A DNA stretch of 64,000 bases. It comes from an uncultured Clostridia bacterium. GTDB lineage: Bacteria; Bacillota; Clostridia; Christensenellales; Aristaeellaceae. The stretch is taken from assembly GCA_946187775.1 (NCBI GenBank), contig CAMHSI010000002.1, positions 18,537 through 82,536 on the forward strand. The letters are read 5' to 3'. Positions 1 to 64,000 of this stretch are shown piece by piece. The notes beneath the pieces are model-generated. The model worked only from the letters and a program-made list of their open reading frames with translations, ran no database searches and had not been told where the DNA came from. Numbering within the stretch: position 1 is the first letter of the stretch; every line of letters begins with the position of its first letter. Both the position numbers and the translations under genes were made by a program.

Positions 1-33
1 GGGTTTGAAACCTTTTCTATCGCTTCCGCTTCT

Positions 34-1035
34 TCAGCGGGAAAGCTCGCTCAGCGTGTCTCCCTCCAGCAGCATGCCCTCCACCGTAATCTGCCGGGGC
101 TTATGCTTCTCCGGCCGTTCGATAGCCTCCGTCAGCAGTCCGATGGCCTCCCGGGCAATGGCTTCCGCGTTCTGCCGGTAGGTCGTAAGCCTCGGGCGGA
201 TCATCCGGGTCATGCGGATTCCATCGTATCCCACCAGGCTGACCTCCTCGGGGACCCGGACCCCGGAGGTTTTCAGTTCCCACAGGGTTCCCAGGCAGCT
301 GTAATCGTCCGGGCACAGGATGCAGGTGGGTTTCTCTTCTCCCGAAAGCATCTCCCGCACGATCCGGGTGCATTCCTCCGGATCGTGGAAGGCGCCTGCC
401 CGCACGAAGCCCTCCGGAACGCGGATGCCAAGCTCCGCGCAGGTTTTGTAGAAACCCGCCAGCCGCTCGGCGCTCACGGCCCCCGGCTGTCCGGTGATGC
501 AGGCAATGCTCCGGTGTCCGCGTTCGTATGCGTACCGCACGATCCGCTCCATACTGGCGCGGTTGTCGCTGCTGACGCAGTCGCAGCCCTCATACACATG
601 GTCGATCGCCACCGAAGGCATATCGCTGCCGGCCAGCCGGATCACGTTGGCGGATTCGAAGTCCGCCTGGATCACCACCACGCCGTCCAGGTTCCGCTGC
701 CGCGCGTGGTCGTAGTAGCTTTCCACGTTTGCGCCGTCTCCCCGGCCGATCAGCGTCAGGTCGTATCCCTTCTTCTCCGCCGCGGAGCGGAGCTCGTCCA
801 GCAGGGAGCTGAAATACTCATGGTTCATCCGGTCTTCATACAGGATCCCGATGTTGCTGGACCGGCTGGTCTTCAGGGTCCTGGCCGCCGCGTTGGGATA
901 ATAGCCCATCTCCCGCGCCGTCCGGCAGATGGCCGCCGTCCGCTCCTTGTTCTCGTTGGTCACTCCGTTCAGCGCCCGGGATACCGTAGCCACGGATACG
1001 CCGCAGGCCTCCGCGATATCTTTGAGCCGGATCAT
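34..1035 (-). CDS. LacI-family transcriptional regulator
   Basis: N-terminal MIRLKDIAEACGVSVATVSRALNG is a classic LacI HTH, followed by a periplasmic-binding-like effector domain. The ORF-track start at 1074 is upstream of the likely ATG at 1035, which is preceded by GGGAGGG. Confidence 0.95.
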   Translation of the reverse strand: MIRLKDIAEACGVSVATVSRALNGVTNENKERTAAICRTAREMGYYPNAAARTLKTSRSSNIGILYEDRMNHEYFSSLLDELRSAAEKKGYDLTLIGRGDGANVESYYDHARQRNLDGVVVIQADFESANVIRLAGSDMPSVAIDHVYEGCDCVSSDNRASMERIVRYAYERGHRSIACITGQPGAVSAERLAGFYKTCAELGIRVPEGFVRAGAFHDPEECTRIVREMLSGEEKPTCILCPDDYSCLGTLWELKTSGVRVPEEVSLVGYDGIRMTRMIRPRLTTYRQNAEAIAREAIGLLTEAIERPEKHKPRQITVEGMLLEGDTLSELSR

Positions 1036-1088
1036 GCAATCCCTCCCGGAAAAGCTGTACTGAAATTTTTGCAATCGTTTACGCGATC

Positions 1089-1117
1089 ATGATAACGCCG
1101 CTATTTGTATTTGTCAA
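1089..1117 (-). promoter_or_regulatory. Sigma70-type promoter for the lacI-family gene
   Basis: Minus strand TTGACA (1117-1112), 17-nt spacer, TATCAT (1094-1089). Confidence 0.65.
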
Positions 1118-1200
1118 CCCATCCAAATTGAATATTTGTTGTTTTTTTCCGTTTGATTCCTTCCGTTTTCTACATTTTCCGGACCGATCCGCGAAAGAAA

Positions 1201-1227
1201 GGCAGCGGCCTTCCGCCGCTGCCTTTT
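1201..1227 (-). terminator. Hairpin terminator downstream of tex
   Basis: GGCAGCGGC-CTTCC-GCCGCTGCC perfect 9-bp stem, T-rich on both sides; lies just past the tex stop on the minus strand. Confidence 0.6.
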
Positions 1228-1251
1228 CACGGATGCAAACCTTTTCACTTT

Positions 1252-3402
1252 TTACATTTTATCCTTCACCATGGTCAGGGCGATCCGCTTCTTCTTCTCG
1301 TCCACGCTGACCACCCAGACCTTCACCACGTCCCCGACCTTGACCACCTCACCGGGGCTGCGGATGAACCGGTCCGCCATCCGGGAAATATGCACCAGGC
1401 CGTCCTGGTGAACGCCGATATCCACAAAGGCGCCGAAATCGATCACGTTCCGAACCGTTCCCGTAAGTTCCATCCCCGGGGTCAGGTCCTTCATGTCCAG
1501 CACGTCCGTCCGCAGCACCGGCTTGGGCAGCTCGTCCCGGGGATCCCGTCCCGGCTTCTGCAGCTCGGCGATCATGTCCCGCAGGGTGGGAAGGCCCACG
1601 CCGATCTCTCCTGCCAGCTTTTCCTCCCCGTAGGCTTTGGCCTTCAGCGGGATCTCCGGCAGTCCGCCCCGCTTCAGGCTCGCCTTGTCATAGCCCAGCT
1701 TTTCCAGCAGCTTTCCCGCCGCCTCGTAGCTTTCCGGATGGACCCCGGTAGCGTCCAGGGGATTTTTGCTGTCCGCCACCCGCAGGAATCCGGCGCACTG
1801 CTCAAAGGCCCGGGGCCCCAGCTTCGGCACCTTCTTCAGCGCCGCCCGGGTGGGGATGCCGTTTTCCTCCCGGTAGGCCACGATATTTTTCGCCAGGGCC
1901 GGGCCGATGCCCGCCACGTGGCTCAGCAGCTCCGCGCTGGCGGTGGAAACCTCCACCCCCACCTGGTTTACGCACTGCTCCACCACCCCGTCCAGGGCCG
2001 CCGTCAGCTCATTCTGCTTCAGGTCGTGCTGGTACTGTCCAACGCCGATGGCCTTCGGGTCGATCTTCACCAGCTCCGCCAGGGGGTCCTGCATCCGCCG
2101 GGCAATGGATACGGCGCTGCGCAGCGTCACGTCATAATCCGGGAATTCCGCCGCCGCCAGCTTGCTGGCGGAGTACACGGAAGCCCCCGCCTCGCTGACG
2201 ATCATATACGCCGTTCCGGGCATTTCCGGCAGCAGGGAAACGATAAACTGCTCGCTTTCCCGGCTGGCCGTCCCGTTTCCGATGGCGATGGCCGTGATTC
2301 CGTACTTCTTCACGAACTGTTTGATCAGCCGTGCCGCGGCGGCTTTGCCGCCCTCGTTCCCCGGCAGGGTGAAATAGCCCACCCCCGTGTCCAGCACCTT
2401 GCCGTTCTCATCGATCACCGCCAGCTTGCAGCCGGTGCGGAATCCCGGGTCCACCCCCAGGGTCACCTTCCCCTTGATGGGGGGCTGCATCAGCAGCTGG
2501 TGCAGGTTCTGGGAGAAAACCCGGATGGCGGAAGCGTTGGCCCGGTCCGTCAGCTCGCTGCGGATTTCCCGCTCCAGGGAGGGGAAAACCAGGCGGCTCC
2601 AGGCGTCGTCGCAGGCCTCCGCCACCTGGGCGGAGGCGGCGCTGCTGCCCCTCACCCGGCTCCGCCGCACCTCGGAAAGCACCTTTTCCTCCGGCACCTC
2701 CAGCGTCACCTTCAGGAATTCTTCCCGCTCTCCCCGGTTCACCGCCAGGATCCGGTGGGCCGCCATGGTCCGCACCGGCTCCCGGAAATCATAGTACATG
2801 CTGTATACGCTGTCCTCTTCCTTGGCGGCTTTCGTCACCAGCACGCCCTCCCGGGAGATCATTTCCCGCAGGACCTTGCGGATGTCCGCGTCGTCGCTGA
2901 TGTCCTCCGCCAGGATATCCCGGGCGCCGGCCAGGGCGCTCTCCGCGTCCGGCACTTCCTTTTCCGGATCGATGTATTTCTCCGCTTCCTTCAGGGGATC
3001 CCCCCTGGGATCCTGGATCATCAGCCACAGCGCCAGGGGCTCCAGCCCCCGTTCCCGGGCGATGATGGCCCGGGTCCGCCGCTTCGGCCGGTAGGGCCGG
3101 TACAGGTCCTCCAGCTCGCTGAGGGTCCCGGCTTCCGCAAGCCGCTTTTCCAGCTCCTCCGTCAGCACCTCCTGCTCCGCGAGGCTCTTGCGGATTTCCT
3201 CCCGGCGCTTGTCCAGGTTCCGCAGGTATTCCAGCCGTTCCGAAAGCTCCCGCAGCACCTGGTCGTCCAGGGAGCCGGTGGCTTCCTTCCTGTATCTTGC
3301 AATAAAGGGAATCGTATTGCCCGCGTCCAGCAGTTCCACCGCTGCCTGCACCTGCTGCGGCCGAAGGGAAAGTTCCCGGGCCAGTATGCCTGTATAATCC
3401 AT
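1252..3402 (-). CDS. tex: Tex-family RNA-binding transcription accessory protein (S1 domain)
   Basis: 716 aa; GVDPGFRTGCKLAVID YqgF-like core, HhH region, C-terminal S1 domain (GMELTGTVRNVIDFGAFVDIGVHQDGLVHIS). Confidence 0.95.
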   Translation of the reverse strand: MDYTGILARELSLRPQQVQAAVELLDAGNTIPFIARYRKEATGSLDDQVLRELSERLEYLRNLDKRREEIRKSLAEQEVLTEELEKRLAEAGTLSELEDLYRPYRPKRRTRAIIARERGLEPLALWLMIQDPRGDPLKEAEKYIDPEKEVPDAESALAGARDILAEDISDDADIRKVLREMISREGVLVTKAAKEEDSVYSMYYDFREPVRTMAAHRILAVNRGEREEFLKVTLEVPEEKVLSEVRRSRVRGSSAASAQVAEACDDAWSRLVFPSLEREIRSELTDRANASAIRVFSQNLHQLLMQPPIKGKVTLGVDPGFRTGCKLAVIDENGKVLDTGVGYFTLPGNEGGKAAAARLIKQFVKKYGITAIAIGNGTASRESEQFIVSLLPEMPGTAYMIVSEAGASVYSASKLAAAEFPDYDVTLRSAVSIARRMQDPLAELVKIDPKAIGVGQYQHDLKQNELTAALDGVVEQCVNQVGVEVSTASAELLSHVAGIGPALAKNIVAYREENGIPTRAALKKVPKLGPRAFEQCAGFLRVADSKNPLDATGVHPESYEAAGKLLEKLGYDKASLKRGGLPEIPLKAKAYGEEKLAGEIGVGLPTLRDMIAELQKPGRDPRDELPKPVLRTDVLDMKDLTPGMELTGTVRNVIDFGAFVDIGVHQDGLVHISRMADRFIRSPGEVVKVGDVVKVWVVSVDEKKKRIALTMVKDKM

Positions 3403-3555
3403 GTTCCAACCTCCGTGACGCTTTGATCCGCCGCCTATTGTAAGCTTTTCCGCCCCCTCCCGTCAAACTTGTTTTTCAGAGGTTTTCCTATGGAATCGGC
3501 GCCTGTTTTGTGGTATATTGACCCGGAATATAAAAACTTGAAAGAAAGTGACAGG

Positions 3556-5373
3556 ATGCACCAGGAATTTGTGATGGGCAATGAAGCCATTGCCCTCGGG
3601 GCGCTGGCAGCCGGGGTCAATCTCGTCTGCGGCTATCCCGGCACCCCTTCCACCGAGGTTCTGGAAACCGTGGCCAGGCGCCGCGGGGAAAACACCTACG
3701 TGGAATGGTCCGTCAATGAAAAAGTCGCCATGGAGCTGGCCGGCGGAGCCGCTTATTCCGGGGCCCGGGCCCTGGTCACCATGAAGCAGATGGGCCTGAA
3801 TGTGGCCTCCGATCCGCTGATGTGTCTGGAATATATCGGGGTGAAGGGCGGCCTGGTGGTGCTGGTGGCGGACGATCCCGGCCCCATCTCCTCCCAGACG
3901 GAGCAGGATACCCGCACCTTCGCCGCCTTCTCCAAGGTTCCCCTGCTGGATCCCTCCTCCGCGGAGGAGGCTTACTCCATGGTGCAGGAAGCCTTTGAGC
4001 TTTCCGAAAAATACGGGACGCCGGTCTTCCTCCGGCCCACCACCCGCGTTTCCCACGGCTACGCCTCCGTTTCCGTGAAGGATCCGGAGGAATACGCCGT
4101 TCATCCCGTCGAAGGGTTTGTGAAGGACAGCCGCTGGGTGATCTTCCCGAAGCTCTCCTTCGCCAACCACCGGAAGATTGAGGAGCGGAACGCCGCCCTG
4201 CAGGATGTCTTTTCCGCCTCCCCCCTCAACCGCACCGAGCCGGAGGATCCGCTCCTTTCCGGCCTGCGCCGGGGCGTGGCCGCCGGCGGCTTCAGCTATA
4301 CCTACGTGATGGAAGCCCGGCGGAAGCTGGGCGCCCTGCGGGTGCTGAAAGTCTCCACCCCCTTCCCCTTCCCGGAGAAGCTGGCGGTGGAGTTCCTCTC
4401 CGGGCTGGATGAGGTCCTCTGCGTGGAGGAGCTGGATCCGTACATCGAGCGGGAGCTGGTTTACATCTGCGGAAAGTATGGCCTGAAGACGAGGATCCTG
4501 GGCAAAATGACCGGCCATATGCCCCGTTCCGGCGAAAACAGCCGGGACGGCGTAACCGCCGCCCTTGCCGCTTTCATGCACCTGCCCGTTCCCCATGAGG
4601 AGGCGGACAATCCGCCGCCCCTGCCCGTCCGTCCGCCGGTGCTCTGCGCAGGCTGCCCGCACCGGGCTTCCTTCTATGCCGTCAAGCAGGCCATGAAGGG
4701 ACGGAAGACCATCTTCTGCGGGGATATCGGCTGTTATACCCTGGGGAACGCCATGCCGCTGGACATGGTGGATACCTGCCTCTGCATGGGCGCCGGCCTC
4801 GGCATCGCCCAGGCGGTCAACCACCTGGAGAATGACCGGTCCTGCTTTGCCTTCGTGGGTGATTCCACCTTCTTCGCCTCCGCGCTTCCCGGCGTTGTGA
4901 ACGCCGTATACAACCAGGCGGAATTCACCCTGGTCGTCCTGGATAACTCCACCACCGCCATGACCGGCCACCAGCCCCATCCCGGCACCGGCCGCACCAT
5001 GATGGGAGACGTGGTGGAGAAGGTCAGCATTGAAAGCGTCCTCCGGGGCATCGGCGTCACCGCCGTGGAAACCGTGGATCCGCTGAATCACGCCCTGGCG
5101 GTGGAAACGGTCCGGAAGATTGCGGACCTGCCCGGCGTCAAGGCGGTTATCTTCCGCTCTCCCTGCGTGGCGCTGTTCCGCGCCCCGGCCCAGGCCGCTG
5201 TCGATCCCGGCAAATGTATCGGCTGCAAAAAGTGCATCCGGGAAATCGGGTGCCCCGCCCTCAGCTTCCGGGACGGAAAGGCGGTCATCGATCCCGCCCA
5301 GTGCAACGGCTGCACCCTCTGTGCCCAGCTGTGCCCCGTCGGAGCGATTTCGGGAGGTGAACCCCATGCGTAA
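3556..5373 (+). CDS. iorA: Indolepyruvate ferredoxin oxidoreductase, alpha subunit
   Basis: TPP-enzyme motifs (CAGCPHRASFYAVKQ, GDIGCYTLG, TAMTGHQPHPGTG) and C-terminal 4Fe-4S motifs (CIGCKKCIREIGCP, CNGCTLCAQLCP). ATG at 3556 preferred over the 3469 ORF start. Confidence 0.95.
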   Translation: MHQEFVMGNEAIALGALAAGVNLVCGYPGTPSTEVLETVARRRGENTYVEWSVNEKVAMELAGGAAYSGARALVTMKQMGLNVASDPLMCLEYIGVKGGLVVLVADDPGPISSQTEQDTRTFAAFSKVPLLDPSSAEEAYSMVQEAFELSEKYGTPVFLRPTTRVSHGYASVSVKDPEEYAVHPVEGFVKDSRWVIFPKLSFANHRKIEERNAALQDVFSASPLNRTEPEDPLLSGLRRGVAAGGFSYTYVMEARRKLGALRVLKVSTPFPFPEKLAVEFLSGLDEVLCVEELDPYIERELVYICGKYGLKTRILGKMTGHMPRSGENSRDGVTAALAAFMHLPVPHEEADNPPPLPVRPPVLCAGCPHRASFYAVKQAMKGRKTIFCGDIGCYTLGNAMPLDMVDTCLCMGAGLGIAQAVNHLENDRSCFAFVGDSTFFASALPGVVNAVYNQAEFTLVVLDNSTTAMTGHQPHPGTGRTMMGDVVEKVSIESVLRGIGVTAVETVDPLNHALAVETVRKIADLPGVKAVIFRSPCVALFRAPAQAAVDPGKCIGCKKCIREIGCPALSFRDGKAVIDPAQCNGCTLCAQLCPVGAISGGEPHA

Positions 5374-5938
5374 AAGCATCATTCTCTGCGGCGTCGGCGG
5401 CCAGGGAACCGTGCTGGCTTCCCGCCTCATTTCCTCCGCCGCCATGGCCCGCCGGATCCCTGTCCTCTCCGCCGAAACCATCGGCATGGCCCAGCGGGGC
5501 GGCAGTGTCTTCAGCCATCTCCGCATGGGAGAGGATCTTTATTCTCCCATGATCGCCCGGGGGGAAGCGGACCTGATCATCGGCTTTGAGCCGGGAGAAG
5601 CGGTCCGGCAGCTCCCCTTCCTGGCCCCGGAGGGACAGATGATCGTCTCCTCCCGGCCCGTAATGCCCGTCACCGCCGCCCTTTCCGACACCGGATACCG
5701 GGCGGAGGAAATGCTGGACTACCTGGCTTCCCGGGTTTCCCGCCTCACCGTGGTGGACGCGGAAGCAGCCCTGGCGGCGGTGAGATCCCCCAAGGTGCTG
5801 AACCTGATCCTGCTGGGCGCGGCGCAGCGCTGCGGCGCCCTGGGCCTGGAAGCGAAAGACCTGAAGGAGGCCGTCCGCCGCCTGATCCCCGAAAAATTCC
5901 ACGCCCTGAACTTCAGGGCTTTGGAATATACCCCGTAA
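5366..5938 (+). CDS. iorB: Indolepyruvate oxidoreductase, beta subunit
   Basis: MRKSIILCGVGGQGTVLASRLIS...MAQRGGSV typical of IorB; 8-bp overlap with iorA. Confidence 0.93.
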   Translation: MRKSIILCGVGGQGTVLASRLISSAAMARRIPVLSAETIGMAQRGGSVFSHLRMGEDLYSPMIARGEADLIIGFEPGEAVRQLPFLAPEGQMIVSSRPVMPVTAALSDTGYRAEEMLDYLASRVSRLTVVDAEAALAAVRSPKVLNLILLGAAQRCGALGLEAKDLKEAVRRLIPEKFHALNFRALEYTP

Positions 5939-5996
5939 TCCGCCCTGAAATACGGATTCAGACTCAGCAATGATATTTTTGAAAGAAGGTGTCCCC

Positions 5997-7232
5997 ATGC
6001 GCATTTCCGATTCCCAGATCCGGCTGGTCAACAGCCGGATCGAAGCCCTGCTGAAAGCCGGCAATTTCTACGGCAAAAAGCTGAAGGAAGCCGGCGTCAC
6101 CTCCGTTTCCACCCCCGAGGAATTCGAGGCGCTTCCCTTCTCGGAGAAGAGCGACCTCCGGGATGCTTATCCCCTGGGCCTTATGACGGTTCCCGAGGAT
6201 CAGATCGTCCGGATCCATTCCTCCTCCGGCACCACCGGTCTCCCGGTCATCATCCCCTACACCGCCAAGGACGTGGAGGACTGGGGCATCATGTTCGCCC
6301 GCTGCTATGAATATGCCGGAATCACCAAAAAAGACCGGATCCAGATCACTCCCGGATACGGGCTGTGGACCGCGGGCATCGGCTTCCAGGCCGGGTGCGA
6401 GCGGCTGGGCGCCATGGCGATTCCCATGGGCCCCGGCAACACCGAGAAGCAGCTGCAGATGATGCAGGACATGGAAAGCACCGTCTTGTGCTCCACCTCC
6501 TCCTATGCCCTCCTCCTTTCCGAGGAAATTGAGAAGCGAGGCCTCAAAAACAAAATCAAGCTGAAAAAGGGCATCATCGGCTCCGAGCGCTGGAGCGCGA
6601 AAATGCGCGCCCGCATCGCCGAATCCCTGGGCATCGAGCTGTATGATATCTACGGCCTGACCGAGATCTACGGCCCCGGCATCGGCATCAACTGCAAATA
6701 CAACACCGGCATGCACTACTGGGATGATTACCTCTATATCGAAATCATCGATCCGAAAACCCTGAAGCCCGTTCCCGACGGGGAGATGGGTGAAATCGTC
6801 ATCACCACCCTGGTCAAGGAAGGCGCTCCCCTCATCCGTTACCGCACCCACGACCTGTCCCGGATCATTCCCGGAAAGTGCCCCTGCGGCAGCAGGTATC
6901 CGAGGCTGGACACCATCATGGGCCGTACCGACGATATGATGAAGATCAAGGGCGTCAATGTCTTCCCCAGCCAGATCGAGGAAATCCTCCAGGCCTTCCC
7001 GGAGGTTTCCAGCGAATACCAGATCCGCATCTCCCATCTCGACGGCAAGGATACCATGCGCATCTATGTGGAAACCAACGGCTCCGTCAACTTTGCGGAG
7101 CTGGCGGACCGCATCGCCGCCAAGGTCAAGAGCGTCATCGGCTTCACTCCCCTGGTCAAGGTGGTGGAAAACGGCCTCCTGCCCCGCAGCGAAAAGAAAA
7201 CCAAGCGCGTCATCGACGAGCGCTACGACTGA
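5997..7232 (+). CDS. paaK: Phenylacetate-CoA ligase
   Basis: AMP-ligase motifs (HSSSGTTGLPVIIPYT, YDIYGLTEIYGPGIG, GRTDDMMKIKGVNVFPSQIE). Confidence 0.93.
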   Translation: MRISDSQIRLVNSRIEALLKAGNFYGKKLKEAGVTSVSTPEEFEALPFSEKSDLRDAYPLGLMTVPEDQIVRIHSSSGTTGLPVIIPYTAKDVEDWGIMFARCYEYAGITKKDRIQITPGYGLWTAGIGFQAGCERLGAMAIPMGPGNTEKQLQMMQDMESTVLCSTSSYALLLSEEIEKRGLKNKIKLKKGIIGSERWSAKMRARIAESLGIELYDIYGLTEIYGPGIGINCKYNTGMHYWDDYLYIEIIDPKTLKPVPDGEMGEIVITTLVKEGAPLIRYRTHDLSRIIPGKCPCGSRYPRLDTIMGRTDDMMKIKGVNVFPSQIEEILQAFPEVSSEYQIRISHLDGKDTMRIYVETNGSVNFAELADRIAAKVKSVIGFTPLVKVVENGLLPRSEKKTKRVIDERYD

Positions 7233-7250
7233 TCCTCCCGGATAGAAGGA

Positions 7251-7285
7251 ACCGGCGCGGAATGCATCTTCCGCGCCGGTTTTTT
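7251..7285. terminator. Intrinsic terminator between convergent paaK and gyrA
   Basis: Perfect 12-bp stem ACCGGCGCGGAA-TGCATC-TTCCGCGCCGGT followed by a T run. Confidence 0.85.
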
Positions 7286-7292
7286 ATAGCGT

Positions 7293-9812
7293 TCAGATTT
7301 CAGGGGTTTCCGGGGCCGTTTCCGTCTCTCCCGCGTCCGGGATTCCTCCGGATTCTTCCTCCCGGAGTTCCTCCTCCGGTTCCTCTTCTTCTTTTTCCGC
7401 ACGGCACACGCCGACTACGGAACTTCCCTCCGCCAGCCGCATGATCCGCACGCCCTGGGTGGACCGTCCGCACACGCGCACGTCCGCCGCCCGGGTCCGG
7501 ATAATGGTGCCGTCATCGGTAATCAGCAGGATATCCTCGTCTTCGTGCACGAAGAGCAGCGCCACCAGGTCGCCGGTCTTCTCCGTCAGCTGCATGGCCT
7601 TGACGCCCATGCCGCCGCGGCCCTGCTCCCGGTATTCCTCCGGATCGGTCCGCTTGCCGTAGCCCAGCTCCGTGATGGCCAGCACCGTGGTATCCGGCTC
7701 CACCGCGGCGATATCGATCACCTCGTCGCCGGGTGCGATGCGCATGGAGCGTACGCCGATGGAATTCCGTCCCACAGCCCGCACGTGCTGTTCGTTGAAG
7801 CGGATGCACTTGCCCTTCCGGGTGGAAAGCAGCATCTCGTCGCTGCCGGTGCTCAGCCGCACGCCGATCAGCTCGTCGCCCTCCCGCAGCGCGATGGCAA
7901 TCAGGCCGTTCTTCCGCAGGTTCCTGAATTCATTCAGCTCCGTTTTCTTGATCATGCCGTTCCGGGTAGCCATCACCAGGTTGTATTCCTGCTCCGTCTC
8001 CCTGGGCATGGGCAGCATGGTGGATACTTTCTCACCGCTTGCGATCTGCAGCAGGTTGATGATGGCCGTGCCCCTGGCCTGCCGGCCCGCTTCCGGAATC
8101 TGGTAGCATTTGAGGCTGTACACCCGTCCGGTGTTGGTAAAGAACATAATCTCCTGGTGGGTGCTGGTCACGAACATCTGCGTGGTGTAGTCCGTCTCCT
8201 TGACATTCATGCCGGATACGCCGCGTCCGCCGCGGTGCTGTGCCCGGTACGCGGAGGAGGTGACCCGCTTCACATACCCTTCGTGGGTCATGGTCACCAC
8301 CATGTTCTCTTCCTGGATCAGGTCCTCGATGTCGATATCGTCCTCGGCGATGGTCAGCTCGCTTCTCCGCTCGTCGCCGAACTTGTCCCGGATCTCGCTG
8401 ATCTCGGTCTTGATCACGTCCATCAGCAGGTGCTCGTCTCCCAGGATGGCCGTCAGCCGGGCGATGGTTTTCTCCAGCTCCTCATATTCCTCCATCAGGC
8501 GCTCCCGCTCCAGGCCGGTCAGGCGGGCCAGACGCATGTCCAGGATGGCCTGGGCTTGTCTGTCCGTGAACTCAAAGCGCTCCATCAGGGCTTCCTTGGC
8601 GGCGTTTGTATCCTTGCTCGCCCGGATAATGGCCACGATCTCGTCGATATGTTCCAGCGCCTTCAGCAGGCCTTCCAAAATATGGGCCCTGTTCTGGGCC
8701 TTGTTCAGCTCGAATTTTGTCCGCCGGGTGACCACGTCCTTCTGGTGTTCCAGGTAGTAGTAGATCATTTCCCGCAGGTTCAGCACCCGGGGCTTCCCGT
8801 TCACCAGCGCCAGCATGTTGGCGCCGAAGTTTTCCTGGAGGCTGGTGTGCTTGAAGAGCATGTTCAGCACAACCTGGGGCTGCACGTCCTTCTTCAGCTC
8901 AATCACGATGCGCATGCCCTGGCGGTCATTCGACTCGTCCCGGATGTCGCTGATGCCTTCGATTTTCTTTTCGTGCACCAGGTCCGCGATCTTCTTGACC
9001 AGCACCGATTTGTTGACCTGGTAGGGGATTTCCGTCACCACGATCCTGCTGCGGCCGGATCCCATTTCCTCAACGTTGGTCCGGGCCCGCACGGTGATCC
9101 TTCCGTGGCCCGTGCAGTAAGCCTCCCGGATGCCGCTGCGGCCCATGATCAGGCCGCCGGTGGGGAAATCCGGCCCCTTGATATGCTGCATCAGGTCGTC
9201 CACCGTGCATTCCGGATTGTCGATCATGCAGATGACGCCGTTGATCACTTCCGTCAGGTTGTGGGGCGGAATGTTGGTGGCCATGCCTACGGCGATTCCG
9301 TTGGAGCCGTTCACCAGCAGGTTCGGGAACCGGGCCGGCAGCACCGAGGGCTGCTGCAGCGTTTCGTCGAAGTTGGGATAGAAGTCCACCGTGTCCTTGT
9401 CGATGCCGTCCAGCAGGTACATGGTCAGCTTCTGCAGCCGGGCTTCCGTATAACGCATGGCGGCCGCGCCGTCCCCGTCCACGGAGCCGAAGTTTCCCTG
9501 TCCCTCAATCAGCGGATACCGGATGTTGAAGGGCTGGGCCAGGCGCACCATGGCGTCGTATACGGAAGAATCCCCGTGGGGATGGAATTTACCGAGAACG
9601 TCGCCCACCACGCGGGCGCTCTTGCGGGTCGGCTTGTCCGGCGTCATCCCCAGCTCCTCGGACATGTCGTAAAGGATCCGCCGGTGAACCGGCTTCAGTC
9701 CGTCCCGCACGTCCGGCAGCGCGCGGTCCACAATGACTGCCATGGCATAGGCAATGAAGCTTTTCTTCATTTCCTGTTCCAGATTTACCGGAATCAGTTT
9801 ATCCTGAATCAT
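7293..9812 (-). CDS. gyrA: DNA gyrase subunit A
   Basis: [22 protein letters not shown] active-site region, GyrA-box-like QHRGGRG, C-terminal beta-pinwheel repeats, acidic tail. Confidence 0.97.
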
Positions 9813-9843
9813 CTTTCTTCTCCTGCGTTCTTAATCGTTCCGC

Positions 9844-11862
<2,019 letters not shown>

Positions 11863-11931
11863 TCAGGGCGGTTCCGGGCCGTTTCTGAAATCCCCGGATC
11901 CGTTGAAAAACATAGCATTCACAGCCTTTCT

Positions 11932-11940
11932 ATTATACCA
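11932..11940 (-). promoter_or_regulatory. Extended -10 promoter upstream of gyrB
   Basis: Minus strand TGGTATAAT; poor -35. Confidence 0.45.
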
Positions 11941-12040
11941 CTTTCATGGCCGGAACGGAAGGGTTTTCTGAATTTTTCTTTCCTATTTATACGTAAATCA
12001 GAAGGGGTCCGTACATTTCGGTTCAGCCGCGGGATCCCGG

Positions 12041-13099
12041 TCAGGCCAGGGTCTCCCCGTCAATCCGGATCCTCGCCGCGATCATTTTTGCCAGGAAATA
12101 CAGCAGGGCGCATTCCGCTTCCTGCCAGATCCGCCGGTTTCTGGGCTCCGCGCAGATCAGGTATCCGTCCGTCTCCCCGTCCATGCTGACCCGGACCACG
12201 CACAGGGTTTCAATCTCCCGCTCCGCCAGTGCCGCGTAAAAAGCCGGGCTTCTTTCCTTCACCTTCTCCAGGCTGTTGTCGGAAAACATGTCCTCATTGC
12301 GGATCAGCTCATCCAGGTCCTGAACCGGTACCGCAACCCCGCTGTTTCGTACCGCCCTCATCACCCTGTCGCGTCCCGTGTAATAGAGTTCGGAAATCTG
12401 CAGCTCCTCCATCAGAAGCGGCATCACGCTGTGAAGCCGGTTCCGGAGGCCGGGAACCATCTCAAAGGCCCGGATCACCCGGCTGTAGGTGGTATACATC
12501 CCCTTCCGGGCAATCTGGCGGATCACGATATCCCGGTGTTTTTCCTTCACATAGATGATATAGCAGTTCCGTCCCTTGGTCTTTCCGCGGTACAGGGTCT
12601 TGTCGATCATTTCAAACAGCTCGTCGTAATTCCGGGTGTCCGCCGGGTAAATGGCGCATCCCACCGTGGCGGTCACAAAGGGACTGCAGTCCCCGGCCGC
12701 CACGTTCCTGCGCAGCACGCTTCCGTCATACAGGGAGGTGAAGAATGCTTTTACATCGTCATAGTTCGTGTCCCGCAGGTTTACCATCAGGAACTCATCC
12801 CCGCCGAAGCGGCCCACAACCCCGAATTCCCGCACCCTCTCCGCCAGGCTCCGAGCCACGTCCGCCAGCACCGCGTCCCCGATATGGTGTCCGTAGGTGT
12901 CGTTGACAAACTTGAAGTTGTCCAGGTCCACCATCGCGAAGGAAAAAGGAATTTCATGCGCGATCAGCCACTGGGCAAACCACAGGATATGGCCGCGGGA
13001 AACCAGCCCGGTCAGCTGGTCCAGGATGCCGTACATTCCTTCTTCTTCTATTTTTTCAGCGAAATATGGATATTTCCTGAGCTGTTCTTCCGTATACAT
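12041..13099 (-). CDS. GGDEF-domain protein (putative diguanylate cyclase) with C-terminal GAF-like region
   Basis: DLDNFKFVNDTYGHHIGDAVL and RFGGDEFLM motifs; no signal peptide or TM segments seen. Confidence 0.88.
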   Translation of the reverse strand: MYTEEQLRKYPYFAEKIEEEGMYGILDQLTGLVSRGHILWFAQWLIAHEIPFSFAMVDLDNFKFVNDTYGHHIGDAVLADVARSLAERVREFGVVGRFGGDEFLMVNLRDTNYDDVKAFFTSLYDGSVLRRNVAAGDCSPFVTATVGCAIYPADTRNYDELFEMIDKTLYRGKTKGRNCYIIYVKEKHRDIVIRQIARKGMYTTYSRVIRAFEMVPGLRNRLHSVMPLLMEELQISELYYTGRDRVMRAVRNSGVAVPVQDLDELIRNEDMFSDNSLEKVKERSPAFYAALAEREIETLCVVRVSMDGETDGYLICAEPRNRRIWQEAECALLYFLAKMIAARIRIDGETLA

Positions 13100-13144
13100 G
13101 GTTCATCCCTCTCCGTAAAAGGCTCTCCGGCGGGACGTTCCGGA

Positions 13145-14125
13145 TCAGTCCTGTCCCGGCCGCCATCCGTCCCCGCCGCCGAGCACCGCTTCCGGGGTGA
13201 TCCCTTCGGCTTCGGCATCCGTCAGGCGCTTCTGGGACGGATGCCGCGTTCCCTGGTCCGCCCGCTCCCCGGAGGTTTTCCATTCGCCGCAGCGGTCCGT
13301 CACAACCCGTTCTTCGTCCCAGTCGGCAAAGCCCTCCGGAGCCACATGCCCGTCCATCCGGCATTCCAGGAACAGGGTGGCGGCGTGCTTCCGCCAGGGC
13401 CTTCCCAGGTATCCTGCCCCGGGCGCGCAATCCCCCGTCAGGCTGCACCTGTGGAACACGAATCCGAAGGGAAGGCTTTCATTCGTGTTGGCGGCGGTAT
13501 ACCACCCGCCCCGCTCGTTCATGAAAAGTGTGCATCCTTCAAACCAGCACCGGTAGGGTCCGAAGATGAAGTCCACATCCCCCCGGATCAGGCAGTTCTC
13601 GAAATACTGCCGGCTGTGGGTTGCCGGGCCGTCCTCCACCCGGAGATAAGCCTCCGCGCATCCGGTCCGCTCACCGATATCCTCCTTCACGTTGGGCAGC
13701 CGCACCGGGCCGCAGAACAGCGTATCCTGGTTCGCGACCAGGCTGCAGTTCCGCCAGGTTCCCCGGTCTCCCGCCGCGTAAACGGCCACCGCCTGGCCCA
13801 CCTTCCGCCCGTCCCCCGCGTCGTTGCGGATCGTCATGTTCTCCACCGTCACATCCCTGCCGGTCACCATCAGCGTGGAGGACAGGAAGGTGCCCTTCTC
13901 CGTTCCGTCCGGATACAGGTCCTTGGCGCATCCGTTCCAGGCCAGCACCGTGTTTTCCCGGTCCTCGCCGATAAGGCGCACGCTGCTGCGGTGGATCACC
14001 GTTTTTTCCCGGTATTCCCCCCGCCGCACAAAGATTTCCCTGTCCCCGCCGTTTTCCGGCAGGGAATCAACCGCTTCCTGAATGCTTTGGAAGTCCCCGC
14101 TTCCGTCCCTGGCAACAACAATCAT
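13145..14125 (-). CDS. Pectinesterase (CE8), no visible signal peptide
   Basis: Beta-helix with VANQDTLFCGP, DFIFGPYRCWFEGC and LGRPWRKHA motifs of pectin methylesterases. Confidence 0.92.
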   Translation of the reverse strand: MIVVARDGSGDFQSIQEAVDSLPENGGDREIFVRRGEYREKTVIHRSSVRLIGEDRENTVLAWNGCAKDLYPDGTEKGTFLSSTLMVTGRDVTVENMTIRNDAGDGRKVGQAVAVYAAGDRGTWRNCSLVANQDTLFCGPVRLPNVKEDIGERTGCAEAYLRVEDGPATHSRQYFENCLIRGDVDFIFGPYRCWFEGCTLFMNERGGWYTAANTNESLPFGFVFHRCSLTGDCAPGAGYLGRPWRKHAATLFLECRMDGHVAPEGFADWDEERVVTDRCGEWKTSGERADQGTRHPSQKRLTDAEAEGITPEAVLGGGDGWRPGQD

Positions 14126-14161
14126 TTTTCCTTCTCCGTCTTCTGTTTTTTTCTGTCCGCT

Positions 14162-14190
14162 ATTTTACAGAACTCTCTGCCCGCCGTCAA
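14162..14190 (-). promoter_or_regulatory. Sigma70-type promoter for pectinesterase
   Basis: Minus strand TTGACG, 17-nt spacer, TAAAAT. Confidence 0.6.
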
Positions 14191-14233
14191 TGTCCCCTGT
14201 TTTGTTTGGCATATGCATTTCCTCCGGAATCCG

Positions 14234-14262
14234 TGGATTTCAGGGAAAAGTTCTGCTATAAT
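14234..14262 (+). promoter_or_regulatory. Promoter for GH4 gene
   Basis: TGGATT, 17-nt spacer, extended -10 TGCTATAAT. Confidence 0.6.
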
Positions 14263-14302
14263 CTCCTCACCGCAATATATGATCAACTGGAGGAAACTTT
14301 CT

Positions 14303-15682
14303 ATGCATAACGCAAAGGAACTGACCGTTGCCTACATCGGGGGCGGCTCCCGGGGATGGGCCTGGGGCTTTATGACGGACCTGGCCATGGATCCGGACCT
14401 GTGCGGCCTTGTCCGCCTGTACGATATCGACCGGGACGCCGCGGAGCGTAACCGGATCATCGGGGAAAAGATCAGCGCCCGTCCGGAAGCTGTTTCCCGC
14501 TGGCGCTACGAAGTCAGCAATTCCCTGGAGGAGGCCCTCACCGGGGCGGATTTCGTGGTCATCTCCATCCTTCCCGCCACCTTTGAGGAAATGCGCAGCG
14601 ATGTCCACCTGCCGGAGCGGGTCGGCGTCTTCCAGCCCGTGGGAGATACCGTAGGCGCCGGCGGCTTCATGCGGGCCATGCGCACGATTCCCATGTATGT
14701 CACCATCGCCGAAGCCATCCGGGATTACTCTCCGGATGCCTGGGTCATCAACTACACCAATCCCATGTCCCTGTGCGTCCGCACCCTGTACAAGGTCTTC
14801 CCCGGCATTCATGCCTTCGGCTGCTGCCACGAGGTTTTCGGAACCCAGAAGCTGCTGTGCAGCATGCTGGAAACCGAGGAGGGCGTTCCCGGCGTCCGCC
14901 GGCAGGACCTGCGCACCACCGTCACCGGCATCAACCACTTCACCTGGATCACCGAGGCTTCCTGGGGGGATGTGGACCTGATGCCCCTCTACGCCCGTTT
15001 TGCCGATAAATACGCGGAAAGCGGCTATGAGCAGGGTCAGGATAACAACTGGATGAATTCCCATTTCGGCTGCGCCCACCGGGTAAAATTCGACCTTTTC
15101 CGCCGTTACGGCGCCATCGCCGCCGCCGGGGATCGGCACCTGGCCGAGTTTGTCGCCCCCTGGTACACGAAGGATCCCGAAACCGTACACTCCTGGAAGT
15201 TCAGCCTGACCCCCGTTTCCTGGCGGATGGAGGACCTGAAGAACCGGCTTGCCCGGTCCGAACGGCTGGTCTCCGGCGCGGAGGAGCCCTCCCTGGCCGG
15301 TTCCGGCGAAGAGGGTCACCTGCTGCTCAAAGCCCTGCTGGGCCTGGGCGACCTGGTTTCCAACGTCAATATTCCCAACCGGGGGCAGATTCCGGATCTT
15401 CCCATGGACGCGGTGGTGGAGACCAACGCCCTGTTCACCCGCGGCCGCATCGAGCCCTTGTTTGCCGGGGCCATGCCCTCCTCCGTCCGTCCCCTGGTTG
15501 CCCGCCATGTCCTGAACCAGGAAAACACCCTGACTGCCGCCCTTGAATGCGACAGAAAGCTGGGGTTCACCACTTTCATGAATGATCCCCAGCTGGCAGC
15601 CGTATCCCCGGCCGAAGGTGAAAAACTGTTCTGTGATATGCTGGAGAACCAGCGGTCTTATCTCCCGGCGGGATGGTTCTGA
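14303..15682 (+). CDS. GH4-family glycosidase, probable alpha-galacturonidase (LplD type)
   Basis: N-terminal AYIGGGSRGWAWGF Rossmann motif, INYTNPMS, and CCHEVFG, i.e. the CHEV motif reported for GH4 alpha-galacturonidases. Start at 14303 (AGGAGGAAA-like SD). Confidence 0.9.
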   Translation: MHNAKELTVAYIGGGSRGWAWGFMTDLAMDPDLCGLVRLYDIDRDAAERNRIIGEKISARPEAVSRWRYEVSNSLEEALTGADFVVISILPATFEEMRSDVHLPERVGVFQPVGDTVGAGGFMRAMRTIPMYVTIAEAIRDYSPDAWVINYTNPMSLCVRTLYKVFPGIHAFGCCHEVFGTQKLLCSMLETEEGVPGVRRQDLRTTVTGINHFTWITEASWGDVDLMPLYARFADKYAESGYEQGQDNNWMNSHFGCAHRVKFDLFRRYGAIAAAGDRHLAEFVAPWYTKDPETVHSWKFSLTPVSWRMEDLKNRLARSERLVSGAEEPSLAGSGEEGHLLLKALLGLGDLVSNVNIPNRGQIPDLPMDAVVETNALFTRGRIEPLFAGAMPSSVRPLVARHVLNQENTLTAALECDRKLGFTTFMNDPQLAAVSPAEGEKLFCDMLENQRSYLPAGWF

Positions 15683-16753
15683 TTACAGAACCATCTCCGT
15701 CTCCCCGTCAAAGAGGTAAATGCTTTCCTTCGGGATGTAGAAGGTCATGGGGCCGTCGCTGTCCGGCGTGTCATGGCTGTCCACCTTCAGGATGGCCCGC
15801 TGCTCCCCGCAGGTAATATACACGTTCGTATTGTCGCCCAGCATTTCTGTGAGTTCCACCTCGCAGTCAATGCGGGCGGCATTTTCCTGTTCATGGAGCA
15901 CGATGGATTCCGGCCGGAAACCGAAGACGATTTCCTTGCCCTCGCAGGCGGCAGCGTCCTCCCGCAGGGCCTTCAGGTCCACCTTCTGGTTTCCGAAGGT
16001 GATGCAGCCGTTCTCCACCCTGCTGCGCACAAAGTTCATGGGCGGCTCGCCGATGAACCCGGCCACGAACACGTTCGCCGGCTTGAAGTACAGCTCATAG
16101 GGAGTACCCACCTGCTGGATGTATCCGTCCTTCATGACCACAATCCGGTCCGCCAGGGTCATGGCTTCCGTCTGGTCATGGGTCACGTAGATGGTGGTGG
16201 ATCCCGTCTCCCGGTGGATCTGGGCGATTTCGCTGCGCATGGTCACGCGCTGCTTGGCGTCCAGGTTGCTCAGCGGTTCGTCCATCAGGAAGATGCCCAC
16301 CTTGCGGATCAGGGCACGGCCGATGGCCACGCGCTGCCGCTGGCCGCCGGAGAGGGCCCGGGGCAGCCGGTCCAGGTACTCCGTCAGACCGAGGATCTTG
16401 GCGGTTTTCTGCACCCGCTCCTCAATCACGTCCTCGTCCACGCCCTGCAGCGTCAGGCCGAAGGCAATGTTGTCGTACACCGTCATTTGGGGATACAGGG
16501 CGTAGCTCTGGAAAACCATGGCCACTTCCCGGTCCCGGGGGCTTTTTTCGTTGGCCCGGACGCCGTTGATCAGGAATTCGCCGCTGGAGATGTTCTCCAG
16601 GCCGGCGATCATTCGCAGCGTCGTGGATTTTCCGCAGCCGGAAGGTCCGACAAAAACGATAAATTCACCCTTCTCAATCTCAAGGTTGAAATTGTGCACC
16701 GCGTGAAATCCGTTCGGGTAAATCTTGTTGATGTTCTTCAGTTCAATGTACAT
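15683..16753 (-). CDS. ABC transporter ATP-binding protein, UgpC/MsmK type
   Basis: Walker A GPSGCGKSTTLRMIAGLE, signature LSGGQRQRVAIGRAL, TOBE-like C-terminus. Confidence 0.93.
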   Translation of the reverse strand: MYIELKNINKIYPNGFHAVHNFNLEIEKGEFIVFVGPSGCGKSTTLRMIAGLENISSGEFLINGVRANEKSPRDREVAMVFQSYALYPQMTVYDNIAFGLTLQGVDEDVIEERVQKTAKILGLTEYLDRLPRALSGGQRQRVAIGRALIRKVGIFLMDEPLSNLDAKQRVTMRSEIAQIHRETGSTTIYVTHDQTEAMTLADRIVVMKDGYIQQVGTPYELYFKPANVFVAGFIGEPPMNFVRSRVENGCITFGNQKVDLKALREDAAACEGKEIVFGFRPESIVLHEQENAARIDCEVELTEMLGDNTNVYITCGEQRAILKVDSHDTPDSDGPMTFYIPKESIYLFDGETEMVL

Positions 16754-16773
16754 CCGTTCCTGCCTCCTTGCCG

Positions 16774-17904
16774 TTACTTATCCAGGCGTCTGATCTCGGT
16801 ATAGCAGAGCACAAAGGGCGCCGCGCCTTTCGCGTCATCCGAAACCACCGGCTCCGAAATATAGTATTCATAGCTTCCGTCCCGCCGGCGGTTGTTTTCC
16901 GGCCCAAGTCCGGCCACCAGGCAGATGTTCTCCAGGCCGACCATCCCGTCCCTGATCTTCAGGAACCGGTTCTGGATTCCCTCAAAGGTTTTCTTTCCAA
17001 GTTCCCGGAACCCTTCGTCCAGCACCCCGAGCCGGGCGCCCTTCAGCATGGCGCACGCGATCATGGCGCTTCCGCTGGTTTCGGGATAGTTCCCTTCCCG
17101 GCCCTTCTGGTCCACAACCTGCAGGTACATTCCCGTTTCCGGATCCGCGTAATGGGAGATGGCCTCCAGCAGCTCCCGAAGGGTGTCCGCCAGCTCCGCG
17201 CGTTCCTCCATTCCCTTGGGAAGGATCTCAATCAGGTCCGTCAGCGCCAGGGAATACCAGCCGATGGCCCGCAGCCAGAAGTTCTTGCTCAGGCCCGTCT
17301 CCGGATCCGCCCAGAAGGCCTTCCTGCTTGCGTCGTATCCGTGGTAGTACAAGCCGGTCTTCGGATCCCGCATCCGTTTGCGGATCGTCCGCAGCTGCTG
17401 CATGATGTCCCCGATGTCTCCCTTTCCGAAGGTGTTTTCATACATCGCCAGGAAGGGCAGCGCCATGTAGGTTCCGTCCAGCCACACCTGGTTCGGGTAA
17501 ATCAGCTTGTGCCAGAAGTTCCCTTCCTCCGTACGGGGCTGTTCCTTCAGGCTCCGGTACAGGTACTCGGCGGCCTTCCGGTACTTTTCATTCTCCGTCC
17601 GGGCATACAGGGGAAACAGGATCCGGCCTTCGTTGTAATCATCCAGGGCGTGCTTGTCCGCTTCGAAGGTGTCAACGGTTCCGTCCTCCCGGACGAAGCT
17701 GTCCCCCACCTGCTCCACAAAAGCCGCGTACCGGTCGTCCCCGGTAATCTCTGTCATGGCCAGCAGCGCCGTCAGCATGCATCCGTCAATATAGTTCCAG
17801 CTGACATCCTTGCCTTCCCTGATCTTTTCCAGGTTCCAGGCTGTCCGCCGGGGAGTGCTGCGCCGGACCAGCTCCAGAATGTACCGCTCAATCGTCTCGT
17901 GCAT
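16774..17904 (-). CDS. GH88/GH105 unsaturated rhamnogalacturonyl hydrolase, no visible signal peptide
   Basis: Alpha/alpha-barrel motifs typical of YteR/YesR (TWLDGTYMALPF-like VWLDGTYMALPFLAMY, RAIGWYSLAL, SGSAMIACAM). ATG at 17904. Confidence 0.88.
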   Translation of the reverse strand: MHETIERYILELVRRSTPRRTAWNLEKIREGKDVSWNYIDGCMLTALLAMTEITGDDRYAAFVEQVGDSFVREDGTVDTFEADKHALDDYNEGRILFPLYARTENEKYRKAAEYLYRSLKEQPRTEEGNFWHKLIYPNQVWLDGTYMALPFLAMYENTFGKGDIGDIMQQLRTIRKRMRDPKTGLYYHGYDASRKAFWADPETGLSKNFWLRAIGWYSLALTDLIEILPKGMEERAELADTLRELLEAISHYADPETGMYLQVVDQKGREGNYPETSGSAMIACAMLKGARLGVLDEGFRELGKKTFEGIQNRFLKIRDGMVGLENICLVAGLGPENNRRRDGSYEYYISEPVVSDDAKGAAPFVLCYTEIRRLDK

Positions 17905-17906
17905 GC

Positions 17907-18539
17907 TTACCTCGCTTGTTTTTTCGCGTCCTCCACCATCCGACGGATCAGGCGTTTTGCTCCCAGCAGCAGCAGGTCCCAGCACACGGTGAACAGGCCG
18001 AACAGGATCGGCTCCACGCCCAGGACCACCCGCTCCGTCTCCCCGGTGGCGGCGGCAGCGACGCTGTTGATGGTGTTGTAGGTCATCACCACCAGCGCCA
18101 GCAGCACAAATCCGTACAGCACGTTCAGGGGCAGGCTTACGAAGCCTTTCTTTCCGAACATCATCCACCGGTCGTTGGCTCCCGGGGTCTTCGCGTAGTA
18201 GCGGAAGATATTGTTCACCAGCAGGTCCGTCACGAACCCCAGGGCGAGCCCCAGGATCAGCAGCTGGTTCTCCTGGTTCTGGATCATCATGCCCAGTCCC
18301 CAGTAGAAGAAGAAGCAGACTGCTCCGGCAAACCACCATTTGATCAGGATGACCTTGACCCAGTCCTTCAGGTGGATCTGTGGGCCGGAGCGGTATTTCC
18401 GCAGTTCCTTTTCACTGACCTTCGGGCTGTTGGTCACATCCGCCGTCACCAGGTCCTCCACGGCCTTGGTGTTCAGCTGGTAGTATTCCGCCGTTGTGCG
18501 CGGCTTCTCCGGTTCAGCCCTCCGGCTTTTCCTTCCCAT
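17907..18539 (-). CDS. Uncharacterised multi-TM membrane protein in ABC operon
   Basis: 210 aa, roughly four hydrophobic segments; sits 2 bp upstream of the GH105 start; family not recognised. Confidence 0.8.
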   Translation of the reverse strand: MGRKSRRAEPEKPRTTAEYYQLNTKAVEDLVTADVTNSPKVSEKELRKYRSGPQIHLKDWVKVILIKWWFAGAVCFFFYWGLGMMIQNQENQLLILGLALGFVTDLLVNNIFRYYAKTPGANDRWMMFGKKGFVSLPLNVLYGFVLLALVVMTYNTINSVAAAATGETERVVLGVEPILFGLFTVCWDLLLLGAKRLIRRMVEDAKKQAR

Positions 18540-18542
18540 GGA

Positions 18543-19106
18543 TCAGGCGTCCTCTCCGCTGATGTCAATTTCACCCATATCCTCGTTGCCTTCCACCGCC
18601 ACGCTGGTGTTGATGCGCTTGATCAGCGGCTTGTACACCGGCAGCAGTGCCGTCAGGGCCGCGCCGATGATCAGCAGGATCTCATGCACCTTCAGCATGT
18701 TCCGGGCATTGGTGATAAAGATGTTGGCGCCATCCGCGCTGATGGGGTTGTCCGCCCGGGTGATCGCCTCCGTAATCCGCCGGCCGTAGAAAACGTCGCA
18801 GTAGAAGATGATGGCCAGCATTACGAACAGCAGCACCAGCATGGGAATGTTTGTCTTCTTCCGGTGAGGAAAGGAGTTCAGGAAACATACCAGGCTCAGG
18901 ATGCTCAGCAGCATCGTCGCGAACTCGGCAAGTCCCATACCGTTGCCGTAGATCTTTGCCGTGGTATTGGAAATCTGGGTCAGGTTCAGGCTGTAGTACA
19001 CAAACGCCGCCGCCAGCACCACCAGGGCGATCATCTGGGGCTTCCGTTTCAGCGCCACCATCCATTTCCGCAGGAACTCCGGCTTTTTCGAAGGAGCCTT
19101 TGCCAT
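18543..19106 (-). CDS. Uncharacterised multi-TM membrane protein in ABC operon
   Basis: About 187 aa, roughly four hydrophobic segments; SD GGAGGAG before ATG at 19106. Confidence 0.8.
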   Translation of the reverse strand: MAKAPSKKPEFLRKWMVALKRKPQMIALVVLAAAFVYYSLNLTQISNTTAKIYGNGMGLAEFATMLLSILSLVCFLNSFPHRKKTNIPMLVLLFVMLAIIFYCDVFYGRRITEAITRADNPISADGANIFITNARNMLKVHEILLIIGAALTALLPVYKPLIKRINTSVAVEGNEDMGEIDISGEDA

Positions 19107-19108
19107 AA

Positions 19109-20185
19109 TCACTTCTCCTCCTTCCGAATTGCGTTCGTGGTATCCTTGTCAAAGAAGTGCTTCCGGCCGAATTTCATCGCTGCGGTATCTCCGTTGTGGT
19201 ATTCCTCCCAGCCGCGGAGCTTGGCCACGATGTGGCTGTTGTCGCCGATATAGCCGTGCACAAGGGTGTTCATTCCCAGGTTCTCGTTGTTGGTGACCCG
19301 GATCTGCAGGTTTCCGTCCGCGCTCACGTCCTCCGGACGGACGCCCAGGATGATTTCCTTGCCGTAATAATCCTTCAGGGTATCCTTCTCCTCATCGGAG
19401 AGCTCAACCTCAAATCCGTTGCCCTTCAGCTTTCCGTCCTCAAATCCCATACCGTTGTAGAAATTCATGGGAGGAAGTCCGATAAAGCCCGCTACGAAGG
19501 TGTTCGCCGGCTTGTCATAAAGTTCCAGCGGCGTGCCGATCTGCTGCACATGGCCCATGGACATACACACGATCCGGTCCGCCAGGGTCAGCGCTTCCGT
19601 CTGGTCATGGGTAACGTAAAGCATGGTAGCCTGCAGCCGTTTGTGCAGCAGCAGGATTTCCCGCCTTGTGGCGCCGCGCAGCTTGGCGTCCAGGTTGCTC
19701 AGCGGTTCGTCAAACAGGAACACCTTCGGGTTCCGGACGATGGAGCGGCCCATGGCTACCCGCTGCCGCTGTCCGCCGGAAAGCTGTGCCGGCTTCTTGT
19801 TCAGCTGGCTGGTAAGGCCAAGGATTTCCGCCGCCGCCAGGACCTTTTTGTGAATCACATTGGGATCCTCTTTCCGCAGCGTCAGGGAGAACGCCATGTT
19901 TTCATAAATGGTCATATGTCCGTACAGGGCGTAGTTCTGGAACACCATGGCCATATCCCGGTCCTTGGCCGGGGTCTGGGTAATGTCCCGTCCATCCAGC
20001 AGCAGGTGTCCGGCGGAGATATCCTCCAGTCCGGCTACCATCCGCAGGGTTGTACTCTTGCCGCATCCGGAGGGGCCGACCAGGACGATCAGCTCGCCGT
20101 CCGCAACGTCCATGTTGAAGTCGTATACGGCCTGCACTTTGTTGTCATAGATCTTATCCAGATGCTGCAGTTTCAGTTCAGCCAT
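19109..20185 (-). CDS. ABC transporter ATP-binding protein, UgpC/MsmX type
   Basis: Walker A GPSGCGKSTTLRMVAGLE, LSGGQRQRVAMGRSIV, TOBE-like C-terminus. Confidence 0.93.
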   Translation of the reverse strand: MAELKLQHLDKIYDNKVQAVYDFNMDVADGELIVLVGPSGCGKSTTLRMVAGLEDISAGHLLLDGRDITQTPAKDRDMAMVFQNYALYGHMTIYENMAFSLTLRKEDPNVIHKKVLAAAEILGLTSQLNKKPAQLSGGQRQRVAMGRSIVRNPKVFLFDEPLSNLDAKLRGATRREILLLHKRLQATMLYVTHDQTEALTLADRIVCMSMGHVQQIGTPLELYDKPANTFVAGFIGLPPMNFYNGMGFEDGKLKGNGFEVELSDEEKDTLKDYYGKEIILGVRPEDVSADGNLQIRVTNNENLGMNTLVHGYIGDNSHIVAKLRGWEEYHNGDTAAMKFGRKHFFDKDTTNAIRKEEK

Positions 20186-20188
20186 GGA

Positions 20189-20686
20189 TTACGCAGCCTC
20201 CTTCCCGATCGTTCCGATGTGATGCTCCAGCGCGGTTGCCTTCCGCAGGTTGATCCATCCTGCCAGGATCAGGCAGGCGGCGCTGCCCGCCAGGTAGATG
20301 ATGCAGCGGATGAACTGGGGATCCTGCATCACAATCGTCTCCGTACTTCCCACCTTCACCACGGTGCTGTGGGCCTGCATGGGCAGGATGAAGATCCGGG
20401 CAATCTGCAGCGCGCCGAGGATGAACAGTGGCCAGGAATAGTTCTTCTGGTAGTTCTTCACGCCCTCGGAGGACAGGAAGGTAATCAGCATGAACAGCAG
20501 GTTGTACACAATGCTCCCGCCCACCAGGATCTGGTAGTACCAGGAACCGACATCGGATTTATAGATTGAAACGAAATACAGAACATTCAGCAGGATCGCC
20601 AGGTAGCAGAGCCTGGAGGAGGAAGTGTTCTTCACATACCGCATCCGGTCCAGTTTCAGTTCGCGGTCATTCATGGCCTGTGTCAT
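20189..20686 (-). CDS. Uncharacterised multi-TM membrane protein in ABC operon
   Basis: About 165 aa from MTQAMNDREL; 4-bp ATGA overlap with the upstream gene at 20683-20686. Confidence 0.78.
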   Translation of the reverse strand: MTQAMNDRELKLDRMRYVKNTSSSRLCYLAILLNVLYFVSIYKSDVGSWYYQILVGGSIVYNLLFMLITFLSSEGVKNYQKNYSWPLFILGALQIARIFILPMQAHSTVVKVGSTETIVMQDPQFIRCIIYLAGSAACLILAGWINLRKATALEHHIGTIGKEAA

Positions 20687-21273
20687 GCGGCTGCCCCCTT
20701 CCCGCTGGTAATCAGCGCCTGTTCTTCTTTCATGAGTTTGCATTTCCATACTGCGTTGGCGATCAGCAGTACAATGCCGATCAGCAGCAGCGCGAACAAA
20801 ACATAGTGGATATCAAACCAGAAGGTTGATTCCGTGTAAAGCGTCTTGCGCTTCGTCGCGTGGGCGGCCAGCTCCTCGAAATTGATCTGCAGGAACTGGG
20901 CTTTGTAGGCTTCAATCTGCCCGTGGGCCCACACCGTCAGTCCCACTCCCCCGGCAGCCACCAGCCCGATGGCGCAGTAGTTGCCGATGTAGTACTTTCT
21001 CCGGTTGTGGGTGTTTGTAATAAACAGCACAACGCACAGCAGGATCATGCCGATGGACAACTTCAGGAACAGCTTGTTGAAGTCCTGCATGTCATAGTAG
21101 ACCCTGGACCCCGTCACTGTTGATCTGTCCAGATTGGACGCGCTCCGGATCGTGCTGTACAGCGCGTCATACAGGTCGGTCATAATCCCCAGCGAGTAGA
21201 TAAAAATCAGCGCACTGATAATAAGCAGCGCCAGGCAGAGAAGCTTCTGCAGCTTGACCTGTTTTTTGTACAT
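20683..21273 (-). CDS. Uncharacterised multi-TM membrane protein in ABC operon
   Basis: About 196 aa from MYKKQVKLQKLL; roughly four hydrophobic segments with a long extracytoplasmic-like loop. Confidence 0.78.
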   Translation of the reverse strand: MYKKQVKLQKLLCLALLIISALIFIYSLGIMTDLYDALYSTIRSASNLDRSTVTGSRVYYDMQDFNKLFLKLSIGMILLCVVLFITNTHNRRKYYIGNYCAIGLVAAGGVGLTVWAHGQIEAYKAQFLQINFEELAAHATKRKTLYTESTFWFDIHYVLFALLLIGIVLLIANAVWKCKLMKEEQALITSGKGAAA

Positions 21274-21308
21274 AACCGACCACATCCTTTACTTCTTTCA
21301 AAAGGGTA

Positions 21309-21378
21309 CGGCTCCCGCCCGGAAACGTCTCCGCCCCGGGCGGGGCCGGCTTCCGGCTGCCTCGCGGCAGCCGGAAGC
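21309..21378 (-). other. Tandem intercistronic RNA hairpins downstream of the solute-binding protein gene
   Basis: Perfect 13-bp stem GCTTCCGGCTGCC/GGCAGCCGGAAGC with 4-nt loop (GCGA on minus strand), adjacent to a second GC-rich inverted repeat (CCCGCCCGG/CCGGGCGGG); no U tract. Confidence 0.7.
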
Positions 21379-21417
21379 TGCGTGCTTGTTTCTTTCTTCA
21401 GGTTCCCTTCCGGGAGA

Positions 21418-23544
21418 TTACTTGTTCAGGGTCTCCGCGTAGTCCAGCAGGGCTTCCCAGGCGCCTTCCTTGATGTCCAGGTACTGCGCGCCCATCATGG
21501 CATCCGCCACGGTCGCGGCCGCTTCTTCAGCGCTGCCCATGCCTTCGGAGGTGAATCCGCCGGCGATGATGTCAACCAGCACGTTCTCCTGGTCCTTGCC
21601 GCTCTGGAACTTCTCAGTCAGCTCGGTGAATCCGCCCAGGGTGTCGTTCTCGGTCTTGGTGGTGGGCAGGACGGTGGGAACGGAATCATACCAGGGATTC
21701 TCGCACAGAGCCAGCTCCGGATGCTTGATGGTGCCCAGGGCGATGGCCTTGGAGATCTTGCCCGCGCCTTCCTTACCGGCGTCGCAGGTGCACTGGAACT
21801 CGAAGGCCTGGCTCTTCATGAAGCTCAGGGTGGAGCCCAGGAACTGACGGGCGTAGTTGGTGTAGTTGCCGCCGGCCTTCTCCCACAGTTCCGTCCAGGT
21901 GGCATCGGCGATCACAGGCATCTGCTGTCCGTTGAAGTCGAAGGTTTCGTAGCTTCCGTCTTCCTTGGTCTTGATGAATTCATCGGGACCGTAGCTCATC
22001 CGGATGGTTCCGGCGGGAGAGTAAGCGTAATCGATCAGCGCCAGCGCCGCGTTCAGCTTGTTCTCGTCTCCGGCAACGCCGGCGGCGGAGATGCCCCAGC
22101 CGTCCGTCTTCACGGAACGCCAGGATTCGGTGAACCGCATATACACGCCGTTCTCATCCGTTCCGTCAAACCAGTGGGCTACAGGAACCATCACAGCCAT
22201 GTATTTCTCGCCGTTTTCCTTGTCCAGGATGGGCTTCTTTACTCCGTCTTCCTCGTAGGTCTTTTCATTGTACAGCACCTGGGTCTGGTTGTAGTCATAG
22301 TGCATGAATCCCAGGTCTTTTTTCAGGTAATCTTCGGTCTTAACGTCCTGGCCTCCCACAAAGGCTTCGGAAATGAGTCCTTCCTGAACCAGTGCATTCA
22401 TCTTGGCCAGGGCTTCATAGGTGGCAACTTCCTGGCGGGCATCCTTCAGGGTGCCGTCGGTGTCCACATACAGGTAATCCTGACGGGATTCCAGGCCGCG
22501 CACGCCGAACAGGTGGCCGGCGAACCGGAACATATCCACACGGCGCTGGTTGTTGGCGTCTTCCCGGGTGAACAGGCCCTGAACACTGTCCGTGCCGTTC
22601 AGCGTCTTGGCATTGGCCACCACGCAGCGCAGCAGGGCAACCAGTTCATCAGCGTCCCAGCAGGCATCCTGTCCGATGAACAGGTTGCTGCGGGTGGTGC
22701 CGTAGTATCCGTCATAGGTCTTGTCGATGTATTCACGCAGCAGGTTCACGGCTTCCTCGCCGCTGATCTGGCCCTTTTCGTTCATCACAGCGATGATGTT
22801 GCCGAAGGCGTCATAGTTCTTGGTCACATCGATCACTTCCGTGCCTTCCGCATTGGGGGTCTGGATCGTGATGGAACCGCTGGTGGGCATGTAGGGCTGG
22901 TAGACCGGCGCCGCAGTGGTGCCGCTGCCGTCCGCCGCAACGAACGCGCCTTCGCCGTCCAGCAGCTTCTGCACCCAGTCAACCCGCATCAGGGGCATCC
23001 GTTCGATGTCGTTCACGCCGTCAAAATAGGGGCTGAAGTAGATGGCGCCGGTGTCGGTGTTACCGGTGATGGACAGGCGCACGATGGGGTTCGCGTCCAG
23101 GTATGCCTTGAAGTTGGGCATCTTGTCCAGGTATTCGGCAATGTTGACCACCAGGCCCGCTTCGCCGGCTTCGCTCAGCTTCGCGGCGGTACCGGAGAGC
23201 ACATCCACCTTGTCCAGCTGCTCTTTCCAGTAGTCAAATTCCTTGGCAGCGCTGTTGCCCTGATATACGCTCTCGAACTTCACCTTCAGGGTGTCCTGCA
23301 CCGCAACCCAGGTGGGCTTCAGGTCGCCGGCGTTGTAGGTCTTGCCGTCGGCCAGGGTGATGCCGTCGCCGGCAATCTCTGCGTCAAACAGCAGGCCGGT
23401 CTTGGCGTTGTTGTAGCCGGTCGCCATGCGGAGAACCGTGCCCTCCGCGTAGGGCAGTGCGCTCTCAGCCGCGGCAAAGCCCATCATGGACAGTGCCATC
23501 ACGGCCGCCAGTACGAGAGAAAGAACCTTGGAAATCTTCTTCAT
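21418..23544 (-). CDS. Extracellular solute-binding protein of carbohydrate ABC transporter
   Basis: Signal peptide MKKISKVLSLVLAAVMALSMMGFAAAES; 708 aa; placed next to LplB/YtcP-type permeases. Confidence 0.85.
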   Translation of the reverse strand: MKKISKVLSLVLAAVMALSMMGFAAAESALPYAEGTVLRMATGYNNAKTGLLFDAEIAGDGITLADGKTYNAGDLKPTWVAVQDTLKVKFESVYQGNSAAKEFDYWKEQLDKVDVLSGTAAKLSEAGEAGLVVNIAEYLDKMPNFKAYLDANPIVRLSITGNTDTGAIYFSPYFDGVNDIERMPLMRVDWVQKLLDGEGAFVAADGSGTTAAPVYQPYMPTSGSITIQTPNAEGTEVIDVTKNYDAFGNIIAVMNEKGQISGEEAVNLLREYIDKTYDGYYGTTRSNLFIGQDACWDADELVALLRCVVANAKTLNGTDSVQGLFTREDANNQRRVDMFRFAGHLFGVRGLESRQDYLYVDTDGTLKDARQEVATYEALAKMNALVQEGLISEAFVGGQDVKTEDYLKKDLGFMHYDYNQTQVLYNEKTYEEDGVKKPILDKENGEKYMAVMVPVAHWFDGTDENGVYMRFTESWRSVKTDGWGISAAGVAGDENKLNAALALIDYAYSPAGTIRMSYGPDEFIKTKEDGSYETFDFNGQQMPVIADATWTELWEKAGGNYTNYARQFLGSTLSFMKSQAFEFQCTCDAGKEGAGKISKAIALGTIKHPELALCENPWYDSVPTVLPTTKTENDTLGGFTELTEKFQSGKDQENVLVDIIAGGFTSEGMGSAEEAAATVADAMMGAQYLDIKEGAWEALLDYAETLNK

Positions 23545-23615
23545 GGGTAAGCCTCCTTCTTATTTTAAACGGTTGGCTTAGATCCAGCCGTAGGGATACA
23601 GGTTCCGGGAATCCG

Positions 23616-24506
23616 TTATTCCTTGACGCCGCCGACATTGGTGCCCTTGGCGAAGTACTTCTGGATAAAGGGATAAATGATCAGGATCGGGATGATGGAG
23701 CAGACGATCAGCGCGTAGATCATGGAATCCGGAGCATAAATCCGGTCCCATCCTGACATCTGGTCCGGGTCGGTGTACATTTCCAGCTGCAGCCGGATGA
23801 ACACCTGCAGGGGATGCTCGTTGCCGTTGGAAATCATCTGCCGGGCCCAGAAGTATCCGTTCCAGCGGCTGATGGCGAAGAACAGAGCCACCGTGGCGAT
23901 GGTGCTCTTGCTCATGGGGATGTAAACCTTGTTGAGCACCTGCATTTCCGTGGCGCCGTCCACGATGGCGGCCTCCTCGATCTCGCTGGGCACGTTCTCA
24001 AAGGCATTCCGCAGCAGGATGATGTTCATGGCCGCCATACCCATGGCAATGACCACCAGCCACTTGTCGTCCATGATGCCCATGGCGTTGAATACCTTCT
24101 GGGTGTCCAGGTAGTTCAGGTACTGGGGGATGATACCGGCGCTGAACCACATGGTGAAGACCAGAAAGAAGTTGAAGGTCTTCCGGAACAGCAGCCGCTT
24201 CTTGCTCAGGGCGTAGGCGCCCAGGATGGAAACCCCCAGGGCCCACAGCGTGCCGTAGAAGGTCAGGAACAGGGTGTTGGCGTAGGAGTTCCAGAACATG
24301 TTGTTCGAGAACATGGCGCTGAAGGCTTCAAACTGGATGTCCTTCGGCAGCAGCACCACCTGGCTTTCCTGCACTGCGGTCCGTCCGCTCATGGAGGCGG
24401 ACACGGCGTACACGAAGGGATACAGGCACATCAGGGCAAAGATCGTCAGGAAAACATAGCTGAGAATTTTGAAGATCAGTTCGGAAATTTCGAGTTTTCT
24501 TTTCAT
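23616..24506 (-). CDS. Carbohydrate ABC transporter permease (YtcP/LplC-like)
   Basis: MKRKLEISELIFKILSYVFLTIFALMCLYPF start and EEAAIVDGATEMQVLNKVYIPMSKSTIATV EAA loop. Confidence 0.93.
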   Translation of the reverse strand: MKRKLEISELIFKILSYVFLTIFALMCLYPFVYAVSASMSGRTAVQESQVVLLPKDIQFEAFSAMFSNNMFWNSYANTLFLTFYGTLWALGVSILGAYALSKKRLLFRKTFNFFLVFTMWFSAGIIPQYLNYLDTQKVFNAMGIMDDKWLVVIAMGMAAMNIILLRNAFENVPSEIEEAAIVDGATEMQVLNKVYIPMSKSTIATVALFFAISRWNGYFWARQMISNGNEHPLQVFIRLQLEMYTDPDQMSGWDRIYAPDSMIYALIVCSIIPILIIYPFIQKYFAKGTNVGGVKE

Positions 24507-24522
24507 GCGAACCTCTCCCTTC

Positions 24523-25578
24523 TCAGTACAGCGAGGTGTTGGATGCCTTGCGGGCGATGGTGTTCGCACCGATCACCAGCAGCATGCCCACCACGTTGTT
24601 CATCATTTCCGCCGCGCTGGCGATGCCGGTGCCGGCGCCGCCGCCGAGGCCTGTCCGGTAAGCCAGGGTGGAAATCACGTCCGCCGTCACATAGGTCTTG
24701 GTGTTGTACAGCAGCAGGACCTTTTCATAGCCGATGTTCAGCAGCGAGCCGATCCGGGTGATCAGCATGATCACGATGGTCGACAGGATGCTGGGCAGCA
24801 CCACGTAGCGCATCTGCGCCCACTTGCCGGCGCCGTCAATCTGCGCCGCTTCATAGCTGGTGGGCGAAATGGCGATGATTGCCGCGAAAAAGACGATGCT
24901 GCCGTAGCCCGCTTCTTCCCAGATACCGCTGATCTGGTAGATGGCCCGGAAGTAATCCGGGTTGTTCAACAGGCCCGCGTTCCCGGCCTCCTTGGAGATC
25001 AGGCCCAGGGCTGAAAGCGCCTGGCTCACAATGCCCATCTCGCCGATGATGGATCCCTGCTTCACCAGCATCGTCACCAGGGAGGTCATAACGACCGTGG
25101 ACATGAACTTCGGCAGGTACGTCATCACCTGCAGGGCGCTGCGGGCCGCGTTGGAGCGGACCTCGTTGAAGAACAGCGCCAGGATGATGGGCATCGGGAA
25201 GCCGAAGCACAGGCCGTAGAAGCTCAGCAGGAACGTGTTCCGCATCGCCATCCAGAAGTTCTGGCTCAGGCTGTCCCCGCCGACCAGCAGCCGCTTGAAA
25301 TAGCTGAAGCCGGAAAAGAGCTGGTCGTTCACCGGCAGGATCCCATCCGGCACCTTGAAGCTCCCCAGCAGTTCATACATGGGGAAATAGCGCCAGAACA
25401 GGAAAACCAGCAGCATCGGCACCAGCATGACGTACAGCCGCCAGTCCTTCACAATCGTACGGCCTACGTTCAGCCAGTAATGCTTTTCCACGTCGTCTCT
25501 AACCGCTTGTTCCGGATCCTCATGATAGGTACCGCTGGCCTCATCGTAAAGCAGATAATCGCCGGCCTTTCCTTTCAT
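24523..25578 (-). CDS. Carbohydrate ABC transporter permease (YteP/LplB-like)
   Basis: SYEAAQIDGAGKWAQMRYVVLPSILSTIVIMLITRIGSLLNIGYEKVLLLYN; start MKGKAGDYLLYDEASG at 25578. Confidence 0.92.
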   Translation of the reverse strand: MKGKAGDYLLYDEASGTYHEDPEQAVRDDVEKHYWLNVGRTIVKDWRLYVMLVPMLLVFLFWRYFPMYELLGSFKVPDGILPVNDQLFSGFSYFKRLLVGGDSLSQNFWMAMRNTFLLSFYGLCFGFPMPIILALFFNEVRSNAARSALQVMTYLPKFMSTVVMTSLVTMLVKQGSIIGEMGIVSQALSALGLISKEAGNAGLLNNPDYFRAIYQISGIWEEAGYGSIVFFAAIIAISPTSYEAAQIDGAGKWAQMRYVVLPSILSTIVIMLITRIGSLLNIGYEKVLLLYNTKTYVTADVISTLAYRTGLGGGAGTGIASAAEMMNNVVGMLLVIGANTIARKASNTSLY

Positions 25579-26159
25579 GCAATCCCTCCTTCCCTGTTCT
25601 TGGGGTCGTTGATGCGTCTGAGATAGTGCTCCTGATCCTCCAGCATGCCATCCAGCCGGGATACAATCCAGACGATCGCCAGTGTAAAGATGTAGGATAC
25701 CGCGTCCGAAGTGATAAAGAGGAGGAGCTCCTCCGCCTTCGTTCCGGTAATCAGCGCCACCAGGATCCTGCCCGCCTGCATGGCCAGCAGCACCAGCGCC
25801 GAGAAGAGAAAATTCAGCAGGACATTGCTCCTGAGCTTTTCCCAGCCCCACCGGCGCTCCAGCGGCCATATGGCCAGCGCGGCGAGGTTGCCGATTCCGT
25901 AGATCAGGAACTGCTGCCCCGTTCCCCGGGAGACCAGCACCGTCACGATTCCGCCGATCACCGCGTGAATCGCGCACCAGGGGCCCCACCGGACCATGAC
26001 AATGGCGGTCACTGCCGCCGCGGCGGAAACCGTCCAGGGTTCCTTGGGGAACCACTCGATGGCCGCCCTCACCAGTATCGTTTCAAACACGATCAGGATA
26101 ACCGCAAACAGGGAAAGATCCACTGCGCGGTAACGCCCGACCGTCATGCGTCCCTGCAT
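25575..26159 (-). CDS. Integral membrane protein, possibly ECF S-component-like
   Basis: 194 aa, about five hydrophobic segments; ATGA overlap with the downstream permease gene. Confidence 0.72.
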   Translation of the reverse strand: MQGRMTVGRYRAVDLSLFAVILIVFETILVRAAIEWFPKEPWTVSAAAAVTAIVMVRWGPWCAIHAVIGGIVTVLVSRGTGQQFLIYGIGNLAALAIWPLERRWGWEKLRSNVLLNFLFSALVLLAMQAGRILVALITGTKAEELLLFITSDAVSYIFTLAIVWIVSRLDGMLEDQEHYLRRINDPKNREGGIA

Positions 26160-26210
26160 GGCGTCACCCCCGGTGTCCGATTGGTTTTCAGATCAATTGA
26201 CAACAGGAGT

Positions 26211-26240
26211 ATTATACCCGAAGATGTACGCCTTCGTAAA
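26211..26240 (-). promoter_or_regulatory. Candidate promoter of the ABC importer operon
   Basis: Minus strand TTTACG, 18-nt spacer, TATAAT. Confidence 0.5.
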
Positions 26241-26284
26241 GACTGAATTGTGTCGGATTTTTCCTTATTTTATGGAAAAATTCC

Positions 26285-27082
26285 TCAGGGCTGCTTCCCG
26301 ATGTAGGCCAGGATTCCGCCGTCCACGTACAGGATGTGGCCGTTCACAAAGTTGCTGGCGTCGGAAGCCAGGAACACTGCCGGGCCCTGCAGGTCCTCCG
26401 TGTTGCCCCACCGGGCCGCCGGGGTCTTGGCGATGATGAACTGGTCAAAGGGATGGCGGCTGCCGTCCGCCTGGCGCTCCCGCAGCGGCGCGGTCTGGGG
26501 CGTGGCGATGTAGCCCGGTCCGATGCCGTTGCACTGGATGTTGTGCATGCCGTACTCGGAGCAGATGTTCCGGGTCAGCATCTTCAGGCCGCCCTTGGCT
26601 GCCGCGTAGGCGGATACGGTCTCCCGGCCCAGTTCGCTCATCATGCTGCAGATATTGATGATCTTTCCGTGTCCCTTCTGGATCATGGAGGGGATCACCG
26701 CCTTGGCGCAGATGAAGGGGGCGTTCAGGTCCACGTCGATGACCTTGCGGAACTCCGCGGCGCTCATCTCAATCATGGGAATCCGGCGGATGATGCCGGC
26801 GTTGTTCACCAGGATGTCAATCACGCCGACTTCCTTTTCAATGGTCTTGACCAGCTCCTGCACCGCTTCCTCGTTGGTCACGTCGCACACATAGCCCTTG
26901 GCGTCAATGCCCTTGTCGGCATAGGCCTGCAGGCCCTTGTTCACCAGGTCCTGGTTGATGTCGTTGAAAACGATGGTGGCGCCCGCCGCCGCGTAGGCTT
27001 CCGCGATGGCGAAGCCGATGCCGTAGCTGGCTCCCGTAATCCAGGCAATCTTTCCCTTCAGGCTGAAAGCATCCATGTTCAT
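26285..27082 (-). CDS. kduD: 2-deoxy-D-gluconate 3-dehydrogenase / 2-keto-3-deoxygluconate oxidoreductase (SDR)
   Basis: SDR motifs (TGASYGIGFAIAEAYA, VNNAGIIRR, YAAAKGG) next to kduI. Confidence 0.88.
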   Translation of the reverse strand: MNMDAFSLKGKIAWITGASYGIGFAIAEAYAAAGATIVFNDINQDLVNKGLQAYADKGIDAKGYVCDVTNEEAVQELVKTIEKEVGVIDILVNNAGIIRRIPMIEMSAAEFRKVIDVDLNAPFICAKAVIPSMIQKGHGKIINICSMMSELGRETVSAYAAAKGGLKMLTRNICSEYGMHNIQCNGIGPGYIATPQTAPLRERQADGSRHPFDQFIIAKTPAARWGNTEDLQGPAVFLASDASNFVNGHILYVDGGILAYIGKQP

Positions 27083-27157
27083 TGCAATTCCCTCCATTTT
27101 ATTCGCAGGCTGATTATCTCAGCCAGTCTCAACAACCGAAATCCGGATCCCTGCCGC

Positions 27158-28000
27158 TTACCGCAGCTCCGTGGTCGGGATCGTGTCCATATCGTCAAAC
27201 TCCTGGTTCTCTCCGCCCATGGCCCAGATGAATGTGTAGTTGCTGGTACCCGCGCCGGCGTGGATGCTCCAGCTGGGGGAGATCACCGCCTGCTCGTTCT
27301 GCATAACGATATGGCGGGTTTCCTGTCCCTCGCCCATCATGTGGAACACCACATTGTCCTTCGGCACTTCAAAGTAGAAGTACACTTCCATCCGGCGCTC
27401 GTGGGTGTGGGCCGGCATCGTGTTCCACACGCTGCCGCTCTCCAGCACCGTCATGCCCATGCTCAGCTGGCAGGTCTTCAGCACCGAGGGGTGAATGAAC
27501 TGGTTGATCACCCGCTTGTTGCTGGTAGCCGCGTCGCCGCAGGGCTTCTTGGCCGCGTCGGCGATTTTGATCAGCCGGTTCTCATAGCTGCAGTGGGCCG
27601 GTGCGGAAACCAGGTAGAACTTTGCGGGCTTCTCCGGATCCGCGCTTTCGAAGTACACTTCCTTCGCGCCCTTGGTGATGTACAGGCAGTCCTTGTAGCC
27701 CAGCTCGTACACGTTCCCGTCCGCGGTCACCTTTCCGGCTCCGCCCACGTTGAACATGCCGCATTCCCGCCGCTCAAGGAAGAACTTCGTTCCGAAGTTG
27801 TGCCAGATGTCAATTCCCTTGTCGATGGAAACCTTTTCCTTCACCGGCATGATTCCCATGGTCACCATCCGGTCCACGTGGCTGTAAACCACTTCCACCG
27901 TATCCGGGGTGAACAGTTTTTCAATCAGGAATTCCTTCCTGGTTTCCTCTGTGGTGTAGCGTTTGAAATCCCGCTGGTTGCAGCTGTAGCGAATATCCAT
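27158..28000 (-). CDS. kduI: 5-keto-4-deoxyuronate isomerase
   Basis: MPAHTHERRMEVYFYFEVP and SWSIHAGAGTSNYTFIWAMGGEN are hallmark KduI motifs. Confidence 0.95.
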   Translation of the reverse strand: MDIRYSCNQRDFKRYTTEETRKEFLIEKLFTPDTVEVVYSHVDRMVTMGIMPVKEKVSIDKGIDIWHNFGTKFFLERRECGMFNVGGAGKVTADGNVYELGYKDCLYITKGAKEVYFESADPEKPAKFYLVSAPAHCSYENRLIKIADAAKKPCGDAATSNKRVINQFIHPSVLKTCQLSMGMTVLESGSVWNTMPAHTHERRMEVYFYFEVPKDNVVFHMMGEGQETRHIVMQNEQAVISPSWSIHAGAGTSNYTFIWAMGGENQEFDDMDTIPTTELR

Positions 28001-28009
28001 TGTCTTTTC

Positions 28010-29560
28010 TCACCTTTCTTCCATTTCTCCGACGTTCTCCGCATCGATCCACGGGCCTTCGATCCCGTCATAGGTTACATGGTCCAGCGTCACCTTATCC
28101 ACATTCTTCAGGATCAGGCCCCGCCGGCAGCATTTCTCCACCTGCTCCGCCATCACCGGAACCAGCGGCTCCGCCGCCGGATCAAAGGAGAAGCTGCAGT
28201 CCTTCAGGGCAATGTGCTCCGCCGGTTTCTCCGGCAGTCCCAGCACATACCCGGCGCAGGCTTTGCACCCTGTGGCCTCCACCTGCTCAAACCGGATCGT
28301 TCCGATCCGCGGCGTCGTGTCGTCCACCGGCTGCTTTTCCCGGGTCTGCACCCATTCGCTGTGCCCGTCCGGATCGCAGAAGTACATGCTGTTGACGATC
28401 AGGGGCATCTTCACCCCGTCCATCCGCACCTTCTCGAACAGGATATCGTCGATGACGCCGTCCTTTCCCCGGCCCCGGCGGGTCTTGATCCGCAGTCCCC
28501 GGTCATTCCCCCGCATGTAGCAGTGGTGCACCCGTACGTTCCGGATGCCGCCGGCCATCTCGCTTCCCAGCGTCACGCCGCCGTGCCCGTCCAGCATTGC
28601 GGACCAGGCAATCTCCACGTCCTCGCAGGGATGCTTGTATTTCTTTCCGATCCGGATCTTTCCGCTCTTCAGGGCGATGCAGTCATCTCCCACGGAAATC
28701 TCCGTTCCCAGCAGGCGTACATTCCTGCAGCACTCCGGATCGAATCCGTCCGTGTTGGGGCTTTCATAGGGAGCCCGGATCTGGATGTCAATGAAGTCCA
28801 GGTCCTCGCTGAAGGCGGGATGCAGGTTCCAGCTCGGGCTGTTCATGAAGGTGATGCCCTGTACGGTCAGCCCCTTGCAGCGCTGGGTGTACAGCAGGTG
28901 TCCCCGGCGGGCGATCCGCTTTTCCTTGGGGTTCACCCACCAGTCGCCTTCGCCGCCCCTGCCGTCGATGACGCCCTCGCCGATGATGGTCGTATCTTCG
29001 GTGTCAAAGGCGGTCAGCGCCGAGGCGAATCCTTCCTCGCTGTTGCCCTCCCAAAGGCCCATCAGCACTTCCCCGTCCGGGTTCTCCGCGGGAATGCATT
29101 CCGGCAGGATGGGGAATTTCATCCGGTCCGTCAGCAGCTTCAGCACCGCGCCGTCCGCGATTTCCAGCATCATGTGGCTCCTGAGGAACAGGGGCCCCGT
29201 GGCGTACTCGCCGGCGGGAATCAGCACCCGGCCCCCCGCCGGGCAGCAGAGAATTGCCGCCTGCAGCATGGCCGTGTCGTCCGTAACCCCGTCGCCCTTG
29301 GCGCCGAAGTCCCGTACATCCAGCGTGCACAGTTCCTTCTTTGTCCGGAAGGTCAGGCTCTCCGTCTCCCCGCTGTCCGTCCGGCTTTCCAGGGTATATT
29401 CCGTATCCGGCTCCAGGTCGAAAAGGGAGGACACCGAGCGGTATTCCTCTCCCCGGTCTTCCCCGTTCAGCTTCAGCGTCCGCTTTTCCCGGGCCTGGTA
29501 GAGGCCCTCCGGATCCAGCAGCACGCTGCAGCTGCGGGAGGTCAGGCACAGTATTTTCAT
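28010..29560 (-). CDS. Polygalacturonase-type GH28, no visible signal peptide
   Basis: NTDGFDPECCRNV, GDDCIALKSG and RIKTRRGRG motifs of GH28. Start MKILCLTSRS at 29560. Confidence 0.93.
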   Translation of the reverse strand: MKILCLTSRSCSVLLDPEGLYQAREKRTLKLNGEDRGEEYRSVSSLFDLEPDTEYTLESRTDSGETESLTFRTKKELCTLDVRDFGAKGDGVTDDTAMLQAAILCCPAGGRVLIPAGEYATGPLFLRSHMMLEIADGAVLKLLTDRMKFPILPECIPAENPDGEVLMGLWEGNSEEGFASALTAFDTEDTTIIGEGVIDGRGGEGDWWVNPKEKRIARRGHLLYTQRCKGLTVQGITFMNSPSWNLHPAFSEDLDFIDIQIRAPYESPNTDGFDPECCRNVRLLGTEISVGDDCIALKSGKIRIGKKYKHPCEDVEIAWSAMLDGHGGVTLGSEMAGGIRNVRVHHCYMRGNDRGLRIKTRRGRGKDGVIDDILFEKVRMDGVKMPLIVNSMYFCDPDGHSEWVQTREKQPVDDTTPRIGTIRFEQVEATGCKACAGYVLGLPEKPAEHIALKDCSFSFDPAAEPLVPVMAEQVEKCCRRGLILKNVDKVTLDHVTYDGIEGPWIDAENVGEMEER

Positions 29561-29573
29561 ACGTTCGTCTCCG

Positions 29574-30989
29574 TCAGCACTCTTTCTTTTCAAATCCGAA
29601 ATAGCGCTTTGCGTTGTTGTAGCTGATGTCCGCCACGATTTCCTTCAGGGTGTCGTAATCCTCCGGATAGAAGCCTTCCTCCACCCACTCGCCGAAGATC
29701 CGGCACAGGATCCGGCGGAAGTACTCGTGCCGCGGATAGCTCAGGAAGCTGCGGCTGTCCGTCAGCATGCCCACGAATCCGGCAAGGTATCCCAGGTTGG
29801 CCAGGCTCTTCAGCTGCTCGCTCATGCCGTCAAAGTGATCGTTGAACCACCAGGCGGAACCGTGCTGGATCCGGCCCACGGCCGTTTCGTTCTGGAAGCA
29901 GCCGAGGATCGTGTCGATGGCCGCGTTGTCGTTGGTGTTCAGGCTGTAGAGGATCGTCTTCGGCAGCTTGCCGGCTTCCTCCAGGGCGCCCAGGAACGCC
30001 GCCGTCTGGGCGCTGGGGGCGTAGTTGTCCACGCAGTCGAATCCGGTGTCCGGTCCCAGGGCCCGGAACATGTCCGGGTTGTTGTCCCGGCGGCATCCGT
30101 AGTGCAGCTGCATCACCCAGCCGCGCTCCGCGTACTCCGCCGCCATGGCGGTCATGAAGGCGTACTTGAACTTCGCTTCCTCCGCCGCGTCCGGGAGGGA
30201 GCCCTCCATCCGGCGCTCAAAGATCTTTTCGATCTCCCGCTCCTCCGCCGGCGCGTACATCACGTAGTTCAGGGCGTGGTCGCTCAGCTTGCAGCCGTGG
30301 GCCGCGAAGAAGTCCAGCCGCTTGTGCAGCGCGGCCTTCAGGTCCGCGAAGGACCCGATTTCCATGCCGGACACCGCTTCCAGCTGGGCAATGTATTCCG
30401 GATAGGTTACCTTTTCCAGGTTCATGGCCTTGTCCGGCCGCCAGGCGGGCAGCACGGTTACCGGGAAGCTCTTGTCCGCCGCAAGCTTTTCATGCCATTC
30501 CAGGGTGTCCGCCGGATCGTCCGTGGTGCAGATGGTGTCCACGTTGCTCATCCGGATCAGTCCCCGGGAGGTGTAGCCTTCGCTCTGCAGCTTTTTGTTG
30601 GCAATTTCCCACACTTCCCCGGCGGTCTGCTTATTCAGGATCCCGTCGTAGCCGAAGAACCGGCGGAGCTCCAGGTGGCTCCAGTGGTACAGGGGGTTGC
30701 CGATGGCCTTTCCCAGCACCTCCGCGTACTTTTCAAACTTTTCCCGGTCGGAAGCGTCGCCGGTGATGTACTTTTCCGGCACGCCGGCGGAGCGCATCAG
30801 GCGCCACTTGTAGTGGTCCCCGCCCAGCCAGACCTGTGTGATATTTTCATAGCGGATATCCTCATAGATTTCCCGGGGACTCAGGTGGCAGTGGTAATCG
30901 ATGATCGGCTGCTTTTCCGCCGCCTCATGATACAGCTTCCGCGCCGCTTCCGTGTTCAGCAGGAAATCCTTGTCCAGGAATGCTTTCAT
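29574..30989 (-). CDS. uxaC: Glucuronate/galacturonate isomerase
   Basis: IIDYHCHLSPREIYEDIRYENITQVWLGGDHYKWRLMR and C-terminal motifs of UxaC. Confidence 0.96.
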   Translation of the reverse strand: MKAFLDKDFLLNTEAARKLYHEAAEKQPIIDYHCHLSPREIYEDIRYENITQVWLGGDHYKWRLMRSAGVPEKYITGDASDREKFEKYAEVLGKAIGNPLYHWSHLELRRFFGYDGILNKQTAGEVWEIANKKLQSEGYTSRGLIRMSNVDTICTTDDPADTLEWHEKLAADKSFPVTVLPAWRPDKAMNLEKVTYPEYIAQLEAVSGMEIGSFADLKAALHKRLDFFAAHGCKLSDHALNYVMYAPAEEREIEKIFERRMEGSLPDAAEEAKFKYAFMTAMAAEYAERGWVMQLHYGCRRDNNPDMFRALGPDTGFDCVDNYAPSAQTAAFLGALEEAGKLPKTILYSLNTNDNAAIDTILGCFQNETAVGRIQHGSAWWFNDHFDGMSEQLKSLANLGYLAGFVGMLTDSRSFLSYPRHEYFRRILCRIFGEWVEEGFYPEDYDTLKEIVADISYNNAKRYFGFEKKEC

Positions 30990-31028
30990 GATCATTCTTT
31001 CCTTTCGCTGCGAAATTGTTCCGGAATC

Positions 31029-32126
31029 TCAGCGCTTCACCCGGGCGCTGCCGTTTTTGATAATGGATTCCACTTCTTCCTTGCTGGCCATGCTGGTGTC
31101 TCCGGGGGTGGTCATCGCCAGGGCGCCGTGGGCCGCTCCGTAGTTCACAGCCCGCTCCGCGTCGCCGGTGGTCATCAGCCCGTAGATCAGTCCGGACGCG
31201 AAGGAGTCTCCGCCGCCGACCCGGTCCAGGATCTCCAGGTTGTCAAACTCCTTGGACATGTACACCTTTCCGTCCGCCCAGCAGATGGCTTTCCAGTCGT
31301 TCACCGTGGCGGTTTTCACCGTGCGCAGCGTGGTGGCGATGGCCTTGAAGTTGGGATACTGCTTCGCCGCTTCCGCGATCATCTTGTAGTATCCGTCCAG
31401 GTTCAGCTCCTTCAGGTTCTCATCGTTTCCTTCCACCTGCAGGCCCAGGCACGCCGTGAAGTCTTCCTCGTTGCCGATCATCACGTCCACGTATTTCGCC
31501 ACTTCCCGGTTCACCTCCCGGGCTTTTTCCAGGCCGCCGATGGCGGACCACATGGAAGGCCGGTAGTTCAGGTCGTAGGAAATCAGCGTTCCGTATTTTT
31601 TCGCGGTCTTGCAGGCGGCGATAACGGTCTCGCAGCTCTGCTCGGAAAGCGCCGCGTAAATGCCGCCGGTATGCAGCCACCGCACGCCCAGCCTTCCGAA
31701 GATGTAGTCAAAGTCGAAGTCCTCCGGAGTCGCCTTGGAGATGGCGGTGTTGGCGCGGTCCGAGCATCCTACGGCGCCGCGGATTCCGAAGCCCCGCTCC
31801 GTAAAGTTCAGGCCGTTGCGGCAGACGCGGCCGATGCCGTCCGTCTTTTTCCAGCAGATCAGGCTGGTGTCCACGCCGCCCTGCTCAATCAGGTCCTTCA
31901 GCAGCTTGCCCACTTCGTTGTCCGCAAAAGCGGTCAGCACGCCCGTCCTCAGGCCGAAGCACTTGTGCAGTCCGCGGACCACATTGTATTCGCCGCCGCC
32001 TTCCCAGGCTTTGAATTCCCGGGCGGTGCGGATCCGGCCCTCGCCGGGATCCAGCCGCAGCATGATTTCTCCCAGGGATACCGCGTCATAACGGCACTCT
32101 TCCGCAGCTTTCAGATTCAGATTCAT
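31029..32126 (-). CDS. kdgK: PfkB-type sugar kinase, probable 2-keto-3-deoxygluconate kinase
   Basis: LGEIMLRLDPGEGRI, VGGGDSFASGLIYGLM; between uxaC and eda. Confidence 0.9.
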   Translation of the reverse strand: MNLNLKAAEECRYDAVSLGEIMLRLDPGEGRIRTAREFKAWEGGGEYNVVRGLHKCFGLRTGVLTAFADNEVGKLLKDLIEQGGVDTSLICWKKTDGIGRVCRNGLNFTERGFGIRGAVGCSDRANTAISKATPEDFDFDYIFGRLGVRWLHTGGIYAALSEQSCETVIAACKTAKKYGTLISYDLNYRPSMWSAIGGLEKAREVNREVAKYVDVMIGNEEDFTACLGLQVEGNDENLKELNLDGYYKMIAEAAKQYPNFKAIATTLRTVKTATVNDWKAICWADGKVYMSKEFDNLEILDRVGGGDSFASGLIYGLMTTGDAERAVNYGAAHGALAMTTPGDTSMASKEEVESIIKNGSARVKR

Positions 32127-32132
32127 TTTCTC

Positions 32133-32771
32133 TTACCCCCTGATTTCCTTCACAATCGACGCGGCTTCCCGCACGAGCTTCTCGATTTCTTCAAACTGAC
32201 CTTCCTTCACCAGCTTGCCGCTGACCATCCAGCTGCCGCCGCAGGCTACGATCCGGTCATACGCCAGGTACTCCCGCACGTTGGACGCGCTGATGCCGCC
32301 GGTGGGCATAAAGTTCAGTCCCACGTAGGGCGCGGCCAGCGCCTTGATCATCTTCAGGCCGCCGGAGGGCTCCGCCGGGAAGAATTTCACCACATCCAGG
32401 TCAAACTGGAGCGCGGCTTCAATTTCCGTGGGAGTGCAGACGCCGGGGGTCATGGGTACGCCTTTCTTCAGCACGTATTCCGTCACCTTCGGATTGAATC
32501 CGGGGCTGACGATGAATTTCGCGCCGGCGTCAATGGCCCGGTCCGCCTGTTCCGTGGTCAGCACGGTGCCCGCGCCGACAATCATGTCCGGGTAGGCCTT
32601 CACCATCCTGCGGATGGATTCCTCCGCTGCGGCGGTCCGGAAGGTCACTTCCGCGCAGGGCAGTCCGCCCTTCATCAGGCATTCCGCCAGGGGCAGCGCG
32701 TCCTCTTCCCGGTCCAGCACCACCACCGGCACAATTCCGATCTTCTGCAGCTTCTTCATCATGTCCGTCAT
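32133..32771 (-). CDS. eda: Bifunctional KDPG/KHG aldolase
   Basis: EVTFRTAAAEESIRRM, GAGTVLTTEQADRAIDAGAKFIVSPG, VKFFPAE. Confidence 0.95.
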   Translation of the reverse strand: MTDMMKKLQKIGIVPVVVLDREEDALPLAECLMKGGLPCAEVTFRTAAAEESIRRMVKAYPDMIVGAGTVLTTEQADRAIDAGAKFIVSPGFNPKVTEYVLKKGVPMTPGVCTPTEIEAALQFDLDVVKFFPAEPSGGLKMIKALAAPYVGLNFMPTGGISASNVREYLAYDRIVACGGSWMVSGKLVKEGQFEEIEKLVREAASIVKEIRG

Positions 32772-32809
32772 CGTTTTTCCCTCCCGCGTGTCTCTTGGTC
32801 TTTTTTATT

Positions 32810-34291
32810 TTAAAGTGTAACTCCCTGTTTGAAAATCGCCAGGTCGTGGAATCCGTTCTCCTCATTCCGGGTAACCTTCCCGGAAGCGGTTTCCAGCACC
32901 GTCTGCATCAGCTCCGCCCCCAGCTCCTCCAGGGTCATTCCCTCCAGCAGCCTGCCGGCGTTGAAATCAATCCAGTTCTTCTTGCGCCTGGCCAGCGGGG
33001 AATTGGAGGCGATTTTCACCGTAGGCACCGGGCACCCGAAGGGGGTTCCCCGGCCGGTGGAAAACAGCACCATCTGCGCGCCGGAAACCGCCAGCGCCGT
33101 GGACGCCACAAGGTCGTTCCCCGGGGCGGACAGCAGGTTCAGCCCCGCCGCCGTAACCTTTTCGCCGTAGCTCAGCACGCCCTTCACCGGGGAGGAGCCG
33201 CTCTTCTGGGTGCATCCCAGGGCCTTGTCCTCCAGGGTGGTGATTCCGCCGGCCTTGTTTCCCGGAGAGGGATTCTCGTATACCGGCATGTGGCTGGCTT
33301 CGAAGTAGCGCTTGAAATCGTTGATCAGCCGCACCGTTTTCTCAAACAGCTCCGTGCTTTCGCACCGGTTCATCAGGATGGTTTCGGCGCCGAACATTTC
33401 CGGCACCTCCGTCAGGATCGTGGTGCCTCCCATGCCCGTCAGCAGGTCGCTGAACACGCCGATGGTCGGGTTGGCGGTGATGCCGCTGAGCCCGTCGGAG
33501 CCGCCGCACTTCATGCCGATCACCAGCTGGTCCGCGCTGCAGGGCTCCCGCCGGTCCTTCCGCATCCGCTCCGCCAGTTCATCCAGCAGCTTCATGCCCG
33601 CTTCCAGCTCATCCTCCACCTCCTGGCAGATCAGGAACCGGACCCGGCTTTCGTCGTAATCTCCCATGTAGGGCTTGATCTGGGCAATTCCGCTGTTTTC
33701 ACATCCCAGTCCCAGCACCAGCACGCCGCCGGCGTTGGGATGGGTGGCCAGGTCTGCCAGCACCTTCCGGGTGTTCTCCTGGTCTTCTCCCAGCTGGCTG
33801 CATCCGTAGGGATGCGGGAAGGCGTACACGCCCTCCACCGAACCCCCGGCCAGCTTCTGTGCCCGCTGCGCCAGGGCCTTGGCCACATCGTTCACGCATC
33901 CCACCGTCGGCAGGATCCACAGCTCGTTCCGGATGCCGGGCCGGCCCTTCTCCCGGGGATATCCCTGGAAAACCGCCGGCTCCGCCTTCCGCGTCTGCGG
34001 ATGCATGGGATGCCATTCATATTCCTTTTCGCCGCTCAGCAGCGTCCGGAGGTTGTGGGTGTGCACGTGGGTTCCTTCCGGAATCTCCTCCGTGGCTTCC
34101 CCGATGGGATAGCCGTATTTGATCACGGCCTCTCCCTTCCGGATGTCCCGCAGCGCCGCTTTGTGGCCCATGGGGATGTCTTCCTTCAGGGTCAGGGTTC
34201 CTTCTCCCCAGCTTACCGTCTCCCCGGCTTTCACCGGCCGCAGTGCCACCGCCACGGCGTCCTGGGGCGTTATGCGTACCAGATCATTCAT
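32810..34291 (-). CDS. uxaA: Altronate dehydratase
   Basis: GYPREKGRPGIRNELWILPTVGCVN, MKCGGSDGLSGITANPTIG; SAF-like N-terminus. Confidence 0.95.
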   Translation of the reverse strand: MNDLVRITPQDAVAVALRPVKAGETVSWGEGTLTLKEDIPMGHKAALRDIRKGEAVIKYGYPIGEATEEIPEGTHVHTHNLRTLLSGEKEYEWHPMHPQTRKAEPAVFQGYPREKGRPGIRNELWILPTVGCVNDVAKALAQRAQKLAGGSVEGVYAFPHPYGCSQLGEDQENTRKVLADLATHPNAGGVLVLGLGCENSGIAQIKPYMGDYDESRVRFLICQEVEDELEAGMKLLDELAERMRKDRREPCSADQLVIGMKCGGSDGLSGITANPTIGVFSDLLTGMGGTTILTEVPEMFGAETILMNRCESTELFEKTVRLINDFKRYFEASHMPVYENPSPGNKAGGITTLEDKALGCTQKSGSSPVKGVLSYGEKVTAAGLNLLSAPGNDLVASTALAVSGAQMVLFSTGRGTPFGCPVPTVKIASNSPLARRKKNWIDFNAGRLLEGMTLEELGAELMQTVLETASGKVTRNEENGFHDLAIFKQGVTL

Positions 34292-34309
34292 CGGCAACTC
34301 CTCCTGCCG

Positions 34310-35797
34310 TCACAGGCAGCTGCGGTACAGTTCCTTCGCGCCGTCCCGGCGGATGGTCTTCAGCCCGTCGGCCACAGCCTTCTCCAGTCCCTCAACCGCT
34401 GTCAGGTCCCGTCCCCACATCTTCTCATTGCTCAGCACCGCGTGCACCAGCTCCTCCGGGGAATCCTCCCGGTGCGCCCAGTAGAATTCCAGCACGTCCC
34501 GGTCGTCGCTGACAACGTAGGTGTTGCCCTTCGGCCGGCGGCACACAAGGCCCTTGTCCCCCAGCTCCTGGATATCGTTGGAATAGAAGGCGATATAGGC
34601 GGCCAGGCTTGCGGTCAGGCAGGGCGGCAGCGCTTTCTTCTCTTCAACGTACTCCAGGAAGGAGGGCATGTTCCGGGCCTTCCACTTGGAGGTGGAATTC
34701 AGGCTGATGCTCATCAGCTCGTGGTTCACGAAGGGATTGTTGAACCGGTCCTGCACCGCCCGGGCAAAGTCCTCCAGGTCCTTTTTGTCCAGCGGAAGGG
34801 TGGGGATCACTTCGTCGTAGAGCATCTTGTTCATGAAGCTCCGGACCGTGTCGTCCTCCATGCATTCCCGCACGATGTCGAATCCCGCCAGGTACGCCCC
34901 CAGCACGAAGCCGGTATGCGCTCCGTTCAGGATGCGAACCTTCCTTTTCTTATAGGGGGTAACATCCGGCACCACGATCACCGGCACGCCGGCCTTTTTG
35001 AAGGGCAGCCGGTCCTCCAGCCCGTCGGGGCCCTCGATGACCCAGATGCCGAAGACCTCGCCCACGTCCGTCAGCGGATCCTCGTATCCGTTCTGCTCCG
35101 CCAGCCGCTTGACTTCCTCCGCGTCCCGGATGCGTCCGGGAACGATGCGGTCCACCAGCGTGGAGCAGAAGATGTTCTCCTCGTTGACCCAGCAGCAGAA
35201 TTCGTCTTCCAGCCCCCAGTCCTTCGTGTATTCGTTCACGCAGCGGAGCAGCTCTTTCCCGTTGTTGTCGATCAGCTCGCAGCTGAGGATCACCAGGCCC
35301 TTCTGCCCGGCCTTCCACCGTTCGTACAGCACCCGGGTCAGCTTCGCCGGGAAGCTGATGGGGGGCGTCTGGTCAAACCGGCTCTCCGTTTCATGGACGA
35401 TGCCCGCTTCCGTGGTATTGCTGACCACGATTTCCAGGTCGGCGCTCCGGGCGGTTTCCAGCACCTTGTCCCATTCGCCGTAGGGATTCACGCACCGGCT
35501 GACACAGCTGATCACGCGCTTCTCGTCCACCTTGCGGCCGTTCTCGCTGCCCCGCAGGTACAGGGTGTACAGGCCTTCCTGGGCGTTGATCAGTTCAGTG
35601 AGCCCCTGGGCGATCGGCTGGACCAGCACGGCCTTCCCATTGTATCCAACCCGCTCATTCGCCAGGTCGAAAAAATCGTCAACAAAAGCCCGGAGAAAAT
35701 TCCCTTCCCCGAACTGCAGGATTTTTTCCGGTGCTTTCTCCAGCACGTATCCATCGTACCCGGATTCCTTCAGAACCTTGTAATTCAACTGTTTCAT
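34310..35797 (-). CDS. uxaB: Tagaturonate reductase
   Basis: LQFGEGNFLRAFVDDFFD and LNGAHTGFVLGAYLAG typical of mannitol dehydrogenase-family tagaturonate reductases. ATG at 35797. Confidence 0.93.
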   Translation of the reverse strand: MKQLNYKVLKESGYDGYVLEKAPEKILQFGEGNFLRAFVDDFFDLANERVGYNGKAVLVQPIAQGLTELINAQEGLYTLYLRGSENGRKVDEKRVISCVSRCVNPYGEWDKVLETARSADLEIVVSNTTEAGIVHETESRFDQTPPISFPAKLTRVLYERWKAGQKGLVILSCELIDNNGKELLRCVNEYTKDWGLEDEFCCWVNEENIFCSTLVDRIVPGRIRDAEEVKRLAEQNGYEDPLTDVGEVFGIWVIEGPDGLEDRLPFKKAGVPVIVVPDVTPYKKRKVRILNGAHTGFVLGAYLAGFDIVRECMEDDTVRSFMNKMLYDEVIPTLPLDKKDLEDFARAVQDRFNNPFVNHELMSISLNSTSKWKARNMPSFLEYVEEKKALPPCLTASLAAYIAFYSNDIQELGDKGLVCRRPKGNTYVVSDDRDVLEFYWAHREDSPEELVHAVLSNEKMWGRDLTAVEGLEKAVADGLKTIRRDGAKELYRSCL

Positions 35798-35847
35798 CGT
35801 TTTATCCTCCAGGTTTATTCCCCGGGATCGCCCGGCTCTGTATGTGA

Positions 35848-35877
35848 AGTATACAACATGCACGCGCAATCTGTCAA
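35848..35877 (-). promoter_or_regulatory. Promoter of the uxaB-kduD operon with TTGTATAC operator half
   Basis: Minus strand TTGACA, 18-nt spacer, TATACT; GTTGTATAC (35857-35849) overlaps the -10. Confidence 0.65.
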
Positions 35878-35929
35878 CAGGATCCTTGAATCTTGTTTAT
35901 TGAAGATTTTCCCCGTTGTTTTTTGCTTC

Positions 35930-35958
35930 TTGACTTTTGTTGTATACATCGATATAAT
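35930..35958 (+). promoter_or_regulatory. Promoter of the GntR regulator with GTTGTATAC operator
   Basis: TTGACT, 17-nt spacer, TATAAT; GTTGTATAC at 35939-35947 inside the spacer. Confidence 0.7.
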
Positions 35959-36019
35959 CCGGTTAGGGAAGCCGGTGGCCGGCAGTGCCGCGGCGTGCCG
36001 CGGAGAAAGGAAACCTCCT

Positions 36020-36712
36020 ATGTCCGAAAACGACGTGAATCTTTCAAAAAGCCTGAAACAGCTTGCTTATGAGACCCTCAAGCGCAAGATCGTCTCCTGT
36101 GAGATCCTCCCGGGTTCAACCCTCACCGAGGATATGCTCTGCGAAATGCTCAACGCCTCCCGCACCCCGGTCCGGGATGCGGTTTCCCGGCTGGAGCAGG
36201 AGCATCTTGTATCCATCAAGCCGAAAAAGGGCATCCGGGTGAACCGGGTTTCCATGAACAGCATCAAGGAGCTCTTTGAGGTCCGCTGCCTGCTGGAGCC
36301 CGCCGCCGTCCTGAAATACGGCAACCGGATCACCGATGAGGTTTATGCCCGCTATACCCAGCTTTTCCAGCGGAAGAACCTTTCCACAGAGGAGCTCTAC
36401 CGTGTGGATGACGAGTTCCACCAGATGTTCATCACCGCGTCCAACAACCGGTATTTCAACACCGTCTACGCCATGATCGCCGACCAGGTGGTCCGCTACC
36501 GGGTGCTCACCGCCAACGGCCCGCGGGATGAAATCGCCCAGGTGGAACACTACGAAATCGCCGCCAGCTGTATCCGGGGGGAATGGGAAACCGCGTCCCG
36601 CCTCATGCTGCAGCATATCGAGAATTCAAAGCTGGCCATCGTCCACTACGTGCTGGATACCAACCGAAACGCCCGCAACGTCTTCCTGGAGGAGGAAAGC
36701 GAGGATTCCTGA
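36020..36712 (+). CDS. GntR-family (FadR/FCD type) transcriptional regulator
   Basis: YETLKRKIVSCEILPGSTLTEDMLCEMLNASRTPVRDAVSRLEQEHLV wHTH and an FCD-like C-terminus. True start at 36020, not 32795. Confidence 0.93.
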   Translation: MSENDVNLSKSLKQLAYETLKRKIVSCEILPGSTLTEDMLCEMLNASRTPVRDAVSRLEQEHLVSIKPKKGIRVNRVSMNSIKELFEVRCLLEPAAVLKYGNRITDEVYARYTQLFQRKNLSTEELYRVDDEFHQMFITASNNRYFNTVYAMIADQVVRYRVLTANGPRDEIAQVEHYEIAASCIRGEWETASRLMLQHIENSKLAIVHYVLDTNRNARNVFLEEESEDS

Positions 36713-36736
36713 TCCTTGCTTTTTTTTACCTCCCTG

Positions 36737-36765
36737 TTGACAGTTTCCGCGGATCGCGTTATATA
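36737..36765 (+). promoter_or_regulatory. Sigma70-type promoter for the CobW pair
   Basis: TTGACA, 17-nt spacer, TATATA. Confidence 0.65.
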
Positions 36766-36806
36766 AGGAAGGCTGGAAATCTTCCGGCAGGAAAGAAGGT
36801 CAGAAT

Positions 36807-37928
36807 ATGGTTAAAATCAATGTCATCTCCGGCTTCCTCGGAGCCGGGAAAACCACCCTCATCAAAAAGCTCCTCACCGGCAGCCTCCGCAATGAAAAGG
36901 TTGTGCTGCTGGAAAACGAGTACGGCGAAATCGGAATTGACGGCGGCTTCATGAAGGACGCCGGCATCACCGTAACCGAGCTGAACGCCGGATGCATCTG
37001 CTGCACCCTGGCCGGCGACTTCCAGGCCGCTGTGGACCAGCTGATCGATACCTATCATCCGGACCGGATCCTCGTGGAGCCCACCGGCGTCGGCAAGCTC
37101 AGCGAAATCCTCTCCGCCGTGGAAAAGGCCAAAGCCCGTCACCCGGAAATCACCGTCGGCGGCAGCGCCACCGTGGTGGATGCCGGCAAGTGCCGTATGT
37201 ATATGAAGAACTTCGGCGAGTTTTTCCTGGACCAGGTAAAGAGTGCTTCCACCGTCATCTTCAGCCGCACCCAGCTGCTGGACGCGGCCCGGGTGGAAAA
37301 GAGCCGTCAGCTCATCGCCGAGGCGCATCCGGACGCCCGGATCATCACCACCCCCTGGGATGACATGGAGCCGGATTTCATCCTGGATGTCATCGAAAAC
37401 GGCAAGCCCCTGTACTTCGCTCCCCTGGAGGACGAAGATGAGGACGAGGATGAGGATGAGCACGAACATCATGATCACCATCACGGCCATGAGGATCATG
37501 ACCATGACGACGATCATGACCACGAGCATCACCATCACCATGATGACGATGACGATGAGGATGAAGGCCATGACCATGAGCATGAACATCACCATCATGA
37601 TCATGACCATCATCACCACCATCACCATCACGGCGAAGGCGAGCACGACGCCGACGAGGTCTTCGGCAACATCGGGCTGGAAACCGCGCAGCGCTACGAG
37701 CAGGAGGAGATCCGCTCCATCCTGGAGAAGCTGTCGGATGAAGAGGAATACGGAAAAATCCTGCGGGCCAAGGGCATCCTGCAGAACGCGGCCGGGGAAT
37801 GGTTCCAGTTTGACTATGTTCCCGGTGAAATCGATATGCGCAACGGCAGCGCCGACTATACCGGCCGCCTGTGCGTGATCGGTGCCGACCTGAACGAAAA
37901 AGCATTGACGGAGCTGTTTCATCTATGA
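36807..37928 (+). CDS. CobW/ZNG1-family GTPase with long His/Asp/Glu-rich segment
   Basis: Walker A SGFLGAGKTTLIKKLL, metal motif NAGCICCTLAGD (CxCC), His-rich tract at 37431-37658. Confidence 0.93.
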   Translation: MVKINVISGFLGAGKTTLIKKLLTGSLRNEKVVLLENEYGEIGIDGGFMKDAGITVTELNAGCICCTLAGDFQAAVDQLIDTYHPDRILVEPTGVGKLSEILSAVEKAKARHPEITVGGSATVVDAGKCRMYMKNFGEFFLDQVKSASTVIFSRTQLLDAARVEKSRQLIAEAHPDARIITTPWDDMEPDFILDVIENGKPLYFAPLEDEDEDEDEDEHEHHDHHHGHEDHDHDDDHDHEHHHHHDDDDDEDEGHDHEHEHHHHDHDHHHHHHHHGEGEHDADEVFGNIGLETAQRYEQEEIRSILEKLSDEEEYGKILRAKGILQNAAGEWFQFDYVPGEIDMRNGSADYTGRLCVIGADLNEKALTELFHL

Positions 37929-38875
37929 TTCGCAGATTTGTGCCGGTATACCTGATCACCGGCTTCCTTGAAAGCGGGAAAACCACCCTGGGGCTCACCA
38001 TCCTGGGGAACGAGCGCTTCACCAACGGCGGCAAGGTCCTGGTGGTCTGCTGTGAGGACGGCGAAGCCGAATGGGACGAAAAGTCCCTGGAAAAGAACAA
38101 AGGCGTCCTGGTCATGCTGGAGGAAGAGGAGGAGCTGACCTCCGCCCGCCTCCAGGCCCTGGAGGACGAGCATAAGCCTTCCTGCGTCATCCTGGAGTAC
38201 AATTCCATGTGGGGCATCGACAAGCTGGATACCCTCCGGCTCCCCCGCCTGTGGGACTGGGCGCAGATGGTCACCACTGCCGACGGCACAACCTTCGACA
38301 ACTATATGACCAACATGCGCAAGCTCCTGACGGATCCCATGAAGATCGCCGACATGATCTGTGTCAACCGCTGCGGCCCCAATTTCAACAAGGGCTCCTG
38401 GCGGCGCCAGCTGCGGGCCATGAACGCCAACGCCACCATCTTCTTTGAGAACCTGGACGGCACCGTAGACGACGGCATCACCGACGAGGACCTGCCCTAC
38501 GATATGAAGGCGGATCCCATCCAGGTCTCCGAGGATCAGTTCGGGATCTTTTATGTGGACAGCATGGATCATCCGGAGCGGTACGACGGGAAGCGGGTCC
38601 GGATTACCGGGCAGGCCTGGAAGCGTCCGGGCTTCCCCAAGGGGTACTACTATTTCGCCCGCAACGCCATGACCTGCTGCTCCAACGACATCGCTCCCTG
38701 CGGCTGGGTCTGCAAGGGCACCCGGACCCCGGACAACAAAACGTATTTCTCCCTGACCGCCCGCTGCCAGCAGGTGCAGGGGCCCGACGGCCAGGTGGCC
38801 CTCATGCTCAATGAGCTCACCTGTGAGAACGCCAAAAAGCCCCATGAGGAGCTGGTCAGCTTCGTAAACCTGTAA
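37925..38875 (+). CDS. Second CobW-like GTPase with TIGR03943/DUF1980-like C-terminal domain
   Basis: ITGFLESGKTTLGLTILG Walker A; C-terminal KRVRITGQAWKRPGFPKGYYYFARNAMTCCSNDIAPCGWVC; ATGA overlap with the upstream gene. Confidence 0.82.
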   Translation: MIRRFVPVYLITGFLESGKTTLGLTILGNERFTNGGKVLVVCCEDGEAEWDEKSLEKNKGVLVMLEEEEELTSARLQALEDEHKPSCVILEYNSMWGIDKLDTLRLPRLWDWAQMVTTADGTTFDNYMTNMRKLLTDPMKIADMICVNRCGPNFNKGSWRRQLRAMNANATIFFENLDGTVDDGITDEDLPYDMKADPIQVSEDQFGIFYVDSMDHPERYDGKRVRITGQAWKRPGFPKGYYYFARNAMTCCSNDIAPCGWVCKGTRTPDNKTYFSLTARCQQVQGPDGQVALMLNELTCENAKKPHEELVSFVNL

Positions 38876-38880
38876 ACCGA

Positions 38881-38927
38881 AACAAAAGAATGGACTGATC
38901 CGTTACCGGACAGTCCATTCTTTTGTT
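38881..38927. terminator. Bidirectional terminator between convergent genes
   Basis: Perfect 17-bp inverted repeat AACAAAAGAATGGACTG / CAGTCCATTCTTTTGTT with A/T tracts at both ends. Confidence 0.85.
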
Positions 38928-38941
38928 GCTCTTTTCCAGTC

Positions 38942-39775
38942 TCAGAATCCGATGATCAGCCCCCGGCGCTCCGCGTAGAAGCTGTCCAGCCCCCGGGTCT
39001 TCATCAGCGTCACCCGGATGCCCCGGAACGTCTCTTCCAGCTGTTCCTTCAGCGCCGCGGCGCACTTCTCGTTCAGGCAGTGGCTGATGCGGATTTCCAT
39101 CCCCGCCGGGCCGATCTTTTTGATTTCCTCCGTCAGGAAGCGGATCATGCTCTTGTCTCCCCGGGCCTTTCCCCGGATGGAGATCTCGCCCTCATCGCTG
39201 CCGATGCCGATCCCCCAGAATCCCAGGTGCCCGGCAATAAAGCCGATGAGCCGGCTGACCCGCCCCGCCTTGATCAGGTTGTGGTAGGACGCCAGGGCGA
39301 AAATCGTGTGGATTTTCTCCGCCTCCCGGTTCAGGGCGGCTTCAATATCCCCGAAGTCCTTGCCCGCAAGGATCAGTTCCCTGGCCTTGAGAACCAGCAT
39401 GGCTGTTTCCGGCCCGGTGGCCTTGCTGTCAATCACGGCAATCTGCTTTTCGGGATTCTCTTCCTGCAGCATCTGCTTCGCGGTGCAGGCGCTGTTGTAG
39501 CTGCCGGACAGGGCGCTGGAAATGGTGAAGGCCACCACCGGCCCCTCCGGGGCGAATTTTGCCCGCCAGTCCTCCGGCGAAGGGCAGGAGGTCTGGGCCA
39601 TCTCGGAATGGTTCTCGTTGGCCGTCAGCATCTCCTCAACAGGCATATCCTCATTATCCACATACTCCCGGCTGCCGATCCGGATCGTAAAGGGAATGGT
39701 TTCGAAATCAAATACTCCTTCTCCGCCCTCCAGGGAGTGCAGATCGCAGCTGGTATCGGATACGATGTGCCACAT
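38942..39775 (-). CDS. DegV-family fatty-acid-binding protein
   Basis: IVSDTSCDL, TISSALSGSYNSA, GRVSRLIGFIAGHLG. Confidence 0.92.
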   Translation of the reverse strand: MWHIVSDTSCDLHSLEGGEGVFDFETIPFTIRIGSREYVDNEDMPVEEMLTANENHSEMAQTSCPSPEDWRAKFAPEGPVVAFTISSALSGSYNSACTAKQMLQEENPEKQIAVIDSKATGPETAMLVLKARELILAGKDFGDIEAALNREAEKIHTIFALASYHNLIKAGRVSRLIGFIAGHLGFWGIGIGSDEGEISIRGKARGDKSMIRFLTEEIKKIGPAGMEIRISHCLNEKCAAALKEQLEETFRGIRVTLMKTRGLDSFYAERRGLIIGF

Positions 39776-39863
39776 CGCACCTCACCTCCTCTTTCCGGAT
39801 ATTGTACCCCTCTTCCCGCTCCTTTGCAAGGCGCCGGGAAGAAAGGAACCTTCCGGTGCCTCC

Positions 39864-41477
39864 TTAACCCCAGAGCTGGGTCAGGGCCGGAACCATCTGC
39901 TTTTTCCGGGAAACCAGCTTCGGGATGAAAACGCTGTTCTCGCCCATTTCCCGCAGGTCGAAGGCCTGCCGGATTTCTTCCCCGCCGCCCAGGAAAAGAA
40001 GCTCCGTTCCTTCCTTCAGCACGTCCGTAATCATCAGGAACACCATGTCCGCGCCGCGGTTCTTCCGGATCCGCTCCATTTCCTGAAGGAGCTCCTCCTT
40101 CCGGGCAACAAGGGAGCCGGAATCCATGGTGGTAATCTGGCTGATGATAATGTAATGATCGCTCAGGTTGAATTCCTTCAGGTCCGTTCCGATCAGCACC
40201 TCCGCGGACTTGTCCGGGGAGCTGGCGGAGAACACCTCCTGCCCCAGCTTTTCCAGGTCCAGTCCCGCGATCTTCGCCAGCCGCTCCGCCATCCGCCGGT
40301 CCCGGGGCGTCGTGGTGGGGGATTTGAACATGACCGTATCGCTTACGATGGCCGCCGCCATCAGGCCGGCCAGCTTTTCGCCGGGCATCACCCCGTTTTC
40401 CTGGAACATGGTGGCAATGATGGTGTTGGTGGAGCCCACCGGTTCGTTGCGCACGTAAACCGGATAACCCGTCTGCACGTCCGCCAGCCGGTGATGGTCC
40501 ACCACCGCCACCAGCTCCGCCTGCTCCAGTCCCGGAACGGACTGGCCCACCTCATTGTGGTCCACCAGCACGATCCGCTTCCGTTGCGGCTGCAGCAGGT
40601 GGTAGCGGCTCAGGGTTCCCGCCACCTTGCCCTGCCGGTCCAGGATCGGGTAGCTCCGGTGCCGGCTGGTCAGCATTGCTTCCTTCACATCGTCCAGGTA
40701 GTCGTCCAGGTGGAATCCCTGCACATCCTTCCGCCGGGCCACCCGGCCCACCGGCGTGGCCAGGTACAGCCACCGGGCCGCCCGCCACGCGTCCAGCGGC
40801 GTGGCAATCAGGCAGGTTTCGGAATGAATGCCCCGGTATTTTTCTCCCAGGCCGCTCCGGCAGAGAATCACGCACCGGATCTTTTTCTCCAGGGCGCGCT
40901 CAACGATCTCCGGCTGGTTTCCGCACAGGATAATGCTGTCCTGCCCGATGCCGTTCAGCGGATCCCCGGCTTCCGGCAGCGCAACGGCCACCTCGCCGGA
41001 AAGGCTCTCAAAAAGGTCCTCCTCGCTGTTCAGGATCCGCCCCTCCAGCGCCGACAGCACATTCAGGATCGGCGCGTCCTGCAGCACGGGGGTCTGGATG
41101 GCCTGCATGTCGTTCTGGGCAATGGCCGTCTCCGTAATCAGTCCGTAGAGGGTTTCATCCTCGTTGGTAATCGGCAGCACGCTCAGGTTCGGATGCTCCT
41201 GCAGCAGGTTCCAGGCGTAGCTCACCGGCACCCCCGCGGCCAGCCGCGGCGGCTTGTCGTATTCCACGTCCCGCACCTGCGTCCGCACGGAGGAGATCAT
41301 GGGCGGCGCCTCAAACCCGAACCGTTTGAGCAGGAACGCGGTCTCATCGTTCACAATTCCCAGCCGCACCGGGATATAGTCGTTCTCCCCCAGCATGTTG
41401 TACAGCGCCGCGTAGGAAATCGCGGCCACGATTGCGTCCGTATCCGGGTTCCGGTGTCCGCAGACATAGGTCGTCAT
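39864..41477 (-). CDS. ppaC: Putative manganese-dependent inorganic pyrophosphatase with CBS/DRTGG regulatory insert
   Basis: YVCGHRNPDTDAIVAAISYA, VDHNEVGQSVPG, DHHRLAD (DHH family); CBS-like inserts between the catalytic motifs. Confidence 0.9.
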   Translation of the reverse strand: MTTYVCGHRNPDTDAIVAAISYAALYNMLGENDYIPVRLGIVNDETAFLLKRFGFEAPPMISSVRTQVRDVEYDKPPRLAAGVPVSYAWNLLQEHPNLSVLPITNEDETLYGLITETAIAQNDMQAIQTPVLQDAPILNVLSALEGRILNSEEDLFESLSGEVAVALPEAGDPLNGIGQDSIILCGNQPEIVERALEKKIRCVILCRSGLGEKYRGIHSETCLIATPLDAWRAARWLYLATPVGRVARRKDVQGFHLDDYLDDVKEAMLTSRHRSYPILDRQGKVAGTLSRYHLLQPQRKRIVLVDHNEVGQSVPGLEQAELVAVVDHHRLADVQTGYPVYVRNEPVGSTNTIIATMFQENGVMPGEKLAGLMAAAIVSDTVMFKSPTTTPRDRRMAERLAKIAGLDLEKLGQEVFSASSPDKSAEVLIGTDLKEFNLSDHYIIISQITTMDSGSLVARKEELLQEMERIRKNRGADMVFLMITDVLKEGTELLFLGGGEEIRQAFDLREMGENSVFIPKLVSRKKQMVPALTQLWG

Positions 41478-41493
41478 GCTTTTTCCTCCCTGT

Positions 41494-42516
41494 TTACTCT
41501 CCGGTGCCGTATCCGTCCGGGTTCATGCTCTGCCATCTCCAGGTATCCGCGCACATCTCCTCAATCCCGTACTCCGCTTCCCAGCCCAGCTCTTCCCTGG
41601 CCTTTCCGGGGTCGCAGTAGCAGGTGGCGATGTCTCCGGCACGCGGAGGCTTGATCACATAGGGAATCTTCTTTCCGCAGGCCTTTTCAAAGGCGTGCAC
41701 CACCTCCAGCACGCTGTAGCCGTGCCCCGTGCCCAGGTTGTAAACCCGCACCGCGCTCTCCTCCCGGAACTTGTTCAGCGCCAGCACGTGCCCCCGGGCC
41801 AGGTCTGTCACGTGGATATAGTCCCGCACGCCGGTTCCGTCCGGCGTGTCGTAGGTATCCCCGAAAACCCCCAGCTCCGGCAGCCGGCCGATGGCCACCT
41901 GCGCCACGTAGGGCACCAGGTTGTTGGGAATTCCCTTGGGATCCTCGCCGATCCTGCCGCTCTTGTGCGCCCCGATGGGGTTGAAATACCGCAGCAGGAT
42001 GACGCTCCATTCCGGGTCCGAGGTCCGGATATCCGTCAGGATCTGCTCCAGCATCCACTTGGTCCATCCGTAGGGATTCGTGCACACGCCCTTGGGGCAT
42101 TCCTCGGTAATCGGAACAAAGGCCGGATCCCCGTAAACCGTGGCGGAGGAGCTGAAGATGATTTTCTTCACCCCGTGCCGGCGCATGGTATCCGTCAGCA
42201 CCAGCGTCCCGTTCAGGTTGTTTGTATAGTATTCAATGGGCTTGCGGACCGATTCCCCCACCGCCTTGTATCCCGCGAAATGAATCACCGCGTCAAAGCT
42301 GTGGGCGGAAAAAATTTTCTCCATGGCCTCCCGGTCCCCGATATCCGCCTGGTAAAAAACCGGCGTCTTTCCGGTGATCTCACCGATCCGGTCCACCGCC
42401 TTCCGGCTGGCGTTGTACAGGTTGTCCACGATCACCGTCTCGTGCCCCGCCTCCAGCAGCTCCACGCAGGTATGGCTTCCGATGTAGCCCGCGCCTCCCG
42501 TAACCAATATCCTCAT
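41494..42516 (-). CDS. galE: UDP-glucose 4-epimerase
   Basis: MRILVTGGAGYIGSHTCVELLEAGH, SSSATVYG, NPYGWTK. Confidence 0.95.
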   Translation of the reverse strand: MRILVTGGAGYIGSHTCVELLEAGHETVIVDNLYNASRKAVDRIGEITGKTPVFYQADIGDREAMEKIFSAHSFDAVIHFAGYKAVGESVRKPIEYYTNNLNGTLVLTDTMRRHGVKKIIFSSSATVYGDPAFVPITEECPKGVCTNPYGWTKWMLEQILTDIRTSDPEWSVILLRYFNPIGAHKSGRIGEDPKGIPNNLVPYVAQVAIGRLPELGVFGDTYDTPDGTGVRDYIHVTDLARGHVLALNKFREESAVRVYNLGTGHGYSVLEVVHAFEKACGKKIPYVIKPPRAGDIATCYCDPGKAREELGWEAEYGIEEMCADTWRWQSMNPDGYGTGE

Positions 42517-42610
42517 ATGCTTCCTCCCATGTCTCCGGTTTGAAATGATTCACGTTATTTTACCATGGTTCCGCCGAAAGAACAATTCCGGCGGCATAAA
42601 AGCTTTGCGG

Positions 42611-42638
42611 TTGAAGATTCGCCGGAATGGTGTAAAAT
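42611..42638 (+). promoter_or_regulatory. Promoter upstream of CHAP-like gene
   Basis: TTGAAG, 16-nt spacer, TAAAAT. Confidence 0.5.
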
Positions 42639-42688
42639 AGATGCCGCGCGGAGTCCCAAGACGCTCCCGCCGGAAAGGATTGTTCCCG

Positions 42689-43435
42689 ATGAAACGTTTT
42701 TGTTCCCTTTTGCTGCTTCTGGCGCTGCTGTGCGCCTCACTCCCGGCGTCCGCCGCATCCAAGGCTTCCCCGACGCCGCCTCCCGTGGAGCTGGAGGAAA
42801 CCGTCGTGGAGGAGATCCCTCCGGAAATTGAAAAGCTGCTGGAGATTGTCCATGCCGAGTGGGAGGAAACCGCCGGCAAAAACCTGAAGAAAAGGAACAA
42901 GTACACCCAGTGGTACAATAACTACGAATGGGAATGGTGCGCCGGTTTCGTTACCTGGTGCATGATGGAAGCCGGCATCCCCCAGGAGGATTACAGGACC
43001 ATTGAGGAAGGGGAAAAGCCCGGCCTGTATCACGCCACCGCCTCCGCTCCCGGAAAGATGGCCACCGGCTATTCCCGCATGTACCGTACCACCATGATCC
43101 CCCAAAAAGGCTTCGTTGTCGTTTACGGCAGCAAAAACAGCGGCAGCTTCTGGCATGTGGGCTTCGTTTATGATGTGGAAAAGCTCAGCGACGGACGGTA
43201 CCGCCTGACCACCATCGAAGGAAACGTCAATAAGTACAGCGTCGGCATGTTTGTCCGCGACTATGATCCCCATACCGCGAAAAAGCCCGGCAACCTTACA
43301 CTGGTTCCCAAGGAAGAGCGGGATCGGGAGGAGACAAAGAATTTCTCCTATAAGTACACCTACAATGACAAAGGCATGTATGTAAACATGTTCCTGATGC
43401 CCTGGATTCCGGCCGGGGATTCCGCCGGGAAATGA
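42689..43435 (+). CDS. Secreted CHAP-like amidase/peptidase domain protein
   Basis: Signal peptide MKRFCSLLLLLALLCASLPASAA; WEWCAGFVTWCMMEAGI Cys motif; WHVGFVYDV His region. Confidence 0.75.
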   Translation: MKRFCSLLLLLALLCASLPASAASKASPTPPPVELEETVVEEIPPEIEKLLEIVHAEWEETAGKNLKKRNKYTQWYNNYEWEWCAGFVTWCMMEAGIPQEDYRTIEEGEKPGLYHATASAPGKMATGYSRMYRTTMIPQKGFVVVYGSKNSGSFWHVGFVYDVEKLSDGRYRLTTIEGNVNKYSVGMFVRDYDPHTAKKPGNLTLVPKEERDREETKNFSYKYTYNDKGMYVNMFLMPWIPAGDSAGK

Positions 43436-43479
43436 ATGGCTTTCCCTTTCAGTTTTAAAGGCTTTGGAGGTTTTTTCGC

Positions 43480-44427
43480 ATGGATGTGAATATCGGCGCC
43501 TATCTGGCCGTGATGGGAGCCTGCGCGCTTTTCTCCTGCGCCCTCTTCGGCGTTTCCGCCCGGAACCGCCTGGGGTTTTCTTCCCGCAGGGCCCTTTCCC
43601 TGGGCGTTTGCACGCTCCTGCTGGGAACGGTCCTGTGTATTCTCTGCGCGAAGGTGCTCTTTTTCTTCTTCCGCTTTTCCTACCTGACCCGCAACCGGGG
43701 CGGGGAGTTCTGGCTCTCCCTCCGCACGGAGGAGCTCTCCTATTACGGCGGCGTGGCAGGCGTCTCCTTTGCCGTGATGCTGTGCGCCCGGCTGTTCCGC
43801 CTGAATGTCCGGGAAACCCTGAATGCTTTTGCCCCGGCGGGCGCCCTCATGGCCGCCGCCGCGCGCTTCGCGGAATATTTTCTCTATCCCACGGGAACCG
43901 GAGCCACCCTGGACCAGCCGCTCCCCTTCCCCCTGGCCCTCCGCATCGTCTATGATGAGGACTACTCGGAATACGTGCTGGCGGTCTTCATGCTGGAGGG
44001 AATCGTTTCCCTGGTTGTTTTCGTCCTTTCCCTCCTGCGGAAAAAGGAACCGCGCCGGTTCCTCCGTACCCTCGCCTGGCTCTGCATTCCGCAGATCCTG
44101 CTGGAGAGTCTGAGGTCCGACGCGATCAACTGGCTGCTGGTCCATGTGGAGCAGCTGCTCTGCTTCCTGTTTGTGCAGGGGGTCCTGGTCTGGTACGGAT
44201 GGAATGGAAACCGGAAATCCTTCTCCTCCTGGGTTCCCGCCCTGCTGGGGCTGCTGGTCTGCGGGGTGATTATTGCGGGAGAATTTGCCCTGGAAGGCAA
44301 AATCCTCCTGGGCGGCTCCATGATTCCCCGCTGGATCACCTACCTGGTGATGGTCTCCGCCCTGGCGGTCCTTGCCGCCGCGGAGCACCTGGGAAACCGG
44401 AACCTCTCCGCTCACTCCCCGGGATAA
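43480..44427 (+). CDS. Lgt-like (prolipoprotein diacylglyceryl transferase-related) multi-TM protein, divergent
   Basis: Polytopic; EELSYYGGVAG aligns with the Lgt xxLSFHGGLxG region and ARFAEYFL with the GRIGNF region, but key residues differ. Confidence 0.65.
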   Translation: MDVNIGAYLAVMGACALFSCALFGVSARNRLGFSSRRALSLGVCTLLLGTVLCILCAKVLFFFFRFSYLTRNRGGEFWLSLRTEELSYYGGVAGVSFAVMLCARLFRLNVRETLNAFAPAGALMAAAARFAEYFLYPTGTGATLDQPLPFPLALRIVYDEDYSEYVLAVFMLEGIVSLVVFVLSLLRKKEPRRFLRTLAWLCIPQILLESLRSDAINWLLVHVEQLLCFLFVQGVLVWYGWNGNRKSFSSWVPALLGLLVCGVIIAGEFALEGKILLGGSMIPRWITYLVMVSALAVLAAAEHLGNRNLSAHSPG

Positions 44428-45362
44428 GCGCTGGCGAAGTAGATAATGTCGTAAATGGTCCGGTCGTTCACTTCGTTCTGGTTCACCTGATGCTTCTGGA
44501 ATACAACCTGGCCGGAATTTCCCCCGTCCAGCACATAAACCGTCTTGCAGGGCGCGATGCTCATAACCAGGTCCCGCACCTGGGCCAGGTTCAGTCCGTA
44601 CCAGTTGGAAAACACAAGGTAGTGCAGGGGCTCGATCTGGGCGATGGCGATCCGGGCCGCCCAGTTCTGGGGCTGTGCGGTCAGGGGAGAGTGCTTCTCA
44701 TCCAGCACGTATTCATCCGGCACGGGCTCCCCGTCGATCACCAGCGCGGGACCGAACTGGAAAGCGTTGATCACTTTCTTTCCGTCGATCTCCTCCTTGT
44801 TCATTTCCGCAAGCTCCGGACCGCCCTGGCGGATATGGAAATTGCCGTCCTCGTCAATCAGCAGCATGTCCAGGTAATCCACCACCGTGTCCCGGTATAC
44901 AACGCCCTGCCGCAGGCAGTATTTGTTGCCCTCCTGTCCGTAATAGGAATTGCAGAAATCGCCGTCCACCGCCACAACGGCCTGCACCCTCTTGGCGATA
45001 TCCAGCGTCCTTTTCATAATTCCCCGGGTAAAATTGGCCGGATCCCCGGAAGCGGTCCTCAGCTGTGAGGGGTGCTTGATCTTCACATCCACATAGCAGT
45101 AATACACCCCGTGGGTGCCGTTGTCCTGGGGGTTGACCATGTTTTCCCTGAATTCGTGGAATTCCGCCCGGATCGTGGGATCCTCATAGCAGTTCCTGTC
45201 CTTCTTCCAGGAGGCGCCGGCGTCATACTTCATCCCGCCGCTCAGGTCGATGGGCAGCGTATATGTTTCCTCTCCCAGGGCCGCGCCGGCTCCCGCGCAC
45301 AGCAAAGCTGCCGCCGCCGCGCTGATTCCCCTGCGGATCCAGGTGTAAATCCTCTTTTTCAT
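44412..45362 (-). CDS. Secreted phosphodiester glycosidase (NAGPA) domain protein, copy 1
   Basis: Signal peptide; VVAVDGDFCNSYYG, DMLLIDEDGNFHIRQGG, VYVLDGGNSGQVVF typical of NAGPA/exopolysaccharide phosphodiester glycosidases. Confidence 0.85.
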   Translation of the reverse strand: MKKRIYTWIRRGISAAAAALLCAGAGAALGEETYTLPIDLSGGMKYDAGASWKKDRNCYEDPTIRAEFHEFRENMVNPQDNGTHGVYYCYVDVKIKHPSQLRTASGDPANFTRGIMKRTLDIAKRVQAVVAVDGDFCNSYYGQEGNKYCLRQGVVYRDTVVDYLDMLLIDEDGNFHIRQGGPELAEMNKEEIDGKKVINAFQFGPALVIDGEPVPDEYVLDEKHSPLTAQPQNWAARIAIAQIEPLHYLVFSNWYGLNLAQVRDLVMSIAPCKTVYVLDGGNSGQVVFQKHQVNQNEVNDRTIYDIIYFASAYPGE

Positions 45363-45530
45363 TGCGTTCCCTCCGGTCTTGCTTTCACGGTATCATTATA
45401 CAGGAGGAACCCCGGATGGGCAAGAACAACCGCCCCCGCGGCCCGGGGCCGGGCCGGAGGAGCCCCCGTCCCATGGGAAATCCGGTCGTTTTTCGTGCCG
45501 AAAACGTTTGTATGCACAATTTCGAAAACA

Positions 45531-45539
45531 TGCTATAAT
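45531..45539 (+). promoter_or_regulatory. Extended -10 promoter of the ligase-ACP-AONS gene
   Basis: TGCTATAAT, preceded by a CGAAAAC direct repeat. Confidence 0.5.
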
Positions 45540-45646
45540 GAAGTGATGCGGCCGCGTCGGGGATGATTGTTTTTTATACGTCCTTATTGTTCTCCCCCGC
45601 CTCCCGCAGGACAAACGCTCACTGACTTTTCGGAAGGAGAACGAAC

Positions 45647-48600
45647 ATGAGCAATACGGATATTCTGCAGGTCGCCTCCCGCCTGGAGGAGGATCGGCGT
45701 TTTCCCGTCCTGTTTGATATTCTGCGGGACTATGGAGACACGCCGGCTGCCGTCTGGCTGAAAGGGGACAAGGAGCTTTCCCTTTCCTTCGCGGAAATGA
45801 CCCGCCGCGCCGATGACTACGCCGCCTACCTGAAGGAGAACACTCCGGAGGGCGGCTGGATCGCCATCGCTGTGGACACCTGCCCCAACTGGCAGTCCCT
45901 GTTCTGGGGCGTCATCCGCTCCGGCCACAATGCCCTGCTGCTGGATGCTTCCGCGGCGGACAGCATGGTCCAGGGCCTCCTGGAGGAGGCCGGCTGCAAG
46001 GTCATTATCTCCCGCAAACCCCGGGGCCTTACCGGTGACATTCACCAGCTTGATTACCGCGCCGTGGCGGACGCGCCCCGCACCATCGGCTTCACCCCCG
46101 TCTGGGGCGAGTATGTCGCCATGTGCACCAGCGGCACCACCGGCCGCAGCCGCATCTTTGCCTATTCCGGCGCCGCCGTGTGCGAGCAGGCCCTCGCCAC
46201 CGTCCAGATCCACCGGGAAAACAAGCGCATCATCCGGGAGGATAACCGCGGCCGCCGGGCCCTGGCCTTCCTGCCCTTCCATCACGTGCTCGGCTTCATG
46301 GCCAATGTGATCCTTGTTCCCTTCTGCGGTGCCACCAACATCTACCTGCCGGACCGCACCCCCAATTCCATCATCAACGTCTGCCGCCACTTCCCGCCCC
46401 ACCTGCTGATCGTGGTGCCGCTGGTAGGCAACAACCTGGTCAAATCCCTGAAGAAAAACGTCCGGAAGGAAAAGCCCGTCCGCCGCTGGCTGTTCAGGGC
46501 CTCCTCCGCGCTTTCCCTGGGAGCCCAGTATATTTCTCCCTCCTTCGGTCTCCGCCTGGCGGAAAAGCGGCTCTTCGCCGCCATTGACTCGAAGCTCCTG
46601 GGAACCGAGGTGGACGTGGTCATCCTCGGCGGAAGCCATACGCCCCAGGAAACCCTGCGTTCCCTGAACGCCCTGGGATACTATACCGTCAACGGCTTCG
46701 GCATGACCGAAACCGCCATCGACGGCTTTGAAACCTCCCTCAGCCTGCGCCGGCGGCTGAACGGCTCCGTGGGCGCCTCCCTGGGTTCCGCCGAATACCG
46801 CATCGCCGGTGAAGGCGGCAGCGATACCGGGGAGCTGCAGATCCGGGGCGCCGGCATCCATTCCGGCCGGGTGGTCCGGGGCGAGGTGCTTCCCCCCGAC
46901 ACGCTGGACGGCGGCTGGTTCCCCACCGGGGACGTGGCCCGCATGGATTCCGACGGCCGCGTCTTCATCAAGGGCCGCCTGAAGGACGTGATCATCAACG
47001 AATCCGGGGAAAACGTCTATCCGGACGACCTGGAGGATTCCTTCTCCGCCCTCCCCGGCGTGGAGCAGCTCTGCGTCGTGGGCTTCCCCCGCAACAAGCG
47101 GGACAATAACGAGGACGTGGTCCTTGTTTTGAATGTGGGCGACAATTACACCGATAAGAATTACCTCAACACCCTGGCCGGCAAGGTGGCCGCCGTCAAT
47201 TCCCGCCTGCCCCTCTACGCCCAGCTGGACCGCACCCTGGTCACTCCCATGTCCCTTCCCCTGGTCAGCGGCATCAAGGTCAAGCGGATCGAGCTGAAGC
47301 GCCTTTATGAGGAAAAGGAACTGATCTACAAGGAGCTGGACCTCCGGGCCCAGAGCGCCGGGGCGGAGGTGGCCGTTTCCGAAAAGGCCCGCGCCAAGTC
47401 CGCCGTGCAGGATGAAATCCGCCGCAAGGTGCGGACCATGTACGCGGAAGCCCTGGATATCCCGGAGAAGGAAATCTCCGACAACGCCAATTTCATCGAG
47501 GACCTCCAGGGAGACAGCCTCCAGGTGCTGAGCATCGCCCTCAAGGCGGAGGAGGAATGGGGCATCACCATCCCCGCCGAGGAATACGGCCAGTGTGCCA
47601 CGGTGGAAAGCATGTCCCGGGTGGTTGAAAACCTGCTCAACGGCGGCTCCGATGCCGGCAAGCCCCGGGAACGCGTTCCCGTCCGGCCCATCACCCGTTT
47701 TGAGGACACCCCCGAATACCAGCATTTCCTCGAGCGGCAGAAGGCCCTCGTGGGCAACGGCGACAATCCCTACTTCGTCGCCCATGAGTCTCCCCTGCTG
47801 GATACCGGCATCGTGGACGGAAAGGAAATCCTTGAGTTCGGAAGCTACAACTACGTGGGCATGAGCGGACGCAAGGAGGTAAAAGAAGCCGCCAAGGCCG
47901 CCATCGACAAGTACGGCACCAGCGCCAGCGGCAGCCGCCTGCTGGCCGGCGAAAAACTGATCCATAAGGAGCTGGAAAAGGAGCTGGCGGACTGGAAGCA
48001 TACCGAGGACGCCATCGTCTGCGTCGGCGGTCACTCCACCAACGTCACCTTCGTGGGCAACTTCTGCGGGAAGAACGACCTGATCCTCTACGATGCCCTG
48101 GCCCACAATTCCATCGAGCAGGGCTGCAAGCTTTCCGACGCCACCTCCCGGCCCTTCCCCCACAGCGATGTGGCGGCCCTGGAAACCATCCTGAAAAGCC
48201 AGCGGGCCTATTATGAGAAGGTGCTCATCGTCATCGAAGGCGCTTACAGCATGGACGGCGATATCGCCCCCGTTCCCGACTTTGTCCGCGTCAAGAAGGA
48301 ATACGGCTGCTTCCTCATGGTGGATGAGGCCCACAGTGCCTGCGTCATCGGCGAGCACGGCGGCGGCGTGGATGAGTATTTCCACCTCGACGGAAACGAT
48401 ATTGATATCAAGTACGGAACCCTGTCCAAGGGACTGGGAACCTGCGGCGGTTACCTGGCCGGCAAAAAGTGCCTGATCGATTACCTGCGCTACAACCTGC
48501 CCGGTTTCGTCTTCTCCGTGGGTATTTCCCCGGCCCTGGCCGCCGGCTCCCTGGCCGCCATCCGCACCCTGCGCAGCCACCCCGAAATCATGGAGCACCT

Positions 48601-48916
48601 GCGCACCGCCATCCGCTCCTTCACGGAGAGCGCAAAGCGCCGCCACCTGGACATCTGCCTGGCGGGCGAAACCGCCGTGCTGCCCGTGCTGGTCGGCAAG
48701 GATGAGGATGCCTGGCTTCTCTCCAACGAGCTGAAAAAGCGGGGCGTCAGCGTGCCCCCGGCCATGTATCCCGCCGTTCCCAAGGGCAAGGCCCGCCTCC
48801 GCTTCTGCGTCATCAGCGAGCACAAGCCCGAGCAGATCGAGCGCGCCCTGGATATCCTGGAAAGTACCGCCGCGGAATTCGGCATTGAACTGCCGCGCCG
48901 CAGCTATGATTCGTGA
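45647..48916 (+). CDS. Trifunctional fusion: acyl-AMP ligase, acyl carrier protein, PLP-dependent alpha-oxoamine synthase
   Basis: Ligase motifs (CTSGTTGRSRIFAYSG, NGFGMTETAIDGFE, GRLKDVIINESGENVYPDDLE); ACP motif DLQGDSLQ (Ser624); AONS motifs (FGSYNYVGMSG, GTSASGSRLLAGE, VDEAHSACVIGEHG, KYGTLSKGLG with Lys928). Confidence 0.93.
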   Translation: MSNTDILQVASRLEEDRRFPVLFDILRDYGDTPAAVWLKGDKELSLSFAEMTRRADDYAAYLKENTPEGGWIAIAVDTCPNWQSLFWGVIRSGHNALLLDASAADSMVQGLLEEAGCKVIISRKPRGLTGDIHQLDYRAVADAPRTIGFTPVWGEYVAMCTSGTTGRSRIFAYSGAAVCEQALATVQIHRENKRIIREDNRGRRALAFLPFHHVLGFMANVILVPFCGATNIYLPDRTPNSIINVCRHFPPHLLIVVPLVGNNLVKSLKKNVRKEKPVRRWLFRASSALSLGAQYISPSFGLRLAEKRLFAAIDSKLLGTEVDVVILGGSHTPQETLRSLNALGYYTVNGFGMTETAIDGFETSLSLRRRLNGSVGASLGSAEYRIAGEGGSDTGELQIRGAGIHSGRVVRGEVLPPDTLDGGWFPTGDVARMDSDGRVFIKGRLKDVIINESGENVYPDDLEDSFSALPGVEQLCVVGFPRNKRDNNEDVVLVLNVGDNYTDKNYLNTLAGKVAAVNSRLPLYAQLDRTLVTPMSLPLVSGIKVKRIELKRLYEEKELIYKELDLRAQSAGAEVAVSEKARAKSAVQDEIRRKVRTMYAEALDIPEKEISDNANFIEDLQGDSLQVLSIALKAEEEWGITIPAEEYGQCATVESMSRVVENLLNGGSDAGKPRERVPVRPITRFEDTPEYQHFLERQKALVGNGDNPYFVAHESPLLDTGIVDGKEILEFGSYNYVGMSGRKEVKEAAKAAIDKYGTSASGSRLLAGEKLIHKELEKELADWKHTEDAIVCVGGHSTNVTFVGNFCGKNDLILYDALAHNSIEQGCKLSDATSRPFPHSDVAALETILKSQRAYYEKVLIVIEGAYSMDGDIAPVPDFVRVKKEYGCFLMVDEAHSACVIGEHGGGVDEYFHLDGNDIDIKYGTLSKGLGTCGGYLAGKKCLIDYLRYNLPGFVFSVGISPALAAGSLAAIRTLRSHPEIMEHLRTAIRSFTESAKRRHLDICLAGETAVLPVLVGKDEDAWLLSNELKKRGVSVPPAMYPAVPKGKARLRFCVISEHKPEQIERALDILESTAAEFGIELPRRSYDS

Positions 48917-48967
48917 GGCCTGCAGTCCCAAGGAATGCATGATTTTTCTGTGAAAGGAGCCTGATTT

Positions 48968-49105
48968 ATGGATACCGGAGTCATCATCGCCCTTGCCGTG
49001 GTTCTGTTTGTCGCCGTCTTTGCGGTGCTGATCTGCATTTTCTCCAGCGCCGCCGGCACCGTCAGCTCCATCAAGCAGACGAGGGACGAGGATTCTGAGG
49101 CGTAA
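48968..49105 (+). CDS. 45-aa single-TM small membrane protein
   Basis: MDTGVIIALAVVLFVAVFAVLICIFSSAAGTVSSIKQTRDEDSEA*, SD AAAGGAG upstream; absent from the ORF track because it is short. Confidence 0.7.
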   Translation: MDTGVIIALAVVLFVAVFAVLICIFSSAAGTVSSIKQTRDEDSEA

Positions 49106-49130
49106 GCCTCCCTCCCCGTCCGAAGCATGA

Positions 49131-49162
49131 AAACCTGCGTCAGAAAAAGGCGCAGGTTTTTT
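49131..49162 (+). terminator. Intrinsic terminator after the fusion gene/small protein
   Basis: AAACCTGCG / CGCAGGTTT stem followed by TTT. Confidence 0.75.
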
Positions 49163-51026
49163 ACTGCGCCTTTTCCTGTTTCTGTTTTTCAAGCCACACC
49201 GTCAGCACCGCCACATCCGCGGGATTGACCCCGGGAATGCGTCCCGCCGCCCCCAGGGACACGGGCTTCTGCCGGGCCAGCTTCTGCCGGGCCTCCAGCC
49301 GAAGGTGCTCAATCTGTTCGTAGGGAATATCCTCCGGAAGCCGGGTCTCCTCCGCCCTCCGCGCCTGCTCAATCATCCGCGCCTGCTTTTCCAGGTACCC
49401 CGCGTACTTTACGGCGATTTCCGTCTGCTCCGCCGCCGCCGGGGAAATCTCCTGCCATTCCGGATGCAGCGCCCGAAGGTCCTCAAAGGCTATCTGGGGC
49501 CGCCGCAGCAGCTCCTCCGCCGTCAGGGATCCCGCCGTTTCCGGCTGTCCCTTCTCCCGCAGCAGGCTGTTCAGCTTTTCTCCCGGGGCAAACCGGGTGG
49601 TCCGCAGCTCCCGCTCCAGCCTCTCCGATTCCTCCCGTTTCTTCCGGGTCCGTTCCATCCGTTCCTCCGTGGCCAGCCCGGCCCGGAAGCCGATCTCCGT
49701 CAGCCGCAGGTCCGCGTTGTCCTGCCGCAGGTACAGCCGGTGCTCCGCCCTGGAGGTCATCATCCGGTAGGGCTCGTCCGTCCCCTTGGTGGTCAGGTCG
49801 TCCGTCAGCACCCCGATATAGGCCATGTCCCGGGTCAGCAGCACCTGCTCCCTCCCCTGGATCCGCAGGGCGGCGTTCATGCCGGCCAGGAGGCCCTGCG
49901 CCGCCGCTTCCTCATATCCGCTGGTACCGTTGATCTGTCCGGCGAAAAACAGCCCGCCGATCCGCAGGCTCTCCAGCGTCGGCCGCAGCTCCAGGCTGTC
50001 GATGCAGTCATATTCGATGGCGTATCCCAGCCGGGTAAACTCGCACCGGCGCAGCCCGGGAATCGTCCGGTACATGGCCCACTGCACGTCCTCGGGCATG
50101 GAGGTGGACATTCCCTGCACATACCATTCCCGGCTTTCCTTTCCCTCCGGCTCAAGGAAAATCTGGTGCCGGTCCTTGTCCGCGAAGCGCACAACCTTGT
50201 CCTCGATGCTCGGGCAGTACCTGGGGCCGATGCCGTGAATCTTCCCGCTGTAGAGGGGCGCCCTGTCCAGGTTGTCCAGGATGATCCGGTGGGTTTCCGG
50301 CGTGGTCCACGTCAGGTAACAGCTGTAGGTGTTTTCCAGCTTCCGGTCCGTCAGGAAGGAGAAGGGAACCACCGGTTCGTCCCCCTTCTGCTCCTGCATC
50401 TCGTCAAAATCGACGGAGCGCACGTCCACCCGGGCCGGCGTTCCCGTTTTGAATCTCCGCAGGGCAAACCCAAGCTCCGCAAGGCTGCCTGAAAGCGCTC
50501 CCGCGTTCATCAGCCCCTGGGGCCCTCCGTCCTGCCGGTGTTCCCCGATAATGATGCTCCCCTTCAGGTACACGCCGGTGCAGACCACCGCGGCGCGGCA
50601 GGGAATCCGGGCGCCGGTCACGGTGGTCACAGCGGTCACTTTGTTGTTTTCCGTTTCAATGGAGGCGGCCTCCCCCTGGCGCACCGTCAGGTTCGGGCAG
50701 GTCATCAGCGCCTTCCGCATCCTGTTCTGGTAAGCCTGCTTGTCCGCCTGGGCCCGCAGGGAGTGCACCGCCGGTCCCTTTCCCATGTTCAGCATCCGGC
50801 TCTGGAGAAAGGTATCGTCGATGGCCAGTCCCATCTCACCGCCCAGGGCGTCCACCTCGCGCACCAGGTGGCCCTTGGCGGATCCTCCGATCACCGGGTT
50901 GCAGGCCATCAGCGCCACGCCGTCCATGTTCAGGGTCAGCAGCAGCGTGTCTATGCCCATCCGCGCGGCGGCCAGGGCGGCCTCGCATCCCGCGTGTCCC
51001 GCGCCGATTACAATCAGGTCAGCCAT
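49161..51026 (-). CDS. mnmG: tRNA uridine-5-carboxymethylaminomethyl(34) synthesis enzyme MnmG
   Basis: IVIGAGHAGCEAALAAARMG, CNPVIGGSAKGHLVREVDALGG, GTPARVD, AGQINGTSGYEEAAAQGL. Confidence 0.97.
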   Translation of the reverse strand: MADLIVIGAGHAGCEAALAAARMGIDTLLLTLNMDGVALMACNPVIGGSAKGHLVREVDALGGEMGLAIDDTFLQSRMLNMGKGPAVHSLRAQADKQAYQNRMRKALMTCPNLTVRQGEAASIETENNKVTAVTTVTGARIPCRAAVVCTGVYLKGSIIIGEHRQDGGPQGLMNAGALSGSLAELGFALRRFKTGTPARVDVRSVDFDEMQEQKGDEPVVPFSFLTDRKLENTYSCYLTWTTPETHRIILDNLDRAPLYSGKIHGIGPRYCPSIEDKVVRFADKDRHQIFLEPEGKESREWYVQGMSTSMPEDVQWAMYRTIPGLRRCEFTRLGYAIEYDCIDSLELRPTLESLRIGGLFFAGQINGTSGYEEAAAQGLLAGMNAALRIQGREQVLLTRDMAYIGVLTDDLTTKGTDEPYRMMTSRAEHRLYLRQDNADLRLTEIGFRAGLATEERMERTRKKREESERLERELRTTRFAPGEKLNSLLREKGQPETAGSLTAEELLRRPQIAFEDLRALHPEWQEISPAAAEQTEIAVKYAGYLEKQARMIEQARRAEETRLPEDIPYEQIEHLRLEARQKLARQKPVSLGAAGRIPGVNPADVAVLTVWLEKQKQEKAQ

Positions 51027-53124
51027 TTTCTTCCCCCGGCTCCTTCAGGATCGGGTCTCCCCAGTGGCTGGAATTCTCGGACCGGTATTTGTGATCCAGC
51101 TGGACGCTTTCCGGAATGCTCCAGCGCTGTCCGTTGTCAAAGTCATATCCCGTCACGGAAATGACCACGTATCCCAGCATGCCGTTCTCCTTGTAGTTAT
51201 GGAAGGTGAACCGCCCGTGCTCCGTGGGGGCTCCGGGCTCCAGGGCAAATCCGTAGCTGGCGTCGAAATAGGTGCTTTCCCCGTCCGTGTTGCAGACCAT
51301 GGGTTCGCCCTGGGTGTCGAAGCATTCGATCCGCATCGTGATCCGGGACACGGTGTAGTCCCGGCTCATGTTCCACAGCACCAGCCGGATCTTGTTATTG
51401 TCGTCAATCCGGGCGCTGTTGCAGGTAATCAGCGTGTCAAAATAGTCCACCAGCACATTGGTCGATGTGGAGAATCCTCCGTCCTCCGTGGTGGCCGTAA
51501 TGGTCACCCAGCCCCGCCGGTGCCCGGTAATCTTGCCGTAGCTGGTGCCGTTGGGGCGCACCGTTGCGATGGACTCGTCGCTGCTGCTCCAGAGGATCCT
51601 CAGGTTGGACGCGTCCCGGGGATAAACGGTGGCCTTGATATTGATGCCCCGGCCCACCGGCGCGTAGTACTGCGCGGGCAGGGGATCAATTCCCTCCACC
51701 GCCTTGAGCACCGTCACCCGGTATACCCGGTAGCGTCCGCTTCCGTCCGCAGCCTTGGCTTCGATATCCGCGACGCCCTTGTTCAGGCCCGTCACAATGC
51801 CGTTCGCGTCCACCGCGGCGATCTTCGGCGCCCGGCTCCGGAAGGTCACGTCCTTGATGGAGGCGTCCTCCGGCAGCACCTGCCATTCCAGCTGCAGCTG
51901 ATCCCCGATGTAAATCTTCTCGCCGGCCTGGGTCAGGTACTGGATGTCCGTCACCAGCTGGATCACCTTCACCGGAATGGTTGCGGCGACTTCCGGATTG
52001 GATTCGCTGCTCGCCGTCACAATGCATTCCCCGGCCTTCTGTCCGTAGATGATGCCGTTCCTCACGATGGCGATGCTTTCATCCGAGGAGGACCAGACCA
52101 GCTTTTTGTTGCTGGCGTTCTGGGGCAGCACTTCCGTGTGCAGCTGGGCCGCTCTCCGGCCGGTGGCCACGGTCACGTCCGTCTCCCGGATGGAAACGCC
52201 CGTCACGTCCTGGGTGATATTTACCGTAAAGTAACCGACCCGGTTCGTTCCGTCCTTGCTCTTTGCCTCAATGGTCGCGCTTCCCCTGGCAATGCCGGTT
52301 ACCACGCCGTTCTGGTCCACCTCCGCGTTCTTCGGGGACTTGGAGGTCCATTCCACGCTCTGGATGGTAGCGTCCTCCGGCGTCACCGCGGCGGTCAGCT
52401 GCAGAGTTTTTCCCGCTGCCACGTACTTCGATTCCGCGGTCACCTGGATGCCCTTCACCGGCTGGGTAACCAGCACGTGCAGCTGCTCAAAGGCCTCCGG
52501 ATTCTGGTTGCTGCGGATAATCAGGTCGCATTCGCCTTTCCGAACGGCGTACAGCTGTCCCCCCTGCAGCCGCAGGATATTTGTATCGCTGATCTCCCAG
52601 GTTACCTTCTGGTCCCGCTGGGACACATCCGAGGGTTCCACCGTATACCGGGGCCAGATGCCCTTGCCCGCCGGCATCACCAGGATCCGGGAAGTCAGCG
52701 GGCCCTGCTCCTCCGTCCGGGGAGCCAGCAGGGGAAGGATGGACGCGTCATCCGGCGCGTATACCTGAAGCTTCTCCGTGTCCAGGGAAACCCCCGTCAC
52801 CTTGCGCACCACGGTAATGGTCACCCTGGCGTTTTTGACCGCCCTTCCTTCCTGCTTCAGCTGGGCGTCCAGGTATACGTCTCCCGGGGAAACGCCGGTC
52901 ACCGTTCCGTTCTCATCGATAACCGCCCGCTCGTTCCGCAGGGTGAAGGTCACCTCGCCCTCCGCGTACTTCCCGTCCCGCTGAAGCTCCGGGGTAACCG
53001 TCTCCCCGGCAAAAACCCTGATATTCCGCTCCGTGAACTGGAAAACATCCGCCGCCATTGCGGGCGCGGCAGCCAGCAGGCACAGCGCGGCTGTCAGGAT
53101 CGCAATGATCCATTTTTTCTTCAT
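51019..53124 (-). CDS. Secreted multi-domain bacterial Ig-like (Big_2) protein
   Basis: Signal peptide MKKKWIIAILTAALCLLAAAPAMA; repeated VxVT(E/R)...L.V.P.DAS...VxWSSSDESIA.V..G...G...G.ATI.A.S.DG units. Confidence 0.88.
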   Translation of the reverse strand: MKKKWIIAILTAALCLLAAAPAMAADVFQFTERNIRVFAGETVTPELQRDGKYAEGEVTFTLRNERAVIDENGTVTGVSPGDVYLDAQLKQEGRAVKNARVTITVVRKVTGVSLDTEKLQVYAPDDASILPLLAPRTEEQGPLTSRILVMPAGKGIWPRYTVEPSDVSQRDQKVTWEISDTNILRLQGGQLYAVRKGECDLIIRSNQNPEAFEQLHVLVTQPVKGIQVTAESKYVAAGKTLQLTAAVTPEDATIQSVEWTSKSPKNAEVDQNGVVTGIARGSATIEAKSKDGTNRVGYFTVNITQDVTGVSIRETDVTVATGRRAAQLHTEVLPQNASNKKLVWSSSDESIAIVRNGIIYGQKAGECIVTASSESNPEVAATIPVKVIQLVTDIQYLTQAGEKIYIGDQLQLEWQVLPEDASIKDVTFRSRAPKIAAVDANGIVTGLNKGVADIEAKAADGSGRYRVYRVTVLKAVEGIDPLPAQYYAPVGRGINIKATVYPRDASNLRILWSSSDESIATVRPNGTSYGKITGHRRGWVTITATTEDGGFSTSTNVLVDYFDTLITCNSARIDDNNKIRLVLWNMSRDYTVSRITMRIECFDTQGEPMVCNTDGESTYFDASYGFALEPGAPTEHGRFTFHNYKENGMLGYVVISVTGYDFDNGQRWSIPESVQLDHKYRSENSSHWGDPILKEPGEENG

Positions 53125-53208
53125 ACGTTCTCTCCTGTTCTCCCTTATGAGGGTTTTTTCTGTTCATCCTTCGCTGATTCAACGGGTAAGAAGGCCTTTC
53201 CCTTCCGA

Positions 53209-53243
53209 AAAAAAAGTAAACGGCACCGTTTTCCGGCGCCGTC
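53209..53243 (-). terminator. Intrinsic terminator after ireB
   Basis: Minus strand ACGGCGCCG-GAAAA-CGGTGCCGT followed by TTTACTTTTTTTT. Confidence 0.8.
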
Positions 53244-53249
53244 GTATGT

Positions 53250-53504
53250 TCAATGCATCTCCAGGTAATAGCGAACCAGCTCTTCCAGCAGGGTGTCCCG
53301 TTCCACCCGGCCGATCAGGCTCCGGGCGGAATTATAGCTGGTGATATAGGTGGGATCGCCGGTGATGATGTAGCCAACCAGCTGGTCCACCGGATCATAC
53401 CCCTTCACCTTCAGCGCTTCGTAAACGAACATCAGGATATCCTGCGCTTCGTTTCCCGTTCCGACAATCGGATTGTGCTTCATGGTGTTGAACTGATCTT
53501 CCAC
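53250..53504 (-). CDS. ireB: IreB-family regulatory phosphoprotein (UPF0297)
   Basis: [59 protein letters not shown] start. Confidence 0.93.
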
Positions 53505-53586
53505 ACCATCCCCCCCTGTCTGTCTGCTTTTTCCTTCCCTGTATTATAGCGCATCCGTCCGCTTCCTGACAAGCTTTTCCGCGAAA

Positions 53587-55365
53587 TCAGTCTTTTTTTC
53601 CGGGAACCTCCGCCAGGATTCCGTTTCCGTATTTCCGGATCATCCGTTCCGTATCCTCCCGGGATACCATGGCCGTAATCTTCGTGCCCGTTTCCGTATG
53701 CTCCTCGTTGATCACCCGACCCAGCCCGTGGATCTCCGAAAGGATCCCGTAGCGGCTGAAGGGCACCAGGAAGGCCGTCGGGGCGTAGGTCTCCTGCAGC
53801 GCCGCGGCGATGGCGTGCTTCAGTTCATCCAGTCCCTCCCCGGTTTTCGCGGAGATCAGGATGGCTCCCGGGAAGGCCGGCATGGGATCCGCCGCGTCGC
53901 ATTTGTTGATCACTTCAATGCGCTTCTGCTCCGTGGCTCCCAGCTCCTCCAGCACCCGCTCCACCGTGTCGTGCTGGGCTGCCATATCCGGGCTCGACCC
54001 GTCGGAAACGATCACCAGCACATCGGCCAGCGCCGCCTCCTCCAGCGTGGACCGGAAGGCGCTCACCAGCGCGTGGGGCAGCTTCCGGATAAATCCAACC
54101 GTGTCCGTCAGCAGATACGGCGTCTTTTCCGCCGTTTCCATCCGCCTGGAAACCGCGTCCAGCGTCGCGAACAGCTGGTCCTGCACATACACGTCCGACC
54201 CCGTCAGCGCGTTGAGCAGCGTGGACTTCCCCGCGTTGGTGTATCCCACCAGCGCCACCGTCGGCACCTCGTTCCGCTCCCGGCTCTTCCGCCGGATGGA
54301 GCGCTGCTTTTCCAGCTCTTCCAGCCGCCGGCTCAGCTCCGTCATCCGTTCCCGGATTCTCCGCCGGCTCATTTCCAGCCGGCTTTCCCCGGGTCCCCGG
54401 GTTCCGATGCCGCCGGCCAGCCGGCTCAGCACCGTACCCATGCCGATCAGCCTTGCCGACCGGTACTGCAGCTGGGCCAGCTCAACCTGGAGCTTTCCCT
54501 CCGCGCTGGCTGCCCGCTGGGCGAAAATATCCAGGATCAGCGTGGTCCGGTCGATAACCTTGATCCGCAGGATCTCCTCCAGGTTCCGGGCCTGCATACC
54601 CGTCAGCTCTTCGTCAAAAATGCACACGTCCGCTTCCAGCGCCTGGCAGTCCCGGGCAAGCTCCTCCGCCCGTCCCCGGCCGATATACAGGGCGCTGTCC
54701 GGCTTGCTGCGTTTCTGCAGGAAGATGCCGGCCACCTCTGCCCCCGCGGTTTCGGCCAGCCGTCTCAGCTCCTGCAGGGACTCCTCGCTTTCGATGCCCA
54801 TCAGCACCGCTTTTTCCTTTTCCCCGGCCAGCTGCTGCGCCTCTTCCCGTCCCACCAGGCTGTCGCTCAGCTCAATCTGGCTCATCCACTCCGCGTCCGG
54901 CACCCTGTACCAGCGCACGGGCTCCGGGAGAATCAGCTCCTCCCCTTCGCCCAGGAAAGCCGTCTGCACAAAGGTGGGCTCCCCGTCTTTCACACCCACC
55001 GCCGTCATGGCGTCATACCGGAAAATCTTCAGGGCGCTCAGGTCCACATCGCTCAGCCGGCCGTCCCCGTCCGGATGGGTATGGACGCACCGCACCCTGC
55101 TCAGCCGCTCCGTGTTCCGCCGCAGCCGGTAGTCCGTCAGCTCCACGTCGCAGTCCGTTCCCACCGCGACATTCACAATTTCCCCGTCCCGGGTCAGGTA
55201 TACCGCAATCTCCCGGTTCAGCGCGCAGGAACACTCCGCCAGCAGCTTCATCAGCTCCCGCGGCAGGAAGGCGTCCTCCTCCGATTCATAGCTGTACAGG
55301 CTGTCCAGCCGCGCGAGCATGCCCTCCCGGATTCCCTCCGTATTCCCGTTCACCTGATGCTTCAT
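53587..55365 (-). CDS. hflX: GTPase HflX with N-terminal JAMM-like extension
   Basis: GYTNAGKSTLLNALTG, DTVGFIRKLPHALVSAFRSTLEE, GGIGTRGPGESRLE; N-terminal VHTHPDGDGRLSDVD. Confidence 0.94.
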   Translation of the reverse strand: MKHQVNGNTEGIREGMLARLDSLYSYESEEDAFLPRELMKLLAECSCALNREIAVYLTRDGEIVNVAVGTDCDVELTDYRLRRNTERLSRVRCVHTHPDGDGRLSDVDLSALKIFRYDAMTAVGVKDGEPTFVQTAFLGEGEELILPEPVRWYRVPDAEWMSQIELSDSLVGREEAQQLAGEKEKAVLMGIESEESLQELRRLAETAGAEVAGIFLQKRSKPDSALYIGRGRAEELARDCQALEADVCIFDEELTGMQARNLEEILRIKVIDRTTLILDIFAQRAASAEGKLQVELAQLQYRSARLIGMGTVLSRLAGGIGTRGPGESRLEMSRRRIRERMTELSRRLEELEKQRSIRRKSRERNEVPTVALVGYTNAGKSTLLNALTGSDVYVQDQLFATLDAVSRRMETAEKTPYLLTDTVGFIRKLPHALVSAFRSTLEEAALADVLVIVSDGSSPDMAAQHDTVERVLEELGATEQKRIEVINKCDAADPMPAFPGAILISAKTGEGLDELKHAIAAALQETYAPTAFLVPFSRYGILSEIHGLGRVINEEHTETGTKITAMVSREDTERMIRKYGNGILAEVPGKKD

Positions 55366-55388
55366 GATGATTGTTCTCCGTGGCCTGC

Positions 55389-56846
55389 TTACTCCCGAGG
55401 CATCGAAAGCACCGCGAAGCCTTCACCCCGCAGGTGCATTTTCGGCGCGCTCTTCGGCAGGAAGCAGGTTTCTCCTTTCTTCAGCTCCATCTGTCCGCTG
55501 TCCCATCTCAGCGCAAGCTCTCCCTCCAGGCAGGTCAGTATTCCGAACTCCCCGATCTCCGGCAGGAATTCCACCCCGCCGCAGCGGATTACGTCCACCG
55601 TGAAGGGATCCTCGTTCAGGATCCTCCGCACCCCGTAGGCCTCCGAAACATGCACCGGCCGCGGCGCGCTGTTCAGGTTCGCCACATCCAGCGCCTTTTT
55701 CAGGTGCAGCTCCCGTCCCCGTCCCTGGGCGTCCTTCCGGTCCCAGTCGTAGAACCGGTAGGTAAGGTCGGAGGACTGCTGGATTTCATAAACCATGATT
55801 CCGGCGCCGATGGCGTGAATGCAGCCGGCCGGAATATAGCACACATCCCCGGGCGAAACGCGTACCTTCCGCAGCAGCGGTTCCACCGCGCTTCCCTCCT
55901 CGCAGGCTTCCCTCAGCTGGCGCAGGGTGGTGCCCGGCCGGATGCCGTACACCAGTTCGCTGCCCTCCGGCGCGTCCAGGATCAGCCAGGCTTCGCTTTT
56001 CCCCAGCTTTCCCTGCTCGTTGGCCGCGGCGTATTCATCCCCGGGATGCACCTGCACGCTCAGCTGTTCCCGGGCGTCAATCAGTTTAAGCAGCAGCGGG
56101 AAAGCCCGGTCCGCATATTTTCCCACCAGCTTTTCCCCGAATTCCCGGATCAGGTCCGTCAGCTTCCGTCCCTGGGGATCCGTGCTTTCCTTTCCCGGAA
56201 TGCAGCTGACCTCCAGGCATTCCCCGGTCCGCGGGTCCCCGCTGTCCTTGCCGTAGAGCTTCTTCAGCCGTTCCCCGCCCCAGGGGGTCTCCTCCCCCCT
56301 GCGGAACGCCGGCACCATCCGGATCGGCCAGAGGCACGTTTCCCGCTTCAGCGCCTTGTCAAAGGTAATATTGTCCCCTTTGCTTCCTTCCCAGCGCAGC
56401 CGGCCGCAGCGGCGGAATCCCATCCGTTCGTAGAACCGGACTGCCGGCAGGTTGCCCTCCGCCGTATCGCAGCGCACGCAGTCGCATCCGTTCTGCCGCA
56501 GCAGCTGCTGCACGTCATCCAGCACCAGGCCGCCCATTCCGGCCCGCTGCATGGACGGATGCACCGCCAGCCGGCGGAAGGAACCCGGATGGGAGCCGCC
56601 GGTCCAGGGCAGGCCCTCATATTCCTTCTCCTGTCTGAAGAGGATGCTGACCGCCGCCGTGATGCTTCCGTCCGTGCGCAGGATGTACATATTCCCGCTG
56701 CGCACATCCTCCCGGATCAGCTCCTCCCGGGGATATTCCCCCCAGTGCCAGTGGCGGATGCCGTTTTCCTCCATTGAGTCTGCCATCCGCCGGTAAAAGC
56801 CCAGCAACTCCTCCAGGTCCTGTTCTCCTGCCCGAATGATTTCCAT
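55389..56846 (-). CDS. Fusion of GNAT acetyltransferase and type I phosphomannose isomerase
   Basis: GNAT region RRLAVHPSMQRAGMGGLVLDDV...RFYERMGFRRCG; PMI region TPWGGERLKKLYG, LSVQVHPGDEYAAANE, GDVCYIPAGCIHAIGAGIMVYEIQQSSDLTYRFYDW. Confidence 0.92.
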   Translation of the reverse strand: MEIIRAGEQDLEELLGFYRRMADSMEENGIRHWHWGEYPREELIREDVRSGNMYILRTDGSITAAVSILFRQEKEYEGLPWTGGSHPGSFRRLAVHPSMQRAGMGGLVLDDVQQLLRQNGCDCVRCDTAEGNLPAVRFYERMGFRRCGRLRWEGSKGDNITFDKALKRETCLWPIRMVPAFRRGEETPWGGERLKKLYGKDSGDPRTGECLEVSCIPGKESTDPQGRKLTDLIREFGEKLVGKYADRAFPLLLKLIDAREQLSVQVHPGDEYAAANEQGKLGKSEAWLILDAPEGSELVYGIRPGTTLRQLREACEEGSAVEPLLRKVRVSPGDVCYIPAGCIHAIGAGIMVYEIQQSSDLTYRFYDWDRKDAQGRGRELHLKKALDVANLNSAPRPVHVSEAYGVRRILNEDPFTVDVIRCGGVEFLPEIGEFGILTCLEGELALRWDSGQMELKKGETCFLPKSAPKMHLRGEGFAVLSMPRE

Positions 56847-56862
56847 TGCTGTTCCTCTCCCT

Positions 56863-57354
56863 TTATCTGCCGGTGGATCCGAATCCGCCGGACCTTGTTT
56901 TCATTTCAGGCCCCTCCGTTTCCTCCGCCGTTCCGTAGGGAAGGAAGATTCCCTGGCAGAACCGCTCTCCCCGGCCGATGGTAACCGGCGTGCCGGAAGG
57001 GTTCCGGAGCTTCACCATGATATGTCCTTCGTTCTTCGCGAAAGCGTAGTCGCTGTCGATAATGCCTGCCGTATTGCTCAGCCTCATCCCGGTTTTGAAT
57101 CCCAGGGAGCTGCGGGGAAAAAGCACCAGGACCCATCCCGGCTCCATTTCCGCCCGGATTCCCGTGGGAATCAGCGCGCTTTCCCCCGGGGGAATCACCG
57201 TTTCCGCCGGCGCGGTAAAATCATACCCCGCGCTTCCGGGCGTTGCCCGCCGCGGCAGCGGAATCTCCTCCAGGGGCACCGCCTCCCGGATCCGCTCCCC
57301 CATGGCCTCTTCCCACTGCTTCGGGGAAACCCTGCCAAACCGCGCGATACTCAT
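56863..57354 (-). CDS. dut: dUTP diphosphatase
   Basis: PRRATPGSAGYDF, PRSSLGFKTGMRLSNTAGIIDSDY, C-terminal RSGGFGSTGR. Confidence 0.96.
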   Translation of the reverse strand: MSIARFGRVSPKQWEEAMGERIREAVPLEEIPLPRRATPGSAGYDFTAPAETVIPPGESALIPTGIRAEMEPGWVLVLFPRSSLGFKTGMRLSNTAGIIDSDYAFAKNEGHIMVKLRNPSGTPVTIGRGERFCQGIFLPYGTAEETEGPEMKTRSGGFGSTGR

Positions 57355-57385
57355 CCCGTCACCCCCGCAATCCGTCTGTCATTCC

Positions 57386-58237
57386 TTACGGCCTGTCCTG
57401 AAGCTTCACCGCGTCCGCCAGCGCTGCCAGCTCCGCCAGTCCCAGCTTCTCCCCCCGCACCATGGGATCCAGGCCTGCCGCCTCGATCCATCCGGCGGCC
57501 TCTTCCCGCCCGGCGTGAAAAGCCGCGCACAGTCCGTTCAGCAGCGTTTTCCGGCGCAGGGCAAAAACGGCGCCGACCGTCCTGAAAAACAGGTTTTCGT
57601 CCTTTACCTTCACCGCCGGCTCCGCCCGCAGGGGCATCACCACAAAGGTGCTGTCCACCTTGGGCGGCGGAGTGAAGCATGCCGCCGGCACCTCCATTTC
57701 CCGCCGCGGATCGCACATGTACTGGCATCTCACGGAAAGGGGGCCCCAGCCCTCCCCTCCGGGGGAAGCCGTAATCTTGTCCGCCACTTCCTTCTGCACC
57801 ATCAGCGCCAGCCGGCTGATGGGCAGCCCGCAGGTCAGCAGACGCTGGATCAGCGGGGTGGTGATGTAATACGGAATGTTGGCCACCACGGCAAAGGGCT
57901 TCCGCAGTCCCTCCGTCACCTTTCCCAGGTCCAGCTCCATCACGTCGCCCTGCACCACGTCCCAGTTCTTCTCTTCCGCCAGGAATCCCTTCAGCAGCGG
58001 AATCAGCCGCTCGTCCAGCTCCACGCTGACCACCCGGTGTGCCGCGCGGCACAGATGCTTCGTCAGGCTTCCGCAGCCCGGCCCGATTTCCAGGATATCC
58101 TCCGTGTCCGCAACCTCCGCGGCCCGGGTCAGCGCGGCAAGCAGCTCATCGTCATAGATAAAGTTCTGCCCCAGCGACTGCCTGTACCGCAGGTTGCTTT
58201 CCCGGATCCGTTCCCTTGTTTTGCCCACTGTATCCAC
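57386..58237 (-). CDS. rsmA: 16S rRNA (adenine1518-N6/1519-N6)-dimethyltransferase
   Basis: SLGQNFIYDDELL, EIGPGCGSLTKHLC, VVANIPYYITTPLI. Confidence 0.96.
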   Translation of the reverse strand: MDTVGKTRERIRESNLRYRQSLGQNFIYDDELLAALTRAAEVADTEDILEIGPGCGSLTKHLCRAAHRVVSVELDERLIPLLKGFLAEEKNWDVVQGDVMELDLGKVTEGLRKPFAVVANIPYYITTPLIQRLLTCGLPISRLALMVQKEVADKITASPGGEGWGPLSVRCQYMCDPRREMEVPAACFTPPPKVDSTFVVMPLRAEPAVKVKDENLFFRTVGAVFALRRKTLLNGLCAAFHAGREEAAGWIEAAGLDPMVRGEKLGLAELAALADAVKLQDRP

Positions 58238-58330
58238 TCCGCTGCCGTTTTTTCCGTTCTTCCCTGGATTTTACCACATTTTTCGCCAAAATAACAGGAT
58301 CTCCGCGGCCTTGCCCGGGAACCTTTTTTC

Positions 58331-58359
58331 TGTACAAATATGTACCCCGGTGGTATACT
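58331..58359 (+). promoter_or_regulatory. Candidate promoter of NAGPA copy 2 operon
   Basis: TGTACA, 17-nt spacer, TGGTATACT. Confidence 0.45.
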
Positions 58360-58420
58360 GTCTAGTTGTTCCATTCCCCGGTTTCAGGCCGGTCTGATCA
58401 ATGTACTGGAGGATTTCCCC

Positions 58421-59434
58421 ATGAATCGTTCGCTTATCCGCTGGATCATCGTGGCGCTGATGGCGCTCTGCCTGATCCTGACGCTCTCCTGTCCCTATGT
58501 CGCCGGTGCCGAGGGTGCCCTTTCCTCTGTTTTCACCGAGGGGGGAAAGCCCACGAAGCCGGAAGGCTGGGTGTTTGAGAAAAAGTATCCGGTCTCCTAC
58601 GAGGATTCCACCATCAAGGTCACCTTCGAAAAGCTGACGGTTCCCCACACCCTTACCGGCCCGAACCAGGGCAAGCGCGTCAACGACGAAGCCTGGATTG
58701 TCCGGATCAAAATTTCCGATCCTTCCCAGCTCCGGGCCGCCGTCGCCGGCGATACCTATGAGGGGAAGCACCAGTTCGATGCCGCGGAGATTGCCACCAG
58801 CAAAAATGCCGTGGTGGCCATGAACGGGGATTTCTTCAAATACGAAAACGACGTAGGCTATGTCGTCCGCCACGGGGAGCTTGTCCGGGATTCCACCTCC
58901 AACCCGCGCCGGGTTTTTGATATGCTGCTCATCGACAGCGAGGGGGATTTCCACGCGGTCTACTCCGCCTCCACGGAAAGCATCAACGCCTATGTGGAGG
59001 AAAACCTGACTCCCCTGGGGCGCACCGTCATGCACACCTACAACATCGGCCCCGTGCTGGTGGTAAACGGCGAAGCCCAGGATGTTTCCCAGTCCGCCGC
59101 CGCCCGGCAGGGCCAGTATCAGTGGGGATATTCCATTCAGCGGATCGCCCTGGTGCAGACCGGCCCCCTCGAATATGCCATCGTGGAGGACGGAATGAAA
59201 AGCAAGACCTCCGGCTTCTCCATGCAGGAGTTTGCCGATTTTATCGCGGAGAAGATCCCGGATGCCATCCTGGCCTATAACCTGGACGGCGGCGGGTCCA
59301 CCAACCTGACCGCTCCCCGGAAGGTCACCACGAAAAAGGACGGAACCGTGCTGCTTGTGAACGAGCGGCTCAACCGCAACAACGACCTGCGACCCATCAC
59401 CGATATCATCTACTTTGCTTCCGCGGAGGACTGA
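58421..59434 (+). CDS. Membrane-anchored/secreted phosphodiester glycosidase (NAGPA) domain protein, copy 2
   Basis: N-terminal hydrophobic segment; VVAMNGDFFKYENDVGYVVRHGELVRD, DMLLIDSEGDFHAVYS, YNLDGGGSTNLT, ITDIIYFASAED. Confidence 0.87.
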   Translation: MNRSLIRWIIVALMALCLILTLSCPYVAGAEGALSSVFTEGGKPTKPEGWVFEKKYPVSYEDSTIKVTFEKLTVPHTLTGPNQGKRVNDEAWIVRIKISDPSQLRAAVAGDTYEGKHQFDAAEIATSKNAVVAMNGDFFKYENDVGYVVRHGELVRDSTSNPRRVFDMLLIDSEGDFHAVYSASTESINAYVEENLTPLGRTVMHTYNIGPVLVVNGEAQDVSQSAAARQGQYQWGYSIQRIALVQTGPLEYAIVEDGMKSKTSGFSMQEFADFIAEKIPDAILAYNLDGGGSTNLTAPRKVTTKKDGTVLLVNERLNRNNDLRPITDIIYFASAED

Positions 59435-59437
59435 TGC

Positions 59438-60487
59438 ATGGAACCGATTCAGCTTGGATTTCTGCGTCTTCAGCCCTTCGGCCTGATCTTCGCGGCGCTT
59501 CTGGTCCCGTTCTTTTGCCTTGTCTTCCTTGAAATGCGGAAACACGGCCTGAAAAACGGAACGGCAAGCTGGTTCGCCCTGCTGGCCGTTCCCCTTTGCT
59601 TTGTGCTCGCCAGGCTCGGTTACTGCGTCCTCATTGTGGACCGGCTGATCGGCCATGCCGATTTCGGCTTCATCTTCCGTCCCTGGGAAGGCGGTTTCCT
59701 GCTCTGGGGAGCGCTGGCCGGGCTCCTGCTGGCCGCGAAATTCTCCGGCAGAATCACCGGGCAGTCCGGGGCGCGGATTGCCGATTCCGTGGTGGTTCCG
59801 GCCTGCCTGATGATTGCGGCGCTGCGGCTTTTATGCGGCCTGCTCTTCCGTGACTTCGGCATCGGCTTCAGGCTGGATTACTGGTTTGACCCGGAGGAAA
59901 CGGATTACGCCTTCCGCTACAGCCTCTTCCCGCTGGAAGACTGGTCCTTCTTTGAGCGGTTCCCCTTCGCCGTCACCAATTACTATGAAAACTGGTGCTG
60001 GGCTGTCTACGTCCTCCAGGCCCTCTGGGCGGGAATCATCGCCTTCCCGGTATCCCGGACAAAGGCGGCTCCCGGCGGACGGACCGCCTGGTTCCTCGTC
60101 CTGTATTCCTGCGGATCCATCGTCCTGGAGTCCATGCTCCACAGCGGGGAGATCATCCATCTTCCCTGGCTGGGTTTTGTAAAAGCCAACCAGATCCTCT
60201 GCGCCATTGCGCTAGCCTGCGTGCTGGCTGCCTGCCTCCGCCGCCGGTGGACGGAGCTGGGCTGGAAGACGGTGGCTGCCGTTCTCTGCCAGTTCTTTGC
60301 CGCCGTCGGCATCATCATCGTGATGGAATTCACTGCTTTTGAAAAGAAAATTGAAATGCTCGAATGGCTTCCGGCGGATGCCTGCCACCTGGTTATTGCG
60401 GCCTCCTGCCTCTGGATCGCGCTGGTGATCCGTCCCCTCTGGAAAAAAGCCTGGGCAACCAATGATGAAAGGACCGTTGAATCATGA
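59438..60487 (+). CDS. Lgt-like multi-TM protein, divergent, copy 2
   Basis: Polytopic, RPWEGGFLLWGALAGLLLAAKFSGR similar in layout to Lgt WxGGLSFHGGLxG; downstream AALRLLCGLLFRDFGIG replaces GRIGNF. Confidence 0.65.
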   Translation: MEPIQLGFLRLQPFGLIFAALLVPFFCLVFLEMRKHGLKNGTASWFALLAVPLCFVLARLGYCVLIVDRLIGHADFGFIFRPWEGGFLLWGALAGLLLAAKFSGRITGQSGARIADSVVVPACLMIAALRLLCGLLFRDFGIGFRLDYWFDPEETDYAFRYSLFPLEDWSFFERFPFAVTNYYENWCWAVYVLQALWAGIIAFPVSRTKAAPGGRTAWFLVLYSCGSIVLESMLHSGEIIHLPWLGFVKANQILCAIALACVLAACLRRRWTELGWKTVAAVLCQFFAAVGIIIVMEFTAFEKKIEMLEWLPADACHLVIAASCLWIALVIRPLWKKAWATNDERTVES

Positions 60488-61281
60488 AAACCGCCAGAAA
60501 GCTTGCTTCCCCTGTTTCCCGCTTCCTCTGCCTCCTGCTGTCCGCGGGCTTCCTTCTTCTCTCCGGCCTGCCGGTTTCCGCTGCCGCGGACGACATCCCG
60601 GAACTGTACGTCGGAGACCTGGTAACCTTCGGAACCTATCCCCAGACGGAAGAAGGAACCGATCAGACCCCCATCCAGTGGCAGGTGCTGGATGTTCAGG
60701 AGAACCGCGCGCTGCTCCTGAGTTCCTACGGCCTCGATGCCCAGCCCTTCAACACCAAATGGTCCGAAGAGGTATTCTGGCACAACTGCACCCTGCGCGC
60801 CTGGCTGAACGATGATTTCATGAACCGCGCCTTCACGCCGGAAGACCAGTCCGCCATTCTCCTCACCGACCTGGTGAATGACCGCAGCCAGGGCTACAGC
60901 GGTTACAGCAGGCATCACGGCGAAGATACGCAGGACAAAATCTTCCTCCTGAGCTACCTGGAGGCGCATAATTATCTCGGTGTTGTTTTCTGGGGCTTCC
61001 ATGATGAGAGCAATGTCCGTTCCCGGGTAACTCCCACCCCCTACGCAAAGAAGGCGGGAGCCTGGTCCGACTATACCTTCCACACCGCGGACGGCGGCCG
61101 GGCCGGCTGGTGGTGGCTCCGTTCCCCCGGTCTGATCCGCGGCAACGCGTCCCGGGTCATCTGGCGCGGATCCCTTTGCAACCGGAAAATCAATACAACC
61201 GACGGCTGCGTCCGGCCCTCCCTCTGGGTGGACCTGAGCAAGGCTTCCTCCCTCACCCTGGCCATTCCCGCGGGCGAATAA
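60484..61281 (+). CDS. Secreted DUF6273-like protein
   Basis: Signal peptide; VTFGTYPQTEEGTDQTPIQWQVLDVQENRALLLSSYGLDAQPFN...CTLRAWLNDDFMNRAF, WWLRSPG pattern; ATGA overlap with the upstream gene. Confidence 0.8.
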   Translation: MKTARKLASPVSRFLCLLLSAGFLLLSGLPVSAAADDIPELYVGDLVTFGTYPQTEEGTDQTPIQWQVLDVQENRALLLSSYGLDAQPFNTKWSEEVFWHNCTLRAWLNDDFMNRAFTPEDQSAILLTDLVNDRSQGYSGYSRHHGEDTQDKIFLLSYLEAHNYLGVVFWGFHDESNVRSRVTPTPYAKKAGAWSDYTFHTADGGRAGWWWLRSPGLIRGNASRVIWRGSLCNRKINTTDGCVRPSLWVDLSKASSLTLAIPAGE

Positions 61282-61313
61282 TCCCGGCCCGGGCGCCTTC
61301 CGCCCGCTGCCGC

Positions 61314-62123
61314 TTACGGTTCTGCCGTTTGATCGTCTTTCAGTTTCTCCGGATATTTGTATGTACTCGGATCATATACAAAAGGCTCCCCGCCGGCCTT
61401 CGGCGGGTCATATCCCAGCAGCTCGCTGACTGTCACCGGCTCAAACCCTGCTTCCACCAGCATCGGAATCAGGGTTTCCAATACGGTGTAGTCCGCTTCC
61501 CGCGCGTGAAAAAGCAGGATGCTTCCGTTCTGTGTCCTTCGGAAAGTACCTTCCGGATCCAGCTTGTTGGTGCTGGGATTGGTCACCCAGCTCACATCCC
61601 ACAGGATCACGTGTCCGTACCCTACTTTTTTGATGGTTGAAATGCAGCTCCAGGATCCGTTGGCGTCCGCAAGGTTCCCAAAGGGCGGCCGCAGCCAGCG
61701 GACCTCATAATGATATCCCAGCATCCGGTCCAGGGATTCCTGGAAGAACAGCAGGGTATACATGATCTCCTGTTTGTTCAGTCCGCCGAGATCATTGTGC
61801 CAGCTGGTGTGGTTGCCGATTTCGCATCCCTGGTCCAGCACCTTCTGCCAGTTCTCCCGGTCTTCCTCCAGCAGGTTGCGCCCCACCGGGAAAAATGTCA
61901 TGGTAATCCCGTATTTTTCGCACAGTTCAGCGGTTTTCCATACCCATTCGCGTTCATTGACATCGTCCATGGTAATGGCGATCCGCTTGCTTTCCCGGTC
62001 TCCGTGGCGCACCCGGAAATCCTCCAGGCCCGTTTCCGCCGCGCAGCTCCCGATCCGGACCGCGAGGCAGATCACAGCCAGGATTCCCATTGCTTTCTGC
62101 CAAGCCGTCTTCCCGTTCCTCAT
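61314..62123 (-). CDS. Secreted polysaccharide deacetylase
   Basis: ITMDDVNEREWVWKTAELCEKYGITMTFFPVG, GNHTSWHNDL, RWLRPPFG motifs; start at 62123. Confidence 0.87.
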   Translation of the reverse strand: MRNGKTAWQKAMGILAVICLAVRIGSCAAETGLEDFRVRHGDRESKRIAITMDDVNEREWVWKTAELCEKYGITMTFFPVGRNLLEEDRENWQKVLDQGCEIGNHTSWHNDLGGLNKQEIMYTLLFFQESLDRMLGYHYEVRWLRPPFGNLADANGSWSCISTIKKVGYGHVILWDVSWVTNPSTNKLDPEGTFRRTQNGSILLFHAREADYTVLETLIPMLVEAGFEPVTVSELLGYDPPKAGGEPFVYDPSTYKYPEKLKDDQTAEP

Positions 62124-62935
62124 TCTCCGATCCCCTCTCCGTCCGTGCCTTCGGATTCTCCGGTGTCCTGCGCCGGCTGCATCCACAGCCACTCCTGTAC
62201 TTCCCTGTCCGCGTATACCGCTCCCGGAACTTCGGCGTGCTTCAATTCCAGTTCCACATGCGTGGCGTCCACTCCCGCCTGCTCCAGCTTTTCCATAAAA
62301 TTGATCACCGTCGCGGGGCTGACGGCCTCATCCCGCCGCGCCGTGTATGCCCGTACCTCCACGCCCTCAAAGGCTTCCTCATGGATCCTCAGGTAATGGA
62401 CCCTTCCGCACAGGCTCATCAGCCGGGTATACCTGCCCGGGGTGGATGCCGCCACGTCCCACACATACACCCCGCCCAGGCTGAAGCCGGTCAGGGCAAC
62501 GCGGGTTTCGTCAACCTGGTATTCCTCAATCACCCGTTCCACAATATTGTTCACGGATCCGATGGCCATGGACCAGTCGTCGTCAAAGCCCCCGGGAAGC
62601 TGCGGCACGAGGATCAGTGCCTGGGGATCCTGGATCGTTCCGTCATTGATCATCGCGGTAAATTTCTCGTGTGTCAGAGCCTGGTTGCTGCATCCGTGTG
62701 TGCTGTGCAGGTACACAACCAGCGGCATTCCCGGCTCCGTTTTCTCCGGAAAATAAATCCAGTACCACATATACGGGCTGGTGAGCTTCCCTCCGTAGGG
62801 CTGCTCAAATCTTTCCCATCCTTCCGCCCGGCTGCCGCGCGCAGGAATCAGCAGCAGCAAGGCCGCCAGGAAAAGGGCCATGCCGAAAACCCGTACCGTT
62901 CCTTCTCCCCGGGTTCGGTATCCCGTCACACCCAT
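62120..62935 (-). CDS. Secreted alpha/beta-hydrolase (esterase/feruloyl-esterase or PHB-depolymerase-like)
   Basis: LVVYLHSTHGCSNQ oxyanion region, ALTGFSLGGVYVWDVAA nucleophile elbow; ATGA overlap with the deacetylase gene. Confidence 0.78.
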   Translation of the reverse strand: MGVTGYRTRGEGTVRVFGMALFLAALLLLIPARGSRAEGWERFEQPYGGKLTSPYMWYWIYFPEKTEPGMPLVVYLHSTHGCSNQALTHEKFTAMINDGTIQDPQALILVPQLPGGFDDDWSMAIGSVNNIVERVIEEYQVDETRVALTGFSLGGVYVWDVAASTPGRYTRLMSLCGRVHYLRIHEEAFEGVEVRAYTARRDEAVSPATVINFMEKLEQAGVDATHVELELKHAEVPGAVYADREVQEWLWMQPAQDTGESEGTDGEGIGE

Positions 62936-62960
62936 ACGCCGTATACTCCCCTTCCCGCTT

Positions 62961-64000
62961 TTATTTCTCCGGTACCGGCTGGTCGAAAGGAATCCACGTG
63001 TGATTCTTCAGGCACCAGATATAATGGTCGTAGCGCTCATGCTCCCGCCATCCGTCGGATGTGGCGTGCTTCGCGTTGAACTTGATGTCCGTCCCGGGGT
63101 GCTCCTTCGTGAACGCTTCCTGTTGCTCCCCGGAAATCCCGTCCATGTGGGTTCCCCAGAATCTCTCCAGGGCTTTCATGCCCGAGAGGGGCTCCAGGTC
63201 CTGCACCTTTTTGCAGTAGGAAAGGTTCAGGTCCAGCATTTCCGTGCAGTTTGCCAGCGGGGAAACGTCCCCCAGCGGCACGCTGAAAAGCTCCAGGTAT
63301 TTCAGGTGCTTCATCGTCCCGAGGATTCCGATGTCCTCTATGGGGTTATCTCCCAGGATCAGCAGCTCCAGGTCCGGAAAATACTGCAGGAAATCCAGGG
63401 AGGTGATGGCGTTGTGGCCCAGGTCCAGCGCCTTCAGGCCCGGGGCGTACCGCAGCACCTCCAGGTCCTCCGAGGTAATCCGCACCAGCTTCTTGTTGGT
63501 GGGATCGTTGAAGGAGGAATAGGCGGTGTCCGTTGTGCGCAGGGCGTGTCCGGAATTCAGCCGGATCATCCATACAAATTCGATTTCCGGATATTTTTCC
63601 ACCAGGGAAATCATTACCTTGTTGGCGGGATAATTGCGTCCGGCCACATCGATCTTCTGTACCCCGGGCACAATCGCAATCAGCTGTTCAAGCTCTTCCT
63701 CCGTGATTTTGTAGGACATGGACCGCAGGTTCAGCTCCGTATCCCTGTCCGTAATCACCGTATCCTGCCATGTGGTTTCAAAGTGAAGCACGGCGTTCTC
63801 CGGCATCCGCAGTTTGATCGTGTACAGCTCCGACGGCCGCATCCGCACTTTTCCCAGGTCCAGCTCCTCCGGCCTGTGCTCATCCACATAAGCCAGCGCC
63901 TTGTTCACGTTGTTCAGCACGGGCTGCTCCGCTCCCGCGGCGCCCGCGCAGCATATTGTCACCGCTGCAATCAGCCATCCGGCCAGCCGTCTTCCTGCCC
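62961..64000 (-). CDS. Secreted leucine-rich-repeat protein (5' end beyond window)
   Basis: LKALDLGHNAITSLDFLQYFPDLELLILGDNPIEDIGILGTMKHLKYLELFSVPLGDVSPLANCTEMLDLNLS. The frame stays open to the window edge through AGRRLAGWLIAAVTICCAGAAGA, a signal peptide, so the GTG at 63962 is unlikely to be the start. Confidence 0.8.
   Translation of the reverse strand, partial: AGRRLAGWLIAAVTICCAGAAGAEQPVLNNVNKALAYVDEHRPEELDLGKVRMRPSELYTIKLRMPENAVLHFETTWQDTVITDRDTELNLRSMSYKITEEELEQLIAIVPGVQKIDVAGRNYPANKVMISLVEKYPEIEFVWMIRLNSGHALRTTDTAYSSFNDPTNKKLVRITSEDLEVLRYAPGLKALDLGHNAITSLDFLQYFPDLELLILGDNPIEDIGILGTMKHLKYLELFSVPLGDVSPLANCTEMLDLNLSYCKKVQDLEPLSGMKALERFWGTHMDGISGEQQEAFTKEHPGTDIKFNAKHATSDGWREHERYDHYIWCLKNHTWIPFDQPVPEK

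Follow-up and report, generated by a model that had tools for sequence, protein, structure and literature searches.

A ligase, a carrier and an alpha-oxoamine synthase fused in one chain: a probable self-loading SPT-like enzyme of gut Clostridia

A single gene, in an uncultured Clostridia bacterium, encodes an acyl-AMP ligase, an acyl carrier and an alpha-oxoamine synthase in one polypeptide. We consider that this fusion is probably a self-loading SPT-like enzyme, making a 3-ketosphinganine-type product that a separate KdsR-like dehydrogenase reduces, with the resulting base entering an envelope lipid. Gut sphingolipids have been studied almost solely in Bacteroidetes since producers are recognised via the classical SPT gene. 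The fusion would function in the manner of an SPT that provides its own acyl groups; by their own membership tests, it falls outside the classical SPT families. If our reading is true, many rumen and gut Clostridia would be new sphingoid-base producers, relying on one enzyme that is fed directly by free fatty acids, and marker-gene surveys based on classical SPT would miss them. Our data suggest that there are overlooked sphingolipid-like producers among gut Clostridia.

The fusion gene lies at positions 45647..48916, on the plus strand, of the window (the whole 64,000-nucleotide stretch analysed). It is one open reading frame, beginning with ATG and encoding 1089 amino acids plus stop. A likely ribosome-binding site, GGAAGGAG, was read directly from the DNA 7 bases 5' of the ATG (45632..45639, plus strand). 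The gene is solitary and flanked by two minus-strand genes. Downstream is mnmG (49161-51026), named from its translation. The upstream neighbour (44412-45362) is divergent and resembles, by eye, a phosphodiester-glycosidase-family protein.

All three domains are encoded on the plus strand. Residues 1-560 (45647..47326) form an acyl-AMP ligase of the ANL superfamily, with a Pfam AMP-binding match at residues 27-407 (E 6e-34). The ligase motifs are TSGTTG (residues 161-166), GMTE ending at E355, and TGD with D429; Lys544, within IKVKR, is the putative catalytic lysine. A predicted model of this domain has a pLDDT of 89. Its Foldseek matches are ANL enzymes throughout, indicating a general ANL fold with no hint of the acyl substrate. 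The acyl/peptidyl carrier domain spans residues 594-659 (47426..47623), as does the Pfam PP-binding match (E 9e-11). Its phosphopantetheine serine, Ser624, is encoded at 47516-47518 within GDSLQ. The SPT-like synthase domain covers residues 681-1089 (47687..48913), assigned from Pfam, alignment, tree and conservation. The Pfam Aminotran_1_2 match extends from residue 727 to 1070 (E 7e-44) and the PLP lysine, Lys928, is encoded at 48428-48430 within GTLSKGLG. Ser927 precedes it, and the stacking His820, the Asp893/His896 pair and the substrate Arg1052 are all present, placing the domain in the alpha-oxoamine synthase family (PLP fold type I). The predicted structure of the full-length monomer consists of three folded parts, with low-confidence linkers between them at residues ~578-584 and ~667-673. 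Note that the pTM of this model is 0.51, and our claims about relations between domains are not based on it.

The fusion is well conserved. Counting the window's own genome, 28 of 37 genomes in the genus have it at full length, with the frame open and aligned end to end, and the window's protein is 68-93% identical to the others. A further seven encode a standalone synthase only (63-64% identity to residues ~677-1084); the remaining two, both incomplete, have neither. Given open full-length frames in so many genomes of the genus, as well as in other genera and phyla, the fusion is far beyond chance. We aligned the window's protein with 26 relatives from several phyla. Invariant in 27/27 are T161, G163, E355, D429, R444 and K544 of the ligase, S624 of the carrier, and H820, D893, H896, S927, K928 and R1052 of the synthase. 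Positions S162 and T165 have one substitution each. Mean identity to the window's protein is 72% for the synthase, 51% for the carrier, 45% for the ligase and ~26% for the linkers. Judged from these sequences, the pattern is that of a presumably working three-domain enzyme in which condensation would be the most constrained step. The preliminary description of this DNA had reported the reading frame and the three domains, with Ser624 in DSLQ and Lys928 in GTLSKGLG; both prove correct. It had also proposed searching other genomes for the fusion and its neighbours. Scanning a genome collection returned 80 named loci, mainly from rumen and gut Clostridia, and fusions occur in at least three families across the order. 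Other carriers are two Treponema, three Planctomycetota, one Burkholderiales and several MAGs labelled Bacteroidales or Bacteroidia. Most of the 80 loci have ligase, carrier and synthase in a single chain; some have carrier and synthase, or synthase only. Separately, a search of phage-labelled records found only KBL/BioF-type synthases and no fusion.

Four of the Bacteroidales/Bacteroidia-labelled fusions (L080, L081, L089 and L103; three from horse faeces) group beside the clade of the window's protein. This grouping suggests horizontal transfer, though mis-binning, from which MAG labels such as Bacteroidales can stem, is possible. No SPT above the curated cut-off was found in these genomes.

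We placed the synthase domain by maximum-likelihood phylogeny. Synthase domains of the fusion family form one clade (support 100/97). This is sister to, not nested within, the RkpG/SgaB-type synthases (100/99 for both together). In the same tree, made without CqsA/LqsA, the fusion-family synthase is apart from the SPTs of the CFB group and E. coli B, and from KBL, BioF and ALAS. Consistent with the tree, the domain is not a classical SPT: it scored 288, 269 and 228 bits with models NF047600, NF047599 and NF047603, against cut-offs of 640, 500 and 670, whereas true CFB SPT references scored 684 and 646 bits. Equivalog cut-offs for KBL, BioF and ALAS were missed too. The sister synthases are 42-48% identical to that of the fusion and are also partnered with a dehydrogenase. 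They differ in being fed by an iterative type I PKS, while the window's synthase is fused to a ligase and a carrier. RkpG/SgaB-type genes adjoin type I PKS genes, several of them along with dehydrogenase and capsule genes (S. meliloti, Shinella, Pseudomonas), and no PKS is among the gene neighbours listed for fusion loci. For the Pseudomonas plasmid locus (L211), gene order appears to be that implied by the locus numbers and named genes in PMC12134224. In P. fluorescens MYb115, SgaB condenses acyl-CoA with L-serine and hardly accepts alanine or glycine; the cluster to which it belongs yields sphinganines (PMC12134224). The sister group therefore holds a proven SPT, making this the closest functional anchor for the fusion, though not one from the classical branch.

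Neighbour clustering, over the 80 loci, picked out a single outstanding family: a short-chain dehydrogenase. Its gene is within 450 bp of the fusion, or of a standalone synthase, in 30 of the 80 loci, and on the same strand in 28. Several dehydrogenase and synthase gene pairs overlap by 4 bases. Linked examples come from Clostridia, Clostridium sp. N3C, Treponema, Oscillospiraceae and Tissierellia. In the genus of the window, the dehydrogenase gene is not linked to the fusion, yet it is encoded elsewhere in the window's own genome (locus L171, G000:C68:7630-8475, minus strand), and its product shares 58% identity with the linked one. Among NCBIfam models, NF049977 (3-ketodihydrosphingosine reductase) matches the dehydrogenase best in all three taxa scanned, this genome among them. 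Scores were 215, 236 and 328 bits, below the curated cut-off of 400. A secreted NAGPA-family (phosphodiester-glycosidase) gene, at L171:6575-7627, overlaps and follows the KdsR-like gene in the window's genus. By eye, the gene divergent from the fusion, at 44412-45362, apparently belongs to the same family.

Synthase and dehydrogenase also occur together when unlinked. Across 28 genomes searched with NF049977 at E<=1e-40, 20 of the 22 that have the synthase gave a match, and none of the six relatives that lack it did. In several carrier genomes the match is the gene adjoining the synthase; two Planctomycetota carriers had no KdsR-type match in this search. Within the GTDB family of the window, an ortholog of the dehydrogenase is present in 29/29 genomes with the synthase, compared to 1/12 complete genomes without it, and in two incomplete genomes where no synthase was detected. 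The Fisher p value for co-occurrence is ~4e-9, uncorrected for shared ancestry. In genus g29, one genome lacks both genes and four others have both. As a control, we used an unrelated dehydrogenase from the same window, found in 13 of 21 genomes with the synthase and 6 of 12 without. Since this control shows no link, general gene content does not account for the association of synthase and dehydrogenase. Independent support for the same link comes from distant lineages in which the two genes are repeatedly neighbours. An experimentally shown 3-ketosphinganine reductase, BT_0972 of Bacteroides (PMC9278070), is, we assume, a member of NF049977, the closest curated family to the partner dehydrogenase, which nonetheless falls below its cut-off. 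The Bacteroides arrangement is different. There, the BT_0972 gene is not clustered with that of SPT, and the SPT is a standalone enzyme of the classical kind.

The fusion can also be compared with a known three-protein system. In Caulobacter, 3-oxo-sphinganine is made via AasR, AcpR and SPT, a route in which free fatty acids reach sphingolipids through a synthetase and a carrier dedicated to this purpose (PMC9386255). The fusion has the same three activities in sequence, as in Caulobacter and E. coli B, and is predicted to act on a free fatty acid and serine. Acyl-ACP synthetase, ACP and synthase are on a single chain with motifs intact, and acyl transfer between them is predicted. By analogy, the best reading of the fusion would be a single-chain counterpart of AasR/AcpR/SPT. 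There are differences. AasR, AcpR and SPT are separate proteins, their SPT is of the classical branch (E. coli B, in our tree), and the reductase in such genomes is the epimerase-type CerR rather than KdsR. Nor is the ligase close kin of E. coli AasR: identity between the E. coli B protein and the ligase of the fusion is 27% over 165 residues. It is nearer to ligase-carrier didomain proteins, lacking a synthase, from the same order (37%).

The preliminary description left room for the fusion having been characterised already. In a literature search of partial coverage, no paper turned up on what the fusion makes, on its pairing with a KdsR-like enzyme or on its occurrence across Clostridia. 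Similarly, in the literature covered, no sphingolipid is reported from carrier bacteria. What is already known is the bare A-CP-AOS domain order, recorded in 2013 as being of unknown function, for Microscilla marina A1ZVW4 and Blastopirellula marina A3ZWL3 (PMC3870968). The same work describes Synechococcus B1XHP8 as an AMP-binding enzyme with an AONS-type domain. From their shared domain order, the A-CP-PLP2 proteins of PMC3870968 are probably members of the fusion family, or near it. They were covered by bioinformatic listing or modelling and annotated as AOS, with no product, partner reductase, function or Clostridia given.

From what was observed (the domains and their catalytic residues, the family placement, and the linkage to and co-occurrence with the dehydrogenase), we infer the substrates, products, final lipid and physiological role as follows. 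The ligase domain would use ATP to turn a free carboxylic acid, in all likelihood a fatty acid, into acyl-AMP. The acyl group would then be loaded, as acyl-S-ACP, onto the phosphopantetheine attached to Ser624 in the carrier domain of the same chain. Next, the PLP domain, using Lys928, would carry out a decarboxylative condensation of this thioester with an amino acid, L-serine being the likeliest. The predicted product is a 3-ketosphinganine-type amino ketone. The KdsR-like dehydrogenase (L171) may reduce the ketone to a sphinganine-type base, which would enter an envelope lipid. The fusion family thereby appears to combine a synthase of SgaB lineage and a reductase of Bacteroides type with a ligase that was recruited separately. 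A search of 11 carrier genomes with E. coli YghO, run without a positive control, returned no homologue of YghO-type ceramide synthase. The suggestion that this protein is a self-contained assembly line for an alpha-amino ketone (a sphingoid-like precursor, for example) is supported as the best reading of the sequence. It is strengthened by the adjacent or co-occurring 3-ketosphinganine-reductase-like dehydrogenase, and by the sister relation to SgaB/RkpG. The wider proposal is that many Clostridia of gut and rumen, and a scattering of Treponema, Planctomycetota, Burkholderiales and Bacteroidales, form sphingoid bases from free fatty acids by a hybrid route so far unrecognised, in which a single-chain, self-loading SPT of SgaB lineage works together with a Bacteroides-type ketosphinganine reductase. 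For this, we judge the chances to be evenly balanced. If true, dedicated channelling of acyl groups to SPT becomes testable with all parts in a single chain, and the fusion offers a compact enzyme for producing amino-alcohol lipids.

Other readings were weighed against a self-loading SPT-like enzyme. Alpha-oxoamine synthases, as a class, use glycine (KBL, ALAS), alanine (BioF), cysteate (CFAT) or serine. The chemistry and lipid class could be as we propose while the amino acid is not serine: glycine, alanine or some other one would yield 1-deoxy-type or different amino-alcohol lipids in place of true sphingoid bases. That no equivalog model passes its cut-off, and that the synthase clade is a branch of its own, count in favour of this. 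Conversely, SgaB, from the sister group, is almost exclusive for L-serine (PMC12134224), and the partner reductase is nearest to the 3-ketodihydrosphingosine reductase model. Ser927, invariant in all 27 aligned fusions, corresponds to SPT Ser242, modelled in contact with the serine hydroxyl (PMC3870968). The equivalent residue is Gly or Ala in the aligned E. coli KBL, E. coli BioF and ALAS. However, a KBL/BioF-type enzyme of Thermus likewise has Ser before the PLP lysine, so Ser927 alone is no proof of serine use. Overall, we regard a different amino acid as unlikely. The least credible reading, and a very improbable one, is that the protein is a central-metabolism BioF or KBL to which the other domains are fused as decoration. 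While BioF gives the highest NCBIfam score of the synthase (336 bits, cut-off 426), BioF and KBL are separate branches of the tree, and the dedicated ligase, carrier and KdsR-like partner would be left unexplained.

The fate of the product raises two further alternatives to a membrane sphingolipid. The amino-alcohol lipid might anchor or carry a surface polysaccharide, as proposed for RkpG/RkpH in the rhizobial capsule. The sister synthases do sit in capsule clusters, beside PKS and dehydrogenase genes, and both the KdsR-like gene and the fusion have a glycosidase-family neighbour (the latter by eye) in the window's genus. Against this, no capsule genes adjoin the fusion in the loci inspected, and NAGPA-type genes may simply be frequent in the genus. 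Moreover, RkpH and SgaC are not of the same dehydrogenase type as the partner; the KdsR model is absent from their best 25 families and they belong to another SDR subfamily. We therefore hold a polysaccharide anchor to be improbable. Even less probable is a secondary-metabolite or signalling synthase, whose ligase would accept an aryl or medium-chain acid, leading to a diffusible aminoketone, as with CqsA/LqsA. Foldseek matches of the ligase include aryl-acid adenylating enzymes, at an uninformative 16-22% identity, and one Burkholderiales locus (L146, below) has the look of a biosynthetic cluster. Conversely, the fusion is near-universal and vertically kept in its genus, without a conserved cluster, and its recurrent partner is KdsR-like. 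The synthase is not a CqsA: it scored 157 bits with the CqsA-type model (cut-off 428), and CAI-1 synthases are only among its weaker PDB matches. Hence, a signalling molecule, which the preliminary description offered as an alternative product, found no support here.

Variants of the architecture were also apparent. Standalone synthases (L064, L065, L023-L029, L112, L115 and L125) are nested within the fused clade in the tree, and their species appear, on this basis, to have lost ligase and carrier secondarily. Same-genus genomes with a standalone synthase have no close ligase-carrier homologue, so the acyl donor must have changed. It follows, from species that keep the synthase without ligase and ACP, that self-loading can be dispensed with in some cases. 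Ligase-free didomain proteins of carrier and synthase are encoded at L132, L135 and L066 (G462). At L132 and L135, a CDP-alcohol phosphatidyltransferase gene is directly upstream; this is a candidate head-group enzyme. G056 encodes ligase-carrier didomain proteins without a synthase (L032:10129-12135 and L033:9859-11892; 34-37% identity). The same genome encodes a separate SPT-like synthase (L034, 547 bits with the CFB SPT model). Two full-length fusions from the same order as the window, L062:1495-4662 (G263) and L063 (G198), have near-identical match statistics. In the synthase domain of L062, the PLP lysine is gone (GSLCGAFG in place of GTLSKGLG), as is the HNS motif. Ligase and carrier are apparently intact, and a KdsR-like gene is still present. 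To judge from these residues, the L062-type protein is a probable pseudoenzyme, possibly with a new role. Finally, in the Burkholderiales MAG (L146:7961-17546), the fusion is followed by genes for a desaturase-like protein, a carrier protein, a CMAS-type methyltransferase, a fatty acid desaturase, an amidohydrolase and a second AMP ligase. The region looks like a dedicated lipid gene cluster.
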